Shown piece by piece: positions 1 through 64,000 of a DNA stretch of 64,000 nt. The position numbers were made by a program, and so were the translations under genes. The notes under the pieces were generated by a model. That model saw only the letters and a program-made list of their open reading frames with translations, had not been told where the DNA came from and did no database searches. How positions within the stretch are numbered: position 1 is the first letter of the stretch; each line of letters opens with the position of its first letter. The DNA is from Deferrivibrio essentukiensis (GTDB lineage: Bacteria; Chrysiogenota; Deferribacteres; Deferribacterales; Deferrivibrionaceae): contig NZ_JAJAFU010000001.1 in NCBI RefSeq assembly GCF_020480685.1, positions 1 through 64,000 on the forward strand, written 5' to 3'.

Positions 1-652
1 ATAAGTAATCTAAACTAAGTTCTTCAAAGTTAATTATCAGAAATTTTTCTAAAAGTTTTGGTTCTTTTTTTAGAATATTAAAGTATTCTCTGACCATTAT
101 TCCAGATATAATATGAACGGCATCAGGCGTGACAGGGATATTTTTTTTATCATTTAGTCCGGCGAATATTTCCGATAAATTTTTAGATTTTCCTTTTAAT
201 AAAGTGATTACTTGCCCTATATAAGCATCAAGACCTGCATGGATAAAGTAGATGTCTTTAGGAATCTTATTATAAAGTATATTTCTGGAGGTGTAATTAT
301 CCAAACAGTCAAAAACAACTACGTTTTTGAAATCAAACACAAAATTTTTATCAATTGCTGTATTTATTTTTATGATATTACAACTTGAATTTATGGCGTT
401 AAGTTTTAATTTTGCTATATCTACTTTGTATTTTCCTAAATCATTTTCATTATATAATGATTGTCTGTTGAGGTCTGATTCGTCAATTATTCCAGAATCA
501 CAAATGATTATAGTACCTACTCCTGCCCTGGTTAAAGATTCTGCAACTATACACCCGAGTCCCCCTATTCCTGCGACAAAAACGGACTGTTTAAACAGTA
601 AATTCTGAAATTCTTCAGACCAGTATACGATTTGTCGACTATATCTGCTAAT
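1..652 (-). CDS. ThiF/MoeB/HesA-family adenylyltransferase (3' end outside window)
   Basis: Translation of the minus strand below position 652 gives an uninterrupted frame to the window edge (217 codons). It begins with RYSRQ, followed by the nucleotide-binding loop GIGGLGC and then a DSGIIDESDLNRQ segment: the order seen in ThiF/MoeB E1-like enzymes, which adenylate the C-terminal Gly-Gly of a MoaD/ThiS carrier. It lies just after a moaD-like gene, so that carrier is its likely partner. There is no ATG, GTG or TTG near the conserved N-terminus. The frame is closed upstream by the moaD stop (656-658), and the only codon placed correctly after the Shine-Dalgarno GGAGG (660-664, spacing 7) is ATT at 650-652. 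I therefore call an ATT start. The C-terminal half is not visible. Confidence 0.85.
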   Translation of the reverse strand, partial: MSRYSRQIVYWSEEFQNLLFKQSVFVAGIGGLGCIVAESLTRAGVGTIIICDSGIIDESDLNRQSLYNENDLGKYKVDIAKLKLNAINSSCNIIKINTAIDKNFVFDFKNVVVFDCLDNYTSRNILYNKIPKDIYFIHAGLDAYIGQVITLLKGKSKNLSEIFAGLNDKKNIPVTPDAVHIISGIMVREYFNILKKEPKLLEKFLIINFEELSLDYL

Positions 653-655
653 AAG

Positions 656-937
656 TTATCCTCCAGCACCGGGTGGAAATATAACTACTTCATCATTTTC
701 ATTTAATTGTGTTTCAAGTAGATTAAGATGAAAGATATTTTGTTTGTTGACTAAGATTATTGTACCGGGGATAATTTTACCGTCATTGTCAACTAATTTT
801 TTTTTGAAGTCAATTTTTATTTTTTCTTGCAATATGATTAAGAGTTGTTTTACGTCCATTTCAGAGAAATAGGGAATTGACATTTCCTTTGTTTTTAGCA
901 GCGCTTGTAGTGTCCCATAAAATTTAACTTTTATCAT
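656..937 (-). CDS. MoaD/ThiS-like sulfur-carrier protein
   Basis: A 93-residue beta-grasp protein ending in FPPGAGG. The free C-terminal Gly-Gly is the part that is adenylated and thiocarboxylated in MoaD and ThiS. It overlaps the upstream FAD oxidoreductase gene by one base (TAATG) and is followed at once by a ThiF/MoeB-like gene. This gives a carrier plus its activating enzyme inside an aldehyde:ferredoxin oxidoreductase operon. The likely job is sulfur supply for the tungsten-bispterin cofactor of that enzyme, which is inferred from context. It could also be the general MoaD of the cell; no other molybdopterin gene is visible here. Confidence 0.85.
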   Translation of the reverse strand: MIKVKFYGTLQALLKTKEMSIPYFSEMDVKQLLIILQEKIKIDFKKKLVDNDGKIIPGTIILVNKQNIFHLNLLETQLNENDEVVIFPPGAGG

Positions 938-2157
938 TAGGAAATCCTATACAACTTATGTGCATATGTATTATGTTTTGATAATAAATGGCTTTCTGGA
1001 AATCTTTCTCTTGTTTTTATCATATCATAATATATTCCGGCTTCATTAGTATTGTTTAGCAATGTGATACCTATGACTCTGTTATCCGAATCTAAAAAAA
1101 TTTTCCTATAAATTCCGGTAAATTCATTAAAAAATGTTTTAATTTTTGGTGCATCATCATTGAAGTATCCTATTACTGCGAGGTCATAGCCGAAAACTTC
1201 AGTAGTATTATTCTTTAAGCTACCTTCATATTTGGTTTTTATTCCTATTGAATTAAGTCCAGCTATTTCACCTTGCTCTATTGCTGTAATCCAGTTGCCC
1301 TGTATAGTCTTTTCCCCTGTTATAAAATCATTGCCTTCAGCCACGTCTCCTGCTGCATAAATGAAGTCAATGTTTGTTTGACAGTATTCATTTATTAATA
1401 TTCCATTATTGCAATCAATACCTGACTTTAAAGCAAGTTGAATATTTGGTGTAACACCTTTTCCAATTAACAGGACGTCGGTATCCACACTTTTTCCTGA
1501 TTTGAGTTTAATGTGTAATTTACCATTATCTTTATAAGACGATATATCGTCATTCTTATAAATAGTTAGCCCCTTGCATTTTAGTTTTTCTTCAAGGATT
1601 AATGAAGCGTCTTTGTCAAGGACTCTGCTAAATATTCTGCCTGAGCCAACTATTAGATTTTTCTCCACATCATCTTTTAAATGAGATAATACCGGTATAC
1701 TTACAAGCCCTGCACCTATCGCGGTGACACTTTTTGCACCACTTAGTAGTTTGTCAAGTTTATCCGCGTCGGACATATGCCTTAATACAGTAGACCTGTC
1801 AGATAAAATATCTATGGATGTTGCTTCCGCACCAGTAGCAATTATCAATTTGTCAAAATAAACTTTGCTTGAGTCACTTAAAATTACATATTTAGCTTCT
1901 GTGTTTAATTCAACAGCTTCGAGTCCAAAAAAAGTGGTAGTATTAAGGTCTTTATAAAACTGTTCATCGGTAAGATATAAGGACTCTCTTGAACATTTTT
2001 TCCCAATAAAATAAGGGGTCATTACTCTTGAATAAGCAGGACAATTTTCTCTGTCAATTATTCCCAAAGAAACGGTTTTATTATGTTTACGAATAGATTT
2101 GATGGCACTTATGCCGGCAGCACTGTTTCCAATTATTAGTATATCAAACACTTCCAT
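937..2157 (-). CDS. FAD/NAD(P)H-dependent oxidoreductase subunit of AOR operon
   Basis: Pyridine nucleotide-disulfide oxidoreductase fold of about 406 residues. The N-terminal FAD-binding motif is IIGNSAAGISAI, ATG appears near residue 108, a central NAD-binding GAGLVS follows, and a second FAD segment ends in YAAGDVAEG. This is the NirB/rubredoxin-reductase-like class. With the polyferredoxin and AOR encoded upstream, it resembles the third subunit of the AorABC-type enzyme described from Aromatoleum, which lets an AOR use NAD+ as acceptor. I chose ATG 2157, with GAGG seven bases upstream, over TTG 2163, which has no room for a ribosome site. A hairpin with a T run separates it from the AOR gene. 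Confidence 0.8.
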   Translation of the reverse strand: MEVFDILIIGNSAAGISAIKSIRKHNKTVSLGIIDRENCPAYSRVMTPYFIGKKCSRESLYLTDEQFYKDLNTTTFFGLEAVELNTEAKYVILSDSSKVYFDKLIIATGAEATSIDILSDRSTVLRHMSDADKLDKLLSGAKSVTAIGAGLVSIPVLSHLKDDVEKNLIVGSGRIFSRVLDKDASLILEEKLKCKGLTIYKNDDISSYKDNGKLHIKLKSGKSVDTDVLLIGKGVTPNIQLALKSGIDCNNGILINEYCQTNIDFIYAAGDVAEGNDFITGEKTIQGNWITAIEQGEIAGLNSIGIKTKYEGSLKNNTTEVFGYDLAVIGYFNDDAPKIKTFFNEFTGIYRKIFLDSDNRVIGITLLNNTNEAGIYYDMIKTRERFPESHLLSKHNTYAHKLYRIS

Positions 2158-2171
2158 TGCCAAACCTCAAG

Positions 2172-2197
2172 AAAAAGGTGGCTTTTATGCCACCTTT
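2172..2197 (-). terminator. Intra-operon hairpin with T run between AOR and its FAD subunit
   Basis: On the minus strand the 44-base gap between the AOR stop and the next start contains a perfect 9-bp stem (AAAGGTGGC and its complement, loop of six) followed by TTTTT. This is the form of an intrinsic terminator. Because the downstream genes belong to the same functional set, it is probably a partial terminator or an mRNA-stabilising end that lowers expression of the last three genes. Confidence 0.7.
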
Positions 2198-2207
2198 ATT
2201 ATTAAGT

Positions 2208-4004
2208 TTACAGTCCCAAATCCTTTAATTTTTCCTCTGTAGGCACCCCGTTTTCCCAACCCCTTAATTTGTAATATTCAGGGAGCATTTCATTAAGTTT
2301 TGCAACATTTCCCTTCATCGCTCCATCAGGTAGTGGTTCTTCAAGAAGACGTTTAGGAAGAGTATCCTGAGCAGGGTCAATGCCCGCTTTTAAATTGAAT
2401 AATCTTTCCAAGTTCCATATTCTGTCACCAATTTTTAACACATCTTCATCTGTAAGGTTGAAGCCGCAAGCAGCATTGAGAAAATCTTTAAATTCCGGGA
2501 CTCCTAATGCAAATGTAGTAAACAAGCATATTCCTGTTGAATCAACTACCGCAGTAAAATCTTGAAATGTTTTAGTCCACTCTGCTTTACCTTTTGTTTC
2601 TTGAGGATCAAGTTTTTCAGGTAAACCTAATATTTCAGGAGAGACCATATAGCCTCTTACGTGGCAAGCACCCCTGTTAGTAGTGGCGTAATTTAGTGCC
2701 ATCCCTTGTATGCCTCTTGGGTCATAAGCAGGAAATTCAAGTTTTTTGACAGACATGGACAGCTCTTTTGTTTTGTAAAGCTCAGCTAACCTATATGAAC
2801 CAAGGGCGATTTTTTTCCCAAACCCCTCACCTTTGGCAGTCATTTCTGTTAATGCTATAAGAGCTTCGGCATTTCCAAAATTGAGTTTGAAGCCCACTTC
2901 ATCCTCTTTGATTAAGCCTTTCTCGTATAGCTCCATTGCGCAAGCAATGGTACCCCCAAGAGAAATTGGATCCATCCCATATTCATTACAAATATAATTT
3001 GCTTTTGAAATTGCAGCTAAATCACTTATTCCACAGTCTGCGCCAAGTGCCCAAATTGGTTCGTACTCAGGCCCCTCCCCGGCATATCCGTACTTAGGAT
3101 CGACAACTTTTGTAACCCTTCCGCATCCGATAATACATCCCATGCAACTTTTATTTCTTTTCAAATATTTTTCGGCTAAAGTTTCGCCCGATATTGCTTC
3201 GGCAGATTCAAAAACGCCTTCCTTAAAATTTCTTGTTGGTAAGGAGCCACTTTGATTTATTACGTTTACTAAAATTGCTGTGCCGAGAGCTGGTAAACCT
3301 TCAGAAGTTACAGGGTTTTGCTTTAACATAGAATAGGCTTTTAATGCAGCATTTCTGTAAGCTTTAGGGTCGGCAACTTTAACCCCGCCTGTACCTCTTA
3401 CAGCTATTGCTTTTAAATTTTTAGAACCCATTACCATACCCACGCCACTTCTTCCAGCAGCTCTATGTTTGTCATTAATTATACATGAAAACATTACCTG
3501 ATTTTCACCGGCAGGGCCTATGGATGCAATCTTTGCATCACCATGAAATTCTGAGTGTATAATATCTTCCACTTCACCGGTAGTTTTCCCCCATAAGTGA
3601 GATGCATCTGCGAGTGAACATTTATCATTATAAATTTTTAAATATACTGGTTTTGGCGATTTCCCCTCGACAATGATCATATCAAAGCCGGCATATTTGA
3701 GCTCACTTGGGAAGTATCCGCCGGAGTTTGAACTTGCAATAGTTCCGCTTAGTGGGGATTTTGTTATTACCATATACCTGCCGTTTGCAGCTCCGTAAGT
3801 TCCTGTAAGAGGGCCAGCTGCAAAAATTAGTTTATTTTCCGGCGACATCGGATCGATATTAGGCTTAATTTCTTCTGTCAAATATTTGACAGCTAAACCT
3901 CTTCCCCCTATAAATTTATTGGCCCAATCCATATTAAGATTTTCTATTTGGCATGTCCCTTTTGTTAAATTAACTCTTAAAATTTTTCCTGCCCATCCAG
4001 CCAT
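2208..4004 (-). CDS. aorB: Aldehyde:ferredoxin oxidoreductase, tungsten-bispterin catalytic subunit
   Basis: A 598-residue AOR-family protein beginning [13 protein letters not shown], the typical N-terminus. Cys287, Cys290 and Cys294 (CMGCIIGC) and Cys493 (in GICLF) form the [4Fe-4S] set. Their positions are within one residue of those known for Pyrococcus furiosus AOR (288, 291, 295, 494). The family oxidises aldehydes to carboxylic acids, or runs in reverse, with a W-bis-pyranopterin cofactor in the cytoplasm. The gene starts two bases after the polyferredoxin gene. Substrate cannot be read from the sequence. The symbol reflects the AorABC-like gene order and is less certain than the family call. 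Confidence 0.93.
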
Positions 4005-4005
4005 A

Positions 4006-4485
4006 TTACACCTCCATCTGCCCTTCTTTCATTGTTTTTGCAAAAGTTAGTATTTTTTGACGAAGTGGTTTGTCCTCTTCAGAGAAAGTTAAGCACTTAG
4101 TAGGACAGAAAGTTACACATTCAGGAAAGTCATCTCCGCAAAGATTGCATTTATCTACTTTTCCAATCTCAGGAACATACTTTATCATTCCAAAAGGGCA
4201 AGCACTTACACAAGTGCGGCAGCCAACACATTTATTGTGATCAACGGTAACAACGCCTGAAGTAGCATCTTTGGAAATGGCATTTTTGGGGCATGCTTTA
4301 AGGCACCACGGCTCATCACACTGCATACAGGTAACTGTAATAAACTTTGCTTCTTCAAGAAAAACTTCATTGTAGATTCTTGATTTACTTGGCGCGAATT
4401 CTCCGTAATTCTTAAATGAGCAGGCAAGTTCGCAAGCTTTACACCCCACGCATTTAGAAGGCTCGATTCGTATAAGTTTTTGCAT
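4006..4485 (-). CDS. aorA: Polyferredoxin electron-transfer subunit of AOR
   Basis: A 159-residue DMSO-reductase-chain-B type ferredoxin with four cysteine clusters in order: [11 protein letters not shown] near the N-terminus, [24 protein letters not shown] and [15 protein letters not shown]. That is enough for four [4Fe-4S] clusters. It is the first gene of the operon and is nearly fused to the catalytic AOR gene. It probably wires the tungsten subunit to the FAD subunit encoded downstream, as in the AorABC filament-type enzymes (inferred from order). Confidence 0.9.
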
Positions 4486-4631
4486 ATTAACCTCCCATTT
4501 AGGCTATTGTATATAAATTATATCACATAAAATAAAATTTACCATAAAAAACTGCAAATTGAATAAATTTTGTTTACAAAACTTAAAAATTATAGTTTAT
4601 AAGTGAGAAATAGTTTATTTTAGGAGTTGGT
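4486..4631. promoter_or_regulatory. Divergent promoter region, AOR operon / ArsR-type regulator
   Basis: This 146-base AT-rich gap serves both directions. For the AOR operon a -10 TATAAT reads on the minus strand at 4522-4517, with no good -35, which is compatible with activation. A perfect dyad TTTTGT-TT-ACAAAA lies at 4568-4581, close to the probable -35 of the regulator gene. It is a candidate operator for the ArsR-type protein. The dyad is seen directly; its use is inferred. Confidence 0.4.
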
Positions 4632-4928
4632 ATGGACGAGAAATGGTTAAATGAGTTTGCCGAAAAATTAAAGGTTTTAGGGCATCCTGCACGTCTTAAA
4701 ATGGTGATAGGGTTGATGGAAAATGAGTGTAATGTAAGTAAAATTTGTGACGGGTTGAAAATTCCACAAGCTACAACAAGCCAGCATATTTCTCTTTTGA
4801 AGAGCAAGGGTATCCTTGAGGGACGCAGAGAGGGAACAACAATCTGCTACAAGCTTGCGGATAAAGCTGTAGAGGGTATGTTGAGAAAACTCATTGAAAT
4901 TACCGGTTTTGAGATAGACTGCAAGTAG
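4632..4928 (+). CDS. ArsR/SmtB-family winged-helix transcriptional regulator
   Basis: A 98-residue protein with the ArsR fold: LGHPARLKMV opening helix, recognition region ATTSQHISLLKSKGIL, and wing GRREGTTICYKL. Cysteines occur in ECNVSKIC (near the ArsR metal site in alpha-3), in TTICY and at the C-terminal DCK. Metal, sulfide or redox sensing is therefore possible but not shown. It is transcribed away from the AOR operon across a shared 146-base region, so it is the likely local regulator. Confidence 0.85.
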   Translation: MDEKWLNEFAEKLKVLGHPARLKMVIGLMENECNVSKICDGLKIPQATTSQHISLLKSKGILEGRREGTTICYKLADKAVEGMLRKLIEITGFEIDCK

Positions 4929-4953
4929 GCTAGGCTTATACACCAAGCAGAGA

Positions 4954-4982
4954 TTGACATTCATAATATTTTTCTATATAAT
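4954..4982 (+). promoter_or_regulatory. Sigma70 promoter for tig
   Basis: Exact TTGACA at 4954-4959 and exact TATAAT at 4977-4982 with a 17-base spacer. Transcription would start near 4989 and give a leader of about 110 bases before tig. It is the best consensus housekeeping promoter in the window. Confidence 0.8.
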
Positions 4983-5101
4983 CTAACACTTAGGCTAGTA
5001 AGAAATTAAGGTGTGTTTACTGATTGTGCATAGTATCGCGTTTTATACAATAGTAATTCTGGGTTTATAAAATCAAAAAATGAAATAGAAAGGGGAAAAA
5101 A

Positions 5102-6445
5102 ATGAAAGTTACAGTTAATGATGCAGAAAAGTCACAAAAAGAGTTGTTGGTAGAAATACCTTATGAAAAGTATGAGGAAGCTTTTGAGGCTGAGTACAAT
5201 AAAATAAAGCCAAATGTCAAAATTCCTGGCTTTAGACAGGGGAAAGCTCCAAAAGAAATTGTTATTAAAGAGTACAAACACAAAATTAGTGTAAATGCAC
5301 TTGAAAAGCTTGTAAACAATAGCGTCCATGAGTCGATTACAAAAAACAATATTACACCTTTAAGTACTCCTAATGTGAAAGATGTTAAATTTGAAGAGGG
5401 TGAGCCAATTACTTTTAAAATATATGTAGATGTTTATCCTGAAGTAAAAGTAGAAAAGTATAAAGGCTTTGAGTTTGTAAAGGAAGTGGAAAAGGTAAAA
5501 GAAGAAGATGTAAATAGAGTTATAGAGCAGATAAGAGAGAAAAACACCTCTTTTGAACCCGCAGAGGATGATTACGCTGTTGCTGAAGGCGATATGGCAG
5601 TAATTGATTTTGTAGGTAAAGTTGATGGGGTAGAATTTGCTGGGGGGTCTGCAAAAGATCAATCTATTGTTGTAGGAAGCAATACCTTTTTGAAGGATTT
5701 TGAAGATGGTGTTCTTGGTATGAAAAAGGGTGAAACAAAGGCAGTAGAAGTAAAATTCCCTGACAATTATCATGAGAAATCTTTAGCCGGGAAAGTGGCC
5801 ATATTTGATATTACCGTAAAAGAGGTAAAAAGAAAGTCCGTCCCTGAGCTTAATGATGATTTTGCAAAAGATGTGGATGAAGAGTGTGAAACATTAGAAG
5901 ATTTGAGAAAAAAAGTAGAAGAAGATTTAAAATACGAAGTAGATATGATGGCAAAAGAGAAGCTTTATGATGATATTTTAAAGAAGCTTACCGATGAGAA
6001 TCCATTTGAAATCCCTCAGTCTATGATTGATGACCAAGCACTAAGGCTTGCTGATCAGACTTTACAGCAGTATCAATATATGTATGGAGTATCTCCGGAA
6101 GCATTGGGACTTAATCGCAATCAGGTAGCTGAAAGTATGAAAGAAAGAGCTGAGTTTCAGATAAAAGGTGCACTCATTTTGAACAAAATTGCTGAACTTG
6201 AATCTATTAAAGTGGAAGAATCGGACATTGATGAGAAGATAAAAGAAGTTGCAGAAAGAATGAAAAGAGATTTTGAAGAGTATAAAAAAGAGCTTACTGA
6301 TAGGAAAGTAATTGGAAATGTAGAAAATAATGTTCTTACTGAGAAGATTTTTGAATTTCTCCAAAAGGAAAATAAAGTTGAAGAAAAGATAGTCGATAAG
6401 AAGGAAGAAAATATAACCGAAGATGGCGAGGAAAAAGCTGAATAA
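5102..6445 (+). CDS. tig: Trigger factor, ribosome-associated chaperone/prolyl isomerase
   Basis: A 447-residue protein with the full trigger factor layout. The N-terminal ribosome-binding domain carries [10 protein letters not shown] (signature GFRxGK, residues about 44-50). An FKBP-type domain follows around residues 150-245 ([17 protein letters not shown]), then a helical C-terminal chaperone domain and a charged Lys/Glu tail. It binds nascent chains at the ribosome exit. The start follows GAAAGGGG. It heads the tig-clpP-clpX-lon cluster, a common bacterial arrangement. Confidence 0.97.
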
Positions 6446-6458
6446 TAAAGGTGGTCAA

Positions 6459-7046
6459 ATGAGCTATTATGTACCTTATGTAATTGAACAAACAGGGCGT
6501 GGAGAGAGAGCCTACGATATTTATTCAAGGCTTTTAAAAGACAGAATAATTTTTCTTGGTACTCCTATAGATGACAATGTGGCTAATGTGGTAATTGCTC
6601 AACTTTTGTTTCTTGAGGCAGAAGACCCGGACAAAGATATTTATATATATATCAACAGCCCTGGCGGTGTAATTACCAGTGGACTTGCGATTTATGATAC
6701 TATCAGATATATAAAGCCTGATGTATCAACAATTTGTCTTGGTCAAGCAGCCAGTATGGGTGCTGTGCTTCTGGCAGCAGGGACAAAAGGTAAAAGATTT
6801 GCTGTGCCAAATGCGAGAATAATGATCCATCAGCCACTTGGTGGTTTTCAAGGGCAGGCAAGGGATATAGAGATTCAGGCCAAAGAAATTCTGCGACTGA
6901 AAATGATATTAAATGAAATACTTTCAGAGGCAACAGGTAAGAGTATTGAACAACTTGAATATGATAGTGACAGAGATTTCTTTATGAGCAGCCTTGAGGC
7001 TAAAGAGTATGGGCTTATAGATGAGGTTATAACAAAAAGGGGTTGA
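6459..7046 (+). CDS. clpP: ATP-dependent Clp protease proteolytic subunit
   Basis: A 195-residue serine peptidase. The catalytic triad is Ser99 (GQAASMGA), His124 (MIHQPLGG) and Asp173 (DRDFF), matching the spacing of ClpP. The frame stays open upstream into tig, but ATG 6459 has GGTGG just before it and gives the usual short N-terminus [17 protein letters not shown]. It forms the tetradecameric chamber that works with ClpX, encoded next. Confidence 0.97.
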
Positions 7047-7070
7047 AAATAAGTTTAATTAACTTATTTT
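7046..7070. repeat. Perfect AT-rich inverted repeat between clpP and clpX
   Basis: AAAATAAGTT and AACTTATTTT flank a five-base loop, starting at the last base of the clpP stop codon. In RNA it would form a 10-bp AT-only hairpin with a short T run on either strand. It could be a weak attenuator or a processing site between clpP and clpX. Confidence 0.5.
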
Positions 7071-7111
7071 GAGCATTTGGAAAAAGTCCCTTTTTTGTTT
7101 GTGAGGTGAAT

Positions 7112-8347
7112 ATGGGTAAGAAAAAAGAAATGCTGTATTGTTCTTTTTGCGGCAAACAGCAGGATGAAGTAAAAAAGCTTATTGCAGGGCCGGATGTTTT
7201 TATCTGCGATGAGTGTGTGGAACTGTGCAATGATATTTTAAGTGAAGAAGCTTTAGAAACAAGCAATACAGGTGATATAAAACTTTTAAAACCTGAAGAA
7301 ATAAAAAAACTTCTTGATGGGTATGTCATAGGCCAGGATGAGGCTAAAAAGGTTTTGAGCGTTGCTGTCTACAATCATTATAAAAGAATATTATTCTCTA
7401 AGAAGACAGAAGTGGAGCTGGAAAAATCAAATATTTTGATGATTGGGCCGACAGGTACTGGTAAAACATTGCTTGCTAGGACACTTGCAAGGATACTTAA
7501 TGTTCCTTTTGCAATAGCTGACGCTACAACATTAACTGAAGCAGGATATGTGGGTGAGGATGTTGAAAATGTAGTCTTAAAGCTTCTACAGGCTGCCGAT
7601 TACGATGTTGAAAGAGCACAAAAAGGGATTATTTTTATCGATGAGATAGATAAAATTTCCAGGAAAACAGACAGCCCTTCGATAACGAGAGATGTAAGTG
7701 GTGAAGGTGTTCAACAGGCGCTTTTAAAAATTGTTGAAGGAACTGTTGCAAATGTTCCACCTCAAGGTGGACGTAAGCATCCTAACCAGGAATATATACA
7801 GGTTGATACAACCAATATACTTTTTATCTGTGGTGGTGCATTTGATAAGCTTGATATGGTTATTAAAGAACGCTTAGGTAAAAAGGCAGTTGGTTTTAAT
7901 TCAAAGTCTGTTAATGTGAGTAAGATGAAATTCTCCGAGATTACCAAAAATCTTCAACCTGAGGACTTGATCAGGTATGGGCTTATTCCTGAATTTGTAG
8001 GAAGGCTTCCTGTGGTTGCAGTGCTTGATGATTTGACAGAGGAAACGCTTGTTAAGATTTTAAAAGAGCCTAAAAATGCAATTGTCAAACAGTATGAAGA
8101 GTTTTTTAAGTTTGATGATGTAAAGCTAAGTTTTACAGATAGTGCGCTAAGGGCTGTTGCCAAGAAAGCGATTGAAAGAAAAACAGGTGCCCGCGGTCTC
8201 AGGTCTATTATGGAAGATATAATGATAGATATTATGTATGACATACCTTCAATGAAAGGTTTGAAGGAATGTGTCATAAATGAAGATGCGGTAAATAAAA
8301 AGGGTAAACCAATACTAATTTTTGAAAACGAAAAAGAATCAGCATAA
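7112..8347 (+). CDS. clpX: ATP-dependent unfoldase ClpX
   Basis: A 411-residue AAA+ protein. It has an N-terminal C4 zinc-binding domain (CSFCGK and CDEC), Walker A GPTGTGKT, Walker B IIFIDEID, the ClpP-docking loop region, and a C-terminal sensor-2 segment with GARGLRS. ATG 7112 is preferred over GTG 7106, because the GAGGTG lying over 7103-7108 serves as its ribosome site. ClpX unfolds tagged substrates and feeds them to ClpP. Confidence 0.97.
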
Positions 8348-8350
8348 GGG

Positions 8351-8372
8351 GGCGCTTTAAGCGCCTTTTTTT
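8351..8372 (+). terminator. Intrinsic terminator after clpX
   Basis: GGCGC-TTTAA-GCGCC followed by a seven-T run, four bases after the clpX stop. It separates clpX from lon, so lon probably has additional transcription of its own or depends on read-through. Confidence 0.8.
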
Positions 8373-8410
8373 GTCTCTTAGCGCCAATAGTTTAAAAGGA
8401 GAAAGTGTAT

Positions 8411-10714
8411 ATGGAACAGTATACGTTAATCCCTTTGAGAGATATTGTGGTTTTTCCAACAATGATAACTCCTATTTTTGTAGGACGGAAAAGGTCTCTT
8501 AATGCGGTTGAGATAGCTAACGATACAGATAAAAAGATATTTTTGACACTGCAAAATAAAGCAGACAGTGAGAACCCCAAAAAGGAAGATGTCTATCAGG
8601 TTGGTGTGGTTGCCGAAATACTGCAAACATTAAAACTTCCGGATGGGACTGTAAAGGTTTTAGTGGAAGGGTTATATAGGGCTAAAATAATTGATTTTAC
8701 TGAAGATATTGATTGTAACTATGTTACTGTCGAGAAGCTTGAGGAGATAACCAAGGATGATAGCATCAATGAAATTCTAAGGGAAAGCCTTTTAAAGACA
8801 TTTTCCGAATATATTAAACGTTTTGGTAAAGTTCCAAAGGAGTTATTTGAAACAATTTCAGAAGTTAAAGATTTAACAAAGCTTATTTATATGGTTGCTT
8901 CCAATGTGGCTACAAAGATAAATGAGCTGCAGGAGGTACTTGAGATAGATGAATTGGATGGTAAGATTGAAAAACTGATTGAAATAATTGAGACAGAAAT
9001 TGAAATTTCTAAGATAGACGAGAGAATAAAGCAGAGAGTAAAAGCTCAAATGACAAAAGCTCAGAGGGAGTATTACCTTAATGAGCAGATAAAGGCAATA
9101 AACAAAGAGCTTGGGCGGGACGAAGATCTGAAAGCTGATCTTCAAGAGATGGAAGACAAAATAAATTCTTTAAAACTTAATGAGCAGACAAGGGAAAAGG
9201 CACTTAAAGAGCTAAAAAAGTTAAAAGCAATGCCACCGATGAGCTCTGAAGCCACTGTTGTAAGGAACTATCTTGACTGGATTATTTCTTTACCTTGGAA
9301 TGAATACACTGAAGATAAACTTGATATAAATAATGCAGAAAAGATACTGGAAAGGGATCATTTTGGGCTCGAGAAACCTAAAGAGCGAATATTGGAATTT
9401 TTAGCGGTTAAACAGCTTTCAGAGAGCCTTAAGGGGCCTATTTTATGCTTTGTTGGACCTCCGGGTGTGGGTAAAACTTCTCTTGCAAAATCCATTGCAG
9501 AATCAATGGGAAGGAACTTTGTCAGAGTGAGTCTTGGGGGTGTTAGAGATGAGGCAGAAATAAGAGGGCATAGAAGAACATATATCGGCTCTTTGCCAGG
9601 TAAGATAATACAGTCAATGAAAAAAGCAGGCAGTATGAATCCTGTTTTTTTGCTTGATGAAATTGATAAAATTGGAGTTGATTTTAGGGGTGACCCTGCT
9701 TCAGCACTTTTAGAAGCGCTTGATCCCGAACAGAATTCAACATTTGTTGATCACTATTTAGAAGTTGAATTTGATTTATCGAAAGTATTTTTTATTACGA
9801 CAGCTAACAGCCTTGAGACGATTCCTCATCCTTTGCTTGACAGGATGGAGGTAATAAGAATTTCAGGTTACACCGAGAAAGAAAAATACAATATTGCAAG
9901 GAAATTTCTTATTCCTAAGCAGCTAAAAGAGCACGGGCTCGATGACGACAGGGTTAAAATAACTGATAGTGCAATTATGAGCATAATCAGACACTACACT
10001 AAGGAAGCAGGGGTAAGAAATTTGCAACGGGAGATAGGCTCAACTATCAGAAAAGCAGCCAAGAAGATTGTATCTGACCCAAAGGTTACAAAAGTAGAAG
10101 TTACAAGCAGGAACATCGAAAAAATTCTTGGACTTAAGAAATTTAGAACAGAAGAATACAAGGAAGATAAAGGGATTGGGGTTGCTACCGGGCTTGCATG
10201 GACACCTTTTGGCGGGGAGATTCTTCAGACGGAAGTTGCTGTATTTGAAGGAAACGGTAAACTTATTATCACGGGGCACATCGGAGATGTGATGCAAGAG
10301 TCTGCACAGATTGCTTACTCTGTTGCCAAAAGCAGAGCTTCATCTTTTAATATACCTGGTTATATGTTTAAAGAGTATGATATACACTTACATGTCCCTG
10401 AAGGTGCTGTGCCTAAAGACGGACCATCAGCCGGTATAACTATGGCCACAGCCATAATTTCAGCATTATCCGAAAAGCATGTAAACTTAAAATTTGCAAT
10501 GACCGGGGAATTAACACTAAGAGGGAAAGTGCTCCCTGTCGGAGGGATAAAAGAAAAGGTCTTGGCTGCCCACAGGAATGGCATAAAAGAGATTATTTTA
10601 CCTCTTCAAAATAAAAAGGACTTGACAGAAATACCCGAAGATGTTAAGAGTACAACCTGCTTCCATTTGGTTGAAACAATCGATGAAGTGTTAAGTAAAG
10701 TTATATTAAAATAA
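8411..10714 (+). CDS. lon: Lon protease (LonA type)
   Basis: A 767-residue LonA protease. It has an N-terminal substrate-binding LAN domain ([12 protein letters not shown]), a long coiled-coil region around residues 190-260, an AAA+ module with Walker [10 protein letters not shown] from residue 349, and a C-terminal protease domain with catalytic Ser673 (DGPSAGI) and the Lys near residue 716 (GGIKEK). ATG 8411 follows AGGAG at nine bases; a GTG at 8405 is possible. It degrades misfolded and regulatory proteins in the cytoplasm. Confidence 0.97.
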
Positions 10715-10728
10715 AAGGGGTGATTAGT

Positions 10729-10947
10729 TTGGCTACTAACGCAGTTGTAAAAGTTGAAGGCGACAATGTAGATTTCGCTATAAGGCTTCTCAAGAAAAAA
10801 GTTGAAAGAGAAGGTCTTATTAGAGAGATCAAGAAGCATGCTTATTACGAAAAGCCAACGGAAGTTAGAAGAAAGAAAATTCTTAAGGCTCGTCGTAAGC
10901 AGCAGAAGCTTGTTAGAAAACTTCAAGAAAAATATAAATACTATTAA
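10729..10947 (+). CDS. rpsU: 30S ribosomal protein S21
   Basis: A 72-residue basic protein, MATNAVVKVEGDNVDFAIRL at the start, with the S21 core (LLKKKVEREGLIREIKKHAYYEKP) and a Lys/Arg-rich tail. I chose the TTG at 10729, with GGGGTG five bases upstream, because it gives the usual S21 N-terminus. A GTG at 10720 would coincide with the ribosome site itself. A strong terminator follows directly. Confidence 0.93.
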   Translation: MATNAVVKVEGDNVDFAIRLLKKKVEREGLIREIKKHAYYEKPTEVRRKKILKARRKQQKLVRKLQEKYKYY

Positions 10948-10950
10948 TGA

Positions 10951-10976
10951 AAACCCGGCTGAAAGCCGGGTTTTTT
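10951..10976 (+). terminator. Strong intrinsic terminator after rpsU
   Basis: AACCCGGCT and AGCCGGGTT pair around a three-base GAA loop, followed directly by a run of Ts. It closes the tig-clpP-clpX-lon-rpsU cluster. Confidence 0.93.
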
Positions 10977-11338
10977 ATTGTTGGTAGTACCCAAAAAAGT
11001 ATTCTTTAATCAATTTCAAAATAAAAGTCAATTAATGCACTCATAAAAAAATTGAAATCACTCTATTTTACAAGAATTTAGTATTTTAAGGTAAACTTAT
11101 ACAAGACATCAAAGGGGTAAAATTAGATAGCGCTATATTTGTCTGCACTTACTGCAGTTATAAAAGATGATTAGCCAGAAGAGCAGACTGAGTGGTGAGG
11201 AGAAAAATATTTAAAATTTAAAAAATAATATAACGAATTTTCCGTCGTTATCTGTGCCCCCAGTGGCTAAATAAAAGAAAAAATCAAACTTTTACTCAGG
11301 TGTGCAAAAAATTGGGTAACGGCAATAAAGAAAATTGA
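10977..11338. other. 362-base non-coding stretch with hairpin potential
   Basis: I find no convincing reading frame here in either direction. Two dyads stand out. GTCTGC near 11131 pairs with GCAGAC near 11180. ATAACGA at 11230-11236 pairs with TCGTTAT at 11245-11251. A purine-rich GTGAGGAGAAAAAT near 11194 looks like a ribosome site but no gene follows. It could be the remains of a lost gene or a small structured RNA. I do not recognise a known family. Confidence 0.3.
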
Positions 11339-11367
11339 TTGACAATCATGTTAATACCATTTATTTA
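11339..11367 (+). promoter_or_regulatory. Sigma70 promoter for the SAM riboswitch leader
   Basis: TTGACA at 11339-11344, a 17-base spacer, and TATTTA at 11362-11367. The expected start of transcription (about 11374) falls on the first base of the riboswitch P1 stem, which supports the assignment. Confidence 0.75.
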
Positions 11368-11374
11368 CAGTTAT

Positions 11375-11478
11375 CTCTTATCGAGAGTGGCAGAGGGAAC
11401 GGGCCCGCTGAAGCCACAGCAACCGGTTTTTAACGTCAGGTGCTAAGTCCCGCCCTGAAGTGCAGGGGTAGATAAGAG
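11375..11478 (+). ncRNA. SAM-I (S-box) riboswitch
   Basis: The conserved S-box blocks are all present in order: CTTATCGAGAGTGG, AGAGGGAACGGGCCC, GCTGAAGCCACAGCAACCGG, AGGTGCTAAGTCC and closing GATAAGAG. The P1 stem is eight perfect base pairs (11375-11382 with 11471-11478). It senses S-adenosylmethionine and sits upstream of metX. Bases 11475-11484, part of the P1 3' strand, can instead pair at nine of ten positions with 11495-11504, the 5' arm of the following terminator. That gives the standard antiterminator switch: high SAM forms P1 and lets the terminator fold. Confidence 0.95.
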
Positions 11479-11496
11479 GGCTGAGTATAAATATTC

Positions 11497-11531
11497 AGGC
11501 CTCTACCGAATAAGGATTAGAGGCCTTTTTT
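11497..11531 (+). terminator. Riboswitch-controlled intrinsic terminator
   Basis: AGGCCTCT (11497-11504) and AGAGGCCT (11519-11526) form the stem, followed by a run of Ts to 11531. It lies 49 bases before the metX start. It is the expression platform of the SAM-I riboswitch, since its 5' arm is also the antiterminator partner of the P1 strand. Confidence 0.92.
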
Positions 11532-11579
11532 AGTATATTCTTGACCCTTTGTACCCCCTTAATGAAGTAAGGAGGATAG

Positions 11580-12689
11580 ATGAAAAAATCAGTAGGGATA
11601 GTAAAACCTCAATACAAAACATTTAAAGATGATTTCTTTTTTGAAAGTGGGCGAGTGTTGTCCCCTATTACAGTTTGTTATGAAACTTATGGACAACTAA
11701 ATGAAGATAAAAGTAATGCAATTTTAATTTGCCATGCATTGACAGGTGACGCTCATGCCGCTGGTTATCATTCGGTAGATGACCAAAAGCCTGGATGGTG
11801 GGATGAAATGATTGGGCCAGGCAAGGCTTTTGATACGGATAAATACTTTGTGATTTGCCAAAATTTCTTGGGATCATGTTGCGGTACTACTGGACCTGCC
11901 TCTATAGACCCATATACTGGTAAACCGTATGGATTAAAATTTCCTGTTTTTACAGTGAAAGATATGGTTAAGCTTCAGAAAAAATTGATAGATAGTCTTG
12001 GTATACAAAAGCTTCTTACTGTAGCGGGTGGTTCAATGGGTGGGATGCAGGCACTTGAATGGGCCGTTACCTTTCCTGAAAAGGTAAAGTCAATAATCCC
12101 TATTGCAACTTCAGGAAGAATTACACCTATGGCGATAGCTTTCAACACAATCGGGAGAAATGCCATAACGAAAGACCCTAATTGGCAGGGTGGCGACTAT
12201 TATGGAAAAAGTTTCCCGAGAGATGGGTTAGCCATTGCCAGAATGGCAGGGCATATTACATTTATGAGTGATGCCTCGTTTCATAAAAAATTTGGGAGAA
12301 GGTATGCAACCCTTGAAGGTATTTACGATTTTCATGGATATTTTGAAGTGGAAAACTACCTAAGATATAATGGCTACAAATTTACGGAGAGATTTGATGC
12401 CAACAGTTACCTATATATAATAAAAGCGATGGATATATTTGATCTTTCTTACGGTTTTGGGTCATACGAAGAAGCCGTAAGTAAAATCAATGCAAAATCT
12501 CTCTTTATTACTTTCACATCCGATTTTTTGTTTCCAACGTACCAAACAGAGGAGATTGTAAACATACTAAAAAAGCATAAAAGGGATGTAAAGTGGGTTA
12601 ATATTGAGTCAGATTATGGGCATGATGCATTTTTACTTGAGTTTGATGTTCAGACAGAGGAGATAAAAAATTTTTTGGAGAGTGTTTAG
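11580..12689 (+). CDS. metX: Homoserine O-acetyltransferase
   Basis: A 369-residue alpha/beta-hydrolase-fold acyltransferase. Nucleophile Ser152 lies in GGSMGGM, the Asp is in TSDFLFP, and the His is in the C-terminal YGHDAFL. CHALTGDAHAAGYH and GSCCGTTGP are family signatures. It makes O-acetylhomoserine from homoserine and acetyl-CoA, the committed step to methionine by direct sulfhydrylation or transsulfuration. GGAGG lies just upstream of the ATG. It is under the SAM-I riboswitch. Some MetX-like proteins use succinyl-CoA, which I cannot exclude. Confidence 0.93.
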   Translation: MKKSVGIVKPQYKTFKDDFFFESGRVLSPITVCYETYGQLNEDKSNAILICHALTGDAHAAGYHSVDDQKPGWWDEMIGPGKAFDTDKYFVICQNFLGSCCGTTGPASIDPYTGKPYGLKFPVFTVKDMVKLQKKLIDSLGIQKLLTVAGGSMGGMQALEWAVTFPEKVKSIIPIATSGRITPMAIAFNTIGRNAITKDPNWQGGDYYGKSFPRDGLAIARMAGHITFMSDASFHKKFGRRYATLEGIYDFHGYFEVENYLRYNGYKFTERFDANSYLYIIKAMDIFDLSYGFGSYEEAVSKINAKSLFITFTSDFLFPTYQTEEIVNILKKHKRDVKWVNIESDYGHDAFLLEFDVQTEEIKNFLESV

Positions 12690-13415
12690 GTGAAAGAAGG
12701 GTTTGATTTTGCAAGTTTAAACTATTTAAATAGTAGTGACCATGTTTCCGGTGCAGATTTGTCATTTATAAAAAGTTACTTTAAAGATAAAAGGTTTGGA
12801 TTAATTCTTGATATTGCAACTGCTGCCGGGCACTGCAGCAAAGTGTTTGAAAGTAAACTTAAGGTTGGCATAGATTTGAGTCTTAATATGCTAAAAACTG
12901 CAAGAAGTGAATTCGGCATAATTCCCGTATGTGCAACTTCCACGCAAATCCCTTTTTTAGATCAAACGTTTGACCTTGTCAGCTGTAGAATTGCCATGCA
13001 TCATTTTGAAAATCCGGGGCGATTTTTTTCTGAGTCCAATAGAGTACTTAAAGATAGAGGAATTTTAGTTTTGGTTGATAGCATAGTAGACGTAGAGGAT
13101 GGGTATTTGAATACTATAGAATATTTTAGGGATAACACACATATCAGAAGCCTTACGGTAAAAGAAGTCATTAATTATGCCAATAATTTTAGACTTTTAA
13201 ATTATGTGCAGACTAAGAGGAAGCATACCTTTTACGATTGGGCCAAGAGGCTTAATGCCGACGATGAAAAGGTTAAGCAAATTGAAACTAAATTTATTAA
13301 TCTGCCAGAAAATATTAAACAAGAACTTGATGTTTGTATGGAAAATGGTAAGGTGATTAGTTATACAGATAAAAAAGGGATATTTATATTTGAGAAATAC
13401 GATATCAGAGCTTAG
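12690..13415 (+). CDS. SAM-dependent class I methyltransferase
   Basis: A 241-residue protein starting at GTG directly after the metX stop with no gap. Motif I is LILDIATAAGHCSKVF (a variant of the usual DxGxGxG), followed by VGIDLSLNML, then FDLVSCRIAMHHF and LVLVDS. This is a Methyltransf_11/UbiE-like fold. metX is often paired with metW, but this protein lacks the short MetW form and looks like a different family. Substrate unknown. Translation is probably coupled to metX. Confidence 0.8.
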   Translation: MKEGFDFASLNYLNSSDHVSGADLSFIKSYFKDKRFGLILDIATAAGHCSKVFESKLKVGIDLSLNMLKTARSEFGIIPVCATSTQIPFLDQTFDLVSCRIAMHHFENPGRFFSESNRVLKDRGILVLVDSIVDVEDGYLNTIEYFRDNTHIRSLTVKEVINYANNFRLLNYVQTKRKHTFYDWAKRLNADDEKVKQIETKFINLPENIKQELDVCMENGKVISYTDKKGIFIFEKYDIRA

Positions 13416-14091
13416 ATTACAGTCTGTTTCTGTAGCAAATATATTTAGTAATATAAGTTTAACCTTCAAATCCGATAAAATTTATGCAATTTTTGGTAAA
13501 AGTGGCGCCGGTAAGTCTACACTTATAAAAGCCATAAGTGGTAATATTAAGTACAATGGCGATATTTTTCTTGATGATTTAAATGTAAAGCAGTTAAGCC
13601 CTCAAAAACATCGGGTATTAATAAATTATCTGCCTCAGGAGTCATATCTTACGGGAAGAGTAGTAAGAGATAGCTTTGAAGATTTGAAAAAGCTAAAGAT
13701 TCATAAAAATCTTGAGATAAACTTTGAGTATATTTCTGAACTTATTCAAAAACTAAAATTGCCTAAAGAGATATTAACCAAAAATATTAACCAACTCTCC
13801 GGTGGTGAGAGGCAGCGTATTGCATTAATCCGTTCAATTTTGCTAAAGCCAAAATATATCCTACTTGATGAGCCGACATCTGCACTTGATGTGTATAGTG
13901 AGGGGGTGACTCTTGATTTCTTTAAAGAGCAAAATAAGCACAGGGGTGTAATAATTGTCTCTCATTCTGTAAAAATTATAAAGAACTCTGATGTGAAAAT
14001 ATTCATGGACAAAGATGGTATTAAACTTTTTGAAAACGATATAGACGACGATTTTATATTAGAAACTATAAGGGACAAGGATGAAGACTGA
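13390..14091 (+). CDS. fetA: ABC transporter ATPase, FetA (YbbL)-like
   Basis: A 233-residue ABC ATPase with Walker A GKSGAGKST, Q-loop LPQESYLTG, signature LSGGERQRI, Walker B YILLDEPTSAL and switch His in IIVSHS. The TTG start at 13390 lies inside the end of the methyltransferase gene (26-base overlap) and gives a normal-length N-terminus before Walker A. The next gene encodes a UPF0014 permease, so the pair corresponds to E. coli FetAB, linked there to iron export. The substrate here may differ, as the pair sits in a SAM-regulated operon. Confidence 0.75.
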   Translation: MRNTISELRLQSVSVANIFSNISLTFKSDKIYAIFGKSGAGKSTLIKAISGNIKYNGDIFLDDLNVKQLSPQKHRVLINYLPQESYLTGRVVRDSFEDLKKLKIHKNLEINFEYISELIQKLKLPKEILTKNINQLSGGERQRIALIRSILLKPKYILLDEPTSALDVYSEGVTLDFFKEQNKHRGVIIVSHSVKIIKNSDVKIFMDKDGIKLFENDIDDDFILETIRDKDED

Positions 14092-14884
14092 GATAGTAGA
14101 TATATCGTTAATATCTATGATTATTGTATATTTTTTGGCTTTTATTTTATTTTTGGTTTTAAAAAAAATAAAGTCAGGAAATGAAAAAAAATTTCTAAAG
14201 GCTTTAACAAGGATGAGTATCCAACTTTTTATAGTTGGTTACGTACTTAAATATATATTCGCAGTAAACAGTCTTACAATTATAATTATTATTTATCTTT
14301 TTATGTCGGCTTTTGCTACCTACACTATCATAAGTAAGGTAAATTTTAAAATAAAGCATCAGTTTGTAATTGTATTCTTCCCGATATTTTTTATAGGACT
14401 TTTGCTTACTGTATTCTTTTTGCTGTTTATAGCGAAAACATCCCCTTGGTATGATGCGAGGTACTTTATCCCTATTGCAGGCATGGTGTTGGGCAACTCT
14501 ATGAATGCCTGTGCTTTGAGTATAGAGAGATTAGTAAGTGAGATAAAGACAAATACTTTGAAAATTGAAACACTTATAAGTTTAGGTGCAACACCTTTTG
14601 AATCGGTATCGGATGAAATTTTCAAATCAATCAGGGCTGCAAGCCTGCCTATTATCACAAATATGAGTGGCATTGGGGTTGTATTTTTACCAGGACTTAT
14701 GACAGGACAGATACTTTCAGGGACAGATCCGATTATCTCTATTAAGTATCAAATTGCCATAATGATTTGCATAGTTTCCTCTTTAAGTTTTTCTTCTATT
14801 GCGATAATATTTTTGACATACAAAAACTTTTTTACTATACGTGGTCAATTGAAAAAGGAAATTATAGGTGAACAAAGTGTTTAA
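14081..14884 (+). CDS. fetB: UPF0014-family ABC permease, FetB (YbbM)-like
   Basis: A 267-residue membrane protein with about seven hydrophobic segments. The stretch ALTRMSIQLFIVGYVLKYIF near residues 45-65 and GMVLGNSMNACALS near the middle are characteristic of the UPF0014 family (FetB/YbbM and plant ALS3). It overlaps the ATPase gene by 11 bases, so the two very probably form one transporter in the inner membrane. Confidence 0.82.
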   Translation: MKTEIVDISLISMIIVYFLAFILFLVLKKIKSGNEKKFLKALTRMSIQLFIVGYVLKYIFAVNSLTIIIIIYLFMSAFATYTIISKVNFKIKHQFVIVFFPIFFIGLLLTVFFLLFIAKTSPWYDARYFIPIAGMVLGNSMNACALSIERLVSEIKTNTLKIETLISLGATPFESVSDEIFKSIRAASLPIITNMSGIGVVFLPGLMTGQILSGTDPIISIKYQIAIMICIVSSLSFSSIAIIFLTYKNFFTIRGQLKKEIIGEQSV

Positions 14885-16652
14885 GAGGGTTAATCTTCCC
14901 GTTGTGGGCAGATGGTTTGTACTTGGCACTATTGTAGGATTGGTGGCAGGTATCGGTGCGATTATATTCTTTACTCTTTTGCAAGGGTGCGCGTACATAT
15001 TTATGGACTATATTGTTGGTTTGAGAATAGAAGAAACTGCCGGAGAGCCTTCGCTGTTTGGCCATGCTACGACTGAATTTAAGAGATGGATGTTATTTAT
15101 TATGCCTGCATTTGGCGGTCTAATTAGTGGCTTTTTGGTGTATAAGTTTGCGCCTGAAGCAGAAGGGCATGGAACTGATGGTGCGATAGAAGCTATTCAT
15201 AATAAGAATGGTTTTATACGATGGCAGGTGCCTATTGTGAAAACAATAGCAAGTGCAATAACTATTGGTACCGGAGGCTCGGGTGGTAGAGAGGGTCCGA
15301 TAGCACAGATAGGAGCAGGATTTGCATCATTTTTGGGTAATTTTTTACACCTTACCGACAGGGAAAAGAGGATTTTGACAGCTGCGGGAATGGGTGCAGG
15401 AGTAGGAGCTATTTTCCGCTCACCCCTTGCTGGTGCAATATTTGCAGCTGAGGTATTATATTCAAACTCAGATATGGAATATGAGATTTTATTGCCTTCA
15501 ACAATTACTTCCATTATTGCCTATTCCGTGTTTTGTAGTATGTATGGTTGGGAGCCCCTTTTTGCAACGCCTAACTTCAGGTTTGCGAACCCACTTGAAT
15601 TAATAGGCTATTCAATTTTGGGGTTTGCCTGTGCACTGTTTGGTTATATATATGTTAAAATATTTTACTCAACCCATAATTTCTTTAAAGAGTGGAAGAT
15701 AAACAGATATTTTAAACCGGTAATAGGCGGATTTTTAACGGGAGTTATTGGTTTTTTTATACCTCAGGCACTGTCCGGCGGGTATTCTCAAATTGAACTT
15801 GCGATGTTGGGTGAGCTTAGCATCTGGTTTGTTTTTGTGCTGATATTTGCAAAGATTTTGACTACGTCGTTTAGTATCGGGAGTGGCGGTAGTGCTGGTA
15901 TTTTTGGACCATCAATGGTAATCGGTGCATCTGTCGGCGGTTTTGTAGGTCTTTTGTTGAATAAGCTTATTCCGTTTGCTGTTTCAGACCCGGGAGCTTA
16001 TGTTGTAGTGGGAATGGCAGGGTTCTTTTCGGGGATAGCCAGCACCCCTTTGTCCACAATAATTATGGTTAGTGAGATGACAGGAAATTACCATCTCCTT
16101 GTTCCGGCTATGTGGGTAAGCTCTATGTCTTTTTTACTCCTTAGAAAAGTCAGTATTTATAAAAGTCAGGTTGACTCAAGAAGTGATTCTCCGATTCACC
16201 GTGGTGAGTTTTTTATAAGAGTGCTGCAAGATTTGAAGATTAAAGATATTATGAGAAAAGATCCGATAGTGATTAGAGAAGATATGAAGTTTATGGATAT
16301 AGTGCATTTTATTCCTACCACAAAACATAACAGTTTCCCTGTGGTGGATGAGCACTATAAACTTATCGGAGTTTTAAAATTTGAAGAGATAAGGGAGTTT
16401 GTATTTGAGGAGGGGCTTGAAGATATTGTCGTGGCTAAAGAGATTTGCGACACTCACCCGGATGTCGTTTTTCCTGACAATAGCCTTGCTGATGCCATAG
16501 AGAAAATAGGCTTCAAAAATACCGAGCTTCTGCCTGTAGTCGATTCAGAGGAAAATTTAAAACTGCTCGGAATTATCACCAGAAGAGACATTATCTCCAC
16601 GTATAACAAGGTAATGCTCAAACAGAAAGATGCACAAAAAGGAGAATTTTAA
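14868..16652 (+). CDS. ClC-type chloride channel/antiporter with C-terminal CBS pair
   Basis: A 594-residue ClC protein. The membrane part (about 1-430) carries GSGGREGP, whose gating Glu is typical of H+/Cl- exchangers, and GSGGSAGIFGPS. The first selectivity motif reads EAEGHGTDG, as in the subfamily with a GHG motif. Two CBS domains follow (about 455-590; DIMRKDPIVIRED and EICDTHPDVVFPD), suggesting gating by nucleotides. The GTG start overlaps fetB by 17 bases, making this the last gene of the metX operon. Transport of fluoride or another anion is possible. Confidence 0.9.
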   Translation: MNKVFKRVNLPVVGRWFVLGTIVGLVAGIGAIIFFTLLQGCAYIFMDYIVGLRIEETAGEPSLFGHATTEFKRWMLFIMPAFGGLISGFLVYKFAPEAEGHGTDGAIEAIHNKNGFIRWQVPIVKTIASAITIGTGGSGGREGPIAQIGAGFASFLGNFLHLTDREKRILTAAGMGAGVGAIFRSPLAGAIFAAEVLYSNSDMEYEILLPSTITSIIAYSVFCSMYGWEPLFATPNFRFANPLELIGYSILGFACALFGYIYVKIFYSTHNFFKEWKINRYFKPVIGGFLTGVIGFFIPQALSGGYSQIELAMLGELSIWFVFVLIFAKILTTSFSIGSGGSAGIFGPSMVIGASVGGFVGLLLNKLIPFAVSDPGAYVVVGMAGFFSGIASTPLSTIIMVSEMTGNYHLLVPAMWVSSMSFLLLRKVSIYKSQVDSRSDSPIHRGEFFIRVLQDLKIKDIMRKDPIVIREDMKFMDIVHFIPTTKHNSFPVVDEHYKLIGVLKFEEIREFVFEEGLEDIVVAKEICDTHPDVVFPDNSLADAIEKIGFKNTELLPVVDSEENLKLLGIITRRDIISTYNKVMLKQKDAQKGEF

Positions 16653-16661
16653 GGGATAAAA

Positions 16662-16695
16662 AAAGTCCCTCCGGGTGGTAAACCCAAGGGACTTT
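16662..16695. terminator. Bidirectional terminator between the ClC gene and pglB
   Basis: AAAGTCCCT and AGGGACTTT pair, with an inner GGGT/ACCC stem, and A/T runs lie on both sides. It sits between the converging ends of the metX operon and pglB and can stop transcription both ways. Confidence 0.85.
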
Positions 16696-16699
16696 ATAT

Positions 16700-18694
16700 T
16701 TATCTTTTTAATACCTTAAAGACTCTTGCCGTAGGAAAGTTGTTGTAAACTTCTTCATACAGATCTTTGTCATAGTTCCCAAGTATATACTGCTGATTAA
16801 AATTTGATTGGTAAAGGATTTCAGGTATTAGCTGTATGGAAAATATATTATTGTTTCTCATAAGTAGCTGCAGGGTATTACCTGCCTCTTTTATCTCCGA
16901 TTTATTAACAATTTTACCGTTATTGACAAAAACTATTCTTCGCAAGAAAAAGTTGTTCCCACCGGCTGTTGCAATTCCTGAACTTAGATTGATAGTTATG
17001 CCTGTACAGTAAAGGGTATTGTTTTCAATTTTGGAACAACTGAGTTCATTATAAGGTGTCGGATATGCCTTTTTCTCTTTAAAGTCCCAATTTCCGAAAA
17101 AAGAGATGGCACCAAATTTACCTATCATATCCCTTGTGTAAAGGATGTAAACATTCTCACCTTTAAAACCATCATTGTAACCGTAAATTTCCTTCAGCAT
17201 ATCTTCGGCACTAATATTATCTTTCACGATTGCCTCATTTAAATAATCAAAACCGTAATTTTCAAGATAAGCTAACATTTTATACAGATTTTTTTGGTTT
17301 GTTTCCGTAAAACCTCGTGCTACAAGTGTAGTTCTGAGTCCACCATGGGCTCCCCCATCATGATAGGTGGCAAACTCAGGGATGTCCATTAATGCATATC
17401 CGTAATCCCACCAAGTGAAAACTGCAGAATTTTTAGGGAGTTGTTGTTTTAGCTCAATAAAACTTTTTGTAATATCCGGTGCAATTGAAGGCCTTATTAC
17501 ATAAGAATATGCAGTATAATTGGCAGTGGCAAAGAACAAGATAAACATCAAAGAGATGCTGACTATGCTTGTCACAATTTGCTTGAATTGCAATAGCTTT
17601 TCAACATGTTTGATAATTTCCATAATTATTACGCCTATGCCAACACCTACAAATGGGACTAAAAACATTGCAAATCTGTTTGAGCCTACAAGGGACAACA
17701 TACCCAAAATAATGACAGGTGTAATTGGGAGCATTTTTACAAAATTTTTAAGGTATAGATAGGCTAAGCCAGCAAATCCTACTATGACAAATCCCCAAAT
17801 CTCGTGAATCATTTTAAGCGTCTGTATTAACCCTCTCTTTTGACTTTCAGTGATTGTTTGCATAATATCAGGCCAAGAAATTTGTCCTGTGGGTTGTGGG
17901 AAAAAATATGAATTAAAGAACCCAATTAACTGAGCTATACTGTTTACAACGTATAGTGGGTTTGAAAAAAGTAAAAACAGAGCGGAGAGTATCAGCAAAT
18001 CTTTTAGTTTAAACTTTTGGAAAAATAGATAGAGCGTCAAAAATACCAAGTAGACAAATATAAACCCGGGTTTCTGATACCACCATACAAACCCTGTCAT
18101 TGAGATTCCAGCCAATGCCGAATGTATATAATTTTTTATTTTATTGTTCTCTTTTGCAATAAATAAGATAAATAAAGAGATAAGTATTGGGAAGAATATA
18201 TTTAAAAGGTCGGTGTCAACTCTTCCCATTGTGCTCCTTACGTAATAAGCGTAGCTGAAACTTCCCAACAGTCCGCCTAATACGGATGATTCACCGTAGT
18301 CAAGACGAAAAAAGTAGAAAAATAGCGGGATACAAAATAGCCCTGCAAGAAAAGGGATTAGCAGCAGTCCGGATTTGTAATAATCTAATCCGGTAATTCT
18401 ATGCGTAAAACTTATCATCCACACGAGCATGTTAGGACTTTTATTATAACAAGTCATGTCAGGATATTCTTTAAGAGGATTGATATAATCTTTTCCCAGT
18501 TTGCCATTATCGTAATCTTTTGCCATTTTCAGCCAGTAGTAAGCATCAAGTGTAGTCATAGCAGTGATATTGTCCACAAAATAGAGAGAGCGATTTTCCT
18601 CCCATTTTTTGTAAACTTCGTATCTTTTATAACCGGATAAAAAATAGACTGCGAAAATAGAAAATAATATAATTAAAAATGTAATTTTTTTCAT
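16700..18694 (-). CDS. pglB: PglB/STT3-type oligosaccharyltransferase
   Basis: A 664-residue integral membrane GT66 protein with about a dozen hydrophobic segments and a C-terminal periplasmic domain. WWDYG at residues 428-432 is the sequon-recognition signature. An N-terminal TTLDAYYW, TMGRVDTD in the first third and a Glu in TITESQ correspond to the metal and catalytic residues of Campylobacter PglB. The C-terminus LGNYDKDLYEEV also matches it closely. It transfers a lipid-linked glycan to Asn of secreted proteins. ATG 18694 follows GGAGG; upstream in-frame codons lack a ribosome site. No glycan assembly genes are adjacent. Confidence 0.9.
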   Translation of the reverse strand: MKKITFLIILFSIFAVYFLSGYKRYEVYKKWEENRSLYFVDNITAMTTLDAYYWLKMAKDYDNGKLGKDYINPLKEYPDMTCYNKSPNMLVWMISFTHRITGLDYYKSGLLLIPFLAGLFCIPLFFYFFRLDYGESSVLGGLLGSFSYAYYVRSTMGRVDTDLLNIFFPILISLFILFIAKENNKIKNYIHSALAGISMTGFVWWYQKPGFIFVYLVFLTLYLFFQKFKLKDLLILSALFLLFSNPLYVVNSIAQLIGFFNSYFFPQPTGQISWPDIMQTITESQKRGLIQTLKMIHEIWGFVIVGFAGLAYLYLKNFVKMLPITPVIILGMLSLVGSNRFAMFLVPFVGVGIGVIIMEIIKHVEKLLQFKQIVTSIVSISLMFILFFATANYTAYSYVIRPSIAPDITKSFIELKQQLPKNSAVFTWWDYGYALMDIPEFATYHDGGAHGGLRTTLVARGFTETNQKNLYKMLAYLENYGFDYLNEAIVKDNISAEDMLKEIYGYNDGFKGENVYILYTRDMIGKFGAISFFGNWDFKEKKAYPTPYNELSCSKIENNTLYCTGITINLSSGIATAGGNNFFLRRIVFVNNGKIVNKSEIKEAGNTLQLLMRNNNIFSIQLIPEILYQSNFNQQYILGNYDKDLYEEVYNNFPTARVFKVLKR

Positions 18695-18858
18695 AACTTC
18701 CTCCGCTGACAAATCTTTTAATATACCGGACTTTCTTTTACAATAGAAAATAATTGAAATGAATAATTTCTTTTTAATACAAAAAATCAGTTGAAATTTA
18801 TTATGTTTAGTACTAATGAGCATCTTGAAGAAACGTTTCAAGAGGTGGAGAAAGGTAT

Positions 18859-19206
18859 ATGAATATAACTGCTACAGTTATGTTGCTTGTATTAAGCAAT
18901 ATTTTTATGACTTTTGCATGGTATGGTCATCTGAAGACATTAGGCTCAAAGCCTCTTATTATTGCTATTTTGGCGAGTTGGGGGATAGCTTTTTTTGAAT
19001 ATATTTTACAAGTGCCGGCAAATAGAATTGGGCATAAGGCACTCAGCTTAGGCCAGCTTAAAATTATTCAGGAAGTAATAACTTTATCTGTTTTTATCCC
19101 TTTTTCGGTTCTTTACATGAAAGAAAAGCTTACAATGGATTATCTGTATGCCGGAATTTGTATTTTAGGTGCGGTATTTTTTATCTTCAGATCAAAGTTT
19201 ATGTAA
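18859..19206 (+). CDS. Small DMT-like membrane protein, DUF486 family
   Basis: A 115-residue protein with four hydrophobic segments. FMTFAWYGHLK, ILASWGIAFFEY, QVPANRIG and LKIIQEVITL are typical of DUF486, a family distantly related to small drug/metabolite transporters. Function unknown. GAGGTGGAGAAAGG precedes the start. Its last 15 bases overlap the convergent acetyltransferase gene. Confidence 0.8.
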   Translation: MNITATVMLLVLSNIFMTFAWYGHLKTLGSKPLIIAILASWGIAFFEYILQVPANRIGHKALSLGQLKIIQEVITLSVFIPFSVLYMKEKLTMDYLYAGICILGAVFFIFRSKFM

Positions 19207-19632
19207 AGCTTTCTTCATTTTAAGGGCGCTGCATCCGTCGCCATAATAGCATGGGATCTCTTTTACTGTTTTAAATCCGTATTTTTCGTAAAGTGCTATA
19301 GCTGGAATATTATCTTTTCTAACTTCAAGACTTATATAATTAAGTCCGCAAGTTTGTGACAAAATATGCTCTAAAAGGGTTGATGCAACCTTTTTCCCTC
19401 TAAAATAAGGGTTTGTCGCGATACTGTAAATTCTAGCATATTTTTTTCTTAAAAAGACTACGCAGTAGCCGGCGATTGTGTTGTCAATTTCCGCAACGGC
19501 TATCATGTTATTTACTTTTAAGTGGTATTGTAAGTTTCTGATTGACATGGGGAAGTTGCTTTTATCAAAAATTATCTTTTCAAGATCTGCAATAGTTTTG
19601 AGATCTTCCTTTTTTGCTTTTCGTATAATCAT
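19192..19632 (-). CDS. GNAT-family N-acetyltransferase (RimI-like)
   Basis: A 146-residue GNAT protein. YSIATNPYFRGKKVASTLLEH is the acetyl-CoA loop, and LEVRKDNIPAIALYEKYGFK is the RimI-like C-terminal half. The start overlaps the DUF2156 gene by four bases, so the two are co-translated. It might acetylate a protein N-terminus or a small amine; the substrate is not evident. Confidence 0.82.
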   Translation of the reverse strand: MIIRKAKKEDLKTIADLEKIIFDKSNFPMSIRNLQYHLKVNNMIAVAEIDNTIAGYCVVFLRKKYARIYSIATNPYFRGKKVASTLLEHILSQTCGLNYISLEVRKDNIPAIALYEKYGFKTVKEIPCYYGDGCSALKMKKALHKL

Positions 19633-20615
19633 ATTTTTTGATAAATTGTATATTTTGGCAAAAGTGTGTGTGGTCTGTAAGACATTTTAACCTTTTTCAG
19701 GTTTTCAAGCCCCATATCATCTCCGACGTTTATGAAAGTAATATTATAAGTATCTCTTAAAATTTTGGAAAATTCCCAAAATATATATTGTGCAGCCCCA
19801 AGAGTAAAGAAATCCGTTTTTTCAATTATAACACTTGCGGTTTTTTCGTTTAGCTTCTCCCCAACTGTAAATCCTACAATTTTTTCGTCGAATTTCAATA
19901 CAATCCCTAATATCTCAAGTTTATCAAAGTAATGTAGCGTTCTCTTTATTGCAGCTCTTTCCCAGTTTATCCCATCTATGAATGTGTCCATATCTACATT
20001 GGGAAGATATTTCATCCTGTTTACCACCCAGTTGTTGGTTAGTTCAAGTATTCCGTTGTAGTGGGCTTCAGGGTTAAGCATTTCGATGGATATATTTGGA
20101 TAATTCTTTTTAAATTTATTTATTTCATTTCGCTTAGTGGCATATGAGTTCCCTCTTAAATTTATGAGGTCATCTGCAAGGTAGACGTAATCTATATTTT
20201 TCTTTTCGATTATGTAGCTGTCGAGTGCCTGGAATATGTCGGCATCCTCAGAATACTCAATAAAAGATTGAACGAAATATGAGCTTACATATTCTATTTT
20301 CGATGAAGTAATTGAAGAGTTGTTTTTGTTCATTATATCAAAGCATATCATCATCGCATCATTAACATTTTCAACTTTTCCTATTGGTGGTAAGAGCATG
20401 CTAAGCTCTCCGCCTGCAAGATTGAACAGACAGAATGTATCATTAACAATAGTATAAAAGCCTGAAGTTCCTGACAGCCAAATAAAATTTGCCGCAAAAG
20501 AGTAGTCACTTACATCTACGTCGGAAGTAATATACTTAAGATATGATTCCATTAAACTTTTTGTTTCGATTGTAAAGGGTTTTAGGTGATAACCTTCGAT
20601 GGATAATTCGGTCAT
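19629..20615 (-). CDS. DUF2156-family protein (phosphatidylglycerol lysyltransferase C-domain-like)
   Basis: A 328-residue soluble protein beginning with a short segment (KPFTIETKSLMESYL) followed by YSFAANFIWLSG and, near the end, FINVGDDMGLENLKKVKMSYRPHTLLPKYTIY. This is the DUF2156 double-GNAT fold related to the catalytic domain of MprF/LysX, but there is no membrane part. It is probably an acyl or aminoacyl transferase of unknown target. It forms a two-gene operon with the GNAT gene downstream. The start follows GGGAGGTC. Confidence 0.72.
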   Translation of the reverse strand: MTELSIEGYHLKPFTIETKSLMESYLKYITSDVDVSDYSFAANFIWLSGTSGFYTIVNDTFCLFNLAGGELSMLLPPIGKVENVNDAMMICFDIMNKNNSSITSSKIEYVSSYFVQSFIEYSEDADIFQALDSYIIEKKNIDYVYLADDLINLRGNSYATKRNEINKFKKNYPNISIEMLNPEAHYNGILELTNNWVVNRMKYLPNVDMDTFIDGINWERAAIKRTLHYFDKLEILGIVLKFDEKIVGFTVGEKLNEKTASVIIEKTDFFTLGAAQYIFWEFSKILRDTYNITFINVGDDMGLENLKKVKMSYRPHTLLPKYTIYQKI

Positions 20616-20743
20616 AATGACCTCCCATATATGATTTAGCGGAGAATAGTAAAAGAAATAAATAAATCAAGCGAAAAATGTAGTATGATAGAAAAATTAT
20701 TTGTTTCAATTGGTGTGAACTTTTTTTATTCAAAGAGATTGTG

Positions 20744-20749
20744 TATAAT
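20744..20749 (+). promoter_or_regulatory. Probable -10 of the glycogen operon promoter
   Basis: TATAAT at 20744-20749, directly preceded by TG, 40 bases before the glgP start. The region 17-18 bases upstream is a T run with no clear -35, so the promoter may rely on an activator. Two more near-copies of the -10 (TATAAC, TATAAT) follow within 20 bases. Confidence 0.45.
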
Positions 20750-20788
20750 ATGTATAACAGGTATAATATAAAAAAAGGGGGATGTAAA

Positions 20789-23335
20789 ATGAATTTCAGA
20801 GAGTTTTACGTAGGGATAAATTTCCCTGATAAATTAAAGAAACTTGAATCTTTGGCCTATAACCTTTGGTGGACGTATAACAATCCTGCCAAAGATTTGT
20901 TTAAAATGATAAATCCCGATCTTTGGGAAGAGAGTGTCCATAATCCGATTGCAGTCCTTGCTTCCCTTGACCAAAAGCGGATTAATGAGATTGCAAGCGA
21001 CCCGGTATTTTTATCAAGGCTTGAAAGCGTATGGGATTTGTATATGGAGTATATCCAGACTCCAAAGTGGTTTGAAATAAGAGATGACATCCCAAATAAG
21101 GATAAGATGCTTGTAGCTTATTTTTCAATGGAATATGGTTTACATGAATCTATACAAACTTATGCGGGCGGACTTGGGATATTGTCAGGAGACCACTGCA
21201 AATCAGCAAGCGATATCGGTCTCCCTTTTGTAGCTGTCGGGCTATTATATAAAAACGGCTATTTCCACCAGTATTTAAATAGTGACGGTTGGCAGCTTGA
21301 AGACTATCCCAATAATGATTTTTCTATGATGCCTATACTTGAGTCATCCGATGAAAACGGGAACAAAAATTATATTGAAATAAACTCTTCCGAAGGGGTT
21401 ATAAAGGCAAAGATTTGGCATATACATCTCGGTATGGTGAGATTTATCCTGCTTGATACGGATATCCCGGAGAATAGTGAAAGTATAAGAAAAATAACAG
21501 GTAAGCTTTACGATGGTGATTTTGGAATGCGGATAAAACAAGAGATTTTACTCGGAATCGGTGGTGTAAAGGCGCTGGAAAAATTGGGTATTAAGCCCAC
21601 AGTTTTTCATTTAAATGAAGGTCACCCTGCTTTTGCTATATGCGAAAGGATAAACCAATTAATGCTATTAAATAATCTTAGCTTTGATGAGGCTTTTGAA
21701 TTTGTTAAAAAAACTACCCTTTTTACTACGCATACACCTGTGCCTGCAGGGTTTGATGTTTTTAGCGAGGGTGAGATATTTAGATATCTTGGGAGTATCT
21801 ATTCAGGGGCTCCTTTGAAGGTAGAGGAAATTATTAGGTTTGGACGATATGAGCCTAATAACAGAGCAGAGCCATTTTCTTTGGCAATTTTTGCTATCAA
21901 AGGGAGTGTGTATAGAAATGGTGTCAGTAAGCTTCATGGTGAAGTATCTAAAAATATATTTAAAAATTTATGGCAGAATATTCCTCAAGAATTTATTCCG
22001 ATAGATTATATCACCAACGGTGTGCATCTGCCTACTTGGGTGTCAGATGAATGTAAAAGATTATATAACAGATATCTGGGGGAAGAGTGGCATCTGAAAC
22101 CACATAAATTTGAAGTATGGGAAAACATTGATGATATCCCTGATCTTGAATTGTTTGAGACAAAAAACTTACTCCGCTCAAGGCTTATTGAATATGTTAG
22201 AAGAAGGCTGAAAAAAGAGGTTAAGAAAAAGGGTGGCTCACACAGTGAGATGCTGAGTGCTCAAGAAGCTTTGCGCTCGGATGCTTTAACCATAGGCTTT
22301 GCAAGAAGATTTGCCACATACAAAAGAGGGTATCTCCTTTTTAAAGATTTGGAAAGGTTATCCAAAATACTTAATAGCTCAAAAATGCCGGTACAAATAA
22401 TAATCGCCGGTAAAGCACACCCAAAGGACAATGGTGGGAAAGAGATAATAAAGCAGATAAAGCATATTACAAGACAGTCAGAGTTTAAAAATAAGGTTAT
22501 TTTCCTTGAGGACTACGATATACAAATGGCAAAATATCTGGTGAGAGGTGTGGATATATGGCTTAATAACCCGAGACGTCCAATGGAGGCAAGCGGCACA
22601 AGCGGAATGAAGGTGGCTGCAAATGCGGGGATAAATTTTTCGATATTAGACGGTTGGTGGGATGAAGGTTATAACGGCACAAACGGCTGGTCAATTGGGT
22701 TTGGAGAAGATTATACCGATGAGAATTACCAGGATTTTGTGGAGAGTGAAGAGATTTATGATAAGCTTGAAAATGAAATAATACCGTTATTTTACGATAG
22801 AGATAAAACAGGTATCCCGCGGGAGTGGATAAAGGTCATGAAAAGCTCGGTAAAGTCAGTATCTTCATTTTTTAACACCACGAGGATGGTAATGGAATAT
22901 ACTGACAAATTTTATAACGAACTAAACAATATGTATTTTGAGATGTCCGCCAATGATTTCAAAGAGCTGAGGGGGTTTGTTGATTGGAGAAGAAAAATTA
23001 GCGGTATGTGGCACTCCGTGCAAGTGGGTGAAGGTTATTTTGAATATGATGAACTTATGGTTGGGGAAAATATAAAACCTATTTTGAAGGTTGATATAAA
23101 CGGTTTGGTGCAGTCTGATATTGAAGTGTTGTGTTTTATTAAAAGGGAATGTGACAAAGGGGAAGCATATCGTATTATCCCTTTAACCTTTTCTAAAATG
23201 GAAAATAACTTTTCCGTATATGAAGCTGATGTTACACTTGAGTGCCCGGGAAGATTTAAAGCAACATTTTGTATTTTGCCAAAGCATAAATTTATAAAAA
23301 ACAGATTTGAAAATAACATATTCATCTGGGCTTAA
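20789..23335 (+). CDS. glgP: Alpha-glucan (glycogen/maltodextrin) phosphorylase
   Basis: An 848-residue GT35 phosphorylase of the short alpha-glucan phosphorylase class (YNLWWTYN near the N-terminus). The pyridoxal-phosphate lysine lies in EASGTSGMKVAANAG, and HLNEGHPAFA and TTHTPVPAGFD are family motifs. It releases glucose-1-phosphate from alpha-1,4-glucans. ATG 20789 has GGGGGA upstream; earlier in-frame codons run into the promoter. It is the first gene of an eight-gene operon of alpha-glucan metabolism. Confidence 0.95.
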   Translation: MNFREFYVGINFPDKLKKLESLAYNLWWTYNNPAKDLFKMINPDLWEESVHNPIAVLASLDQKRINEIASDPVFLSRLESVWDLYMEYIQTPKWFEIRDDIPNKDKMLVAYFSMEYGLHESIQTYAGGLGILSGDHCKSASDIGLPFVAVGLLYKNGYFHQYLNSDGWQLEDYPNNDFSMMPILESSDENGNKNYIEINSSEGVIKAKIWHIHLGMVRFILLDTDIPENSESIRKITGKLYDGDFGMRIKQEILLGIGGVKALEKLGIKPTVFHLNEGHPAFAICERINQLMLLNNLSFDEAFEFVKKTTLFTTHTPVPAGFDVFSEGEIFRYLGSIYSGAPLKVEEIIRFGRYEPNNRAEPFSLAIFAIKGSVYRNGVSKLHGEVSKNIFKNLWQNIPQEFIPIDYITNGVHLPTWVSDECKRLYNRYLGEEWHLKPHKFEVWENIDDIPDLELFETKNLLRSRLIEYVRRRLKKEVKKKGGSHSEMLSAQEALRSDALTIGFARRFATYKRGYLLFKDLERLSKILNSSKMPVQIIIAGKAHPKDNGGKEIIKQIKHITRQSEFKNKVIFLEDYDIQMAKYLVRGVDIWLNNPRRPMEASGTSGMKVAANAGINFSILDGWWDEGYNGTNGWSIGFGEDYTDENYQDFVESEEIYDKLENEIIPLFYDRDKTGIPREWIKVMKSSVKSVSSFFNTTRMVMEYTDKFYNELNNMYFEMSANDFKELRGFVDWRRKISGMWHSVQVGEGYFEYDELMVGENIKPILKVDINGLVQSDIEVLCFIKRECDKGEAYRIIPLTFSKMENNFSVYEADVTLECPGRFKATFCILPKHKFIKNRFENNIFIWA

Positions 23336-23347
23336 AAGGGGGATATT

Positions 23348-25840
23348 ATGAAAGCGATAGTTATGGCCGGCGGGTTTGGCACGAGGATTCAGCCTCTTAC
23401 CACTTCTTTACCAAAGCCGATGTTGCCAATTTTAAATAAACCGATGATGGAGTATATAGTTACAAAATTACGTGATGTCGGAATAACGGAAATAATTATT
23501 CTTCTTTATTATAAGCCTGACGTTATTAAAAGTTATTTTGGTAAAGGGGAAAAATTTGGAGTAAATATCAAGTACATTTTGCCGGACAGTGATTACGGCA
23601 CAGCCGGGGCGGTCAAAAAGGCGGAAAAACTTGTTGGCAATGATGATTTTATAGTCATTAGCGGAGATCTTGTGACCGATTTTGCTTTGAATGAGATAAC
23701 AGGATTTCACAAGCTCAATGATGCTTTTGGCACTATTTGCCTGACTCAAGTGGAAGATCCTTTGCAGTTTGGTGTTGTTATTACGGATAAAAATGCCAAA
23801 ATCTTAAGATTTCTTGAAAAGCCCGGCTGGGGAGAAGTATTTAGCGATACTATAAACACAGGGATTTATGTATTCAAATCGGAAGTTTTTAAATATATAC
23901 CTGAGGACAAGCCATTTGATTTTTCAAAAGATCTTTTTCCGGCTCTAATGTCAAGGAATATCGATCTTTATGGATTTACTGCAAAAGGTTATTGGCGTGA
24001 TGTAGGTAACCCAGTTTCTTACAGAGAAGTTTTTCAAGACATATTTTCAGGTGCATTAAATCTTAATATAGGCCAGGTTGTCCATGATTTAAATCATGCA
24101 AAGGTCTACTGCCTTGAGGATTGTTCATTTGATGAGTCTAGTGTGAGCGGTATCGTTTTTATGGGGAAAAATGTTAAAATTGACCCGAAAGGGATTGTTA
24201 AAAACAGCAGTATAGGTAGCAATGTTACAATAGGTAAAAATTGTGTCATAGAAAATTCGGTAATCTGGGATAATGTTGTGATAAATGACGGCTCTGTGAT
24301 AAACAATTGTGTCATATGCAACGATGTAATGTTGGGTAGAAATGTAAATATATTAAGAGGCGGGATTATTGCAGAGCATACCGAAGTGGGGGACAATGTA
24401 ACTTTTGAAAAGGACATAATGGTCTGGCCTAACAAACATATTGAGAGCGGCTCCATACTAAGCTCCAACCTTATTTGGGGGGACAAGTGGAAAAAATCAA
24501 TATTTGAAGGCGGAAAGGTTTCAGCAAGGACAAATGTAGAGTTATCTCCTGAGATGGCAGCCAAATTAGGAGCTGCCGTTGGCAGTGCGCTTTCCAAAAA
24601 TTCTTATGTAATTTTAAGCAGAGACTATCACAGTGCGTCAAGAATGATAAAGAGGTCTTTTTTGGGTGGGATACTTTCAACAGGAGTTAATACTTACGAC
24701 TTAAAACTTGCTACCCCTTCAATGGCAAAATGGTACATGAAAAATCTCAATGCTTCGATGTGCATATATTTCAGGCAATCTCATATATCATCCACGGATA
24801 CGGAGATAACATTTTCCGATGGGGACGGAATGCCAATCGATTCAAATATGGAGAAAAATATTGAGCGGATATTTTTTCGTGAAAATTTCAGAAGAGCTAC
24901 TCACGAAGATATCGGTAAGTTGATTGATCTACCTCCAAAGAGTGATGAATATATTGCTAATATTTACAATAATCTTGACCTTGATTGCATAAAAAGGGGG
25001 AATTTTAAGATAGTAATGGACCTTTTCAATGGCACAGGCTCTACTATTATCCCTTCCATTATGACAGGTGCAGATATTGAGACTGTAGTATTGAACGCTT
25101 ATTTTGATGAAAAAAAGTTATCAAGGAGCTTTCAAGGGATTCATGACTCGATGAGTCAGGTTTCACAAATCATAAAGACTTTAAAGGCAGATTTAGGTTT
25201 TATTATTTATCAAAATGGAGAAAGATTGCAGATTTTTGCTGATAACGGTCTTGCACTTTCGCACGACAGGGCTGTAATGGTTATTTTAAAACTGTTAAGC
25301 ATGTCTACTGAAAAGAGATTAAAAGTATATTTGCCGATAATGATGCCAACTGTTTTGGATAACGAGTTTGAAAATATCGATATCGTTAGAGGTAAATCGA
25401 GCGGGCTAAAATATGATTTTCTCAAAGAGTTTAATTTTATAGGTTGGGATAAACTCTTTATGAGCTTCCCAAAATATGCCATCTGCCCTGATGCCGCTTT
25501 TAATGCTTTGAAACTTCTCGAGCTGCTTGCAAAGACCGGAAAATCATTGAGTGAAATAGAAAAAGATATACCTGAGTATCACTATGCACATAATATAATT
25601 AGTTGTCCGTTAAGTAAGAAAGGCTACATTATGAGGAAGATGAGTGAAGATGCAATGGATAAAGATGCTTCTTATATTGACGGGGTCAAAATAAAATTCA
25701 GAGATTCGTGGGTACTTATGATACCCGACCAATTTGCCGCAGATGTTCATCTTTATGTTGAAGCAAAGAGTGAAGAGAGAAAAGAGGAATTGTTGAAGGA
25801 ATATATTGAAAAGATAAATACTTGGTTAATGGAAGAATGA
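23348..25840 (+). CDS. Sugar-phosphate nucleotidyltransferase fused to a phosphomannomutase-like domain
   Basis: An 830-residue fusion. Residues 1-230 are a nucleotidyltransferase (MAGGFGTRIQPLT; KPMLPILNKPM; VISGDLVTDF). Residues 250-370 form a left-handed beta-helix of hexapeptides. Residues 380-830 are a phosphohexomutase fold. In the mutase part the phospho-Ser motif is RQSHIS instead of TASHNP, and the metal loop DGDADR is replaced by YQNGER, so mutase activity is doubtful. Proteins of this form are annotated as mannose-1-phosphate guanylyltransferases. In this operon it may make an NDP-glucose instead. Confidence 0.85.
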   Translation: MKAIVMAGGFGTRIQPLTTSLPKPMLPILNKPMMEYIVTKLRDVGITEIIILLYYKPDVIKSYFGKGEKFGVNIKYILPDSDYGTAGAVKKAEKLVGNDDFIVISGDLVTDFALNEITGFHKLNDAFGTICLTQVEDPLQFGVVITDKNAKILRFLEKPGWGEVFSDTINTGIYVFKSEVFKYIPEDKPFDFSKDLFPALMSRNIDLYGFTAKGYWRDVGNPVSYREVFQDIFSGALNLNIGQVVHDLNHAKVYCLEDCSFDESSVSGIVFMGKNVKIDPKGIVKNSSIGSNVTIGKNCVIENSVIWDNVVINDGSVINNCVICNDVMLGRNVNILRGGIIAEHTEVGDNVTFEKDIMVWPNKHIESGSILSSNLIWGDKWKKSIFEGGKVSARTNVELSPEMAAKLGAAVGSALSKNSYVILSRDYHSASRMIKRSFLGGILSTGVNTYDLKLATPSMAKWYMKNLNASMCIYFRQSHISSTDTEITFSDGDGMPIDSNMEKNIERIFFRENFRRATHEDIGKLIDLPPKSDEYIANIYNNLDLDCIKRGNFKIVMDLFNGTGSTIIPSIMTGADIETVVLNAYFDEKKLSRSFQGIHDSMSQVSQIIKTLKADLGFIIYQNGERLQIFADNGLALSHDRAVMVILKLLSMSTEKRLKVYLPIMMPTVLDNEFENIDIVRGKSSGLKYDFLKEFNFIGWDKLFMSFPKYAICPDAAFNALKLLELLAKTGKSLSEIEKDIPEYHYAHNIISCPLSKKGYIMRKMSEDAMDKDASYIDGVKIKFRDSWVLMIPDQFAADVHLYVEAKSEERKEELLKEYIEKINTWLMEE

Positions 25841-27921
25841 AAAAACTTTATCTTCAATTTATATGGCATATGCATCAGCCATATTACAAAGAGGCATCAA
25901 CGGGCGAGTATTTGCTCCCTTGGGTGTTTTTGCACGGTATAAAAGATTATTTGGAAATGCCTCGATATTATGAACTTTATGATATTAAGGGGACATTCAA
26001 TTTTGTCCCTTCACTGCTTATCCAATTAGAAGATTACAAGAGTGAAGATGTAAACGACAGACTTATCAAATTAATTAAGAAAGACGTCAAAACTCTCGAA
26101 GATAAAGAGATAGAATTTCTTGTCCCATCCCTTTTTATGGCAAATTTAAAAAATATGATTTCATCTTCTGTCAGATACAAAGAGCTTTATGACAGATATT
26201 CCGGCAGTGAAAAATCTGAGAATAAGCTTTTCATTTTCAATAGTCAGGAGATTTTGGATTTGGAGGTACATTTTCTTATAGCTTGGACAGGCGCCTTTAT
26301 TAGAAGTGAGTCATCATTTATAAAGTCATTAATTGTAAAGGACATGAACTTTACTGAGGATGATAAGAGGTCTCTTTTAAAGATTCTTTTTGGTAAAATT
26401 TCTTATATTTTTGAGTATTATAAAAAACTTTCGGATATGGGGCGAATTGAATTAAGTGTCACCCCTTATTATCATCCTATCTTCCCCCTCTTGTTAGATA
26501 TGAATTGTGCATATGAATCAAAAAAAGATATTAAATTACCTCTGGAAAATCTGCGACTTGATGAGGATGCTAAATGGCACCTTAATGAAGGGGTTAAAGA
26601 GTTTGAAAGAATTTTCGGGGTAAATCCTACCGGTGTTTGGCCTGCGGAAGGCTCTGTCAGTGATGAAACAGTTACAATTTTTTCTGATAAGTTTAAATGG
26701 TGTGCCACGGACGAAGATGTGCTTGGTAATTCCCTCGGAATAGATTTGAAAAGGAGTGACAACAGAAAGAGACTTTATAAGAGGTACATTTTTGGGGATG
26801 AGAAGATTTCTGTGTTTTTTAGGGATAAGTACTTAAGTGATTTAATAGGGTTCACTTATGCAAATATGGAGCCTGTTGAGGCTGCATGCGATTTTATAAA
26901 AAAATTGCAGCATATTTATGAAATATGTGATTTTGATCCTATAGTTTCCGTAATATTGGATGGTGAAAATGCGTGGGAATTTTACAAAAATAATGCGTTT
27001 GATTTCTTTTCGGCACTTTATGAAAGGTTGATGAAGCTTGATTTTATACAAACAGTTACCCCTAAAGAGATGTTAAAAGCTGATGGGGTAAAATTAAAAA
27101 AGGTTGTTGCCGGTTCTTGGATTTACGGTGACTTTACTACATGGGTGGGGCATCCTGAAAAAAATAAAGCATGGGAATATTTGTATGAAGTGAAAAAAGA
27201 TTTAATTAAATTAAAGGGGGATGATAATATTGAGGAGGCGGAAAAGTTTTTACATATAGCAGAAGGGAGTGATTGGTTTTGGTGGTATGGTGATGATCAC
27301 TACACTGTGCAAGCTGGAACATTTGATTATCTTTTCAGGAGCAATTTGATTAATGCTTATAGGCTGTTAAATGAAAATGTCCCCGGATTTTTGTATGAGC
27401 CAATAAAGAAAAATGGTAAATCTATCCAAAGCATATCAAAGCCGAAAAACTATATATATCCTAAAGTAAATGGTAGAATTGACAGCTATTTTGAGTATCT
27501 TGGCGCAAGTCGTGTTAATTTAAAATACGATATGTCATCCATGAATGTAGGGGAAAGTATATTAACCTCACTTGTGTGGGGTTTTGATGAGAGGAATTTT
27601 TACTTTTGTCTTGAGCTTGACAAAGAAAAGGTCAATGAGGATGACACATTTGTTGAGCTCAAAATTTTATCCCCATTTGAGCATGTTATTAAATATTATT
27701 TTAAAAATGGTAAAATAGAATCAAGTATTTCAGATGATTTGTTTCAAATTGTTTATGAAGAGGTTCTTGAAGGGTCTATTGGGTTAAATTTATTTGAAAC
27801 TAAAAGGGTGAGCATTTCATTCTGTGTTGTCCGAGGTGGTGCTATTTTAGATAGGGCACCTGTGTATAATCCGCTCGAAATAAAATTAGACAGTCTTGAT
27901 TCAAAAGATTGGTTAGTATGA
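25837..27921 (+). CDS. Glycoside hydrolase family 57 alpha-amylase/amylopullulanase-like
   Basis: A 694-residue GH57 protein with N-terminal WHMHQPYY (a GH57 conserved region), candidate nucleophile Glu271 in GVWPAEGSVSDE and candidate acid Asp375 in VILDGENAWEF. After about residue 470 comes a beta-rich tail like the C-terminal domain of amylopullulanases. No signal peptide is present, so it acts on intracellular glucan. The ATG overlaps the previous stop (ATGA). Hydrolysis of alpha-1,4 and/or alpha-1,6 bonds is expected from the family. Confidence 0.88.
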   Translation: MKKLYLQFIWHMHQPYYKEASTGEYLLPWVFLHGIKDYLEMPRYYELYDIKGTFNFVPSLLIQLEDYKSEDVNDRLIKLIKKDVKTLEDKEIEFLVPSLFMANLKNMISSSVRYKELYDRYSGSEKSENKLFIFNSQEILDLEVHFLIAWTGAFIRSESSFIKSLIVKDMNFTEDDKRSLLKILFGKISYIFEYYKKLSDMGRIELSVTPYYHPIFPLLLDMNCAYESKKDIKLPLENLRLDEDAKWHLNEGVKEFERIFGVNPTGVWPAEGSVSDETVTIFSDKFKWCATDEDVLGNSLGIDLKRSDNRKRLYKRYIFGDEKISVFFRDKYLSDLIGFTYANMEPVEAACDFIKKLQHIYEICDFDPIVSVILDGENAWEFYKNNAFDFFSALYERLMKLDFIQTVTPKEMLKADGVKLKKVVAGSWIYGDFTTWVGHPEKNKAWEYLYEVKKDLIKLKGDDNIEEAEKFLHIAEGSDWFWWYGDDHYTVQAGTFDYLFRSNLINAYRLLNENVPGFLYEPIKKNGKSIQSISKPKNYIYPKVNGRIDSYFEYLGASRVNLKYDMSSMNVGESILTSLVWGFDERNFYFCLELDKEKVNEDDTFVELKILSPFEHVIKYYFKNGKIESSISDDLFQIVYEEVLEGSIGLNLFETKRVSISFCVVRGGAILDRAPVYNPLEIKLDSLDSKDWLV

Positions 27922-27928
27922 GGTAATT

Positions 27929-29962
27929 ATGGGAATACCTGTATTGTTTGGTATCCACTGCCATCAGCCGGTGGATAATTTTAAAAATGTGGTTGATGAG
28001 ATAATTGAGAAAAGTTACAAGCCTTTTTTTGAAAAAGTTTTTCCACACAAGTGGTTTAAATTTTCGGTACATTTTAGCGGCTGGCTACTTAACTATATAA
28101 GGGTGAATTCCCCTGAAACTTTTCAGCTGATGAAGAAGCTTGCTAATGAGGGGAGAATAGAATTTTTTACGGGTGGTTTTTATGAGCCTGTGTTATCGGC
28201 TATCCCCAAAAAGGACAGAATAGGGCAGATAGCAAAACTTTCAATGTTTATAAAAGATTACTTTGGTCAAAAACCAAAAGGGTTGTGGCTGACCGAGCGT
28301 GTATGGGACCCTTCCATTATTCCTGATATTGCTGAATGTGGTGTTGAATATATGTTGGTGGATGATTACCACTTTCTTTCCGTCGGATTTCATAAAGACA
28401 GTTTGAATGGATATTTTCATACGGAGCAGGACGGATATTTAATGAAACTTTTTCCAATAGACCAAAAGTTAAGGTATTTTGTTCCTTTTAAGGAGCCTGA
28501 AGTTATACTGAATTATCTGAACGATGTTGAAAATAAGGGTGGCTATTGCGGTATATTGTTTGATGACGGAGAAAAGTTTGGCGTATGGCCTAAGACATAT
28601 GAGTGGGTTTATGAAAAAGGGTGGTTTGATAGATTTATGTCCCTTTTTGCAGACTCTGAGCATAAGTTTAAATTATATTCGGAGTTTGCCGAAAAAAATA
28701 GGCCGAATGGCTTTGCTTATCTTCCTCTTACATCTTATATGGAGATGGGGGAGTGGTCACTTTTTGCGGATAAATTTATAGAGCTTAAAAATCTTGAAAA
28801 TTTTCTAAAGACAACGGATTACAAAGATTGCATAGAGACATTTGTCAAAGGTGCAATATGGAAAAATTTTCTGGTCAAATATCCTGAATGCAACCAAATA
28901 CACAAGCGAACATTGAAGCTTTCCAAAGAAAACAAAGGGGATAATGAAAAATTGACAGACTTGATTTACAGGGCACAATGCAATGATGTGTTGTGGCACG
29001 GTATCTTCGGAGGGATTTATCTGCCAAATTTGAGGGATAATGCGTATAAATATATTATTGAGGCAGAATCGATAGTTGATTTAGACAAATCAAAAATAGA
29101 TAATATTTACGAAGAAGATATATTGATGGATGGTTACAGGCAAGTTGTAATTAACACAAAAGGATTAAAATATATTTTCAATACAGGTGTTGGGGCCGGT
29201 TTAATGTCCTTAGACTTGAAAAATTACGGACTAAATCTTCAGAATACAATAAGCAGAAGGTTTGAGGGTTATCATAAACAACTTTTGGACGACAGAAAAG
29301 AGGCAGTAGAGGATACCGGAATTAGCACAATTCATGAAATGAGTGTGGAGTTGTCTGAGGATGTGAAAGGTAAGATAGCTTTTGACTGGTACAATAGATA
29401 CTCTTTTATTGATCATTTTATTGAAGAGTATGATTTTAATGCGGTAAAAAGATGTGAATTTAAAGAATTGGGAGATTTTACTAATCAGCCGTTTGAATAT
29501 ACAATATCAAAAAATAATGTGAGATATTTTAGAGATGGTGGAGTTTATAAAAATGGAGAAAAACACAACACAACAGTTTCTAAATCTTTTAATGCAATAG
29601 ATAAAGGGATATCCTTTGAATACGAAATCGTTACAGATTATGGAAATATTTATTATATGCTTGAGTTAAATTTTCATTTTTTTGACAATGAAAAAGTTAC
29701 TTTAGATGGCAATTCATTTGAAGGTATATTTGACGGCAAGAATAAATATCTAATATGTTCAGAAAATCCAGAGCTTAAAATAGAGATAAATTTTAGTAAA
29801 AAAACTCCTATTGCTGCAATAGGATACAATGTAGAAACGGTATCACAATCTGAGTCAGGCGTAGATTTGACGTTGCAGGGGCTCAGCCTGAATTTTATAT
29901 TTAAAGTGGAAAAGGGGATTAAGTTTAATGGTGAACTTTTGTTTGAAGGGGGACAGTTTTGA
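27929..29962 (+). CDS. GH57 4-alpha-glucanotransferase
   Basis: A 677-residue cytoplasmic GH57 protein. GIHCHQPVDNF is near the N-terminus. Glu123 in WLTERVWDP and Asp213 in FDDGEKFG align with the nucleophile and acid of Thermococcus litoralis 4-alpha-glucanotransferase (Glu123, Asp214). The C-terminal half is the DUF1925/DUF1926 beta-sandwich of that enzyme. It rearranges maltooligosaccharides. GAGG precedes the ATG, seven bases after the amylase-like gene. Confidence 0.88.
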   Translation: MGIPVLFGIHCHQPVDNFKNVVDEIIEKSYKPFFEKVFPHKWFKFSVHFSGWLLNYIRVNSPETFQLMKKLANEGRIEFFTGGFYEPVLSAIPKKDRIGQIAKLSMFIKDYFGQKPKGLWLTERVWDPSIIPDIAECGVEYMLVDDYHFLSVGFHKDSLNGYFHTEQDGYLMKLFPIDQKLRYFVPFKEPEVILNYLNDVENKGGYCGILFDDGEKFGVWPKTYEWVYEKGWFDRFMSLFADSEHKFKLYSEFAEKNRPNGFAYLPLTSYMEMGEWSLFADKFIELKNLENFLKTTDYKDCIETFVKGAIWKNFLVKYPECNQIHKRTLKLSKENKGDNEKLTDLIYRAQCNDVLWHGIFGGIYLPNLRDNAYKYIIEAESIVDLDKSKIDNIYEEDILMDGYRQVVINTKGLKYIFNTGVGAGLMSLDLKNYGLNLQNTISRRFEGYHKQLLDDRKEAVEDTGISTIHEMSVELSEDVKGKIAFDWYNRYSFIDHFIEEYDFNAVKRCEFKELGDFTNQPFEYTISKNNVRYFRDGGVYKNGEKHNTTVSKSFNAIDKGISFEYEIVTDYGNIYYMLELNFHFFDNEKVTLDGNSFEGIFDGKNKYLICSENPELKIEINFSKKTPIAAIGYNVETVSQSESGVDLTLQGLSLNFIFKVEKGIKFNGELLFEGGQF

Positions 29963-30978
29963 CAGAGATGAGATATAATCCTTTAAGCGGTGAATGGATA
30001 TTGGTTTCGCCGGACAGAGGTGAAAGAGGTGATTATTTTGTTCATGAAAAGGATAATGACCATTTTGAACAATCAGGATGCCCTTTTTGTCCGGGCAATG
30101 AATCTCAAATAGGGAATGTTATATATAAAATAGAAGACAGAAAGATGTATTCAAATGAGCCTATTTTAAAGGTTATACCTAATAAATATCCTGTTTTTAC
30201 CGTTGAAAAAATTCCTGAGTCTTTTTCTGTGGGCCCTTATGATTATCATTCGACAGTGGGTGCTCACGAAGTCATAATAGAGAATATGAAACATTCACTC
30301 CCTCTTTATGAATATACAGAGCAAAATTGGGTTGACCTTTTTGAAACAGTTAAAGTGAGAGGATTAGACCTTAAGAATGACATAAGGATTAAATTTATAT
30401 CTTTTTTTAAAAATTACGGTTTTCTTGCGGGCGCTACAATGAAGCACTCTCATTCTCAAATAGTGGGGATGCCTGTAATACCCCACAGAATTACGGAAGA
30501 GCTTGAGAGGGGAAAAGATTTTTATGAAGAGAAAAACAGATGTATTTTTTGCGATGTTTTGAAATTTGAAAGATTTTCAGAAAGGGAAATTGTTACGACA
30601 AAATTTTTTAGTGCTTTTATCCCCTATGCTTCAAGGTATCCTTTTCAGCTTGACATATATCCGCTAAAACATGGACATGATTTTTTTTGCATTACAAAAG
30701 AAGAGAATTATGACCTTGCCGGGCTGTTTAAAAATATATTTGAAATATATCATAACGCTTTGGGAGATATACCATTAAACATCATACTTTACACATCCCC
30801 CTTAAATCTTGATGGTCCAACGGCTGATAAATTTAAATACATAAATCTTTTTTATCATTATCACATAAGGATAATCCCGCGAATTAACAAATACGGAGGG
30901 CTGGAGTGCGGTTATGGTCTTCATGTCAATCCTGTTCCCCCTGAAAAGGGAGCTAAAATATTAAAAGGTGAGATATGA
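29959..30978 (+). CDS. galT: GalT-like hexose-1-phosphate nucleotidylyltransferase
   Basis: A 339-residue HIT-superfamily GalT protein. The active-site motif is HSHSQ (residues 163-167). Two CxxC pairs (CPFCPGNE near residue 45; RCIFCDV near residue 195) probably bind zinc. A TTG start overlapping the previous stop is favoured because GGGGG lies at the right distance; an ATG nine bases later is possible. It normally swaps UMP between hexose-1-phosphates. In a glycogen operon with no galE, galK or glgC it may instead interconvert NDP-glucose and glucose-1-phosphate. Confidence 0.87.
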   Translation: MTEMRYNPLSGEWILVSPDRGERGDYFVHEKDNDHFEQSGCPFCPGNESQIGNVIYKIEDRKMYSNEPILKVIPNKYPVFTVEKIPESFSVGPYDYHSTVGAHEVIIENMKHSLPLYEYTEQNWVDLFETVKVRGLDLKNDIRIKFISFFKNYGFLAGATMKHSHSQIVGMPVIPHRITEELERGKDFYEEKNRCIFCDVLKFERFSEREIVTTKFFSAFIPYASRYPFQLDIYPLKHGHDFFCITKEENYDLAGLFKNIFEIYHNALGDIPLNIILYTSPLNLDGPTADKFKYINLFYHYHIRIIPRINKYGGLECGYGLHVNPVPPEKGAKILKGEI

Positions 30979-32384
30979 AAATTGTGCATATAGCAAGTGA
31001 GGTTTATCCATTTTCAAAGACGGGTGGGCTTGCGGATGTTGCATATTCTTTGCCGGTCTCTCAAAAAAAGCTCAAACATGATATTTATGTCATTACCCCT
31101 TTGTATAAAGGTATTTTGGAAAAGTTTGACAAAATAAAATATACCGGGAAGAAGACCTGGGTGGATACAGAGCTTGGTGTTTTTGAGTTTGGGATTTTTA
31201 AAACAAAGATGAATGGGGTCACTTTTATCTTTTTGTCAAACATATTTTTGTTTGAAAGAGGAGGATATTATGGCGAAGACGGGAAGGATTATCCCGATAA
31301 CTTTTTGATTTTTGGAGGTTTTTCCAAAGCAGCACTTAACGTTGTAAAATATATTATAGATGGCGCTGATATAATTCACTGTCATGATTGGCAAACTGCA
31401 CTTACCCCTGCACTTTTGAAGACTGAATATCAAGATGTTGAAGCAAATATAGTTTTGACAATCCACAACCTTGCATTTCAAGGACTATTTAAAATTGAAG
31501 ATGTTTTAAAATTAAAGATAGACCCTTGGCTGTGTGGGTTTGAAGGGCTTGAATTTTACGGGTTGGCAAACTTTTTAAAGGCAGGCATTTTGATGTCTGA
31601 TTTTGTGACTACCGTAAGTCCAACATACTCTCAAGAGGTTATGACTCCTGAATACGGTTTTGGCCTTGAAGGGGTTTTGAAAAAATGTTCTTTTAAGTTT
31701 GCAGGGATTTTAAACGGACTTGATTATAAGATTTGGAATCCTAATACAGACCCTTTTATTGTTAAGAAATATAATAAGAGAAGTTACAAAGATAAAATTT
31801 ACAATAAAATAGAGCTTTGCAAAAGATGTGAAATGGTCGAAGATTTGCCGCTTTTTGTATTTGTTTCAAGGTTTACGGAGCAAAAGGGGATTTCAATTCT
31901 TATTGATGCTTTAAAGGTATTTACTGATGAGGCTAATTTTATTTTGCTTGGAGATGGGGATAGCATTGTAAAACAGAAGCTTGCATTACTTGATAAGCGT
32001 AAAAATGTAAAGATATTTTTTGGATACAAAGAAGCCTTGGGCAGACAGATGTATGCCGGGGGAGATTTTTATTTGATGCCTTCAAAATTTGAGCCGTGCG
32101 GAATATCTCAGTTAATTGCAATGAGATACGGTAGTGTCCCTATTGTCAGAAAAACAGGGGGGTTGAAAGATACTGTAAAGGATTTATATTTTGAGGGTGG
32201 ACACGGTATTGTTTTTGAAAATTACTCTTCAGAAAAGCTCATTGAGGCAATATGGAGAGCAATTGATGCTTACAATTCCGCATTATTTGATAAGCTGATT
32301 TTGAACAATATGAAAAAAGATTATTCTTGGGTGAATACTGCCAAGGAATATGTTAGAATGTATGAAAATGTTTTATATAAATAG
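30975..32384 (+). CDS. glgA: Glycogen synthase (GT5)
   Basis: A 469-residue bacterial glycogen synthase. KTGGLADV near the N-terminus binds the NDP-glucose phosphate, and HCHDWQTAL and the C-terminal PSKFEPCGISQL with RKTGGLKDT are GT5 signatures. It extends alpha-1,4-glucan from ADP- or UDP-glucose in the cytoplasm. Its ATG overlaps the galT stop by four bases. Confidence 0.95.
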   Translation: MKIVHIASEVYPFSKTGGLADVAYSLPVSQKKLKHDIYVITPLYKGILEKFDKIKYTGKKTWVDTELGVFEFGIFKTKMNGVTFIFLSNIFLFERGGYYGEDGKDYPDNFLIFGGFSKAALNVVKYIIDGADIIHCHDWQTALTPALLKTEYQDVEANIVLTIHNLAFQGLFKIEDVLKLKIDPWLCGFEGLEFYGLANFLKAGILMSDFVTTVSPTYSQEVMTPEYGFGLEGVLKKCSFKFAGILNGLDYKIWNPNTDPFIVKKYNKRSYKDKIYNKIELCKRCEMVEDLPLFVFVSRFTEQKGISILIDALKVFTDEANFILLGDGDSIVKQKLALLDKRKNVKIFFGYKEALGRQMYAGGDFYLMPSKFEPCGISQLIAMRYGSVPIVRKTGGLKDTVKDLYFEGGHGIVFENYSSEKLIEAIWRAIDAYNSALFDKLILNNMKKDYSWVNTAKEYVRMYENVLYK

Positions 32385-32393
32385 GAGGGCACT

Positions 32394-33125
32394 GTGAAGT
32401 TTGAACAGCTTAGCAAGAAAGAGCTTTATGCCAAAGCAAGAGAGCTTGGTATAAAGGGGCGAGGGAGGATGACCAAAAGTCAGCTTGTTAGTGCCATAGC
32501 TAATTTTTATAAAGCTGATGAGCTGCTACAAAGGTCTGCACCGGTTGATGGCATACATTTTTATCAAGTGGGATATGAGACTAAAGATGTAAGTGAAAAA
32601 AAAGAATTTGTGGCGCCTGAAACCAAACAACAGGAGTATGTTATCCCTGAAAAGTATGGTTTTGATTATGTATATGTTTTGCCTATAAATCCTATATCGG
32701 TTCATATCTTTTGGGAAGTTACGGAACAATCTTTAAAAAATTTTTCATATGAGTTTGGGATAAAAGAGCCAAAGCTTTGTATTAAGCTGATTTATGATGG
32801 CGGAGAATACATTATTAAAGATGTCGCAGATTTCGGAAGTTATTACTTTTCAAGTGAGTTTATTGTGAATAAAAAGGTTTGGGCTGAGATAGGCGTGCTT
32901 AATGAAGATGAGTTTTATGCCATTGCTGTCAGCAACGAAACAATAATCCCTTCAGACACTATTTCGGTAGAAGAGGGGGAGTTGTTTATGTTAGTCAAAG
33001 ATAATATTACCAAAATAATCAATATTTCCCTTGGCGGGGATGCAAAAGGGTTAGATAGCAACCTGATTGCGAAGGGATTATTAAACAATGTAATTTCTTC
33101 AAAAAAGTTTAGAGGGGAAAAATGA
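32394..33125 (+). CDS. DUF4912-domain protein with N-terminal Rho-N/SAP-like helix pair
   Basis: A 243-residue protein with a GTG start after AGGAGGGC. Residues 1-38 (LSKKELYAKARELGIKGRGR) look like a Rho N-terminal/SAP-type helix-extension-helix nucleic acid or protein binding module. Residues 80-210 (YVYVLPINPISVHIFWEVT) match DUF4912. Function unknown. Its last codon overlaps the GH57 branching enzyme gene, so it probably assists or regulates that enzyme or binds glucan. Confidence 0.75.
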   Translation: MKFEQLSKKELYAKARELGIKGRGRMTKSQLVSAIANFYKADELLQRSAPVDGIHFYQVGYETKDVSEKKEFVAPETKQQEYVIPEKYGFDYVYVLPINPISVHIFWEVTEQSLKNFSYEFGIKEPKLCIKLIYDGGEYIIKDVADFGSYYFSSEFIVNKKVWAEIGVLNEDEFYAIAVSNETIIPSDTISVEEGELFMLVKDNITKIINISLGGDAKGLDSNLIAKGLLNNVISSKKFRGEK

Positions 33126-34702
33126 AAACATATTGGATGTTGGTATTACATTCTCATTTGCCTTTTGTTAAACATCCTGAATACGACTATTTTTTGGAAG
33201 AACATTGGCTGTATGAGGCTATTACGGAATGTTACGCTCCGCTTCTGATGAATTTTGAAAAACTTTTGGATGAGGGGAGAGATTTTAATGTGACTATTTC
33301 ACTTACCCCTCCACTTTGCGAAATGCTCAGCGATAAGTTTTTGATGGACAGGTATCTTAAATATTTGGGCAGGACTTTGGAGCTTTGTGATAAAGAGGTT
33401 AATAGGACGAAAAATGAATTTGAATTTAACAGACTTGCTCAATTTTATAAAGAAAGAATTTCTTCAATAAAGAGATATGTTTTTGAACAGCTTGGTGGCA
33501 ATATTTTAAATGGTTATAAAAAATTTATGCACCTCAATAAAATAGAAATAATTACATGTGGTGCTACTCATGGTTTTTTACCGTTTATCAGTGTCAATGA
33601 AAAGGCTGTCAATGCACAGATAAAGATTGCGGTGGAATCCCATAAAAAACATTTTGGGATTCAGCCTAAAGGTATATGGCTTCCAGAATGTGCTTATTAC
33701 GAAGGGCTTGATAAGATTTTGGCGGAAAATGGGATAAAATATTTCTTTGTAGATACTCACGGTATTATTTTTGGTAAGCCAAAGCCTGTTTATGGTGTTT
33801 ATGCCCCTGTATTTACCCCTGAAGGGGTGGCAGCATTTGGAAGGGATGTCACTTCTTCAAGGCAGGTTTGGAGCTCAAAAGAAGGGTATCCTGGGGACTA
33901 CAACTATAGAGATTTCTATAGAGATGTGGGTTATGATTTGGATTTTGATTATATAAAGGATTATATTGTGCCTGACGGGACAAGAGTTTTTACGGGGTTA
34001 AAATATTATAAGATTACCGGTAACACGGAGCATAAAGAGCCTTATAATCCTGAAGTTGCATTTAACAGGACAATTGACCATGCAAGACATTTTGTTCACG
34101 AGAGGGTAAATTTTGCGGGAGAAGTTTCCAAATATATGGACAGACCTCCTCTTATTGTATCCCCTTATGATGCGGAGCTTTTTGGCCACTGGTGGTTTGA
34201 GGGGACAGATTTCATATATAATCTTTTCAGAGAGCTTTCATACAGGGATGATGTTATTTCAACTACGCCTATGAAATACCTTAATGAATTTCATACAAAT
34301 CAAATAGTTAAAGTAAACCCATCTTCATGGGGTGACAAAGGTTACTTCGAGGTATGGCTTAACGGGGCAAATGATTGGATATATCGCCACCTTGTGAACA
34401 TGAGCAATTTTATGACGGAAGCTGCGACCAAATTTGGTGATTCAACAGATAGAAATGTGATAAGATGTTTAAATCAAATGGGTAGGGAGCTACTACTTGC
34501 TCAAAGTAGTGACTGGGCTTTTCTTATGACGACCGGCACTGCAATAGAATATGCCGTAAGGAGGACAAAAGAGCATATTCACAACTTTTTGAGAATCCAC
34601 TCTATGTTGGAAAGTGGGGATATCGATATAGAGTATGTTTCTGCTCTTGAGTTTAAAGACAGTATTTTTTCAGACTTGGATTTGAGAAAGTTTTACAAGT
34701 AA
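33122..34702 (+). CDS. GH57 1,4-alpha-glucan branching enzyme
   Basis: A 526-residue GH57 protein with LHSHLPFVKHPEY at the N-terminus, nucleophile Glu189 in LPECAYYEG, acid Asp350 in SPYDAELFGHWWFEG and a C-terminal DUF1957 helical domain. This is the form of the characterised GH57 branching enzymes of Thermus and Thermococcus. It makes the alpha-1,6 branches of glycogen, replacing a GH13 GlgB. It is the last gene of the operon, followed by a strong terminator. Confidence 0.9.
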   Translation: MKTYWMLVLHSHLPFVKHPEYDYFLEEHWLYEAITECYAPLLMNFEKLLDEGRDFNVTISLTPPLCEMLSDKFLMDRYLKYLGRTLELCDKEVNRTKNEFEFNRLAQFYKERISSIKRYVFEQLGGNILNGYKKFMHLNKIEIITCGATHGFLPFISVNEKAVNAQIKIAVESHKKHFGIQPKGIWLPECAYYEGLDKILAENGIKYFFVDTHGIIFGKPKPVYGVYAPVFTPEGVAAFGRDVTSSRQVWSSKEGYPGDYNYRDFYRDVGYDLDFDYIKDYIVPDGTRVFTGLKYYKITGNTEHKEPYNPEVAFNRTIDHARHFVHERVNFAGEVSKYMDRPPLIVSPYDAELFGHWWFEGTDFIYNLFRELSYRDDVISTTPMKYLNEFHTNQIVKVNPSSWGDKGYFEVWLNGANDWIYRHLVNMSNFMTEAATKFGDSTDRNVIRCLNQMGRELLLAQSSDWAFLMTTGTAIEYAVRRTKEHIHNFLRIHSMLESGDIDIEYVSALEFKDSIFSDLDLRKFYK

Positions 34703-34727
34703 AAAAGGGGGATATCCCCCCTTTTTT
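34701..34727. terminator. Bidirectional terminator at the end of the glycogen operon
   Basis: AAAAAAGGGGG-ATAT-CCCCCCTTTTTT, starting in the stop codon of the branching enzyme. Symmetric A/T runs let it act on both converging transcription units. Confidence 0.92.
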
Positions 34728-34756
34728 GATAGTTGTTTTATTAGAAGCGACTTGCA

Positions 34757-35656
34757 TTACATACCTTTTCCACCGCCGCCGTGACCGCCGCCATTTCCGC
34801 CACTACCACCGCTACTACCACCACTGCCACCATTTCCATTGCTGCCACCGCTTCCGCTGCCCATTCCTGAGCTATCACCGTAGCCTGAACCCATATTACC
34901 GCCGTTTCCGTTTCCAGAGAGCCCCTTTGAAATATCGCTACTTTTTGCTCCCATTTGAAATCCGTTTTGCATATTTTGGGCTAATTGATTAGCATCTCTT
35001 GTTTTTGCCATAGTTTTAAACTGATTCCTTATTTCCGCAAGTTCACCTGCATTATAGCCTTTTTCGATTGCTTTTGTCATAGTTTTTTCTATCAGGTTTG
35101 ATTGCACTCTTGCCCTTGACATATCTTTTACGCATTCTGTTATTTCGGCAGCTAATTCAGGCTCACTTTTTAATTGACTGTGGGACATGATATTTTCCAT
35201 GGACTGTTTACTTATTCCTGCTGCCAAAGCATCGGCAATGTTACCCATTATTTTGCTTTTTGTTTGCTGATTAAAAGCCAATTGCTCCGTTAATTGTTTG
35301 GCATAGCTGTAACGTTCTGTGAGCTGATTAAGTGCATTTTCAAGCTGTGCTTCATTTGCCCTTTTTGCAAGCCCTTCCATTACCTTTTCAGCTAAAGGCT
35401 CAGCGGGCAAACCTGCCTGGTGAGCTTGAGCAATTTTGCTTAAAACTCTTACCTTTACTTCTTCTTGCATCTGACTCTGGACAACTGCATTATAGGCATT
35501 GAGCATAGTTTGGTTGTTAAGTCCTATGGAAAGATTGGTTTTTAGTTGCTCTTTTACCAGTGTTGTTGCTTTGGTTAAAAGTTCATTTTCGTTAGCTTGT
35601 GCAAATGTAATATTTGCTGTCACTGTGAGTATTAATACTATTAGCATTTTTTTCAT
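34757..35656 (-). CDS. Secreted helical protein with glycine-rich tail
   Basis: A 299-residue protein: signal peptide (MKKMLIVLILTVTANITFA), a long alpha-helical body (about 25-235) with loosely repeated units such as AGLPAEPLAEKVMEGLAKR and AAGISKQSMENIM, then a tail of about 60 residues made almost only of Gly, Ser and Asn ending GGGHGGGGKGM. I do not recognise a characterised family. ATG 35656 follows GGAGG; upstream in-frame sequence is the promoter. It has its own ECF-type promoter identical to that of the small glycine-rich gene at 37072-37323, so both are probable targets of the adjacent sigma factor. A surface or matrix role is inferred. Confidence 0.75.
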   Translation of the reverse strand: MKKMLIVLILTVTANITFAQANENELLTKATTLVKEQLKTNLSIGLNNQTMLNAYNAVVQSQMQEEVKVRVLSKIAQAHQAGLPAEPLAEKVMEGLAKRANEAQLENALNQLTERYSYAKQLTEQLAFNQQTKSKIMGNIADALAAGISKQSMENIMSHSQLKSEPELAAEITECVKDMSRARVQSNLIEKTMTKAIEKGYNAGELAEIRNQFKTMAKTRDANQLAQNMQNGFQMGAKSSDISKGLSGNGNGGNMGSGYGDSSGMGSGSGGSNGNGGSGGSSGGSGGNGGGHGGGGKGM

Positions 35657-35677
35657 AGCTACCTCCTTCTGATATAT

Positions 35678-35704
35678 AAACTGCGGTACGGAGAAAAGGT
35701 TACA
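35678..35704 (-). promoter_or_regulatory. ECF-type promoter element (copy B)
   Basis: On the minus strand TGTAACCTTTTCTC, then seven bases, then CAGTTTATA. The 14-base upstream block and the spacing are identical to the element at 37352-37378. The AACC-TTTT core is typical of ECF -35 regions. It overlaps the end of the lipoprotein gene and lies 22 bases before the glycine-rich gene start. Confidence 0.75.
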
Positions 35705-36017
35705 TATCAAATATGCAGTTGTAACCTCCAAAATCGTCATATTCGATTAATGGGCAGTCCGCCTTTATTAAGCCTGTTTCATCGGTAAAGAAATATTTAA
35801 ATTGGGATGCTTTTTTCACTTCATAATAATATCCGAAACTTGTTTTACTCATTTTGTGAGGGGTATATCCGTCCAAACTGTAATGGAAAGTCGGCTCTGA
35901 CTTATTTTTTAAAAAGAGGACTATTTTGTCCGTATCAATCTTAATGCTGTGGGTGGAGCACCCAGAAAAAAGTCCTGCTATAATAAATGATAGGATTAAT
36001 AAGTAGGTTTTATTCAT
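35700..36017 (-). CDS. Lipoprotein consisting of a single CBM48-like (E-set) domain
   Basis: A 105-residue protein with a lipoprotein signal (LIIAGLFSGC; acylated Cys about residue 20). The mature part aligns along its length with the CBM48 domain of the anti-sigma protein encoded just upstream: strands FHYSLDGYTPHKM, GYYYEVKK, FKYFFTDETG, and the end YDDFGGYNCIFDM against QDDFGNINSVLEV. The Asn-Trp of the glycan-binding site is missing, so binding may be lost or changed. It starts three bases after the anti-sigma stop and is part of the sigma operon. Confidence 0.72.
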   Translation of the reverse strand: MNKTYLLILSFIIAGLFSGCSTHSIKIDTDKIVLFLKNKSEPTFHYSLDGYTPHKMSKTSFGYYYEVKKASQFKYFFTDETGLIKADCPLIEYDDFGGYNCIFDM

Positions 36018-36020
36018 TTG

Positions 36021-36578
36021 CTATACCTCCAAAACGGAATTTATATTTCCAAAGTCATCCTGCTCTATAAAAGTGGATGTGGGATCAGCCAACACTTGAC
36101 CGTCAGCAATTATGGCATATTTGTGTTCCCCTTTGGTAAGAGGGACAGTTATTTCCCAATAGTTGGAGTTATTTATTCTTTTCATCGGGATTTTATGCCA
36201 ATTTGTAAATGTCCCGGAGAGCTCTACATTGCTTGCACTGTCGTTGTAAATTACAAATCTATATTCTTTTTGAATGTTATTTTTGCTAACAGCTTCAGGT
36301 TTATTCGCAGTTATTTTGCTCCCTAAAAATGCTAACCCTATGAAAAAAAGTGCAGCTACTGCCAAATGAATAAACTTGCGTGATCCCCTATATTTTTCAA
36401 CATGAAATTGCGGAGGGGTCTTTTTATTGAGTTTATCCCTAAATAATATTTCAGAGTCCAACATCTCTATAGTTTCAGAATAAAAGGTATCATCCACTTT
36501 TACGTTGACTACAAATTCCCTTTTCTCAGGCAGCGTAAGCTCATCATCTATAAATTGGCTTATTAAAATTTCTTTCAT
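36021..36578 (-). CDS. Membrane anti-sigma factor with extracytoplasmic AMPK-type CBM48 domain
   Basis: A 185-residue protein in three parts. Residues 1-67 are charged and helical (ISQFIDDELTLPEKREFV), like the start of anti-sigma domains but without the zinc-binding His/Cys set. Residues about 70-88 are one membrane segment (HLAVAALFFIGLAFLG) with positive charge on its N-terminal side, so the C-terminus should face outward. Residues 105-185 match the glycogen-binding domain of AMPK beta: VELSGTFTNWHKIPM, GEHKYAIIADG, DPTSTFI and DDFGNINSVLEV. One binding Trp is kept (TNW); the second is absent. The gene follows the sigma gene by one base, with GGAGG inside the sigma 3' end. Confidence 0.8.
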   Translation of the reverse strand: MKEILISQFIDDELTLPEKREFVVNVKVDDTFYSETIEMLDSEILFRDKLNKKTPPQFHVEKYRGSRKFIHLAVAALFFIGLAFLGSKITANKPEAVSKNNIQKEYRFVIYNDSASNVELSGTFTNWHKIPMKRINNSNYWEITVPLTKGEHKYAIIADGQVLADPTSTFIEQDDFGNINSVLEV

Positions 36579-36579
36579 G

Positions 36580-37029
36580 CTAACCTCCTTTTAAAGTATT
36601 TTGTATCTTTTTTCTTGCCCTGAAAATTTTTACCTTGATATTAGAGACTGAAATCCCGGTAATAGCGCTTATTTCATCATATTTAAGCCCATCTACCGCG
36701 CTCATAAGGAATAATTTTTTTTCTTCGTCATCAAGCAGCGCCAAAAGAGCATCGGCTTCCATTGAATTATCACTACCTGTTTGTTCATATGATAATGTTA
36801 TATTTTCAGTATTAATATGTTTTTTATTTCTATTGTATTCATCTATAAATAAATTTTTGCCAATCTTGTAAAGGAGCATAGGGGAAAGCTTATCTTTATA
36901 TTTTTTTAATATTTTGAAGTAGGTTTCTTGGAATATATCATCAGCAAGGGCACTATCTCTTGTCAGAGAAAGGAGGTAATGGTAGAAACCTTTTTTCGTT
37001 TGATCAAAAAAAACCTGAAATTTATCCAT
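36580..37029 (-). CDS. ECF-family RNA polymerase sigma factor
   Basis: A sigma70-family protein of about 149 residues with only region 2 (SALADDIFQETYFKILKK) and region 4 (SAVDGLKYDEISAITGISVSNIKVKIFRARKKI). ATG 37029 gives a usual N-terminus (MDKFQVFFDQ) but has no clear ribosome site. A GTG at 37065 lies inside the terminator stem of the gene before it and is less likely. Being followed by a transmembrane anti-sigma gene with one base between is the normal arrangement of a membrane-signal sigma factor. Confidence 0.88.
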   Translation of the reverse strand: MDKFQVFFDQTKKGFYHYLLSLTRDSALADDIFQETYFKILKKYKDKLSPMLLYKIGKNLFIDEYNRNKKHINTENITLSYEQTGSDNSMEADALLALLDDEEKKLFLMSAVDGLKYDEISAITGISVSNIKVKIFRARKKIQNTLKGG

Positions 37030-37045
37030 AAATTGTAGTGTAATA

Positions 37046-37068
37046 TTAAAAGGGTGGCAGTCCACCCT
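37046..37068 (-). terminator. Hairpin terminator/attenuator between the small glycine-rich gene and the sigma gene
   Basis: On the minus strand GGGTGG-ACTG-CCACCC followed by TTTT. It lies between the stop of the gene at 37072-37323 and the sigma factor start. No separate promoter for the sigma gene is evident, so the sigma operon is probably fed by read-through past this hairpin. Confidence 0.7.
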
Positions 37069-37071
37069 CTT

Positions 37072-37323
37072 TTATCTGCTTGTGGCTCCAAACCCTGTGC
37101 CATCTTTTGGCTGAGGCTGAGTGCCGTCTCCATACCCTTTGCCGCTGCCGTCAAGAGCTCTGTCCCCTGTCTTAAATCCGTTTTGAGTCGAGCTTCCACT
37201 ATAGCTGTGCATTGAGGCTTTTCCGTTTGAGCTCCCTTTTGAGCCCCCTTTCCCTTTTGCAAAAGAGTTTACTGAAGTAAATGTTAACAAAACTACAACC
37301 ATTAAAGCAATCGTTTTTTTCAT
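37072..37323 (-). CDS. Small secreted glycine/serine-rich protein
   Basis: An 83-residue protein with a clear signal peptide (MKKTIALMVVVLLTFTSVNSFA) and a mature part rich in Gly, Ser and Lys (GKGGSKGSSNGKASMHSYSG; TGDRALDGSGKGYGDG). No family is recognised. GGAGG precedes the ATG. It is directly upstream of the sigma factor gene and carries the same promoter element as the larger glycine-rich gene. It is probably an abundant exported product of the sigma regulon. Confidence 0.75.
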   Translation of the reverse strand: MKKTIALMVVVLLTFTSVNSFAKGKGGSKGSSNGKASMHSYSGSSTQNGFKTGDRALDGSGKGYGDGTQPQPKDGTGFGATSR

Positions 37324-37351
37324 TTTTTACCTCCTTGATTTGATATCTATA

Positions 37352-37378
37352 AAACTGTGCAAAAGAGAAAAGGTTACA
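37352..37378 (-). promoter_or_regulatory. ECF-type promoter element (copy A)
   Basis: TGTAACCTTTTCTC, seven bases, CAGTTTTATA on the minus strand, 28 bases before the small glycine-rich gene. Block and spacing equal those of copy B at 35678-35704. As this gene leads into the sigma operon, the arrangement is consistent with autoregulation by the sigma factor. Confidence 0.75.
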
Positions 37379-37406
37379 AAAAATATTTAAAATTGATTTT
37401 TTATTT

Positions 37407-37422
37407 TGGCATTTATGTTGCT
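37407..37422 (+). promoter_or_regulatory. Sigma54 promoter of the flagellar operon
   Basis: TGGCAT-TTATG-TTGCT, with exactly ten bases between the -24 GG and the -12 GC: the sigma54 consensus. Transcription should start near 37433, just before the ribosome site of the first gene. An activator of the FlrC/FleQ type, not in this window, is expected. Confidence 0.85.
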
Positions 37423-37444
37423 AATATTTATTCAGGAGGAAATT

Positions 37445-38083
37445 ATGAGGAAACTTTTTCACCTGATTATAGTTTGTATGTTGATTATCTCAATTTATGG
37501 GTGCAGTGCACTTAAAACAAATGTCAACGATGCAACAGACCTTGTTTTTTCGGCAGATACGGGTGTACTCCTTATGGCTGCACTGATAGAGATGAATACT
37601 AATTTTTCATCCCTAATATACGATAAAACAAAAGCAAAATTTAAAGACTACTCCTTTGTCGCAAATAAAAAAATCGAGCTTAAAAAAAGATTTTTTGTGA
37701 TTCCTCCAAAAAATTATTTGGGAGAATACGATTTTGAGACAAAGAGACTGGTGGAAAATGTTATCGTTTTAAATAAGCTTGGGGAAGTGACACAGGAAGC
37801 CGAATTGGCCGATTATGTAATAATATTAAATTTTGATGAGTCTATTACAAAAGTTTTCGGGGAAAATTTTATCAGGGAAGAGATAACTGTTTTTGATAAA
37901 AATGATGCTATTGTTTCCCATATGGCAGTTACCGTTCTGTCAAAAAGTGACAGCAATTTTTTTTATTTTCCCGGCAAAGCGGCAAGACCTGTATCATATC
38001 TTAAAATCAAAGGTTTAGAATATTTGATAGATAAAACTTTTCCAAAAGTCTTCGATATGAAAAAAGGGGGGAAAGATGCTTAA
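37445..38083 (+). CDS. Putative lipoprotein, first gene of the flagellar operon
   Basis: A 212-residue protein with lipoprotein signal IIVCMLIISIYGCSA. The body is soluble and mixed alpha/beta with no family that I recognise (contains DYSFVANKKIELKKRFFVIPPKN and ADYVIILNFDESI). It follows a sigma54 promoter and GGAGG and overlaps the FlgF gene by eight bases, so it is made with the flagellar rod. An outer-membrane or ring-assembly role is an inference from position. Earlier in-frame codons lie inside the promoter. Confidence 0.65.
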   Translation: MRKLFHLIIVCMLIISIYGCSALKTNVNDATDLVFSADTGVLLMAALIEMNTNFSSLIYDKTKAKFKDYSFVANKKIELKKRFFVIPPKNYLGEYDFETKRLVENVIVLNKLGEVTQEAELADYVIILNFDESITKVFGENFIREEITVFDKNDAIVSHMAVTVLSKSDSNFFYFPGKAARPVSYLKIKGLEYLIDKTFPKVFDMKKGGKDA

Positions 38084-38840
38084 CGGGCTCTATGTGGCAG
38101 CAAGCGGGATGCTTCAAATGGAGAAAAAGCTTGATGTTTTAAGTAACAATTTGTCCAACATAAATACAGCTGGTTACAAAATGGATACTCCTACTTTTGA
38201 GAGTTATCTGAAAAAAGAAGAGGATTTTCCTCAAGATATTATCAGGCAGAGCAAATATAATCAGACAATTAATGCAGTATCAAGGCTTGCAGAGGTAGCA
38301 ACCGATTTTTCTTCAGGCAACATAAGGCAGACAGGGAATCCTTTTGACTTGGCACTTAGCAATCCTGATGCTTTTTTTGCTGTTGATACGCCTTTTGGAA
38401 TAAAATTTACTAAAGCCGGTAATTTTAAAATTGATAATGATGGTTACCTTGTTACTCAGCAAGGGTATAGGGTATTATCAAGAAATGTTGAAAATAATGA
38501 AGGGATAAGAATTCCAAACGGAAACATTTCGATTTTGGGGAATGGTCAGATTACGGTGGACGGCACGGTAGTAGATAATCTTTATGTGGTAGAATTTGAG
38601 GATAAGTCAAAGCTTCAAAAGACAGGATATAACCTTTTTACTGCGATAGATACCTTACCGGAAGAATCTGAAAACCCACGTGTAATGCAGGGGTATTTGG
38701 AGGAAAGTAACATAAATCCGGTCAGGGAGATGGTTAACATGATAAGCACACACAGAGTTTTTGAGACATATCAGAGAGTTATCAGGACAATGGACACCCT
38801 CAATGAGAGAGCGGCAAACGAATTGGGAAAAATAGCTTAA
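38076..38840 (+). CDS. flgF: Flagellar basal-body rod protein FlgF
   Basis: A 254-residue rod/hook family protein. The N-terminal helix has LYVAASGMLQMEKKLDVLSNNLSNINTAGYK, shown here in shortened form as LSNNLSNINTAGYK, and the C-terminal helix has NPVREMVNMISTHRVFETYQ. It lies just before flgG, which makes FlgF the natural assignment. FlgF is a proximal rod component in the periplasm, exported by the flagellar type III system, so no signal peptide is present. Confidence 0.88.
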   Translation: MLNGLYVAASGMLQMEKKLDVLSNNLSNINTAGYKMDTPTFESYLKKEEDFPQDIIRQSKYNQTINAVSRLAEVATDFSSGNIRQTGNPFDLALSNPDAFFAVDTPFGIKFTKAGNFKIDNDGYLVTQQGYRVLSRNVENNEGIRIPNGNISILGNGQITVDGTVVDNLYVVEFEDKSKLQKTGYNLFTAIDTLPEESENPRVMQGYLEESNINPVREMVNMISTHRVFETYQRVIRTMDTLNERAANELGKIA

Positions 38841-38852
38841 GGAGGATAGATT

Positions 38853-39638
38853 ATGTTAAGAGCACTTTGGACAGCAGCAAGTGGGATGACTACCCAACAA
38901 ATTAATATTGATAATATTGCAAATAACTTAGCAAACGTAAATAATGCAGGGTTTAAAAAATCAAGAGTTAACTTTCAGGATTTGCTATATCAGGAGCTTC
39001 GTCCCGCTGGCGCAATAACTGCTACGGGCATTTCTCACCCTACGGGGATACAGATAGGTCTTGGTTCAAATGTTGTGGCAACTGAAAAGATTTTCAGCCA
39101 GGGCAACTTCCAGCAAACAGGTAACATGCTTGATATTGCAATTGAGGGGGACGGTTTTTTTCAGGTTACGCTTCCTGACGGCAATATCGGTTACACAAGA
39201 GCAGGTTCATTCAAACTCAACAGCGATGGAGATATAGTTACTCCTGAAGGTTATTTACTTGAGCCAACAATAAATATTCCTGAAAATGCCACAAGTATTT
39301 CTATCGGGACTGATGGGACGGTTTCAGTTACTTTACCCGGAGAGGTTGAGACATCTGAAGTAGGAAATATCGAGCTTGCAAGATTTATAAACCCATCAGG
39401 TTTGAAATCTATCGGGAACAATATCTATCTTCAGACAGGTGCTAGCGGTGAGCCTACGACTGGTGTGCCGGGTGAAGACGGTATCGGTAGCATTGCTCAG
39501 GGTGTACTTGAAATGAGTAATGTAAATGTGGTGGAAGAGATGGTTAATATGATTACCGGTCAAAGGGCATATGAGATAAATTCCAAGGCGATTCAGACCG
39601 GAGACGAGATGCTTCAGATAGTTAATAATTTGAAATAA
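38853..39638 (+). CDS. flgG: Flagellar distal rod protein FlgG
   Basis: A 261-residue protein with [35 protein letters not shown], the central [11 protein letters not shown] and terminal [18 protein letters not shown]. These are the FlgG signatures. GGAGG precedes the ATG. FlgG forms the distal rod that crosses the outer part of the periplasm and links to the hook. Confidence 0.95.
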
Positions 39639-39641
39639 GTT

Positions 39642-40484
39642 ATGGTTAGACTTATATTAATTGTACTTTTAACTTACAGTTTGAGCTTTGCAGGCACATT
39701 AACTGTCGATACCGATTGTGTTTATCTTGACGAAATAGATAAAATGTTTGAACACAAGCCTGCCTATTGCGGGCTTGAATACAATGAAAGTGTCAATATT
39801 TATCTTACTAAAATTGCACAATTGACTAATTACGACATAAAACTTCTCAGACAAAAATTTCCTGAGAAAATAGTCGTAACGAGGAAAGGTGTGCCTATTG
39901 AAGAGAAAGAGATTTTCCAAAAGCTAATAAGTGAGCTAAACAGATTTGAAGGCTTAAAATTTAAGGTTAAAAAGATAAATTATAACAAAACTATATTTGC
40001 AAGTGCGAAAGGAGAATTTCAGGTCAGAGTAAAAGAAATTCCATTCGGGTCGACTGATGTTTATATCAATAACGGACAAAGAGAGTATCGAATTTATGCA
40101 TATGTTGAGACATACAAAAAAGGTTTTGTGGCGACAAGCAAGATTGATAAAGGGGCAGAATTTAAAAATAACTATACAGAGCAGCTTGTAAATATAACTA
40201 ATATCAGGGATATGTTGGCAGATGATTTGGATGAAAAACTTGCCAAATCAACAATCTATACAGGTAAACCTATTTTGGAAAAAAATACCTACAGAAAGCC
40301 CGATATTTTTAAAGGTGAAAAGGTAAAAATATTATTCAGAGATAAATTTATTGCTGTCGCAACTGTAGGGGAAGTACTTGAGAATAGTTATATAGGTGAG
40401 AAGTTGCAGGTTAAAAATTTGGATTCAGGAAAAATTCTAACTGCTGTATATAAAGGTGAAAAGACCGCACTTGTAGTATTCTGA
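39642..40484 (+). CDS. flgA: Flagellar P-ring assembly chaperone FlgA
   Basis: A 280-residue protein with a signal peptide (LILIVLLTYSLSFAG) and a C-terminal SAF-like domain (FVATSKIDKGAEF; VKILFRDKFIAVATVGEVLENSYIGE shortened, then VKNLDSGKI), as in FlgA. The order flgG-flgA-flgH-flgI supports this. It assists assembly of FlgI around the rod in the periplasm. Confidence 0.88.
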   Translation: MVRLILIVLLTYSLSFAGTLTVDTDCVYLDEIDKMFEHKPAYCGLEYNESVNIYLTKIAQLTNYDIKLLRQKFPEKIVVTRKGVPIEEKEIFQKLISELNRFEGLKFKVKKINYNKTIFASAKGEFQVRVKEIPFGSTDVYINNGQREYRIYAYVETYKKGFVATSKIDKGAEFKNNYTEQLVNITNIRDMLADDLDEKLAKSTIYTGKPILEKNTYRKPDIFKGEKVKILFRDKFIAVATVGEVLENSYIGEKLQVKNLDSGKILTAVYKGEKTALVVF

Positions 40485-40508
40485 TAGGTAAAAATTTCTC
40501 AAAAATTT

Positions 40509-40524
40509 TGGCATAAGATATGCT
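40509..40524 (+). promoter_or_regulatory. Sigma54 promoter upstream of flgH
   Basis: TGGCAT-AAGAT-ATGCT in the 80-base gap between flgA and flgH. The GG and GC are exactly ten bases apart. The -12 element deviates by one base from TTGCT. It may boost ring-protein expression independently of the first promoter. Confidence 0.65.
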
Positions 40525-40564
40525 ATTTCAAATGCAAAGCATAAAAAGTTGTTTGAGGTGGCAT

Positions 40565-41281
40565 ATGAAAAAGGGTTTTTTAATAATATTGGCAGTTTTG
40601 CTAATCTTTACAGGTTGTTCAAAGAAACCTAAAGTCGATTCCAATGTTTCAAAATTAAGTTACAATGAAGAGGTCGCAAAATATAATAATGCATTGAAGC
40701 AAAAACAGCCATCCCCGTCCTTATGGGCCGATGTTGGTAATTCGGGAGTTATGTTTTTGGATTACAAGGGGCGGTCTCTTGGGGACATAATCATTGTAAA
40801 GATTATTGAGTCTTCTTCAGCCACTAATTCTAATTCCACAAAAACAAGCAAATCATCTGCATATGACAGCGGTATTACAAATTTAATGGGGCTCCCTTTG
40901 AATTTGGGTATGACAAATTTTTTAAAGAAAGGGAATGCATTTGACCCAACCGTAGCAGCAAGCACATCCAACTCTTTTACGGGTTCGGGTGCAAAGAAAA
41001 AATCTGACTCGGTATCGGCTACAATTGCTGCAAGAATCGTAGATATTTTACCTTCCGGAAACCTTGTGATTGAGGGGAACAGGGAGATACTTGTTGATCA
41101 GGAAAAGCAGACTATCTCTGTAAAAGGTATAATTAGACAAAAAGATATAGATGCAAACAATACGGTACTTTCCACTGCAATAGCCGACGCCCAGATTACA
41201 TATACCGGAAAAGGTGTATTAAGTGATGCCAATAGGAAAGGGTGGCTTGGCAGTGTAATAGACTGGGTATGGCCGTTTTAA
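40565..41281 (+). CDS. flgH: Flagellar L-ring protein FlgH
   Basis: A 238-residue lipoprotein (LLIFTGCSKK lipobox) with the FlgH core GRSLGDIIIVKIIESSSAT, ATIAARIVDILPSGNLVIEG and IRQKDIDANNTVLST. ATG 40565 follows GAGGTGG. It forms the outer-membrane ring of the flagellum, confirming a Gram-negative envelope. Confidence 0.95.
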   Translation: MKKGFLIILAVLLIFTGCSKKPKVDSNVSKLSYNEEVAKYNNALKQKQPSPSLWADVGNSGVMFLDYKGRSLGDIIIVKIIESSSATNSNSTKTSKSSAYDSGITNLMGLPLNLGMTNFLKKGNAFDPTVAASTSNSFTGSGAKKKSDSVSATIAARIVDILPSGNLVIEGNREILVDQEKQTISVKGIIRQKDIDANNTVLSTAIADAQITYTGKGVLSDANRKGWLGSVIDWVWPF

Positions 41282-41292
41282 GGGGGGGTAAG

Positions 41293-42378
41293 ATGAAAAA
41301 ATATTTAATTATCATGATGTTGCTTACTGCGTCCTTTTTAGAGGCGAGCGTAAAGATTAGAGATATCGCAACTATAGATGGGATAAGGGACAATCAGCTT
41401 ATCGGATACGGACTGGTTGTAGGGTTAAACGGTACGGGTGACAAATCGGGGACTGAGTTTACCATACAATCGTTGGTTAATATGCTTGATAGAATGGGTA
41501 TAACCGTAGATAAGGCTAAAGTCAGCGTTAAAAATGTTGCTGCAGTTATGGTGACAGCAAAATTATCTCCATTTGCCGGGACCGGTACAAAAGTGGATGT
41601 GGTCGTTTCCTCAATTGGGGATGCTAAAAGCCTCGAAGGTGGAACACTCCTTTTGACACCGCTTTCTGCTCCAAACGGTCAGATTTATGCTGTGGCTCAA
41701 GGACCAATTTCGGTAGGTGGGATGAATGTCTCTGCGGGTGGTGCAGGTGCAGTAAAGAATCATCCGACAGTTGGCAGGATACCAAACGGTGCATTAATAG
41801 AAAAAGAGATACCGTTTAATTTGAGCAGTGATTATTTGAGCTTGAGTTTTAGCAATTTGAGTATTTCAAATATAGTGCAGGCAAAAAATACCATAAACAG
41901 ATATTTTGCTGAAGACATAGCTGTCATTGCAAATCCTACGACAATAAAGATTATTGTTCCTCAAGAATTTAAAAATAATTATTATGAGTTTGTTAACAAA
42001 GTGATTAGCCTTGAAATTCAGCCTGAGACATTCGCCAAAGTAGTAGTAGATGAAAGGACGGGGACTATTGTTATGGGCTCTGATGTTAGGATTTCAACTG
42101 TTGCGGTGTCTCATGGTAACTTGACAATAAAGATAACAAATACTGTCGAAGTTTCTCAGCCGGCGCCATTTTCAGAAGGGCAGACGGTAGTAACAAATAA
42201 TCAAGAAGTCCAAGTTGAAGAAGAGGATGCAAAATTAATGATGATACCCGAAGGTGTAAAAATTAGTGACCTTGTAAAGGCACTTAATGCCATTAAGGTT
42301 TCCCCAAGAGATTTAATCGCGGTATTGCAGGCAATTAAAGCAGCAGGAGCTTTGCAAGGTGAGTTGGAGGTAATCTAA
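41293..42378 (+). CDS. flgI: Flagellar P-ring protein FlgI
   Basis: A 361-residue protein with a short signal peptide (YLIIMMLLTASFLEA) and FlgI signatures VKIRDIATIDGIRDNQLIGY, GLNGTGDKSGT and the C-terminal DLVKALNAIKVSPRDLIAVL. ATG 41293 follows a GGGGGGG stretch. It forms the peptidoglycan-layer ring. It shares one base with flgJ. Confidence 0.95.
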   Translation: MKKYLIIMMLLTASFLEASVKIRDIATIDGIRDNQLIGYGLVVGLNGTGDKSGTEFTIQSLVNMLDRMGITVDKAKVSVKNVAAVMVTAKLSPFAGTGTKVDVVVSSIGDAKSLEGGTLLLTPLSAPNGQIYAVAQGPISVGGMNVSAGGAGAVKNHPTVGRIPNGALIEKEIPFNLSSDYLSLSFSNLSISNIVQAKNTINRYFAEDIAVIANPTTIKIIVPQEFKNNYYEFVNKVISLEIQPETFAKVVVDERTGTIVMGSDVRISTVAVSHGNLTIKITNTVEVSQPAPFSEGQTVVTNNQEVQVEEEDAKLMMIPEGVKISDLVKALNAIKVSPRDLIAVLQAIKAAGALQGELEVI

Positions 42379-42731
42379 TGATTAAAAATATAGGTGGAGA
42401 TAATATAAAGATAGCAGATATTCAAGCAAAAAGGCTTGAAAAGGCGTGTGAAGAATTTGAGGCTATGTTTTACAATATAATTATGAAAACTGGCAGACAG
42501 GGGAGTTATGAGTCGGATTTTATAAAGAAGTCTGAAGGTGAAAAAACATTTACTGAGATTTTTGACTTTGAAGTTTCTAAGGCTGCAGCTAAAAATTCCT
42601 CAGGCGGTATTAAAGAGATGCTTTTATCCTTTTTTAAGGAAAATTATTCTCAGAGTGAAGGAAAAAAATACTCTATACTCTCGGAAAATGCGTCAAAAAC
42701 AGTTAAAAATAGCCTGAAAATTATGGCATGA
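42378..42731 (+). CDS. flgJ: Rod-binding protein, FlgJ N-terminal domain only
   Basis: A 117-residue protein matching the rod-cap half of FlgJ (LEKACEEFEAMFYNIIMK, GGIKEMLLSFF). The C-terminal glucosaminidase domain of enterobacterial FlgJ is absent, as in many other phyla, so peptidoglycan opening must be done by a separate enzyme. The start overlaps the flgI stop (TAATG). Confidence 0.85.
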   Translation: MIKNIGGDNIKIADIQAKRLEKACEEFEAMFYNIIMKTGRQGSYESDFIKKSEGEKTFTEIFDFEVSKAAAKNSSGGIKEMLLSFFKENYSQSEGKKYSILSENASKTVKNSLKIMA

Positions 42732-42776
42732 AATTTGGAATATAGAAAGTGAACTTTAAAAGGTTGTAATTTTTGT

Positions 42777-42803
42777 TAAAGTTATTTAAAATTCTGCCGA
42801 TTA
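42777..42803 (+). promoter_or_regulatory. Sigma28 (FliA) promoter upstream of flgM
   Basis: TAAA, exactly 15 bases, then GCCGATTA. This is one base from the full sigma28 consensus TAAA-N15-GCCGATAA. It lies in the 95-base gap before flgM and starts the late-gene group flgM-flgN-flgK-flgL-fliW-csrA. Confidence 0.9.
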
Positions 42804-42826
42804 TCCAGTTGTAACTGGAGGAGACT

Positions 42827-43117
42827 ATGAGAATTGAAGACAAAATTAACATTGCTTATGAAAATTTGGGGAAAGCTGTCAAAAAGGATAGTGAGCAGGC
42901 TAAACCGAGTGGTAAAGAAAGGACCGCAAAGGATAAGGTCGAGCTGTCTTCTTCAGGCAAGGTTGATAGTCTTGTGTCCAAGGTTAAATCTGCACCGGAA
43001 GTAAGAGCTGAGAAGGTTAGTGAGATAAAGAAGCAGATTGAAACCGGTACATATGATTTCTCCGGCAGAAAAGTGGCAGAAAAGATAGTTAATACTGCTG
43101 TAGACGACCTGTTTTAA
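42827..43117 (+). CDS. flgM: Anti-sigma28 factor FlgM
   Basis: A 96-residue protein, disordered and charged in its first half, with the sigma-binding C-terminus VRAEKVSEIKKQIETGTYDF and KVAEKIVNTAVDDLF typical of FlgM. It holds FliA inactive until it is exported through the completed hook-basal body. A sigma28 promoter and GGAGG lie upstream, so FliA drives its own inhibitor. Confidence 0.93.
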   Translation: MRIEDKINIAYENLGKAVKKDSEQAKPSGKERTAKDKVELSSSGKVDSLVSKVKSAPEVRAEKVSEIKKQIETGTYDFSGRKVAEKIVNTAVDDLF

Positions 43118-43149
43118 AGTTCACCTAAAGCTAAAAATTGGAGGAAGAT

Positions 43150-43629
43150 ATGGAAACAATCCAGAACCTTATAGGTGTGCTTAAAAGTCAACTGAATCTG
43201 CTGGAAGAGCTTAACTCTATAATAGAGAAAGAGAAATATTATATAACTCATTGGGACATAGACAAGGTTATTGAGGTTGCAAAGCAAAAGGATACTGTCA
43301 TTTACAAAGACAGGGTTTTGGATGAAGCCAAAGATAAGTATGTTAAAAAGTATTGCAATCTAAATGGCTTGGTTGGGAATAATCTTAATGACATTATAGA
43401 TCACCTTTCAGATTCTCCTGAGAAACAGGAATTAATGGATTTGAAAAAAAGACTTACAGAGCTTGCGGCTAAAACTCACAATGAAAATCTTGCCATTAAA
43501 GTCCTTTACTCTACAAATCTTAGGCTTATATCAGATTTTTTTGATAAAATAGGAATTTCTACCGGGCATTCTTACAGCAGTAGCGGGGCAAAGGCAGCCA
43601 AATTAGCTTCTTTTACAAGAAGCGCATAA
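43150..43629 (+). CDS. flgN: Flagellar export chaperone FlgN
   Basis: A 159-residue, mostly helical protein (LKSQLNLLEELNSIIEKEK; VIEVAKQKDTVIYKD) with the FlgN pattern, placed between flgM and flgK as usual. FlgN escorts FlgK and FlgL to the flagellar export gate. ATG 43150 is used, with TGGAGG five bases upstream; the in-frame TTG at 43138 would overlap that site. Confidence 0.85.
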   Translation: METIQNLIGVLKSQLNLLEELNSIIEKEKYYITHWDIDKVIEVAKQKDTVIYKDRVLDEAKDKYVKKYCNLNGLVGNNLNDIIDHLSDSPEKQELMDLKKRLTELAAKTHNENLAIKVLYSTNLRLISDFFDKIGISTGHSYSSSGAKAAKLASFTRSA

Positions 43630-43641
43630 AAGGGGATTGGT

Positions 43642-45393
43642 ATGTCCAATATTTTCGGTACTTTATATACCGGTATTTCGGGGCTGATGACATCACAGGC
43701 AGGGATTGATGTAACTGGTCATAATATAGCCAATGCCAATACGGAAGGGTATTCAAGGCAGCGTGCCGTTATTTCGACTCAGAATCCTCTCCTTGTAACC
43801 CCCGGACCTTTTGGAAGGGGCTCAAAAGTAGAGTACATAGAAAGGACATATGATAATGTTTTGGCTGACAATTTAAGAAGGGAGACATCATCCCTCAGCT
43901 ATTGGTCTTCACTCCAAACATCTCTTGATGAAGTGTCTATCTATTTTAATGAGCTTGAAAGTGGTTCTGGCCTTGGAGATGCTTTGAAAGACTATTTTAA
44001 TGCATGGCAAAGCTTGGCAAATACGGCACCGGATAACTCTGACGAGTCTCAGGTTAAGAAGATTGAACTTATTAACAAAACGGATATTTTGACCAGCAAG
44101 ATTCAGGAAAGTTATACACAGCTTGAAAGATTGCAAGGCACTTCGGATTTTAAAATTGAGCAGTATGTAAATGAGATTAATGATATAGCTGAAAATATAA
44201 GGCAGATAAACATACAGATAGGTAAAGTTGAAGCCGGGGAAAATAAGGCTAACGATTTTCGTGATCAAAGAGAGTTACTTCTTAACAAACTGTCAGAGTA
44301 TGTCAATATAACCACTTCTGAAAGGGATGACGGGCAGATTGCAGTTTTAGTTGGTGGAATTACTCTGGTGGATTCGGATGTAATTAATGAGATATATACT
44401 GTCAAAAATGAAGATAATGACAATCATTACGATATATATTGGGGGACAAAAGGGAGCAATAACCCATTGGTGGATATAACTTCTAAAATATATTCAGGCA
44501 AACTTGCCGGAGAATTAAAAACAAGGGATGAAACACTAACTTCTTATAAAGGCAAGCTTGATGAGCTTGCTCAGACCCTTATAAAAGAAACCAACAGAAT
44601 ACATTCTACAGGCCTTGGGGTGGAAAGGTTTAACTCCATAACATCTACAAACGGGGTGCAAAGTCCGACATTTATTTTTACAAGGGATGCCGGTAAATTC
44701 CCTTATGATATAAATGAAGGGACATTTAGAATTGCCGTCTACAATAGTGAAGGTGAAGTATCAGGGAATTTTGATATCGATATCAACCCTGAAGAGGATA
44801 ATCTTTATTCGGTAATAGAAAAGATTAACCAGGCAGGGGCAACTGTGGCAAGCGGTAAAATTTCGGCGCAGCTTTCAAGTGGGAATACAATAAAGATTAC
44901 CGCTGAAGAAGGTTATACTTTTTCTTTTGTGGAAGATACGACAAATTTTTTGGTGGCATCAGGCCTTTATGGCTATTTTAAAGGTTCAGGCGCAAGTGAT
45001 ATTGCAGTAAATGATTTTCTTGCTACCAATCCTAATTTTATAGCAACTGCCAAATCTACCGCACCCGGAGATAATTCAAACGCCCTTGAATTATCAAATT
45101 TGAAATTTAGTAAGCTTGTAAATGGGAATTATTCCATTGATGAATTTTACTCGGTTTTTACCACAACCATCGCAGCTGATAAAAATCAAGTAAATACATT
45201 TTATGACTCAAAAAAACAGTCTGTTGACCAATTCACCATGAAGTTGGAGCAGATAAAAGGTGTCTCCATTGATGAGGAATTTACAAACCTCATAAAGTTT
45301 CAAAAAGCTTACGAGGCAAACGCAAGATTCATTACTGCGGTTGACCAGATGATAGACAAGCTTATCAATGGGGTCGGACTTGTTGGCAGATAG
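43642..45393 (+). CDS. flgK: Flagellar hook-associated protein 1
   Basis: A 583-residue protein with N-terminal FGTLYTGISGLMTSQAGID and HNIANANTEGYSRQRA, and a C-terminal helix FTNLIKFQKAYEANARFITA. These are FlgK signatures. Its length is normal for the family. It forms the first junction layer between hook and filament outside the cell. Confidence 0.95.
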   Translation: MSNIFGTLYTGISGLMTSQAGIDVTGHNIANANTEGYSRQRAVISTQNPLLVTPGPFGRGSKVEYIERTYDNVLADNLRRETSSLSYWSSLQTSLDEVSIYFNELESGSGLGDALKDYFNAWQSLANTAPDNSDESQVKKIELINKTDILTSKIQESYTQLERLQGTSDFKIEQYVNEINDIAENIRQINIQIGKVEAGENKANDFRDQRELLLNKLSEYVNITTSERDDGQIAVLVGGITLVDSDVINEIYTVKNEDNDNHYDIYWGTKGSNNPLVDITSKIYSGKLAGELKTRDETLTSYKGKLDELAQTLIKETNRIHSTGLGVERFNSITSTNGVQSPTFIFTRDAGKFPYDINEGTFRIAVYNSEGEVSGNFDIDINPEEDNLYSVIEKINQAGATVASGKISAQLSSGNTIKITAEEGYTFSFVEDTTNFLVASGLYGYFKGSGASDIAVNDFLATNPNFIATAKSTAPGDNSNALELSNLKFSKLVNGNYSIDEFYSVFTTTIAADKNQVNTFYDSKKQSVDQFTMKLEQIKGVSIDEEFTNLIKFQKAYEANARFITAVDQMIDKLINGVGLVGR

Positions 45394-45402
45394 GGGTGAC
45401 AT

Positions 45403-48400
45403 ATGCGCGTAACTTTTAATTTATTACCTTTTAAATATATGTCCAACTTGGAGAAATCTCTCACAAAGCTGACAGACAGCAATGAAAAGGTGACAGTGGG
45501 CAGGACATTGCTAAAGCCTGAAGAAAGCCCCATAAATTATGTAAGTGCTATTAATGTTCAAAGGACAATAGATGAAGCTGATCAGTTTAAGTCAAATGCA
45601 GAAAATGCACTATCTTGGATTACAAATACAGATAATGAGCTGCAAAGGGCAATAGACTTATTAAGTCAGGCAAAAAACCAATACGCCATAGCGGGTGCCA
45701 ATGATAGCCAGAGTGCTACCAGTCGAAAAGCACTTGCAGGGGATGTAATCAATATCTTGGACTCAATGGTTGATATTGGTAATGCAAACTATATGGGAAG
45801 ATATCTGTTTGCAGGCTTTGAGACTGAAACAACTCCTTTTACTGCAGATACAAGGGAAATATCTTCTGTAAGCTCAGATAACTCTGAGGTGGAAGTTTAT
45901 ACGAGAAAAGTTTTTGGGGACATGCCGGAGCCTGATGAGGGTGCTTATTCGATATATTTAAACAAGGATGCAAATACTGATGTCGTGACAATTTCCGTTT
46001 ATGATAAAAATAATAATATTCTTTTTCTTGACTCAAACGGTAGCGATGAGACGGCTAAAGGTGGCAACAGGACAAGCACTTCTATTTCAGTTAAATTTGA
46101 GCCGGGGAAAGTTATAAATACGGGTCTTGGTTTTGCGGTGAAGCTCCCTGAAAGCGATTTTACAAGCAGCAAGATAGATTTTTACTTTAAGCCCGGAGAT
46201 GATATCAGATACCATGGGGATTTGGGAAAAATTAATACCAAAATCGGATATAATCAGGAAGTTACTTTAAATCTTACAGGCAAAGAGGTATTTCTTGAGG
46301 CTGACAGAGTGTTAAAATCTACAAGATACAACACAGTAAAAGGTTTGGGGATAACTTCTACCACAAAGTTTTCTCAGATAGATTCGGCAAATTTGGGGGA
46401 TGCAGACTATATTGATATTTCAGGGACTGACCATTACGGATATAAAGTCGGTGCGGCAAAATTATTGTCTGTCAATAGTGCGACACTTGACATGACAGAT
46501 AAAAATGATTCGGAAAGGTCTGTATTATTAAAATATGCCGGGAAAGATTATCTGCTCACAATGGACAAAAGAGCATATCAAGATATGGACGATGTGATAT
46601 TTAGCTTGAATAGAATGCTTGAAACAAATGGTCTTGGGAATGAGATAGAGGCAAGTGCCGATGGTGATAAAATACTTTTTAGTACCACAAGAGCTGGCAA
46701 TATGGTTAATTTTGAGCTTTACGGCTCAAGAAATAATACATTAGGATTTGAAGGGAATATTGAAGTAAGTGATGAGATAAATCTTACAGGTGCTGCAAAT
46801 GTGGATTTATTGGTCCCGAATTCATCTGTAGCCAGCACGGTTAATTTTAGCTCAATTGATGAAGCATCTGTCGAAAGCGCAATAACTACGGCAGTAGGGA
46901 ATAACTATTCCGTTATTAGCCCAATTTATACATCATCAAGTGCGACTTTCAGAGTCGTAACATATGACCCGAATATGAAATATGAAGTAAAGGGTAAAGA
47001 TACAAGATTTGAGATTAATTATGATGATTTTGATATTACAAATAAGATTTCTGTTGATTTTACCGGTGTGAGTGCGTCAGCATCAACTGCCACAGAATTT
47101 ATTATTAATGGTGAGAAAATTACTTTTACCCCGGTAGATGAAAATTCAGATGGCAATATAGAAAAATTTGAAATAAAAAATGCACTGGATAATGCCTTAA
47201 AAGCCAAAGGGCTCAATTTTAACTTATCTTATGAAATTTCAAATGTAAGTGTAAGTGCAAATGCTACTTTTGACATTAAGTTTAATCTTGAAAATATAAA
47301 TTACGGTTCAGACTCATATCTTGCTGTAAGTCACAACGGCACTACAAAATTTGATAATGCCTACGGCAGTGATTTCCCCGTGGCTACAGAAAAAAGGGTG
47401 GGAGATTTACTTGACTTTATAGAAGAGCTTTACGGATACACTGTCAAGGCAAGTATTGAAAATGGCAATATCTATGTAAGAGACTTGCGATCAGGGGAAA
47501 GCAAATTTACCCTCAGATTTGCTGAAAGTAACAAAGGGCTTGGTTATCCCGAAGTGAATAGGAATGTGACCCTTCTTGGCAAATATAATGGAAATGGCGA
47601 TGATACATGGCGAGTTACCATAAATCAAAATGCTGTTAATCCTACCGATTTGGATGTGACAGTTATCGATGCTAAAGGTGGAACAATACTTACAAAGACC
47701 GTTACCGGGTATGACGGCAGCCCAATCGATCTTGGCTCAGGTGTATCTGTTGTGGTTGATTCAAGTTCAAATCAGTCCTTTGAAGTCAGCTTGAAGGCAA
47801 ATTCGAGCTTTAGTCTTGGGGATATGAATATTGTTCAGGAAGGTAAAAATGTAGATATATTCAGGTCGCTAAAAAATCTTTACGATGCACTGAATATGAA
47901 CATTCCCCAAGAGGGGATAGGGGCTCCAAGCGCTTGGCGTGACGAAAGCCTTAAGTCTACAGCAAGCCCTTATCTGGATGGGACATTTAGAGGTAATTAT
48001 AATGATGAGTGGACTTATGAAGTCCAGCCTGTCGGGGATAAAACTGAATTTTTCATTCAACAAGAGCTAAGCACTTCAAGTGTAGGCAATTTATCTTTAC
48101 CTTCTGCAAACCCCTTGGACTTTGATGTTTTGGTGTCTGACAATAGTGGAAATGTTTCAAACGTAAGTTTTAATATTTTAGCAGGTGGCACATCAGACGA
48201 TTTGTTAAATGCTATTAATAAAAACCCAACCCTTTTGGGACTAGGCATTAAAGCAGAAGTTCTTAACAATAAACTTGTAATAAAATCAGGCAGCGGTCTG
48301 AAAAATGTGGAGATTAATGCAAATGACTCTACTACTGCGGCTGCACTTGGGCTTGGCAGTAGTGAAAGATTTGTTTATTCAAAACAGACACCTGTGTTAG

Positions 48401-49122
48401 AGCTCGAAAATACAACGGACTTAGAGCGGACACTTACATTTAAGTATTTTGACGGTACAAATTGGAATAATAAGTCTGTTACCGTAGATGGTAAGAAATA
48501 TAATTCCATAGATGAGTTAGCCAATGAGATAAATTCCAAAATAGCAGGCAGTGTCGACATAGTTGCCTCAAATGTTAACGGCAATTTAGCGTTTAATTAT
48601 GATACTGATAACAATAATGATATAACCAACCTGATTTTAGAAGGGGATTATGCCGGGACTTTAGGGTATTTTAAGCCCGGAGATGAAGTAAAAATAAAGG
48701 TTTCAGGTAGCAGTGGTGAACTGATAAATTATGTTTCTCTTAATACTGCTGGGAAGTTAAAAGATGTAGGTGATGGTGTGAAATTAGCTTTTGATGCAGG
48801 CAAGCTTTATACAGCGGACTCCTTCACTTCGACGGTAGGCTCAGGAATAAACTATGAAATACCTGTCCTTGACAAAGCCGAAACTCAGATAACTACAAAC
48901 TTGACTTTGACAGGCACAAGGCAAAATAGAGTGGATTCTCTGATTAATTTTCATACGACTATATCTACTTCCAATGAAGAGATTAAGGCTAAATATCTTG
49001 GAGCCACTGAAATAGATATGACAAAAGCTATTACGGAATTTCAACTGGCACAGCAGGCTTATCAGATGGCTATGTCAACTGCAGCTAAAGTGCTTCAGAT
49101 GTCGATTATGGACTATTTATAA
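45403..49122 (+). CDS. flgL: Giant flagellar hook-associated protein 3 (FlgL)
   Basis: A 1239-residue protein, three to four times the usual FlgL length. The ends are ordinary: N-terminal MRVTFNLLPFKYMSNLEKSL and NALSWITNTDNELQRAIDLL, and C-terminal MTKAITEFQLAQQAYQMAMS. The middle (about 130-1150) is a long beta-rich insert with repeated flagellin-type modules, for example FKPGDDIRYHGDLG, KYNGNGDDTWRV, FRGNYNDEWTYEV and FKPGDEVKIKV, plus IN-motif-like stretches. The frame is intact. The insert probably forms exposed domains at the hook-filament junction. Confidence 0.92.
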   Translation: MRVTFNLLPFKYMSNLEKSLTKLTDSNEKVTVGRTLLKPEESPINYVSAINVQRTIDEADQFKSNAENALSWITNTDNELQRAIDLLSQAKNQYAIAGANDSQSATSRKALAGDVINILDSMVDIGNANYMGRYLFAGFETETTPFTADTREISSVSSDNSEVEVYTRKVFGDMPEPDEGAYSIYLNKDANTDVVTISVYDKNNNILFLDSNGSDETAKGGNRTSTSISVKFEPGKVINTGLGFAVKLPESDFTSSKIDFYFKPGDDIRYHGDLGKINTKIGYNQEVTLNLTGKEVFLEADRVLKSTRYNTVKGLGITSTTKFSQIDSANLGDADYIDISGTDHYGYKVGAAKLLSVNSATLDMTDKNDSERSVLLKYAGKDYLLTMDKRAYQDMDDVIFSLNRMLETNGLGNEIEASADGDKILFSTTRAGNMVNFELYGSRNNTLGFEGNIEVSDEINLTGAANVDLLVPNSSVASTVNFSSIDEASVESAITTAVGNNYSVISPIYTSSSATFRVVTYDPNMKYEVKGKDTRFEINYDDFDITNKISVDFTGVSASASTATEFIINGEKITFTPVDENSDGNIEKFEIKNALDNALKAKGLNFNLSYEISNVSVSANATFDIKFNLENINYGSDSYLAVSHNGTTKFDNAYGSDFPVATEKRVGDLLDFIEELYGYTVKASIENGNIYVRDLRSGESKFTLRFAESNKGLGYPEVNRNVTLLGKYNGNGDDTWRVTINQNAVNPTDLDVTVIDAKGGTILTKTVTGYDGSPIDLGSGVSVVVDSSSNQSFEVSLKANSSFSLGDMNIVQEGKNVDIFRSLKNLYDALNMNIPQEGIGAPSAWRDESLKSTASPYLDGTFRGNYNDEWTYEVQPVGDKTEFFIQQELSTSSVGNLSLPSANPLDFDVLVSDNSGNVSNVSFNILAGGTSDDLLNAINKNPTLLGLGIKAEVLNNKLVIKSGSGLKNVEINANDSTTAAALGLGSSERFVYSKQTPVLELENTTDLERTLTFKYFDGTNWNNKSVTVDGKKYNSIDELANEINSKIAGSVDIVASNVNGNLAFNYDTDNNNDITNLILEGDYAGTLGYFKPGDEVKIKVSGSSGELINYVSLNTAGKLKDVGDGVKLAFDAGKLYTADSFTSTVGSGINYEIPVLDKAETQITTNLTLTGTRQNRVDSLINFHTTISTSNEEIKAKYLGATEIDMTKAITEFQLAQQAYQMAMSTAAKVLQMSIMDYL

Positions 49123-49145
49123 TAAATATTTTATAGAGGTGTAAG

Positions 49146-49616
49146 ATGAGTGCACAAAAAGTTTTGAAAAAAGAGGAAAATATGGAGAAAAAAGTTTTAA
49201 ATTCACCTAAACTTGGCAAGTTTGAGTATACCGAAGATGATTTGGTGACTATGGTATCACCTATCTTAGGATTTAATGAGCTATCAGACTTTCTATTTAT
49301 CTCTTCTGAAGAGTTTTATCCTTTTTCTTATTTTCAATCAGTTCAAGATGAAAATGTTACTTTTATCCTTGCAGATATAAAAATATTTTTCCCAGATTAT
49401 TCTCCAAAGTTTAATAAAAGGGATTACAAAGTCTTACAGATTGAAAAAGATGAAGATATGGCACTTTTCGGACTTGTAGTAGTTAAGGATGACCCTCAAG
49501 ATGCTACTATAAACTTAAAAGCCCCTGTGGTGATAAATACTAATAAAAAACTTGCAAAACAGATAATTTTAGAAGATGATATTTATAAAGTGAAGACGCC
49601 GCTCTTTAGCAAATAG
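49146..49616 (+). CDS. fliW: Flagellar assembly factor FliW
   Basis: A 156-residue protein with FliW features (GILGF equivalent [35 protein letters not shown]-like segment; [19 protein letters not shown]). It sits directly before csrA, the standard pair. FliW binds flagellin and, when free, blocks CsrA. ATG 49146 has GAGGTG upstream; ATG 49182 also has GAGG and would give a 144-residue form closer to typical length. Confidence 0.92.
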
Positions 49617-49623
49617 GGGAAGC

Positions 49624-49848
49624 ATGTTAGTTTTAACGAGAAAGCTTAATGAAAGCCTGATGATTGGGGACGATATAGAAATAAAGATTGTGGATATATC
49701 GAGTAAAAATGTGAAGATAGGGATAGAAGCCCCAAAAAATGTGCAGGTATTCAGAAAGGAAATTTATGACGAAATTAAGCAGGAAAATATTGAGGCCATC
49801 AACAGGGATGTGGTGTCACTGATAGATTTTATGAAAAAGAAGAAGTGA
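49624..49848 (+). CDS. csrA: Carbon storage/flagellin translation regulator CsrA
   Basis: A 74-residue RNA-binding protein starting [20 protein letters not shown], with [20 protein letters not shown]: CsrA throughout. It binds GGA motifs in leaders such as that of flagellin mRNA and is antagonised by FliW. It may also regulate glycogen genes, as in other bacteria. Its stop is only three bases from the convergent ccmD gene. Confidence 0.95.
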
Positions 49849-49851
49849 CGG

Positions 49852-49983
49852 CTATTCCTTAGAGATTAACCTGTCCACTTTCTGGCTAAGCTCCTTGATT
49901 TTACTGTTAAGCTTAAGTATGTAAGAAAATATCAATACCCATATGACAGCATAAGCAGAGAATAAATACCAGAAATTTTTCAT
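49852..49983 (-). CDS. ccmD: CcmD-like small membrane protein
   Basis: A 43-residue frame read from the minus strand: MKNFWYLFSAYAVIWVLIFS, then YILKLNSKIKELSQKVDRL. There is one hydrophobic helix followed by a charged helical tail, the CcmD pattern. It lies directly after ccmC and is preceded by AAGGGG. CcmD helps release the holo-CcmE from CcmABC. It is short enough to be missed by gene callers. Confidence 0.82.
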   Translation of the reverse strand: MKNFWYLFSAYAVIWVLIFSYILKLNSKIKELSQKVDRLISKE

Positions 49984-49997
49984 ATTAACCCCTTCTT

Positions 49998-50657
49998 TTA
50001 TTCGTTTTCTATTGTAAGAATTTTTCTTTCCAAAGCTTTAATCTTTAAATTTTTGTTCATCAGCATCAGGTATAAAAATGTAAATGCGATTACTGACACG
50101 ATTAGGCTTGTAATCATATCAGGATGAAGCCCGCCGCCACCTTTTTGTAAAACATTTGGGTGGATTGTCCTCCACCATCTGATAGACAAGAAAACTATCG
50201 GCACGTCAATAAAACCTACGATACCAACCGCTGCAGCAAACTTAGCCCTTTTGTCCTCTTCATCTATAAATTTTCTTAACATTAGGTAACCCACATAGAT
50301 AAACCACAAAATGAGCGTGGTAGTAAGCCTTGGGTCCCAAGTCCACCATGTCCCCCAGAAAGACTTTGCCCAAATGGGGCCTGTAATAAGGACAATAGAG
50401 CAGAAGATTATTCCTATTCCAGCTGAAGAAGAAGCTATATCATCAAAGATATACCTGTTTGTGGCAAGCAAGAAAATACTGCATATAAATGTCACAAAAA
50501 AAGCAAAAAAGGCAATCCAAGCGCTGGCCACATGAAAATAAAATATTTTTTGGACAGGGCCCATCACTTTTTCCACCGGAGCATAAATAAAAGCAAAATA
50601 GAGTGCCACAAGGATAAGAATAAAAGATAAAAAGTCGATTACTTTTTCCAGTTTCAT
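49998..50657 (-). CDS. ccmC: Heme exporter/CcmE heme-loading protein CcmC
   Basis: A 219-residue protein with six hydrophobic segments and the tryptophan-rich motif WGTWWTWDPRLT that holds heme, with a His near IFYFHVASAW. ATG 50657 follows AGGAG; a GTG at 50663 is less likely. CcmC loads heme onto CcmE in the periplasm. Confidence 0.95.
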   Translation of the reverse strand: MKLEKVIDFLSFILILVALYFAFIYAPVEKVMGPVQKIFYFHVASAWIAFFAFFVTFICSIFLLATNRYIFDDIASSSAGIGIIFCSIVLITGPIWAKSFWGTWWTWDPRLTTTLILWFIYVGYLMLRKFIDEEDKRAKFAAAVGIVGFIDVPIVFLSIRWWRTIHPNVLQKGGGGLHPDMITSLIVSVIAFTFLYLMLMNKNLKIKALERKILTIENE

Positions 50658-50659
50658 AA

Positions 50660-51340
50660 TCACTCCTCAACTATGTAGTCAAATATAGCATATACAACAA
50701 ATGTAAATATCAAGTCAAATGCTGCGATTAATCTAATCCATCTGTCAGCATCAGAAATCGTATCCCCTTTAATAAAAATATTTATAGACTGTATTGCAGC
50801 GAGTATGATAGGGATCATCAAAGGGAGCAAGAGTATCGGAAGCATAACCTCTCTTGTGCGGGATTTGACGGATATTATGGAAAAAAGTGTACCAAGTACA
50901 GAAAAACCGTAAGTCCCTAAAATAAAAACAGGGATTGAAAGGAGTGTATGCTTAAATATGTTTACATTATAAAAGATTGTAAAGACGGGGATAGTTACTA
51001 TTTCCATAAATATCAGGAATATAAAATTTGACAATACCTTACCAAAGAAAATTGCACTTTTGTCAACCGGAGCCAAAAGCAAGGCATTGAGATTGCCGCC
51101 GTTAATTTCGCTCATCATAGATTTATTTAGCCCTAATATGCCTGCAAACACTATTGCCATCCATAATATCCCACCTACAAGGTCAATTTTGTATTCTGCA
51201 CCGGGCTCAAATATAAAGCTGAATACTATTACTGTAAGTAGCGAGAATATGAGCATGGAGTTTATAACCTCTTTAGATTTCAGCTCAAGAAGGATATCTT
51301 TTTCAAATATATGGTAAATGGTCTTGAAATACTTTTTCAC
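50660..51340 (-). CDS. ccmB: Heme export ABC permease CcmB
   Basis: A 226-residue membrane protein with six hydrophobic segments. FEKDILLELKSKE and GLNKSMMSEINGGNLNALLL are typical CcmB regions. It pairs with the ATPase CcmA and releases holo-CcmE from CcmC. It sits between ccmA and ccmC with gaps of a few bases. Confidence 0.93.
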   Translation of the reverse strand: MKKYFKTIYHIFEKDILLELKSKEVINSMLIFSLLTVIVFSFIFEPGAEYKIDLVGGILWMAIVFAGILGLNKSMMSEINGGNLNALLLAPVDKSAIFFGKVLSNFIFLIFMEIVTIPVFTIFYNVNIFKHTLLSIPVFILGTYGFSVLGTLFSIISVKSRTREVMLPILLLPLMIPIILAAIQSINIFIKGDTISDADRWIRLIAAFDLIFTFVVYAIFDYIVEE

Positions 51341-51343
51341 TTT

Positions 51344-52078
51344 TCAATTCTCCAAAGTTGAAATATAAATGTCTTCAAACTCGCTTTCAGGTATATTTTC
51401 CTTTTTCTCAAATAAAGCAATCTCCCCTTTTTTCATGATGGCAATTTTTGAGCCGAGGTCATACCCTCTGCTTAAATTGTGTGTAACCATAATAATCGTT
51501 TTTTTATTTTTAAACTGTTCCCTGAGTATGTTGGTCAGAATATAAGAAGCATGTTGATCTAATCCTGTATAAGGCTCATCAAGGAGAATAATTTCAGGGT
51601 CGTGGATAAGCGCTCGGGCAATAGATAGCCTTTGTAGCATACCTCTTGAGTATCCTCTTACATAATCATTTTTTCTATTTAACAGTTCAACTTTTTTTAA
51701 AATTTCCTCTACTTTTACTTCTATATTGTCTACGCCATAGATTTTTGCATAAAACTTTAGATTATCAAAAGCAGAAAGATTTTCGTAAAGAAAAGGGAGG
51801 TGAGATATTACCCCAAAAGTTTTTCTAAACTCATCAGGTTGTTTAGTCAAATCTATTCCACTAAAATAGACTTTACCCTTAGTTGGCCTTGTTTGTGCAG
51901 AGAGAATTTTCAATAGGGTGGATTTGCCTGCACCGTTTGGCCCAAATATAGAAAGAAAGTCCCCTTTTTCTAAAGAAAAGGAGACCCCTTTGAGTGCATC
52001 TATATGCCCATAACTTTTTTTTACGTTGTCAAGCTTTATAAAATTAGTTTTATTTTCGCTTGAATTGGAAAATTCCAT
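51344..52078 (-). CDS. ccmA: Heme export ABC ATPase CcmA
   Basis: A 244-residue ATPase with Walker A GPNGAGKST, signature YSRGMLQRLS (the RGMxQR form common in CcmA), Walker B IILLDEPYTGLD and switch His in MVTHN. The start lies within the end of ccmF (29-base overlap), so translation is coupled. Confidence 0.92.
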   Translation of the reverse strand: MEFSNSSENKTNFIKLDNVKKSYGHIDALKGVSFSLEKGDFLSIFGPNGAGKSTLLKILSAQTRPTKGKVYFSGIDLTKQPDEFRKTFGVISHLPFLYENLSAFDNLKFYAKIYGVDNIEVKVEEILKKVELLNRKNDYVRGYSRGMLQRLSIARALIHDPEIILLDEPYTGLDQHASYILTNILREQFKNKKTIIMVTHNLSRGYDLGSKIAIMKKGEIALFEKKENIPESEFEDIYISTLEN

Positions 52079-53951
52079 GCAATCCGCCTAAAACCATTAT
52101 AGCACATCCTATCCATATCCACACGATAAAAGGTTCAAATATGGCTTGAATTCCAATAATATTTTCGGGCTTTGAATAAGAAGCGAGTATCAAATAAAGA
52201 TCCCCTTGAGGTTTCGTATGAATTGAAACTTCAGCAAAAGGCTCTTTGTTATTGTTATAAAATCTCCTTTCCGGAGTCATCGTTATGATATATTTTCCAT
52301 TTTCATAGACTTTAACAGGGGAATAAACAGAGACATAGTTTTGCTTTTCTTTTATTACGAGATCGCCAACCTTTAGTTCATATTTATAGAATGAGATCGT
52401 TTCTCCAGGTGCCACAACCTTATCTACAGAAACGTTATAAAAAGAAGAGGCTATTACCCCGTAAGATAACACAACTAAACCAAAGTGAATGATTAAAGCT
52501 CCGTAAAGTCTGCTGTTACGGTAAATTATACCAATTCCGTTCCTTTTAATTCCTCTGAAAATTTGTAATAAAATTGTAAATAAAGAGAAAGATGTAAAAG
52601 CGAAAAGCACTAAAGGCAATGGTTTAGTGTAACCGTAAACGTAAATCAGTGTGGTTGCCACGACCATGAATATAAATGATGGCCATAAATTTTTTATAAT
52701 ATCAGCCATTTTTGAGTTACCATAGGGGAGAAGTGGACATAATCCACTTATAAGTATTATCAGCATAAAGAAAGGGGTAGATACTTTATTATAATAAGGT
52801 ATCCCAACACTGAGTTTGCTTGGGAAAAGTTGTGTCAATATCGGTAAGGTTGTTCCAAAAAGTATAACAAGCATAAGTGCAGTAAATAGCCAGTTTGTTA
52901 TGTAAAACATCCCTTCTTTGGAGACAACAGAGTAGTTTGCTTCTTCTTTCATATTTTTAAAGTTGGAAATTAAGAAGTAAATAAATCCAATCCCCGTGAT
53001 AAGTATGAAAAATATAAAAAACGGTCCAAGAGCTGACTTGCCAAAACTATGGACAGAGTCAATTACACCGCTTCTTGTTAAGAATGTACCAAATATACAG
53101 AGCTCATAAGTTAACAATATCAGTACATAAGTCCATATTTTAAGTTTTTCCTTTCTTTCATACATTATTGCTGAATGTAAAAATGCAGTTCCCGTCAACC
53201 AAGGCAATAGAGAGGCATTTTCTACAGGGTCCCATGCCCAATAGCCTCCCCAACCAAGCTCTACGTATGCCCATTGACCGCCGAGCACTATTCCGATGGT
53301 CAAAAATATCCAGCTTAAAATAGACCAACCTCTTGTTTTTACCACCCAACTGCTTGAGTTGTCATTGTTAACCAGCGAGCTGAAAGCGTGGGCAAATGCT
53401 ATCGTAAATAGGACAAACCCTAAATATAGTGTGGGTGGATGGTAAAGCATCCCTGGGTTTTGGAGTAAAGGATTCATTCCAAGTCCATCGGCAGGGAAAA
53501 AATCAAGCTCTTTAAAAGGGTTAGTTACAAAGTTTGTAAGTAAAAAGAAAAAACCACTTGAAAGCGAAAGTGCAAAAAATACTCCCGCCTTGTATTTGAG
53601 ACCATACTTTTTGATTCTAAATGCCTCTATTGAAGAGCATACGGCAATTAACCATCCCCAAAACAGCAATGAGCCGGCTTGCCCTGCCCAAAAACCACTT
53701 ATTTTATAAATAAGCGGAAGCTTGCTGTCAGTGTATTGAGCTACATACTCAATCTTAAAATATCCTGTGGCAAGGGCGTACATAAGTATGATTGATGCCA
53801 AAGTTATTAATATTGTTTGAATGTGAATGAAAAGAGTCCCATATTTGTCATATGTTTCCGACTCTTTTTTCATCGATGAGCCAAACAGTATGACAGCTAT
53901 AGCACTGCTAATAAGACCTAAAAATTGTAATAAATAACCAAAGTTTCCCAT
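52050..53951 (-). CDS. ccmF: Cytochrome c heme lyase CcmF
   Basis: A 633-residue, roughly fifteen-segment membrane protein with the heme-handling motif GGYWAWDPVENASLLPW and a C-terminal periplasmic beta domain. It transfers heme from CcmE to apocytochrome c. No separate ccmH is encoded nearby, so apocytochrome presentation must differ or be encoded elsewhere. AGGAGAGG precedes the start. Confidence 0.95.
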   Translation of the reverse strand: MGNFGYLLQFLGLISSAIAVILFGSSMKKESETYDKYGTLFIHIQTILITLASIILMYALATGYFKIEYVAQYTDSKLPLIYKISGFWAGQAGSLLFWGWLIAVCSSIEAFRIKKYGLKYKAGVFFALSLSSGFFFLLTNFVTNPFKELDFFPADGLGMNPLLQNPGMLYHPPTLYLGFVLFTIAFAHAFSSLVNNDNSSSWVVKTRGWSILSWIFLTIGIVLGGQWAYVELGWGGYWAWDPVENASLLPWLTGTAFLHSAIMYERKEKLKIWTYVLILLTYELCIFGTFLTRSGVIDSVHSFGKSALGPFFIFFILITGIGFIYFLISNFKNMKEEANYSVVSKEGMFYITNWLFTALMLVILFGTTLPILTQLFPSKLSVGIPYYNKVSTPFFMLIILISGLCPLLPYGNSKMADIIKNLWPSFIFMVVATTLIYVYGYTKPLPLVLFAFTSFSLFTILLQIFRGIKRNGIGIIYRNSRLYGALIIHFGLVVLSYGVIASSFYNVSVDKVVAPGETISFYKYELKVGDLVIKEKQNYVSVYSPVKVYENGKYIITMTPERRFYNNNKEPFAEVSIHTKPQGDLYLILASYSKPENIIGIQAIFEPFIVWIWIGCAIMVLGGLHGIFQFKRK

Positions 53952-54053
53952 AAAAGTCCTCTCCTAAAAAGTTTACAATTAGATACACATAATAAATAAA
54001 AGTTCAAGTTTTAAATCATTCTAATTTATATTGTAATATTTGAATATTTATAT

Positions 54054-54458
54054 CTATTTCTTCTCCACTTCAGCCTCATACTTTGAAGGGCACTTTGCTA
54101 AGAGCGTAGTGGCCTTGAAGGTATTGGTATCTTTGTCATATTTCCCTTCAACAATGACCTGTACCTCTTCGGTAAATGCATCAGGTATTATTCCGTTGTA
54201 AATGACATTCATCTTCTCACCGGTACCGTCAGCCATTACAAATTCTAAGTGTTGATTTTTAGTATCTTTTACAACGGTTCCGTCTACCACATCACCACTT
54301 ACCCTTATCCCTTTTGTATCATACTTTGACGGGTCTTTTATAAGTTCATGTACTTCCAAATAGTAAACTCCACTCTGCTTAAACCCTGTAGAGATAAGAT
54401 AAAAAACTGCAGCAATGACAATTATCCCTATTATCGCTAGCTTTGTACCTTTTTTCAT
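54054..54458 (-). CDS. ccmE: Heme chaperone CcmE, CxxxY variant
   Basis: A 134-residue protein with one N-terminal membrane anchor (LAIIGIIVIAAVFYLIS) and an OB-fold periplasmic domain (GIRVSGDVVDGTVVKD; VIVEGKYD). The heme-attachment site reads KCPSKYEAE: Cys123 takes the place of the usual His and Tyr127 is kept. This CxxxY form is known from Desulfovibrio and archaea and goes with system I sets lacking CcmH. It is first in the ccmEFABCD order. Confidence 0.92.
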   Translation of the reverse strand: MKKGTKLAIIGIIVIAAVFYLISTGFKQSGVYYLEVHELIKDPSKYDTKGIRVSGDVVDGTVVKDTKNQHLEFVMADGTGEKMNVIYNGIIPDAFTEEVQVIVEGKYDKDTNTFKATTLLAKCPSKYEAEVEKK

Positions 54459-54474
54459 ATATACCCCTTTTTTC

Positions 54475-54503
54475 TTGACTTATTTTACATGTATTATTAT
54501 CTT
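54475..54503 (+). promoter_or_regulatory. Sigma70 promoter for ccdA
   Basis: TTGACT at 54475-54480, 17-base spacer, TATCTT at 54498-54503, in the short gap between the divergent ccmE and ccdA genes. The predicted start of transcription is about 28 bases before the ccdA ATG. Confidence 0.6.
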
Positions 54504-54537
54504 CTATGAGGTTTATACAAAAAGAAGGTTCAATGCA

Positions 54538-55275
54538 ATGGAAAATTTAAGTTTTTTTAGTGCTTTTTTAGCGGGTATTCTATCTTTTTTGTCCCCCTGC
54601 GTTTTGCCCCTCTTACCAGGCTATATATCTTTTATTTCAGGGGAGTCCATTGAAAGCCTTACAGCTTCTGATAGTAAGACCCCCAGGGCGAAGGCTTTTT
54701 TAGGTGCGATATTTTTCGGGTTAGGTTTTAGTCTTGTTTTTGTTAGCCTTGGAGCTACTGCTACTGAGTTTGGTAAAATATTAAATGAATATAGATTTGT
54801 GCTGGAGAAGGTTGCAGGTGTTGTGGTCATAATTTTAGGTATCCACATGGTAGGAATATTTAAGATAAATAAGCTTCTTGTTCAAAAAAAATGGAATTAC
54901 AGAAAAGGGAGGGCACCGTTTTTTGTTGAGGCATTTTTGCTCGGGGTGGCTTTTGTTTTCGGTTGGACGCCTTGTATTGGTCCTATCCTTGCAGGAATTT
55001 TGGCACTTGCATCAAAACAGGATACGGTTTCTCAAGGTATAATTATGCTTTTTAGCTATTCATTGGGACTTTGGATTCCATTTCTTTTATCTGCTCTTGC
55101 ATTGGGCACTATCATATCATTTATAAAAAGGGCAGGCAATTTTGTTATTTGGGTTGAAAGGGTTGCTGGACTTATGCTTATCACGATAGGTATTTTAATG
55201 GTGTCAGGCTCTTTGACGATTATAGTATCTTATATTACAGATATTTTTCCTTCATTAATAGAGTTTGCAAAATAG
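54538..55275 (+). CDS. ccdA: Cytochrome c biogenesis thiol transporter CcdA
   Basis: A 245-residue protein with six membrane segments and the paired cysteines LSFLSPCVLPLLPG near the N-terminus and FGWTPCIGPILAG in the second half, the CcdA/DsbD-beta signature. It carries electrons from cytoplasmic thioredoxin to periplasmic thiols to keep apocytochrome cysteines reduced. It is divergent from the ccm operon. ATG 54538 gives the standard N-terminus; upstream in-frame sequence overlaps the promoter. Confidence 0.93.
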   Translation: MENLSFFSAFLAGILSFLSPCVLPLLPGYISFISGESIESLTASDSKTPRAKAFLGAIFFGLGFSLVFVSLGATATEFGKILNEYRFVLEKVAGVVVIILGIHMVGIFKINKLLVQKKWNYRKGRAPFFVEAFLLGVAFVFGWTPCIGPILAGILALASKQDTVSQGIIMLFSYSLGLWIPFLLSALALGTIISFIKRAGNFVIWVERVAGLMLITIGILMVSGSLTIIVSYITDIFPSLIEFAK

Positions 55276-56187
55276 TCATAATTTCTCTTTTAAACTGCAG
55301 ACGCTGCAAACATTATTAAATGATGGCTCGCCGCAGACGGAGCATTCCAAAGGCTCTTCTTCGTAATTTATTTCGTTTTGCAGCAGAGGGTGCATATTTG
55401 TTAAAAAATCGAGGTAAAATCTAACCTTAAAAGCTAAAATATCTTCTTCTATTCTGGAGATGATCTGTTTGTTTTTTATTGAAGAGGCACCTATACTTTT
55501 TGGGCACTCCATTTTGATATAATCTATTTTGCTATAAAAACTGTACATTGCACTCTCTTTTTCGGAAATGCGGCAAAAAGGTTTTACTTTTTTTACGAAG
55601 CCTTTTTTTGCGGGGAGGACAGGGTGCTGCCTTCTTAAGTAATCGACTTTCCAATTTATCGTATTGCCAAAGAGTACGGCAACTTCATCATCAAGATTGT
55701 GGCCGGTTACCAATATGTCATACCCGTTATCCTTGGCAGTTTTGTTAAAATAGTATCTTTTTACCGTTCCGCATACAGAGCACACAGGTTTCTTGGTTTT
55801 TTTGCTTAAGCTTATTATGTCGGAAATTTCTTTATTCATATCAATGATTATCAATTTTTTATCAATTCTTTCAGCCATATTTTGGGCAAATATTTTGGAT
55901 TTGTTGGAATATCCTTCAATTCCTAAATCTATGTAAAATCCATCGGCATCATAACCCAATTTATTTAATATATACCAGAGATTTAAACTATCTTTTCCTC
56001 CGGATACTGCAACTAAGAGCTTTTGTTTTTTACCAAACATTTTAAATTTTTTAATTGTTTCTTCGGTTCTTTTTTCTACCCATGAGATGAAATGTTCTTT
56101 ACATAAATTAAGTCTGTAAGTGGACAGCATAACTGTTGCAGGGGTATTTACCCCTTTATCTTTACATACCTTACATTTGGCTTGCAT
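55276..56187 (-). CDS. ttuA: tRNA 2-thiolation enzyme TtuA
   Basis: A 303-residue PP-loop ATPase: N-terminal zinc site (CKVC with LCKEH), ATP loop SGGKDS at residues 62-67, iron-sulfur/catalytic cysteines Cys136 and Cys139 (CSVCG) and Cys227, and a C-terminal zinc ribbon (CSVCGEP, CSVC). These match Thermus TtuA (Cys130, Cys133, Cys222). It makes 2-thio-ribothymidine at position 54 of tRNA, a heat-stabilising change. ATG 56187 lies one base after the ttuB stop with GGGGGA upstream. TtcA-type activity at C32 is less likely. Confidence 0.88.
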   Translation of the reverse strand: MQAKCKVCKDKGVNTPATVMLSTYRLNLCKEHFISWVEKRTEETIKKFKMFGKKQKLLVAVSGGKDSLNLWYILNKLGYDADGFYIDLGIEGYSNKSKIFAQNMAERIDKKLIIIDMNKEISDIISLSKKTKKPVCSVCGTVKRYYFNKTAKDNGYDILVTGHNLDDEVAVLFGNTINWKVDYLRRQHPVLPAKKGFVKKVKPFCRISEKESAMYSFYSKIDYIKMECPKSIGASSIKNKQIISRIEEDILAFKVRFYLDFLTNMHPLLQNEINYEEEPLECSVCGEPSFNNVCSVCSLKEKL

Positions 56188-56188
56188 T

Positions 56189-56392
56189 CTATCCCCCAGA
56201 AATGACACTTACTACTTCAATGTCGTCCTCTTCTGTTACCTTTTCGTGCGGCTGTCTGATTTCACCATTTATCACTACAAATGCTGTCTCTGGTGTCAAC
56301 TTTAATTTTTTTAAAATATCCCTTACTTTTACTACGCTATTTTCAAAGGCAATCGTAATGTTTTCGTCCCTATACTTCATATTAATTTCCAT
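56189..56392 (-). CDS. ttuB: TtuB-like ubiquitin-fold sulfur carrier
   Basis: A 67-residue beta-grasp protein (VRDILKKLKLTPETAFVVIN, EEDDIEVVSVISGG) with the C-terminal Gly-Gly needed for thiocarboxylate formation. It is directly followed by ttuA, which takes sulfur from TtuB. It needs an E1-like enzyme; the ThiF-like protein at 1-652 is one candidate. GGAG lies five bases before the ATG. Confidence 0.88.
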   Translation of the reverse strand: MEINMKYRDENITIAFENSVVKVRDILKKLKLTPETAFVVINGEIRQPHEKVTEEDDIEVVSVISGG

Positions 56393-56540
56393 ATTTACTC
56401 CACAAAATTTTGTTACATTTCATAGCAGTCATTTACGGACAAATCAACCAAAAGGGTATATTTTAATTAAAATTATAACATTTATGGAAATGAATATTAA
56501 ATCGTGTTAAAATTAACTATGATTTGTTTAGGAGGATTTA

Positions 56541-57779
56541 ATGGGGCGTTCGAATATTGTCAAAAAAATATCTGTTGATAAGTATGAGAAGGGGATGAAA
56601 ATAATTAAGTGTGATAAATCTTGGATAGACCCGAAACTTTATACCACAAATATAGCTGCAGAAGAAACTATTGAAATACTTAAATCATACGGGGTTAAAG
56701 AGATTGTAGTAGAATTTACACAAGAAAATGACAACTTTGAAGAAAAAAATATTGAAAAAGATGAAGAGGAAAAATTACGAGAAGAGGTAGAAAAGAGCCT
56801 GACAAGTCTTGTTTTGTCGGACTTAAGCTTTGTCCAAAATGTTTATCCAAATTTGGTAAATAATGTAAAACATTTTTTTGATAATGCTTCTAAGGGACAA
56901 TTAGATAAAGAAACAGTATCTGAAGTGACAGATACTGTTTGTGAAAGTACATTAAAAAATCCGATTTTTGTAGTAAACATAAGTAAATATTCTGATAATT
57001 ATGAATATCTGTATAATCACAGTCTAAATCTTGCATTTCTTGCAAACACGATAGGTGTAAAGTTAGGGTATACTGAAGATAAGATTAGAGAGCTTACAAT
57101 GGCTGCACTTTTACACGATGTGGGAAAGGTATTTATAGATCAAAATATATTAAATAAAAGGGGGAAGCTTAACGACAGAGAATTTGCAGAGATAAAGAAG
57201 CATCCTATTTTGGGTTATAAGTATCTTTTAGATAGCGGAGGATTTACTGAAAATGTATTACTTGCAGTTTTGGAGCATCATGAGAAGGGGAATGGTGAAG
57301 GGTACCCAAGGGGACTTAAAAGTGCAGAAATATCTTATTATGCAAAGATAATTGGGATAATTGATTCTTACGATGCTATAACAAATGATACCTGTTACAG
57401 AAGTGCTTACGCACAGGATAGAGCGATTGAGCTTTTATACAGTTTTGCAGACATACATTATAGTAAACGATTGTTGGATTTTATCGTAAAAATTATCAGG
57501 TTCCACTCCTTAGGTACGGTTGTAAGGCTTGACAGTGGGGAAGTAGGATTAATTGTGAAGCAGTTTTTTGATAATAGAGAGCCGGTAGTACTGATTGTCA
57601 GGGATGTGAAAAAAAAGGTAGAACCCCCGGTGCTGTTTGATTTGAATTCGTACGATATCAAAACAGGACAGCCATATAAAAAAATTGTAGAGGTTGTCAG
57701 CAAGTCTGAAATAGACTTCAATCCTGCCACAATTTTATACGAGTATATAAAAAGGAGCAGAGATGCAAAAGTCAAATAA
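56541..57779 (+). CDS. HD-GYP domain cyclic-di-GMP phosphodiesterase
   Basis: A 412-residue cytoplasmic protein. Residues 1-130 resemble DUF3391 (VDKYEKGMKIIKCDKSWID) with a charged helical linker. The HD-GYP domain runs about 145-340, with His192-Asp193 in LLHDVGK, EHHEKGNGEGYPRGL and IIDSYDAITN. The C-terminus (350-412) is a small beta module. All GYP-type residues are present, so c-di-GMP hydrolysis is expected. GGAGG precedes the ATG. The nearby flagellar genes fit a motility/biofilm role. Confidence 0.88.
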   Translation: MGRSNIVKKISVDKYEKGMKIIKCDKSWIDPKLYTTNIAAEETIEILKSYGVKEIVVEFTQENDNFEEKNIEKDEEEKLREEVEKSLTSLVLSDLSFVQNVYPNLVNNVKHFFDNASKGQLDKETVSEVTDTVCESTLKNPIFVVNISKYSDNYEYLYNHSLNLAFLANTIGVKLGYTEDKIRELTMAALLHDVGKVFIDQNILNKRGKLNDREFAEIKKHPILGYKYLLDSGGFTENVLLAVLEHHEKGNGEGYPRGLKSAEISYYAKIIGIIDSYDAITNDTCYRSAYAQDRAIELLYSFADIHYSKRLLDFIVKIIRFHSLGTVVRLDSGEVGLIVKQFFDNREPVVLIVRDVKKKVEPPVLFDLNSYDIKTGQPYKKIVEVVSKSEIDFNPATILYEYIKRSRDAKVK

Positions 57780-57794
57780 TAAGGGAATATTCCT

Positions 57795-58763
57795 TTAAAA
57801 AGTTTTAAACGGGCAAGCCGTGTAATGCCCATCACTGACTTCTATGAGTTTCATATCAATATCTGAGCATTCACTTTTAACAAAAGGGCATCTTGTAGAA
57901 AATCTGCACCCTTTAGGAGGATTTAGCGGAGTGGGGATATCCCCTTGAAGTAGTATTTTTTCTCTGTTTTTAGCAGAAGACAAATCCGGAACAGCACTTA
58001 GTAACGCTTTAGTATAAGGGTGTTTTGGATTATTCATTATATCTTCTGCACTTCCTGTTTCCACAATTTTACCCAGATACATTACGATAATCCTGTCAGA
58101 GATATGGTTAACTACACTTAAATCATGGGAGATAAAAAGGTAAGTGAGATTAAACTCTTTTTGTAAATCCAAAAGTAAATTTAATACCTGGGATTGAATA
58201 GAAACATCAAGAGCACTCACCGGTTCATCGCACACGATAAGCTCCGGTTGAAGTATGAGAGATCTGGCTATGCAAATCCTTTGCCTTTGTCCCCCCGAAA
58301 ATTGATGAGGATATCTGTCATAATGATCTTTTAAAAGACCGACTTTATCCATTATTTCAAGTATTTTGTCCTTATAGTCGCCCAAATCTTGTCCGCTTAG
58401 CAACAGTGGCTCACCGATTATTTGGCCTACCTTCCACCTTGGGTTAAGGGAGGAATAAGGGTCTTGGAATATGATTTGGACTTTTTTTCTATACTCTTTT
58501 AACTCATTTTTGTTAAGACCGACTATATCTTTACTATCATAAATGATTTTCCCTGCGGTTGGCTCTTCAATTTTGAGTATCATTTTTCCCGTTGTGGACT
58601 TACCACAGCCTGATTCACCCACCAAACTAACAGTTTCCCCTTTTTTTATAAAAAATGAAATATCATCGATAGCTTTTAACGTTTTTGGTTTACTAAACAG
58701 AGATTTTCCTACGGAATAATATTTTTTGAGATTTTCTACCTTGAGCAATATATTCTTTTCCAT
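57795..58763 (-). CDS. dppF: Peptide ABC transporter ATPase DppF-like
   Basis: A 322-residue ATPase with Walker A GESGCGKSTTG, signature FSGGQRQRI, Walker B LIVCDEPVSALDVS and the oligopeptide-type C-terminal zinc/iron-sulfur-like segment CRFSTRCPF. ATG 58763 overlaps the dppD stop (TGATG). With DppD it powers import through DppBC. Confidence 0.9.
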   Translation of the reverse strand: MEKNILLKVENLKKYYSVGKSLFSKPKTLKAIDDISFFIKKGETVSLVGESGCGKSTTGKMILKIEEPTAGKIIYDSKDIVGLNKNELKEYRKKVQIIFQDPYSSLNPRWKVGQIIGEPLLLSGQDLGDYKDKILEIMDKVGLLKDHYDRYPHQFSGGQRQRICIARSLILQPELIVCDEPVSALDVSIQSQVLNLLLDLQKEFNLTYLFISHDLSVVNHISDRIIVMYLGKIVETGSAEDIMNNPKHPYTKALLSAVPDLSSAKNREKILLQGDIPTPLNPPKGCRFSTRCPFVKSECSDIDMKLIEVSDGHYTACPFKTF

Positions 58764-59734
58764 CAAAATTTCCCCTGTACTTTAAAACATGCGACTTCAT
58801 GATTATCAGTGATTTTTTCCAAAACGGGCTTTTCCTTTTTACAAATATCTTTTGCAAAAGGGCATCTTGGCCAGAAGGTGCAGCCTTCAGGAAGGTTAAA
58901 CAAACTTGGCACATTCCCTTCAATGCTGTATAATTTTGATTTTCTCTCAGTCTTCCCTTTTTGGGGTAGTGACATTAAAAGCCCTTCCGTGTATGGGTGC
59001 TTTGGTGAGTTTATTATATTTTCAACGGTTGATTTTTCTACTATTTTCCCCGTGTACATTACAGCCACATAGTCTGCCATTTCGGCGACTACTCCCAAAT
59101 CGTGAGTAATGAAAAGTATAGAAGTATTTTTCTTCTCTTTCAAATCGTTCATAAGAGCTAAGACTTGTGCTTGTATTGTTACGTCAAGGGCAGTTGTAGG
59201 CTCATCAGCGATCAAAAGATTTGGATTGCAGGCCATAGCCATTGCAATCATAACCCTTTGACGCATACCACCGCTTAATTTGAACGGGTATTCCTTTAAT
59301 CTTTCCTCAGGTGAAGGGATGGCTACAAGATTGAGTGCTTCAATAGCTTTTTCTCTTAATTCTTTCTTTGAAAGTTTATTATGTAGCTTTAGTGTTTCCA
59401 TAATTTGGAAGCCAACTGTGTAGCTTGGATTAAGAGAGGTCATCGGCTCTTGAAAAATCATTGAGATTTTGCTGCCTCTGATGTTTTTCATCTCTTTTTC
59501 ACTTAGATTTAAAAGGTCTATATTCTCCAAAAAGATGTTTCCGTCAACTATTTTGCCTGGACTATCAATAAGTCTCATGATTGATAAGGAAGTGATACTT
59601 TTCCCACTTCCTGATTCACCTACCAGGCAAAGTGTCTTCCCTTTAGGTATATCAAAAGATATACCATCTACGGCTTTAGCCACTCCGTTATCTGAAAAAA
59701 AGTGTGTTTTTAAATTTTTAACTGACAATAACAT
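58763..59734 (-). CDS. dppD: Peptide ABC transporter ATPase DppD-like
   Basis: A 323-residue ATPase with Walker A GESGSGKSITS, signature LSGGMRQRVM, Walker B LLIADEPTTALDVT and C-terminal CTFWPRCPF. It overlaps dppC by one base and dppF by one base. It is the partner ATPase of DppF in a heterodimer. Confidence 0.9.
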   Translation of the reverse strand: MLLSVKNLKTHFFSDNGVAKAVDGISFDIPKGKTLCLVGESGSGKSITSLSIMRLIDSPGKIVDGNIFLENIDLLNLSEKEMKNIRGSKISMIFQEPMTSLNPSYTVGFQIMETLKLHNKLSKKELREKAIEALNLVAIPSPEERLKEYPFKLSGGMRQRVMIAMAMACNPNLLIADEPTTALDVTIQAQVLALMNDLKEKKNTSILFITHDLGVVAEMADYVAVMYTGKIVEKSTVENIINSPKHPYTEGLLMSLPQKGKTERKSKLYSIEGNVPSLFNLPEGCTFWPRCPFAKDICKKEKPVLEKITDNHEVACFKVQGKF

Positions 59735-60600
59735 TATTTATCCTTCATCTTTGGGTCTAATACATCCATTAGTCCGTCTCCGACAAGGTTAAACCCTAAA
59801 ACAGTCAAAAAAATTGCAAGACCTGGAAATGTAATCATCCATGGTGCACGCATAATGAATTGGAGAGAATCTGCCAGCATCGCCCCCCATTCAGGAGTAG
59901 GTGGCTGGGCTCCAAGTGACAAAAAACTAAGTCCTGCCGCTTCCAGTACCGCTGATGCAAATCCCATTGTCCCCTGAACTATAATTGGCGCCATACAGTT
60001 TGGTAAAATTACTTTGAAAATAAGCCTCATATTTGAAGAGCCGTTAATTCTTGATGCGATAACATACTCTTTTACTTTTTCCTGTAAAACTGAGCTTCTT
60101 ACAAGTCTTGCAAATGCAGGTATACCAACAATTCCTATGGCTATCATGGCATTGTAAAGACTTGGTCCAAGCACTGAAACAATCACGATTGCAAGCAAAA
60201 TGGCCGGGACTGAGAGCATAATATCCACAAGCCTCATGATTAGGCTGTCAATTTTTCCGCCATAGAAACCTGCGATACTGCCTAGTATGACTCCTACAAA
60301 CATAGATATTCCAACAGATATGACACCTATCATAAGGGATATTCTTGCTCCGTAAATTATACGGGTAAACATATCCCGTCCGAAGTCGTCTGTCCCAAGA
60401 ATATGTTGTGAACTGCCTCCTGAATTCCACATAGGGGGCAGTAGTCTGTTTTGTAGATCCTGTATCGTTGGGTCGTAAGATGTGATTATAGGAGCAAATA
60501 CTGCCATTATTATCAAAAATATGACGATTCCAAGTCCTGCCATTGCGGACTTATTTTTCTTAAAGTTTTTGTAATATTCGTAGAAAAGAGTTTCTTTCAT
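59734..60600 (-). CDS. dppC: Peptide ABC transporter permease DppC-like
   Basis: A 288-residue permease with an N-terminal helix, a periplasmic loop (LGTDDFGRDMFTRIIYGARI) and the EAA-type motif AARINGSSNMRLIFKVILPN (starting ASRINGSS). These are typical of OppC/DppC. It shares one base with both neighbours. Confidence 0.92.
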   Translation of the reverse strand: MKETLFYEYYKNFKKNKSAMAGLGIVIFLIIMAVFAPIITSYDPTIQDLQNRLLPPMWNSGGSSQHILGTDDFGRDMFTRIIYGARISLMIGVISVGISMFVGVILGSIAGFYGGKIDSLIMRLVDIMLSVPAILLAIVIVSVLGPSLYNAMIAIGIVGIPAFARLVRSSVLQEKVKEYVIASRINGSSNMRLIFKVILPNCMAPIIVQGTMGFASAVLEAAGLSFLSLGAQPPTPEWGAMLADSLQFIMRAPWMITFPGLAIFLTVLGFNLVGDGLMDVLDPKMKDK

Positions 60601-61604
60601 TATTCCAACCTAATTTTAGGGTTAATTATTGCATATATCAAGTCTACCAAGAGGTTAACAATAATAAAAATAACTGCTATTATTAGTGTGGCACATTGGA
60701 CAACAGGAAAATCTCTTTGATACACCGCATTTACAATCCATTTACCAATTCCAGGCCAACTAAATGTGGTTTCGGTCAATATGGCCCCCGCAAGAAGTGC
60801 ACCAAGCATCAATCCTATTACCGTAACAACAGGGATAAGCCCGTTTCGGAGGGCATGAATAAAAATAACCCTCGTACTTGAGCACCCCTTTGCTCTTGCA
60901 GTGCGGATATAGTCCTCTCTCATGACTTCAAGCATGCTTGAGCGGGTCATCCTTGCTATTATTGCCATAGGGATAGTGCCAAGAGCAATACCTGGGAGTA
61001 TTAAATGTTTGAGAGCGTCAAAAAAAGCGGGATAATCATTAGCAAGTAGAGAGTCAATCAAATATAAGCCAGTTACCGGTTCAATATAATATTCAAATCC
61101 TAATCTCCCGGATACGGGTAAAATACCCAGCTTTACAGAGAAAAAATAGATTAATAGTAGTCCAAGCCAAAATACCGGCATAGACACACCGGCCAATGCT
61201 CCAAACATACTAAGATAATCAAAAAATGAATACCTTTTTACTGCGGAAATAATACCTGCAAGTATACCGATAATTACAGCTATCAGCATACTTACTAGCG
61301 TTAATTCAATTGTGGCAGGGAATCTCTCAAAAAACTCGTCTATAACAGGTTGCTTGCTTTTGATTGAGTTACCAAAGTCACCACGAACCGCCTTACTTAT
61401 AAATATAATGTACTGTTCATATAATGGCTTGTTAAGCCCCATCTCTTCCCTGAGCTTCTCAACAGATTCTTTGCTTGCATGCTCTCCAAGCATTATTAGC
61501 GCAGGGTCTCCGGGTGCAAGGTGAACCATTAAAAATACAAGGACTGATACGCCAAACATTGTAGGGATAGCCCAAAAAATTCTTTTCAGTATATAACTTA
61601 ACAC
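60600..61604 (-). CDS. dppB: Peptide ABC transporter permease DppB-like
   Basis: A 334-residue permease: N-terminal KRIFWAIPTMFGVSVLVFLM, then HLAPGDPA, the long periplasmic loop and RTARAKGCSSTRVIFIHALR as EAA motif. These are OppB/DppB signatures. It forms the channel with DppC in the inner membrane. Confidence 0.93.
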   Translation of the reverse strand: MLSYILKRIFWAIPTMFGVSVLVFLMVHLAPGDPALIMLGEHASKESVEKLREEMGLNKPLYEQYIIFISKAVRGDFGNSIKSKQPVIDEFFERFPATIELTLVSMLIAVIIGILAGIISAVKRYSFFDYLSMFGALAGVSMPVFWLGLLLIYFFSVKLGILPVSGRLGFEYYIEPVTGLYLIDSLLANDYPAFFDALKHLILPGIALGTIPMAIIARMTRSSMLEVMREDYIRTARAKGCSSTRVIFIHALRNGLIPVVTVIGLMLGALLAGAILTETTFSWPGIGKWIVNAVYQRDFPVVQCATLIIAVIFIIVNLLVDLIYAIINPKIRLE

Positions 61605-61620
61605 TTAAATCCCTCTAATA

Positions 61621-61643
61621 AAAGGCTGCCGCTGAGGGCAGCC
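61621..61643 (-). terminator. Attenuating hairpin between dppA and dppB
   Basis: On the minus strand GGCTGCC-CTCAGC-GGCAGCC followed by TTTTATT. The weak T tract suggests partial termination, so that the binding protein is made in excess of the membrane subunits, as is common for such operons. Confidence 0.65.
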
Positions 61644-61663
61644 CAATTTTTTATATTTACTAT

Positions 61664-63256
61664 CTACTTATTTAACCAAACTTTATCAAACCTTCTTTTA
61701 CCCACAGGGTCAAGTTTAAAATCCATTACCTCTTTTCTCATTGGCTCCACTACAATAGAGTGAGCCATAGGTACCCATGGTACTTCTTCATAGAACACTT
61801 CTTGAGCTTTTTTGTAAAGTTCTGTCCTTTTTGCAACATCATTTGTCACTTTAGCTTCTTCAATAAGTTTGTCAAACTTTTCACTCTTGTAAAAAGCAAT
61901 ATTTTGAGCTGGAACCTGTGCAGCAGCTGAGCTTAAAAGGACATAAAGGAAATTATCAGGATCACCATTATCGCCTGTCCAGCCAAGTTGTGCCATCATA
62001 TGTTCACCATGCTTTGTTTTTTCAAGATATGTTCCCCAGTCATAAGATACTATTTTTGCTTTTATGCCAATTTTGGCAAGATCAGCCTGAATTGCTTCAG
62101 CTACTTTTTTCCCGTTTGGGTTATAAGGTCTTGGTACCGGCATAGCCCAGATATCTGTTTCAAAACCGTTGGGATAACCTGCTTCGGCTAAAAGCTGTTT
62201 AGCTTTTTCAGGGTTATACTCATAAGGTTTTATATCATCGTTGTAGCTCCACATTGTCGGTGGAATAGGGTTTTTTGCAGGTTTGCCAAATCCGGCATAC
62301 ACTGCGTCAACAATCGCCTGTTTGTTAATTGCCATATTGATCGCTTTTCTTACCAGGATGTTATCAAAAGGTTTTTTCTGTGTATTCATTGCAAGGTAAC
62401 CAACATTTAAACCTTCCTGCTTAACAAGCTTGATGTTAGGGTCTTTTTCAAGGTCAGCCACCTCTTCAGGGTTTGGGAAGTCCATTATGTGAATTGAGCC
62501 GGTTTTAAGCTCAGCAGCCCTTACAGAGTTGTTAGGGATAACCTTTAATATTAATTTGTCAAGGAATGGTCTTCCGCCCCAATAATCTTTATTTGCCTTG
62601 TAGATTATTCTGTCATCTTTAATCCACTTTAAAAATACAAATGGTCCTGTCCCTACCGGGTATTTGCCGATATCTTCAGCTTTACCGGCCTTAAGAAGGT
62701 CATCAGCATATTGTTTGCAAAGGATTGAAGCAAAATCCATTGCGAGGTTTGCAATAAATGGTGCTTCAGGTTTTTTAAGGACAAATTTGACAGTGTATTT
62801 GTCTACTTTAACTATATCTTTTACGATATTGTCCATATCCATTGCTTGCCAGTATTCGTAAGCACCCCCGACTTTGTAGTAAGGGTGATTTGAATCCATT
62901 TGTCTTTTTAGTGAAAAAATTACATCATCAGCAGTTAATTCTACATCTTTCTTGAAAAACTCAGTTTTGTGGAATTTTACACCTTTTCTTAGGTAAAAAG
63001 TGTATTCAAGACCATCTTTGCTGACTTCCCACTTTTCAGCCAGGGCAGGTTCTATTTCTGTAGAGCCGTGCTTAAACTGAACAAGGTTGTCGTATACCTG
63101 AGTGGAGCCGTAAAATGACTCGCCGTCAGTAGCATGTGCGGGGTCAAGAGTCACAGAATCCCCACCTCTACCAAATACGAGTGTGCCACCGTATTTTGGA
63201 GAAGCGATTGCAACTGTTGCCATTAAGAGTAAAGCAAAAATTAACAGTTTTTTCAT
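61664..63256 (-). CDS. dppA: Periplasmic peptide-binding protein DppA-like (SBP family 5)
   Basis: A 530-residue protein with a signal peptide (MKKLLIFALLLMATVAIAS). GGTLVFGRGGDSVTLDPAHA and LAEKWEVSKDGLEYTFYLRKG are family 5 binding-protein signatures, with AAVQ-type C-terminal repeats absent. It is the first gene of the operon and delivers dipeptides or oligopeptides to DppBC. Heme or nickel binding occurs in relatives and is not excluded. ATG 63256 follows GGAGG; earlier in-frame codons lie in the promoter. Confidence 0.92.
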   Translation of the reverse strand: MKKLLIFALLLMATVAIASPKYGGTLVFGRGGDSVTLDPAHATDGESFYGSTQVYDNLVQFKHGSTEIEPALAEKWEVSKDGLEYTFYLRKGVKFHKTEFFKKDVELTADDVIFSLKRQMDSNHPYYKVGGAYEYWQAMDMDNIVKDIVKVDKYTVKFVLKKPEAPFIANLAMDFASILCKQYADDLLKAGKAEDIGKYPVGTGPFVFLKWIKDDRIIYKANKDYWGGRPFLDKLILKVIPNNSVRAAELKTGSIHIMDFPNPEEVADLEKDPNIKLVKQEGLNVGYLAMNTQKKPFDNILVRKAINMAINKQAIVDAVYAGFGKPAKNPIPPTMWSYNDDIKPYEYNPEKAKQLLAEAGYPNGFETDIWAMPVPRPYNPNGKKVAEAIQADLAKIGIKAKIVSYDWGTYLEKTKHGEHMMAQLGWTGDNGDPDNFLYVLLSSAAAQVPAQNIAFYKSEKFDKLIEEAKVTNDVAKRTELYKKAQEVFYEEVPWVPMAHSIVVEPMRKEVMDFKLDPVGKRRFDKVWLNK

Positions 63257-63297
63257 AGAGAAATCCTCCTTTCTTTTTTGCCAAACGTAAGCTTTTT

Positions 63298-63326
63298 TTA
63301 CTATCACAAATTGAATCATTGTTCAA
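63298..63326 (-). promoter_or_regulatory. Probable sigma70 promoter of the dpp operon
   Basis: On the minus strand TTGAAC, 17 bases, TAGTAA, about 45 bases before the dppA start. The -10 is weak. Confidence 0.4.
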
Positions 63327-63414
63327 GCAATAAAATGGTGTTTGATAATACTTAAATATGTTTAATATGATATTTTGTATTGAATATTTACGTTATACTA
63401 ATTTATAATTAATT

Positions 63415-64000
63415 ATGAACAGAATATACATTGCAGATGCAGCCCTTTCAGGGTTTGGAAAATCAAAAGACTCTCTTGTGGATATTATCAGGGAGGCTGT
63501 GAGTAATCTTAATTTTGATTTGAAAGATATTGATGCTATTTTTTTAGGGCTAATGAATCCTGAAGGCTTTTTGGGTGTTGGAAATATTGCATCCTATGTG
63601 GCTGACAAATTGGGATTATCCGGCAAACCAGCCGTAAGGGTTGAGACAGCTTCTTCCACCGGTGCAGCGGTACTTTTTTATGCTTATGCTACATTGGCTT
63701 CAGGTATCTATAAAAATGTACTTGTGCTTGCTGCAGAAAAGATGACTCATCTTGATACCCCAAGGACTACCAAGCTTATTGCGGAAGTTATTGACCCTTA
63801 TGAAAGAAAAATTGGGGTAAGTATGCCATCTTTGGCAGCGATGGTTACAAATAGATTTGCTTATGAAAATAAATTAAATATCGTAAAATTACAAAATTTA
63901 CTGTTTGCTGTGGCAGAAAAAAATCATTACTACGGCAAATTTAATGAATATGCTCAATTTAGAAAGGTTATTACTAAAGAAGATTATTTAAAGAGCAAAG
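63415..64000 (+). CDS. Thiolase-fold protein, SCP-x/acetyl-CoA acetyltransferase-like (3' end outside window)
   Basis: The frame from ATG 63415 stays open to the window edge (195 codons). It has thiolase features: ADAALSGFGKSKDSL at the N-terminus, LKDIDAIFLGLMNPEG, YVADKLGLSGKPAVRVETAS and ASGIYKNVLVLAAEKMT. Where SCP-x-type thiolases carry the nucleophile (ACASG), this protein reads ASSTG, so Cys is replaced by Ser. No clear ribosome site precedes the ATG. A -10-like TATACT at 63394-63399 would give a leader of about nine bases. Condensing or thiolytic activity is uncertain. The rest of the gene is needed for a firm call. Confidence 0.75.
   Translation, partial: MNRIYIADAALSGFGKSKDSLVDIIREAVSNLNFDLKDIDAIFLGLMNPEGFLGVGNIASYVADKLGLSGKPAVRVETASSTGAAVLFYAYATLASGIYKNVLVLAAEKMTHLDTPRTTKLIAEVIDPYERKIGVSMPSLAAMVTNRFAYENKLNIVKLQNLLFAVAEKNHYYGKFNEYAQFRKVITKEDYLKSK

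Follow-up and report, generated by a model that had tools for sequence, protein, structure and literature searches.

The window, a 64,000-nucleotide stretch of the Deferrivibrio essentukiensis genome, carries five co-directional genes on the minus strand of positions 34757–37378, which are referred to here in their order of transcription as GR1, sigma, ASF, LIP, and GR2. An initial annotation, made from the DNA alone, had described a sigma factor, a CBM48 membrane protein, and a CBM48-like lipoprotein flanked by two exported Gly-rich proteins, and all five are present. It had also described an adjoining α-glucan operon of eight genes; the description holds for the genes that were checked (GH57, GalT-like, GlgA, DUF4912, and GH57 branching enzyme). 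The features of the locus are as follows.

37352–37378, minus strand: predicted promoter P1, TGTAACC-N16-GTTT, 5′ of GR1-sigma-ASF-LIP; motif found in 31 of 34 related loci
37072–37323, minus strand: GR1, 83 aa, with a signal peptide, Gly-rich, C-terminal end GYGDGTQPQPKDGTGFGA; from orthologue comparison
37051–37068, minus strand: GC-rich hairpin, AGGGTGGACTGCCACCCT followed by TTT, between GR1 and sigma; resembles an attenuator or 3′ stabilizer
36580–37029, minus strand: ECF sigma factor, 149 aa from ATG 37029; from Pfam, TIGR02937, and orthologues
36021–36578, minus strand: ASF, predicted membrane anti-sigma factor, 185 aa; from Pfam, AlphaFold, Foldseek, and charge bias
35700–36017, minus strand: LIP, a lipoprotein whose CBM48-like domain has diverged and which contains a conserved pair of Cys; from the lipobox and profile cross-matches
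35678–35704, minus strand: predicted promoter P2, TGTAACC-N16-GTTT, 5′ of GR2; overlaps the LIP stop codon
34757–35656, minus strand: GR2, 299 aa, with a signal peptide, a helical-repeat domain, and a Gly tail; from AlphaFold and homologue profiles
34700–34728, no strand assigned: terminator-like bidirectional stem between GR2 and the convergent α-glucan operon

Proteins of the cassette

The sigma factor is assigned from Pfam matches above cut-off to Sigma70_r2 (6e-6, 26.4 bits) and Sigma70_r4_2 (1.4e-15, 57.1 bits), together with a TIGR02937 score of 63.6 against a cut-off of 42.9. The protein contains regions 2 and 4 only and lacks region 3, as in ECF sigma factors (~150–200 aa), and ECF models are the best scoring for this sequence. 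No RsgI family is among the profile matches of the cassette proteins, and neither the RsgI N-terminal domain nor a SigI-type sigma factor was found among them. Region 4 matches occur at five places in the genome, four of which exceed the cut-off, the cassette sigma factor included. Translation probably begins at ATG 37029 rather than at GTG 37065, which would give 161 aa, since orthologues start at the former and the latter falls within the hairpin.

ASF begins one base after sigma, and in many relatives the sigma and ASF open reading frames overlap. The protein is composed of a helical N-terminus (residues 1–55), a transmembrane helix (69–87; 68–86 in the AlphaFold model), and a CBM48 ectodomain (104–185) that matches AMPK1_CBM (PF16561; 5e-14, 52.7 bits versus a cut-off of 26.8) and CBM_48 (3e-9) in Pfam. 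The AlphaFold model, obtained with a 31-row alignment as input, contains three N-terminal helices, then the transmembrane helix, then a β-sandwich (mean pLDDT 84), and a Foldseek search matches the β-sandwich to the CBMs of AMPK-β (1z0m, E 4e-8, target TM 0.86). The C-terminus had initially been placed outside the cytoplasm, and comparison of orthologues by the positive-inside rule bears this out, with an N-in/C-out orientation in 29 of 31, two ties, and none reversed. ASF thus has a single transmembrane helix, lies directly 3′ of sigma, and is predicted to be oriented N-in/C-out, as in class I anti-sigma factors. The N-terminus of the close orthologues has no zinc motif and matches no Pfam anti-sigma family at cut-off; weak matches below cut-off are seen to zf-HC2 (7/31) and RseA_N (1/31). 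In two of the five distant ASF homologues tested, which come from the same locus type, zf-HC2 exceeds the Pfam cut-off. The identification of ASF as an anti-sigma factor is supported by gene order, transmembrane topology, the three-helix N-terminus, and zf-HC2 in the distant homologues. The ECF/anti-sigma pair with an outside CBM48-like domain that was originally proposed likewise agrees with the Pfam, AlphaFold, Foldseek, and charge-bias results.

LIP carries the lipobox FSGC-S, and 27 of 30 orthologues also have one; the three exceptions are open reading frames called from a late start. The protein has no Pfam match of its own; however, the profiles of LIP and ASF detect each other, for the most part at ~1e-7 to 1e-11, so that LIP can be taken as a further CBM48-like domain that has diverged. 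The conserved Cys pair of LIP falls near the positions of the DP and NS motifs of ASF.

GR1, like GR2 and LIP, matches no curated family. The ending GDGT..P.DGTG.G is kept in many GR1 orthologues. A GC-rich stem-loop lies between GR1 and sigma in all 16 Deferribacterota loci compared that have GR1 upstream; its sequence varies by lineage while the structure is retained (dG −12 to −21). At one locus (L008) the hairpin forms a complete terminator, and sigma there is served by a promoter of its own. We infer that the hairpin sets the level of GR1 above those of sigma and ASF, via termination or protection of the GR1 message.

Promoter motif and regulon

The same sequence, TGTAACC-N16-GTTT, precedes both Gly-rich genes in the window and conforms to the motif TGTAACC-N16-GTTW. 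A relaxed form of this motif occurs 50 times in cassette loci, as compared to 3 times for the reversed control. The strict search, which fixes TGTAAC and GTT, finds 40 sites in 31 of the 34 related loci, mostly ahead of the sigma operon; a C immediately precedes GTT in 33 of the 40, and the consensus of the strict sites is TGTAACCTTT-N12-CGTTATA. With AAC in the −35 element, a spacer of ~16 bp, and a short −10 element, these sites have the features expected of an autoregulated ECF-type promoter. In Desulfobacterota, GR1-like genes that are displaced or inverted are still preceded by the motif (L033, L036, L037, L029, L034). The claim of the initial annotation that both Gly-rich genes are targets of the sigma factor is well supported by this common, predicted sigma-type promoter.

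The regulon appears to be local. Three matches to the motif are present in this genome, two of them in the cassette, as compared to two for the control, and a stricter form of the motif occurs once per genome in four other relatives. A wide regulon was considered and rejected, as the genome-wide search yields the cassette plus matches at about chance level. The small number of matches suggests that the sigma factor is dedicated to its own cassette. The same genome-wide search did not find a cassette-type promoter 5′ of the local α-glucan operon, and the apparent dedication of the sigma factor to its cassette argues against its control of that operon.

GR2 and the CBM48 anti-sigma factors

ASF orthologues were found in 24 of the 51 genomes sampled from the phylum to which the window belongs, and full-length ASF in 15 of the 296 sampled from another phylum, that of Desulfogranum. 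Carriers include Calditerrivibrio, Denitrovibrio, Desulfogranum, Desulfatibacillum, Desulfoluna, Syntrophaceae, and Desulfobulbaceae, and the order sigma-ASF-LIP-GR2 is retained nearly everywhere among the related loci.

GR2 starts at ATG 35656 rather than at 35740 and is made up of a helical-repeat domain (residues ~23–247) and a disordered Gly tail (250–299). The AlphaFold model contains ~13 helices with pLDDT above 90 across residues 30–240, and invariant residues lie in the motifs K-x2-EG-x2-K and A-x-AAG. Resemblance to a solved fold was rejected, as the model has no PDB match at E<1e-3; the hits that rank highest are for the most part designed helical repeats.

The ASF profile also detects more distant CBM48 membrane proteins, which allows the neighborhood of the anti-sigma gene to be followed beyond the close orthologues. 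A gene for the GR2 domain adjoins the distant CBM48 membrane-protein gene in all 15 loci that were read, and a sigma gene is present in 14 of the 15. The reverse search, using a GR2 model that ended ahead of the tail, recovered 33 homologues in 33 of 296 genomes of the phylum of Desulfogranum; for 32 of them a CBM48 match is found no more than ~1.5 kb away, and the remaining one is at a contig end, beside a sigma gene. An artefact of Gly-rich composition was rejected as the source of this linkage, as the link persists when the tail is trimmed from the model, with no false hit in 1311 open reading frames. The sigma factors of the close-orthologue and distant tiers form separate groups with a mean identity of 24%, indicating that the GR2/CBM48 pairing has outlived large divergence of the sigma factor. 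The first reading had overlooked this general, conserved association of GR2 with CBM48 anti-sigma factors.

Several families have a GR2 without the Gly tail. At some loci GR2 is located between sigma and the anti-sigma gene, a position usual for a component of signalling. The GR2/CBM48 linkage makes GR2 a candidate partner of the ectodomain, in addition to being a target of the sigma factor. Operon linkage is no proof of contact between GR2 and the ectodomain, and GR2 could be only cargo; judged by itself, the proposal that GR2 is the ligand or partner of the ASF ectodomain falls just short of probable. The co-travel of the switch and GR2 across many bacteria suggests a new sensor pair and not a simple glycogen detector.

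Carbohydrate binding and the proposed switch

The contacts of AMPK-β1 with cyclodextrin, which we take to be W100, K126, W133, L146, and N150, were compared with the equivalent positions in ASF. All 31 close orthologues retain W100 and N150 and have Phe at 146, and none has K126 or W133, so that the full set of glucan contacts is not present. W133 is found in 8 of 18 CBM48 domains of distant relatives. Judged from these residues, the canonical glucan site in ASF is not intact, and ASF may bind some sugar given the retention of W100, N150, and Phe 146. In LIP, whose alignment to AMPK is loose, aromatic residues occupy positions 100 and 126 in 29 of 30 orthologues and position 133 in 19 of 30, with Trp absent from positions 100 and 133.

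The sigma factor, ASF, and the genes that they are predicted to control very probably form a switch together with its targets. As to the whole circuit, we consider it somewhat probable that the cassette is a self-contained, autoregulated ECF switch in which a cassette protein is the partner of the ectodomain. In this mechanism, ASF would reside in the inner membrane; on the cytoplasmic side its N-terminal helices would hold the sigma factor, and its AMPK-β-like domain would face the periplasm. A signal would free the sigma factor, probably through proteolysis of ASF. M50 proteases, which are possible site 2 actors, are encoded in the genome. The free sigma factor would bind TGTAACC-N16-GTTW and transcribe only its own cassette (GR1, sigma, ASF, LIP, and GR2), while the GR1/sigma hairpin would allow an excess of GR1 over sigma and ASF. 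The products would be exported, and the periplasmic partner of the ASF ectodomain would most likely be a cassette protein, chiefly the helical domain of GR2, possibly with LIP. The switch may therefore be a feedback device that responds to how much exported Gly-rich protein is at the envelope, or to its state, rather than a detector of glycogen. The broader proposal, that a CBM48/AMPK-β ectodomain once bound glycans and now serves as a receptor for GR2 and that these loci represent a widespread unnamed class of ECF switch, is tentative and has somewhat less than an even chance of being correct.

Three other explanations of the signal were weighed against this autoregulated switch. The initial annotation proposed that the CBM48 ectodomain binds an α-glucan in the envelope (glycogen or maltodextrin) and thereby frees the sigma factor. 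A true AMPK1_CBM/CBM48 fold, the invariant residues at 100, 146, and 150, and the α-glucan operon that adjoins the cassette here are all consistent with this idea; however, contact residues, neighborhood, and GlgA co-occurrence are each unsupportive. In addition to the loss of K126 and W133 from every close orthologue, the glucan operon adjoins the cassette only within the same genus (L003, L027), and none of the glucan-operon neighbors of the window is found at the other compared loci. Three genomes, each 99% complete (G010, G014, G016), have the cassette and no real glycogen synthase GlgA, the GlgA matches in G014 and G016 being partial and below cut-off; in families f6 to f8, many genomes encode GlgA but lack the cassette. 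Furthermore, the local glucan operon is without the cassette promoter, and glycogen in bacteria is located in the cytoplasm, on the other side of the membrane from the predicted place of the domain. Sensing of α-glucan is consequently quite improbable, and this part of the initial annotation is not sustained.

A different polysaccharide (capsule, EPS, or LPS) could instead be sensed by the ectodomain or by LIP, with the Gly-rich proteins serving as co-deployed matrix proteins. The CBM fold, the aromatic residues of LIP at the AMPK positions, and W133 in some distant domains would fit such a role, and polysaccharide sensing is known for RsgI anti-sigma factors that bear CBM3 or CBM42 (PMC12203970). 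This explanation is nevertheless unlikely, as no link to polysaccharide genes was found in flanks that were compared with the window's own neighbors only, the LIP alignment is loose, and the constant partner is GR2, which has no Gly tail in several families. Somewhat less likely again is a scheme in which GR1 and GR2 are targets of a purely structural kind, outside the signalling pathway, and the signal is general envelope stress acting via proteases. The sigma promoter on both genes, the structural appearance of the Gly-rich tails, and the M50 proteases agree with it, but it leaves unexplained why the helical domain of GR2 has been conserved and why it is nearly always adjacent to a CBM48 anti-sigma factor across divergent sigma groups, even where the tail is missing and sometimes from a position between sigma and anti-sigma.

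The proposed switch has parallels in known systems. RseA/RseB is one of the class I anti-sigma systems with periplasmic co-regulators, in which an operon-encoded anti-sigma factor has an exported partner and expression is autoregulated. The cassette similarly has an operon-encoded, predicted anti-sigma factor, an exported candidate partner, and apparent autoregulation; in contrast, GR2 and LIP match no Pfam family, that of RseB included. The CBM48 domain of the AMPK β-subunit (PF16561) shares its fold, W100, and N150 with ASF, which differs from it in lacking K126 and W133, in having Phe for L146, and in being bacterial, membrane-tethered, and predicted to lie outside the cytoplasm. Among the open literature searched, no paper on a CBM48 anti-sigma factor was found, which is no proof of absence.

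Glycan-sensing anti-sigma factors with other CBM types have already been described in the SigI/RsgI systems, a precedent that the first reading overlooked (PMC12203970). The RsgI anti-sigma factors of C. thermocellum carry CBM3, CBM42, PA14, GH10, and other sensors, and these systems resemble the cassette in having a membrane anti-sigma factor with an outside carbohydrate-binding-type domain and target genes for secreted proteins (PMC12203970). Unlike the cassette, the RsgI sensors sit on a distinct N-terminal domain and periplasmic domain, whereas the cassette has an ECF sigma factor, a CBM48/AMPK-type domain, an additional lipoprotein, and the GR2 partner, and its glycan binding is putative, with key residues lost. 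Streptomyces SCO4117 (ECF52 type), which has a fused periplasmic carbohydrate-binding domain, also couples ECF regulation to such a domain across the membrane (PMC8999054). In that protein the sensor is fused to the sigma factor, while in the cassette it is located on a separate anti-sigma factor.

The analysis predicts a whole circuit, comprising sigma factor, anti-sigma factor, promoter sequence, targets, and candidate ligand, in a module that extends across Deferribacterota and Desulfobacterota. The GR1 and GR2 families, for which no curated description was found, thereby gain a regulatory context, and the cassette offers a clear test of CBM48 folds as protein receptors in bacteria. If the proposed feedback is correct, the cell would gauge the Gly-rich material of its surface or matrix and set production accordingly.

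Variants among related and distant cassettes

In three distant cassettes (L096, L098 and L102), a small CBM48 protein is encoded upstream of the sigma factor gene. Each of these proteins contains Trp at W100, a glucan-contact position of AMPK-beta1, and two of the three also contain W133, a second such position. It is possible that this protein is a counterpart of LIP, the cassette lipoprotein with a diverged CBM48-like domain, that has retained more of the sugar site. At L093 / L122, a CBM48 membrane protein is accompanied by a GR2-domain gene, but no sigma gene was detected nearby, the sole such case among the tier-2 (distant CBM48 membrane protein) loci compared.

The proteins resembling GR1, the Gly-rich exported protein, at L033, L036, L037, L029 and L034 are built from repeated units of the GPGDGTGNxGxGPxDGTGxG type, and may function as metal-binding or matrix proteins.

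A probable repeated element in a near relative

The sequence TGTAACCGTTTCGTGAATTGTTTGTTT occurs in four identical copies on contig C1 of the near relative G012 (positions 391515, 1124295, 1206812 and 1676494). These copies are more likely to represent a repeated element than promoters for the sigma factor.

Genes beside the cassette

Three neighboring genes in the window were also noted:

29959-30978, GalT-like uridylyltransferase within the alpha-glucan operon; the apparent start is TTG, with an apparent overlap with the preceding gene
32394-33125, Rho_N and DUF4912 protein within the same operon, flanked by the genes for GlgA and the GH57 branching enzyme
37445-38083, gene for a lipoprotein-like product of unknown family, immediately preceding flgF

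Comparison of flanking regions indicates that the association of the lipoprotein-like gene with flgF/flgG is retained within the same genus.
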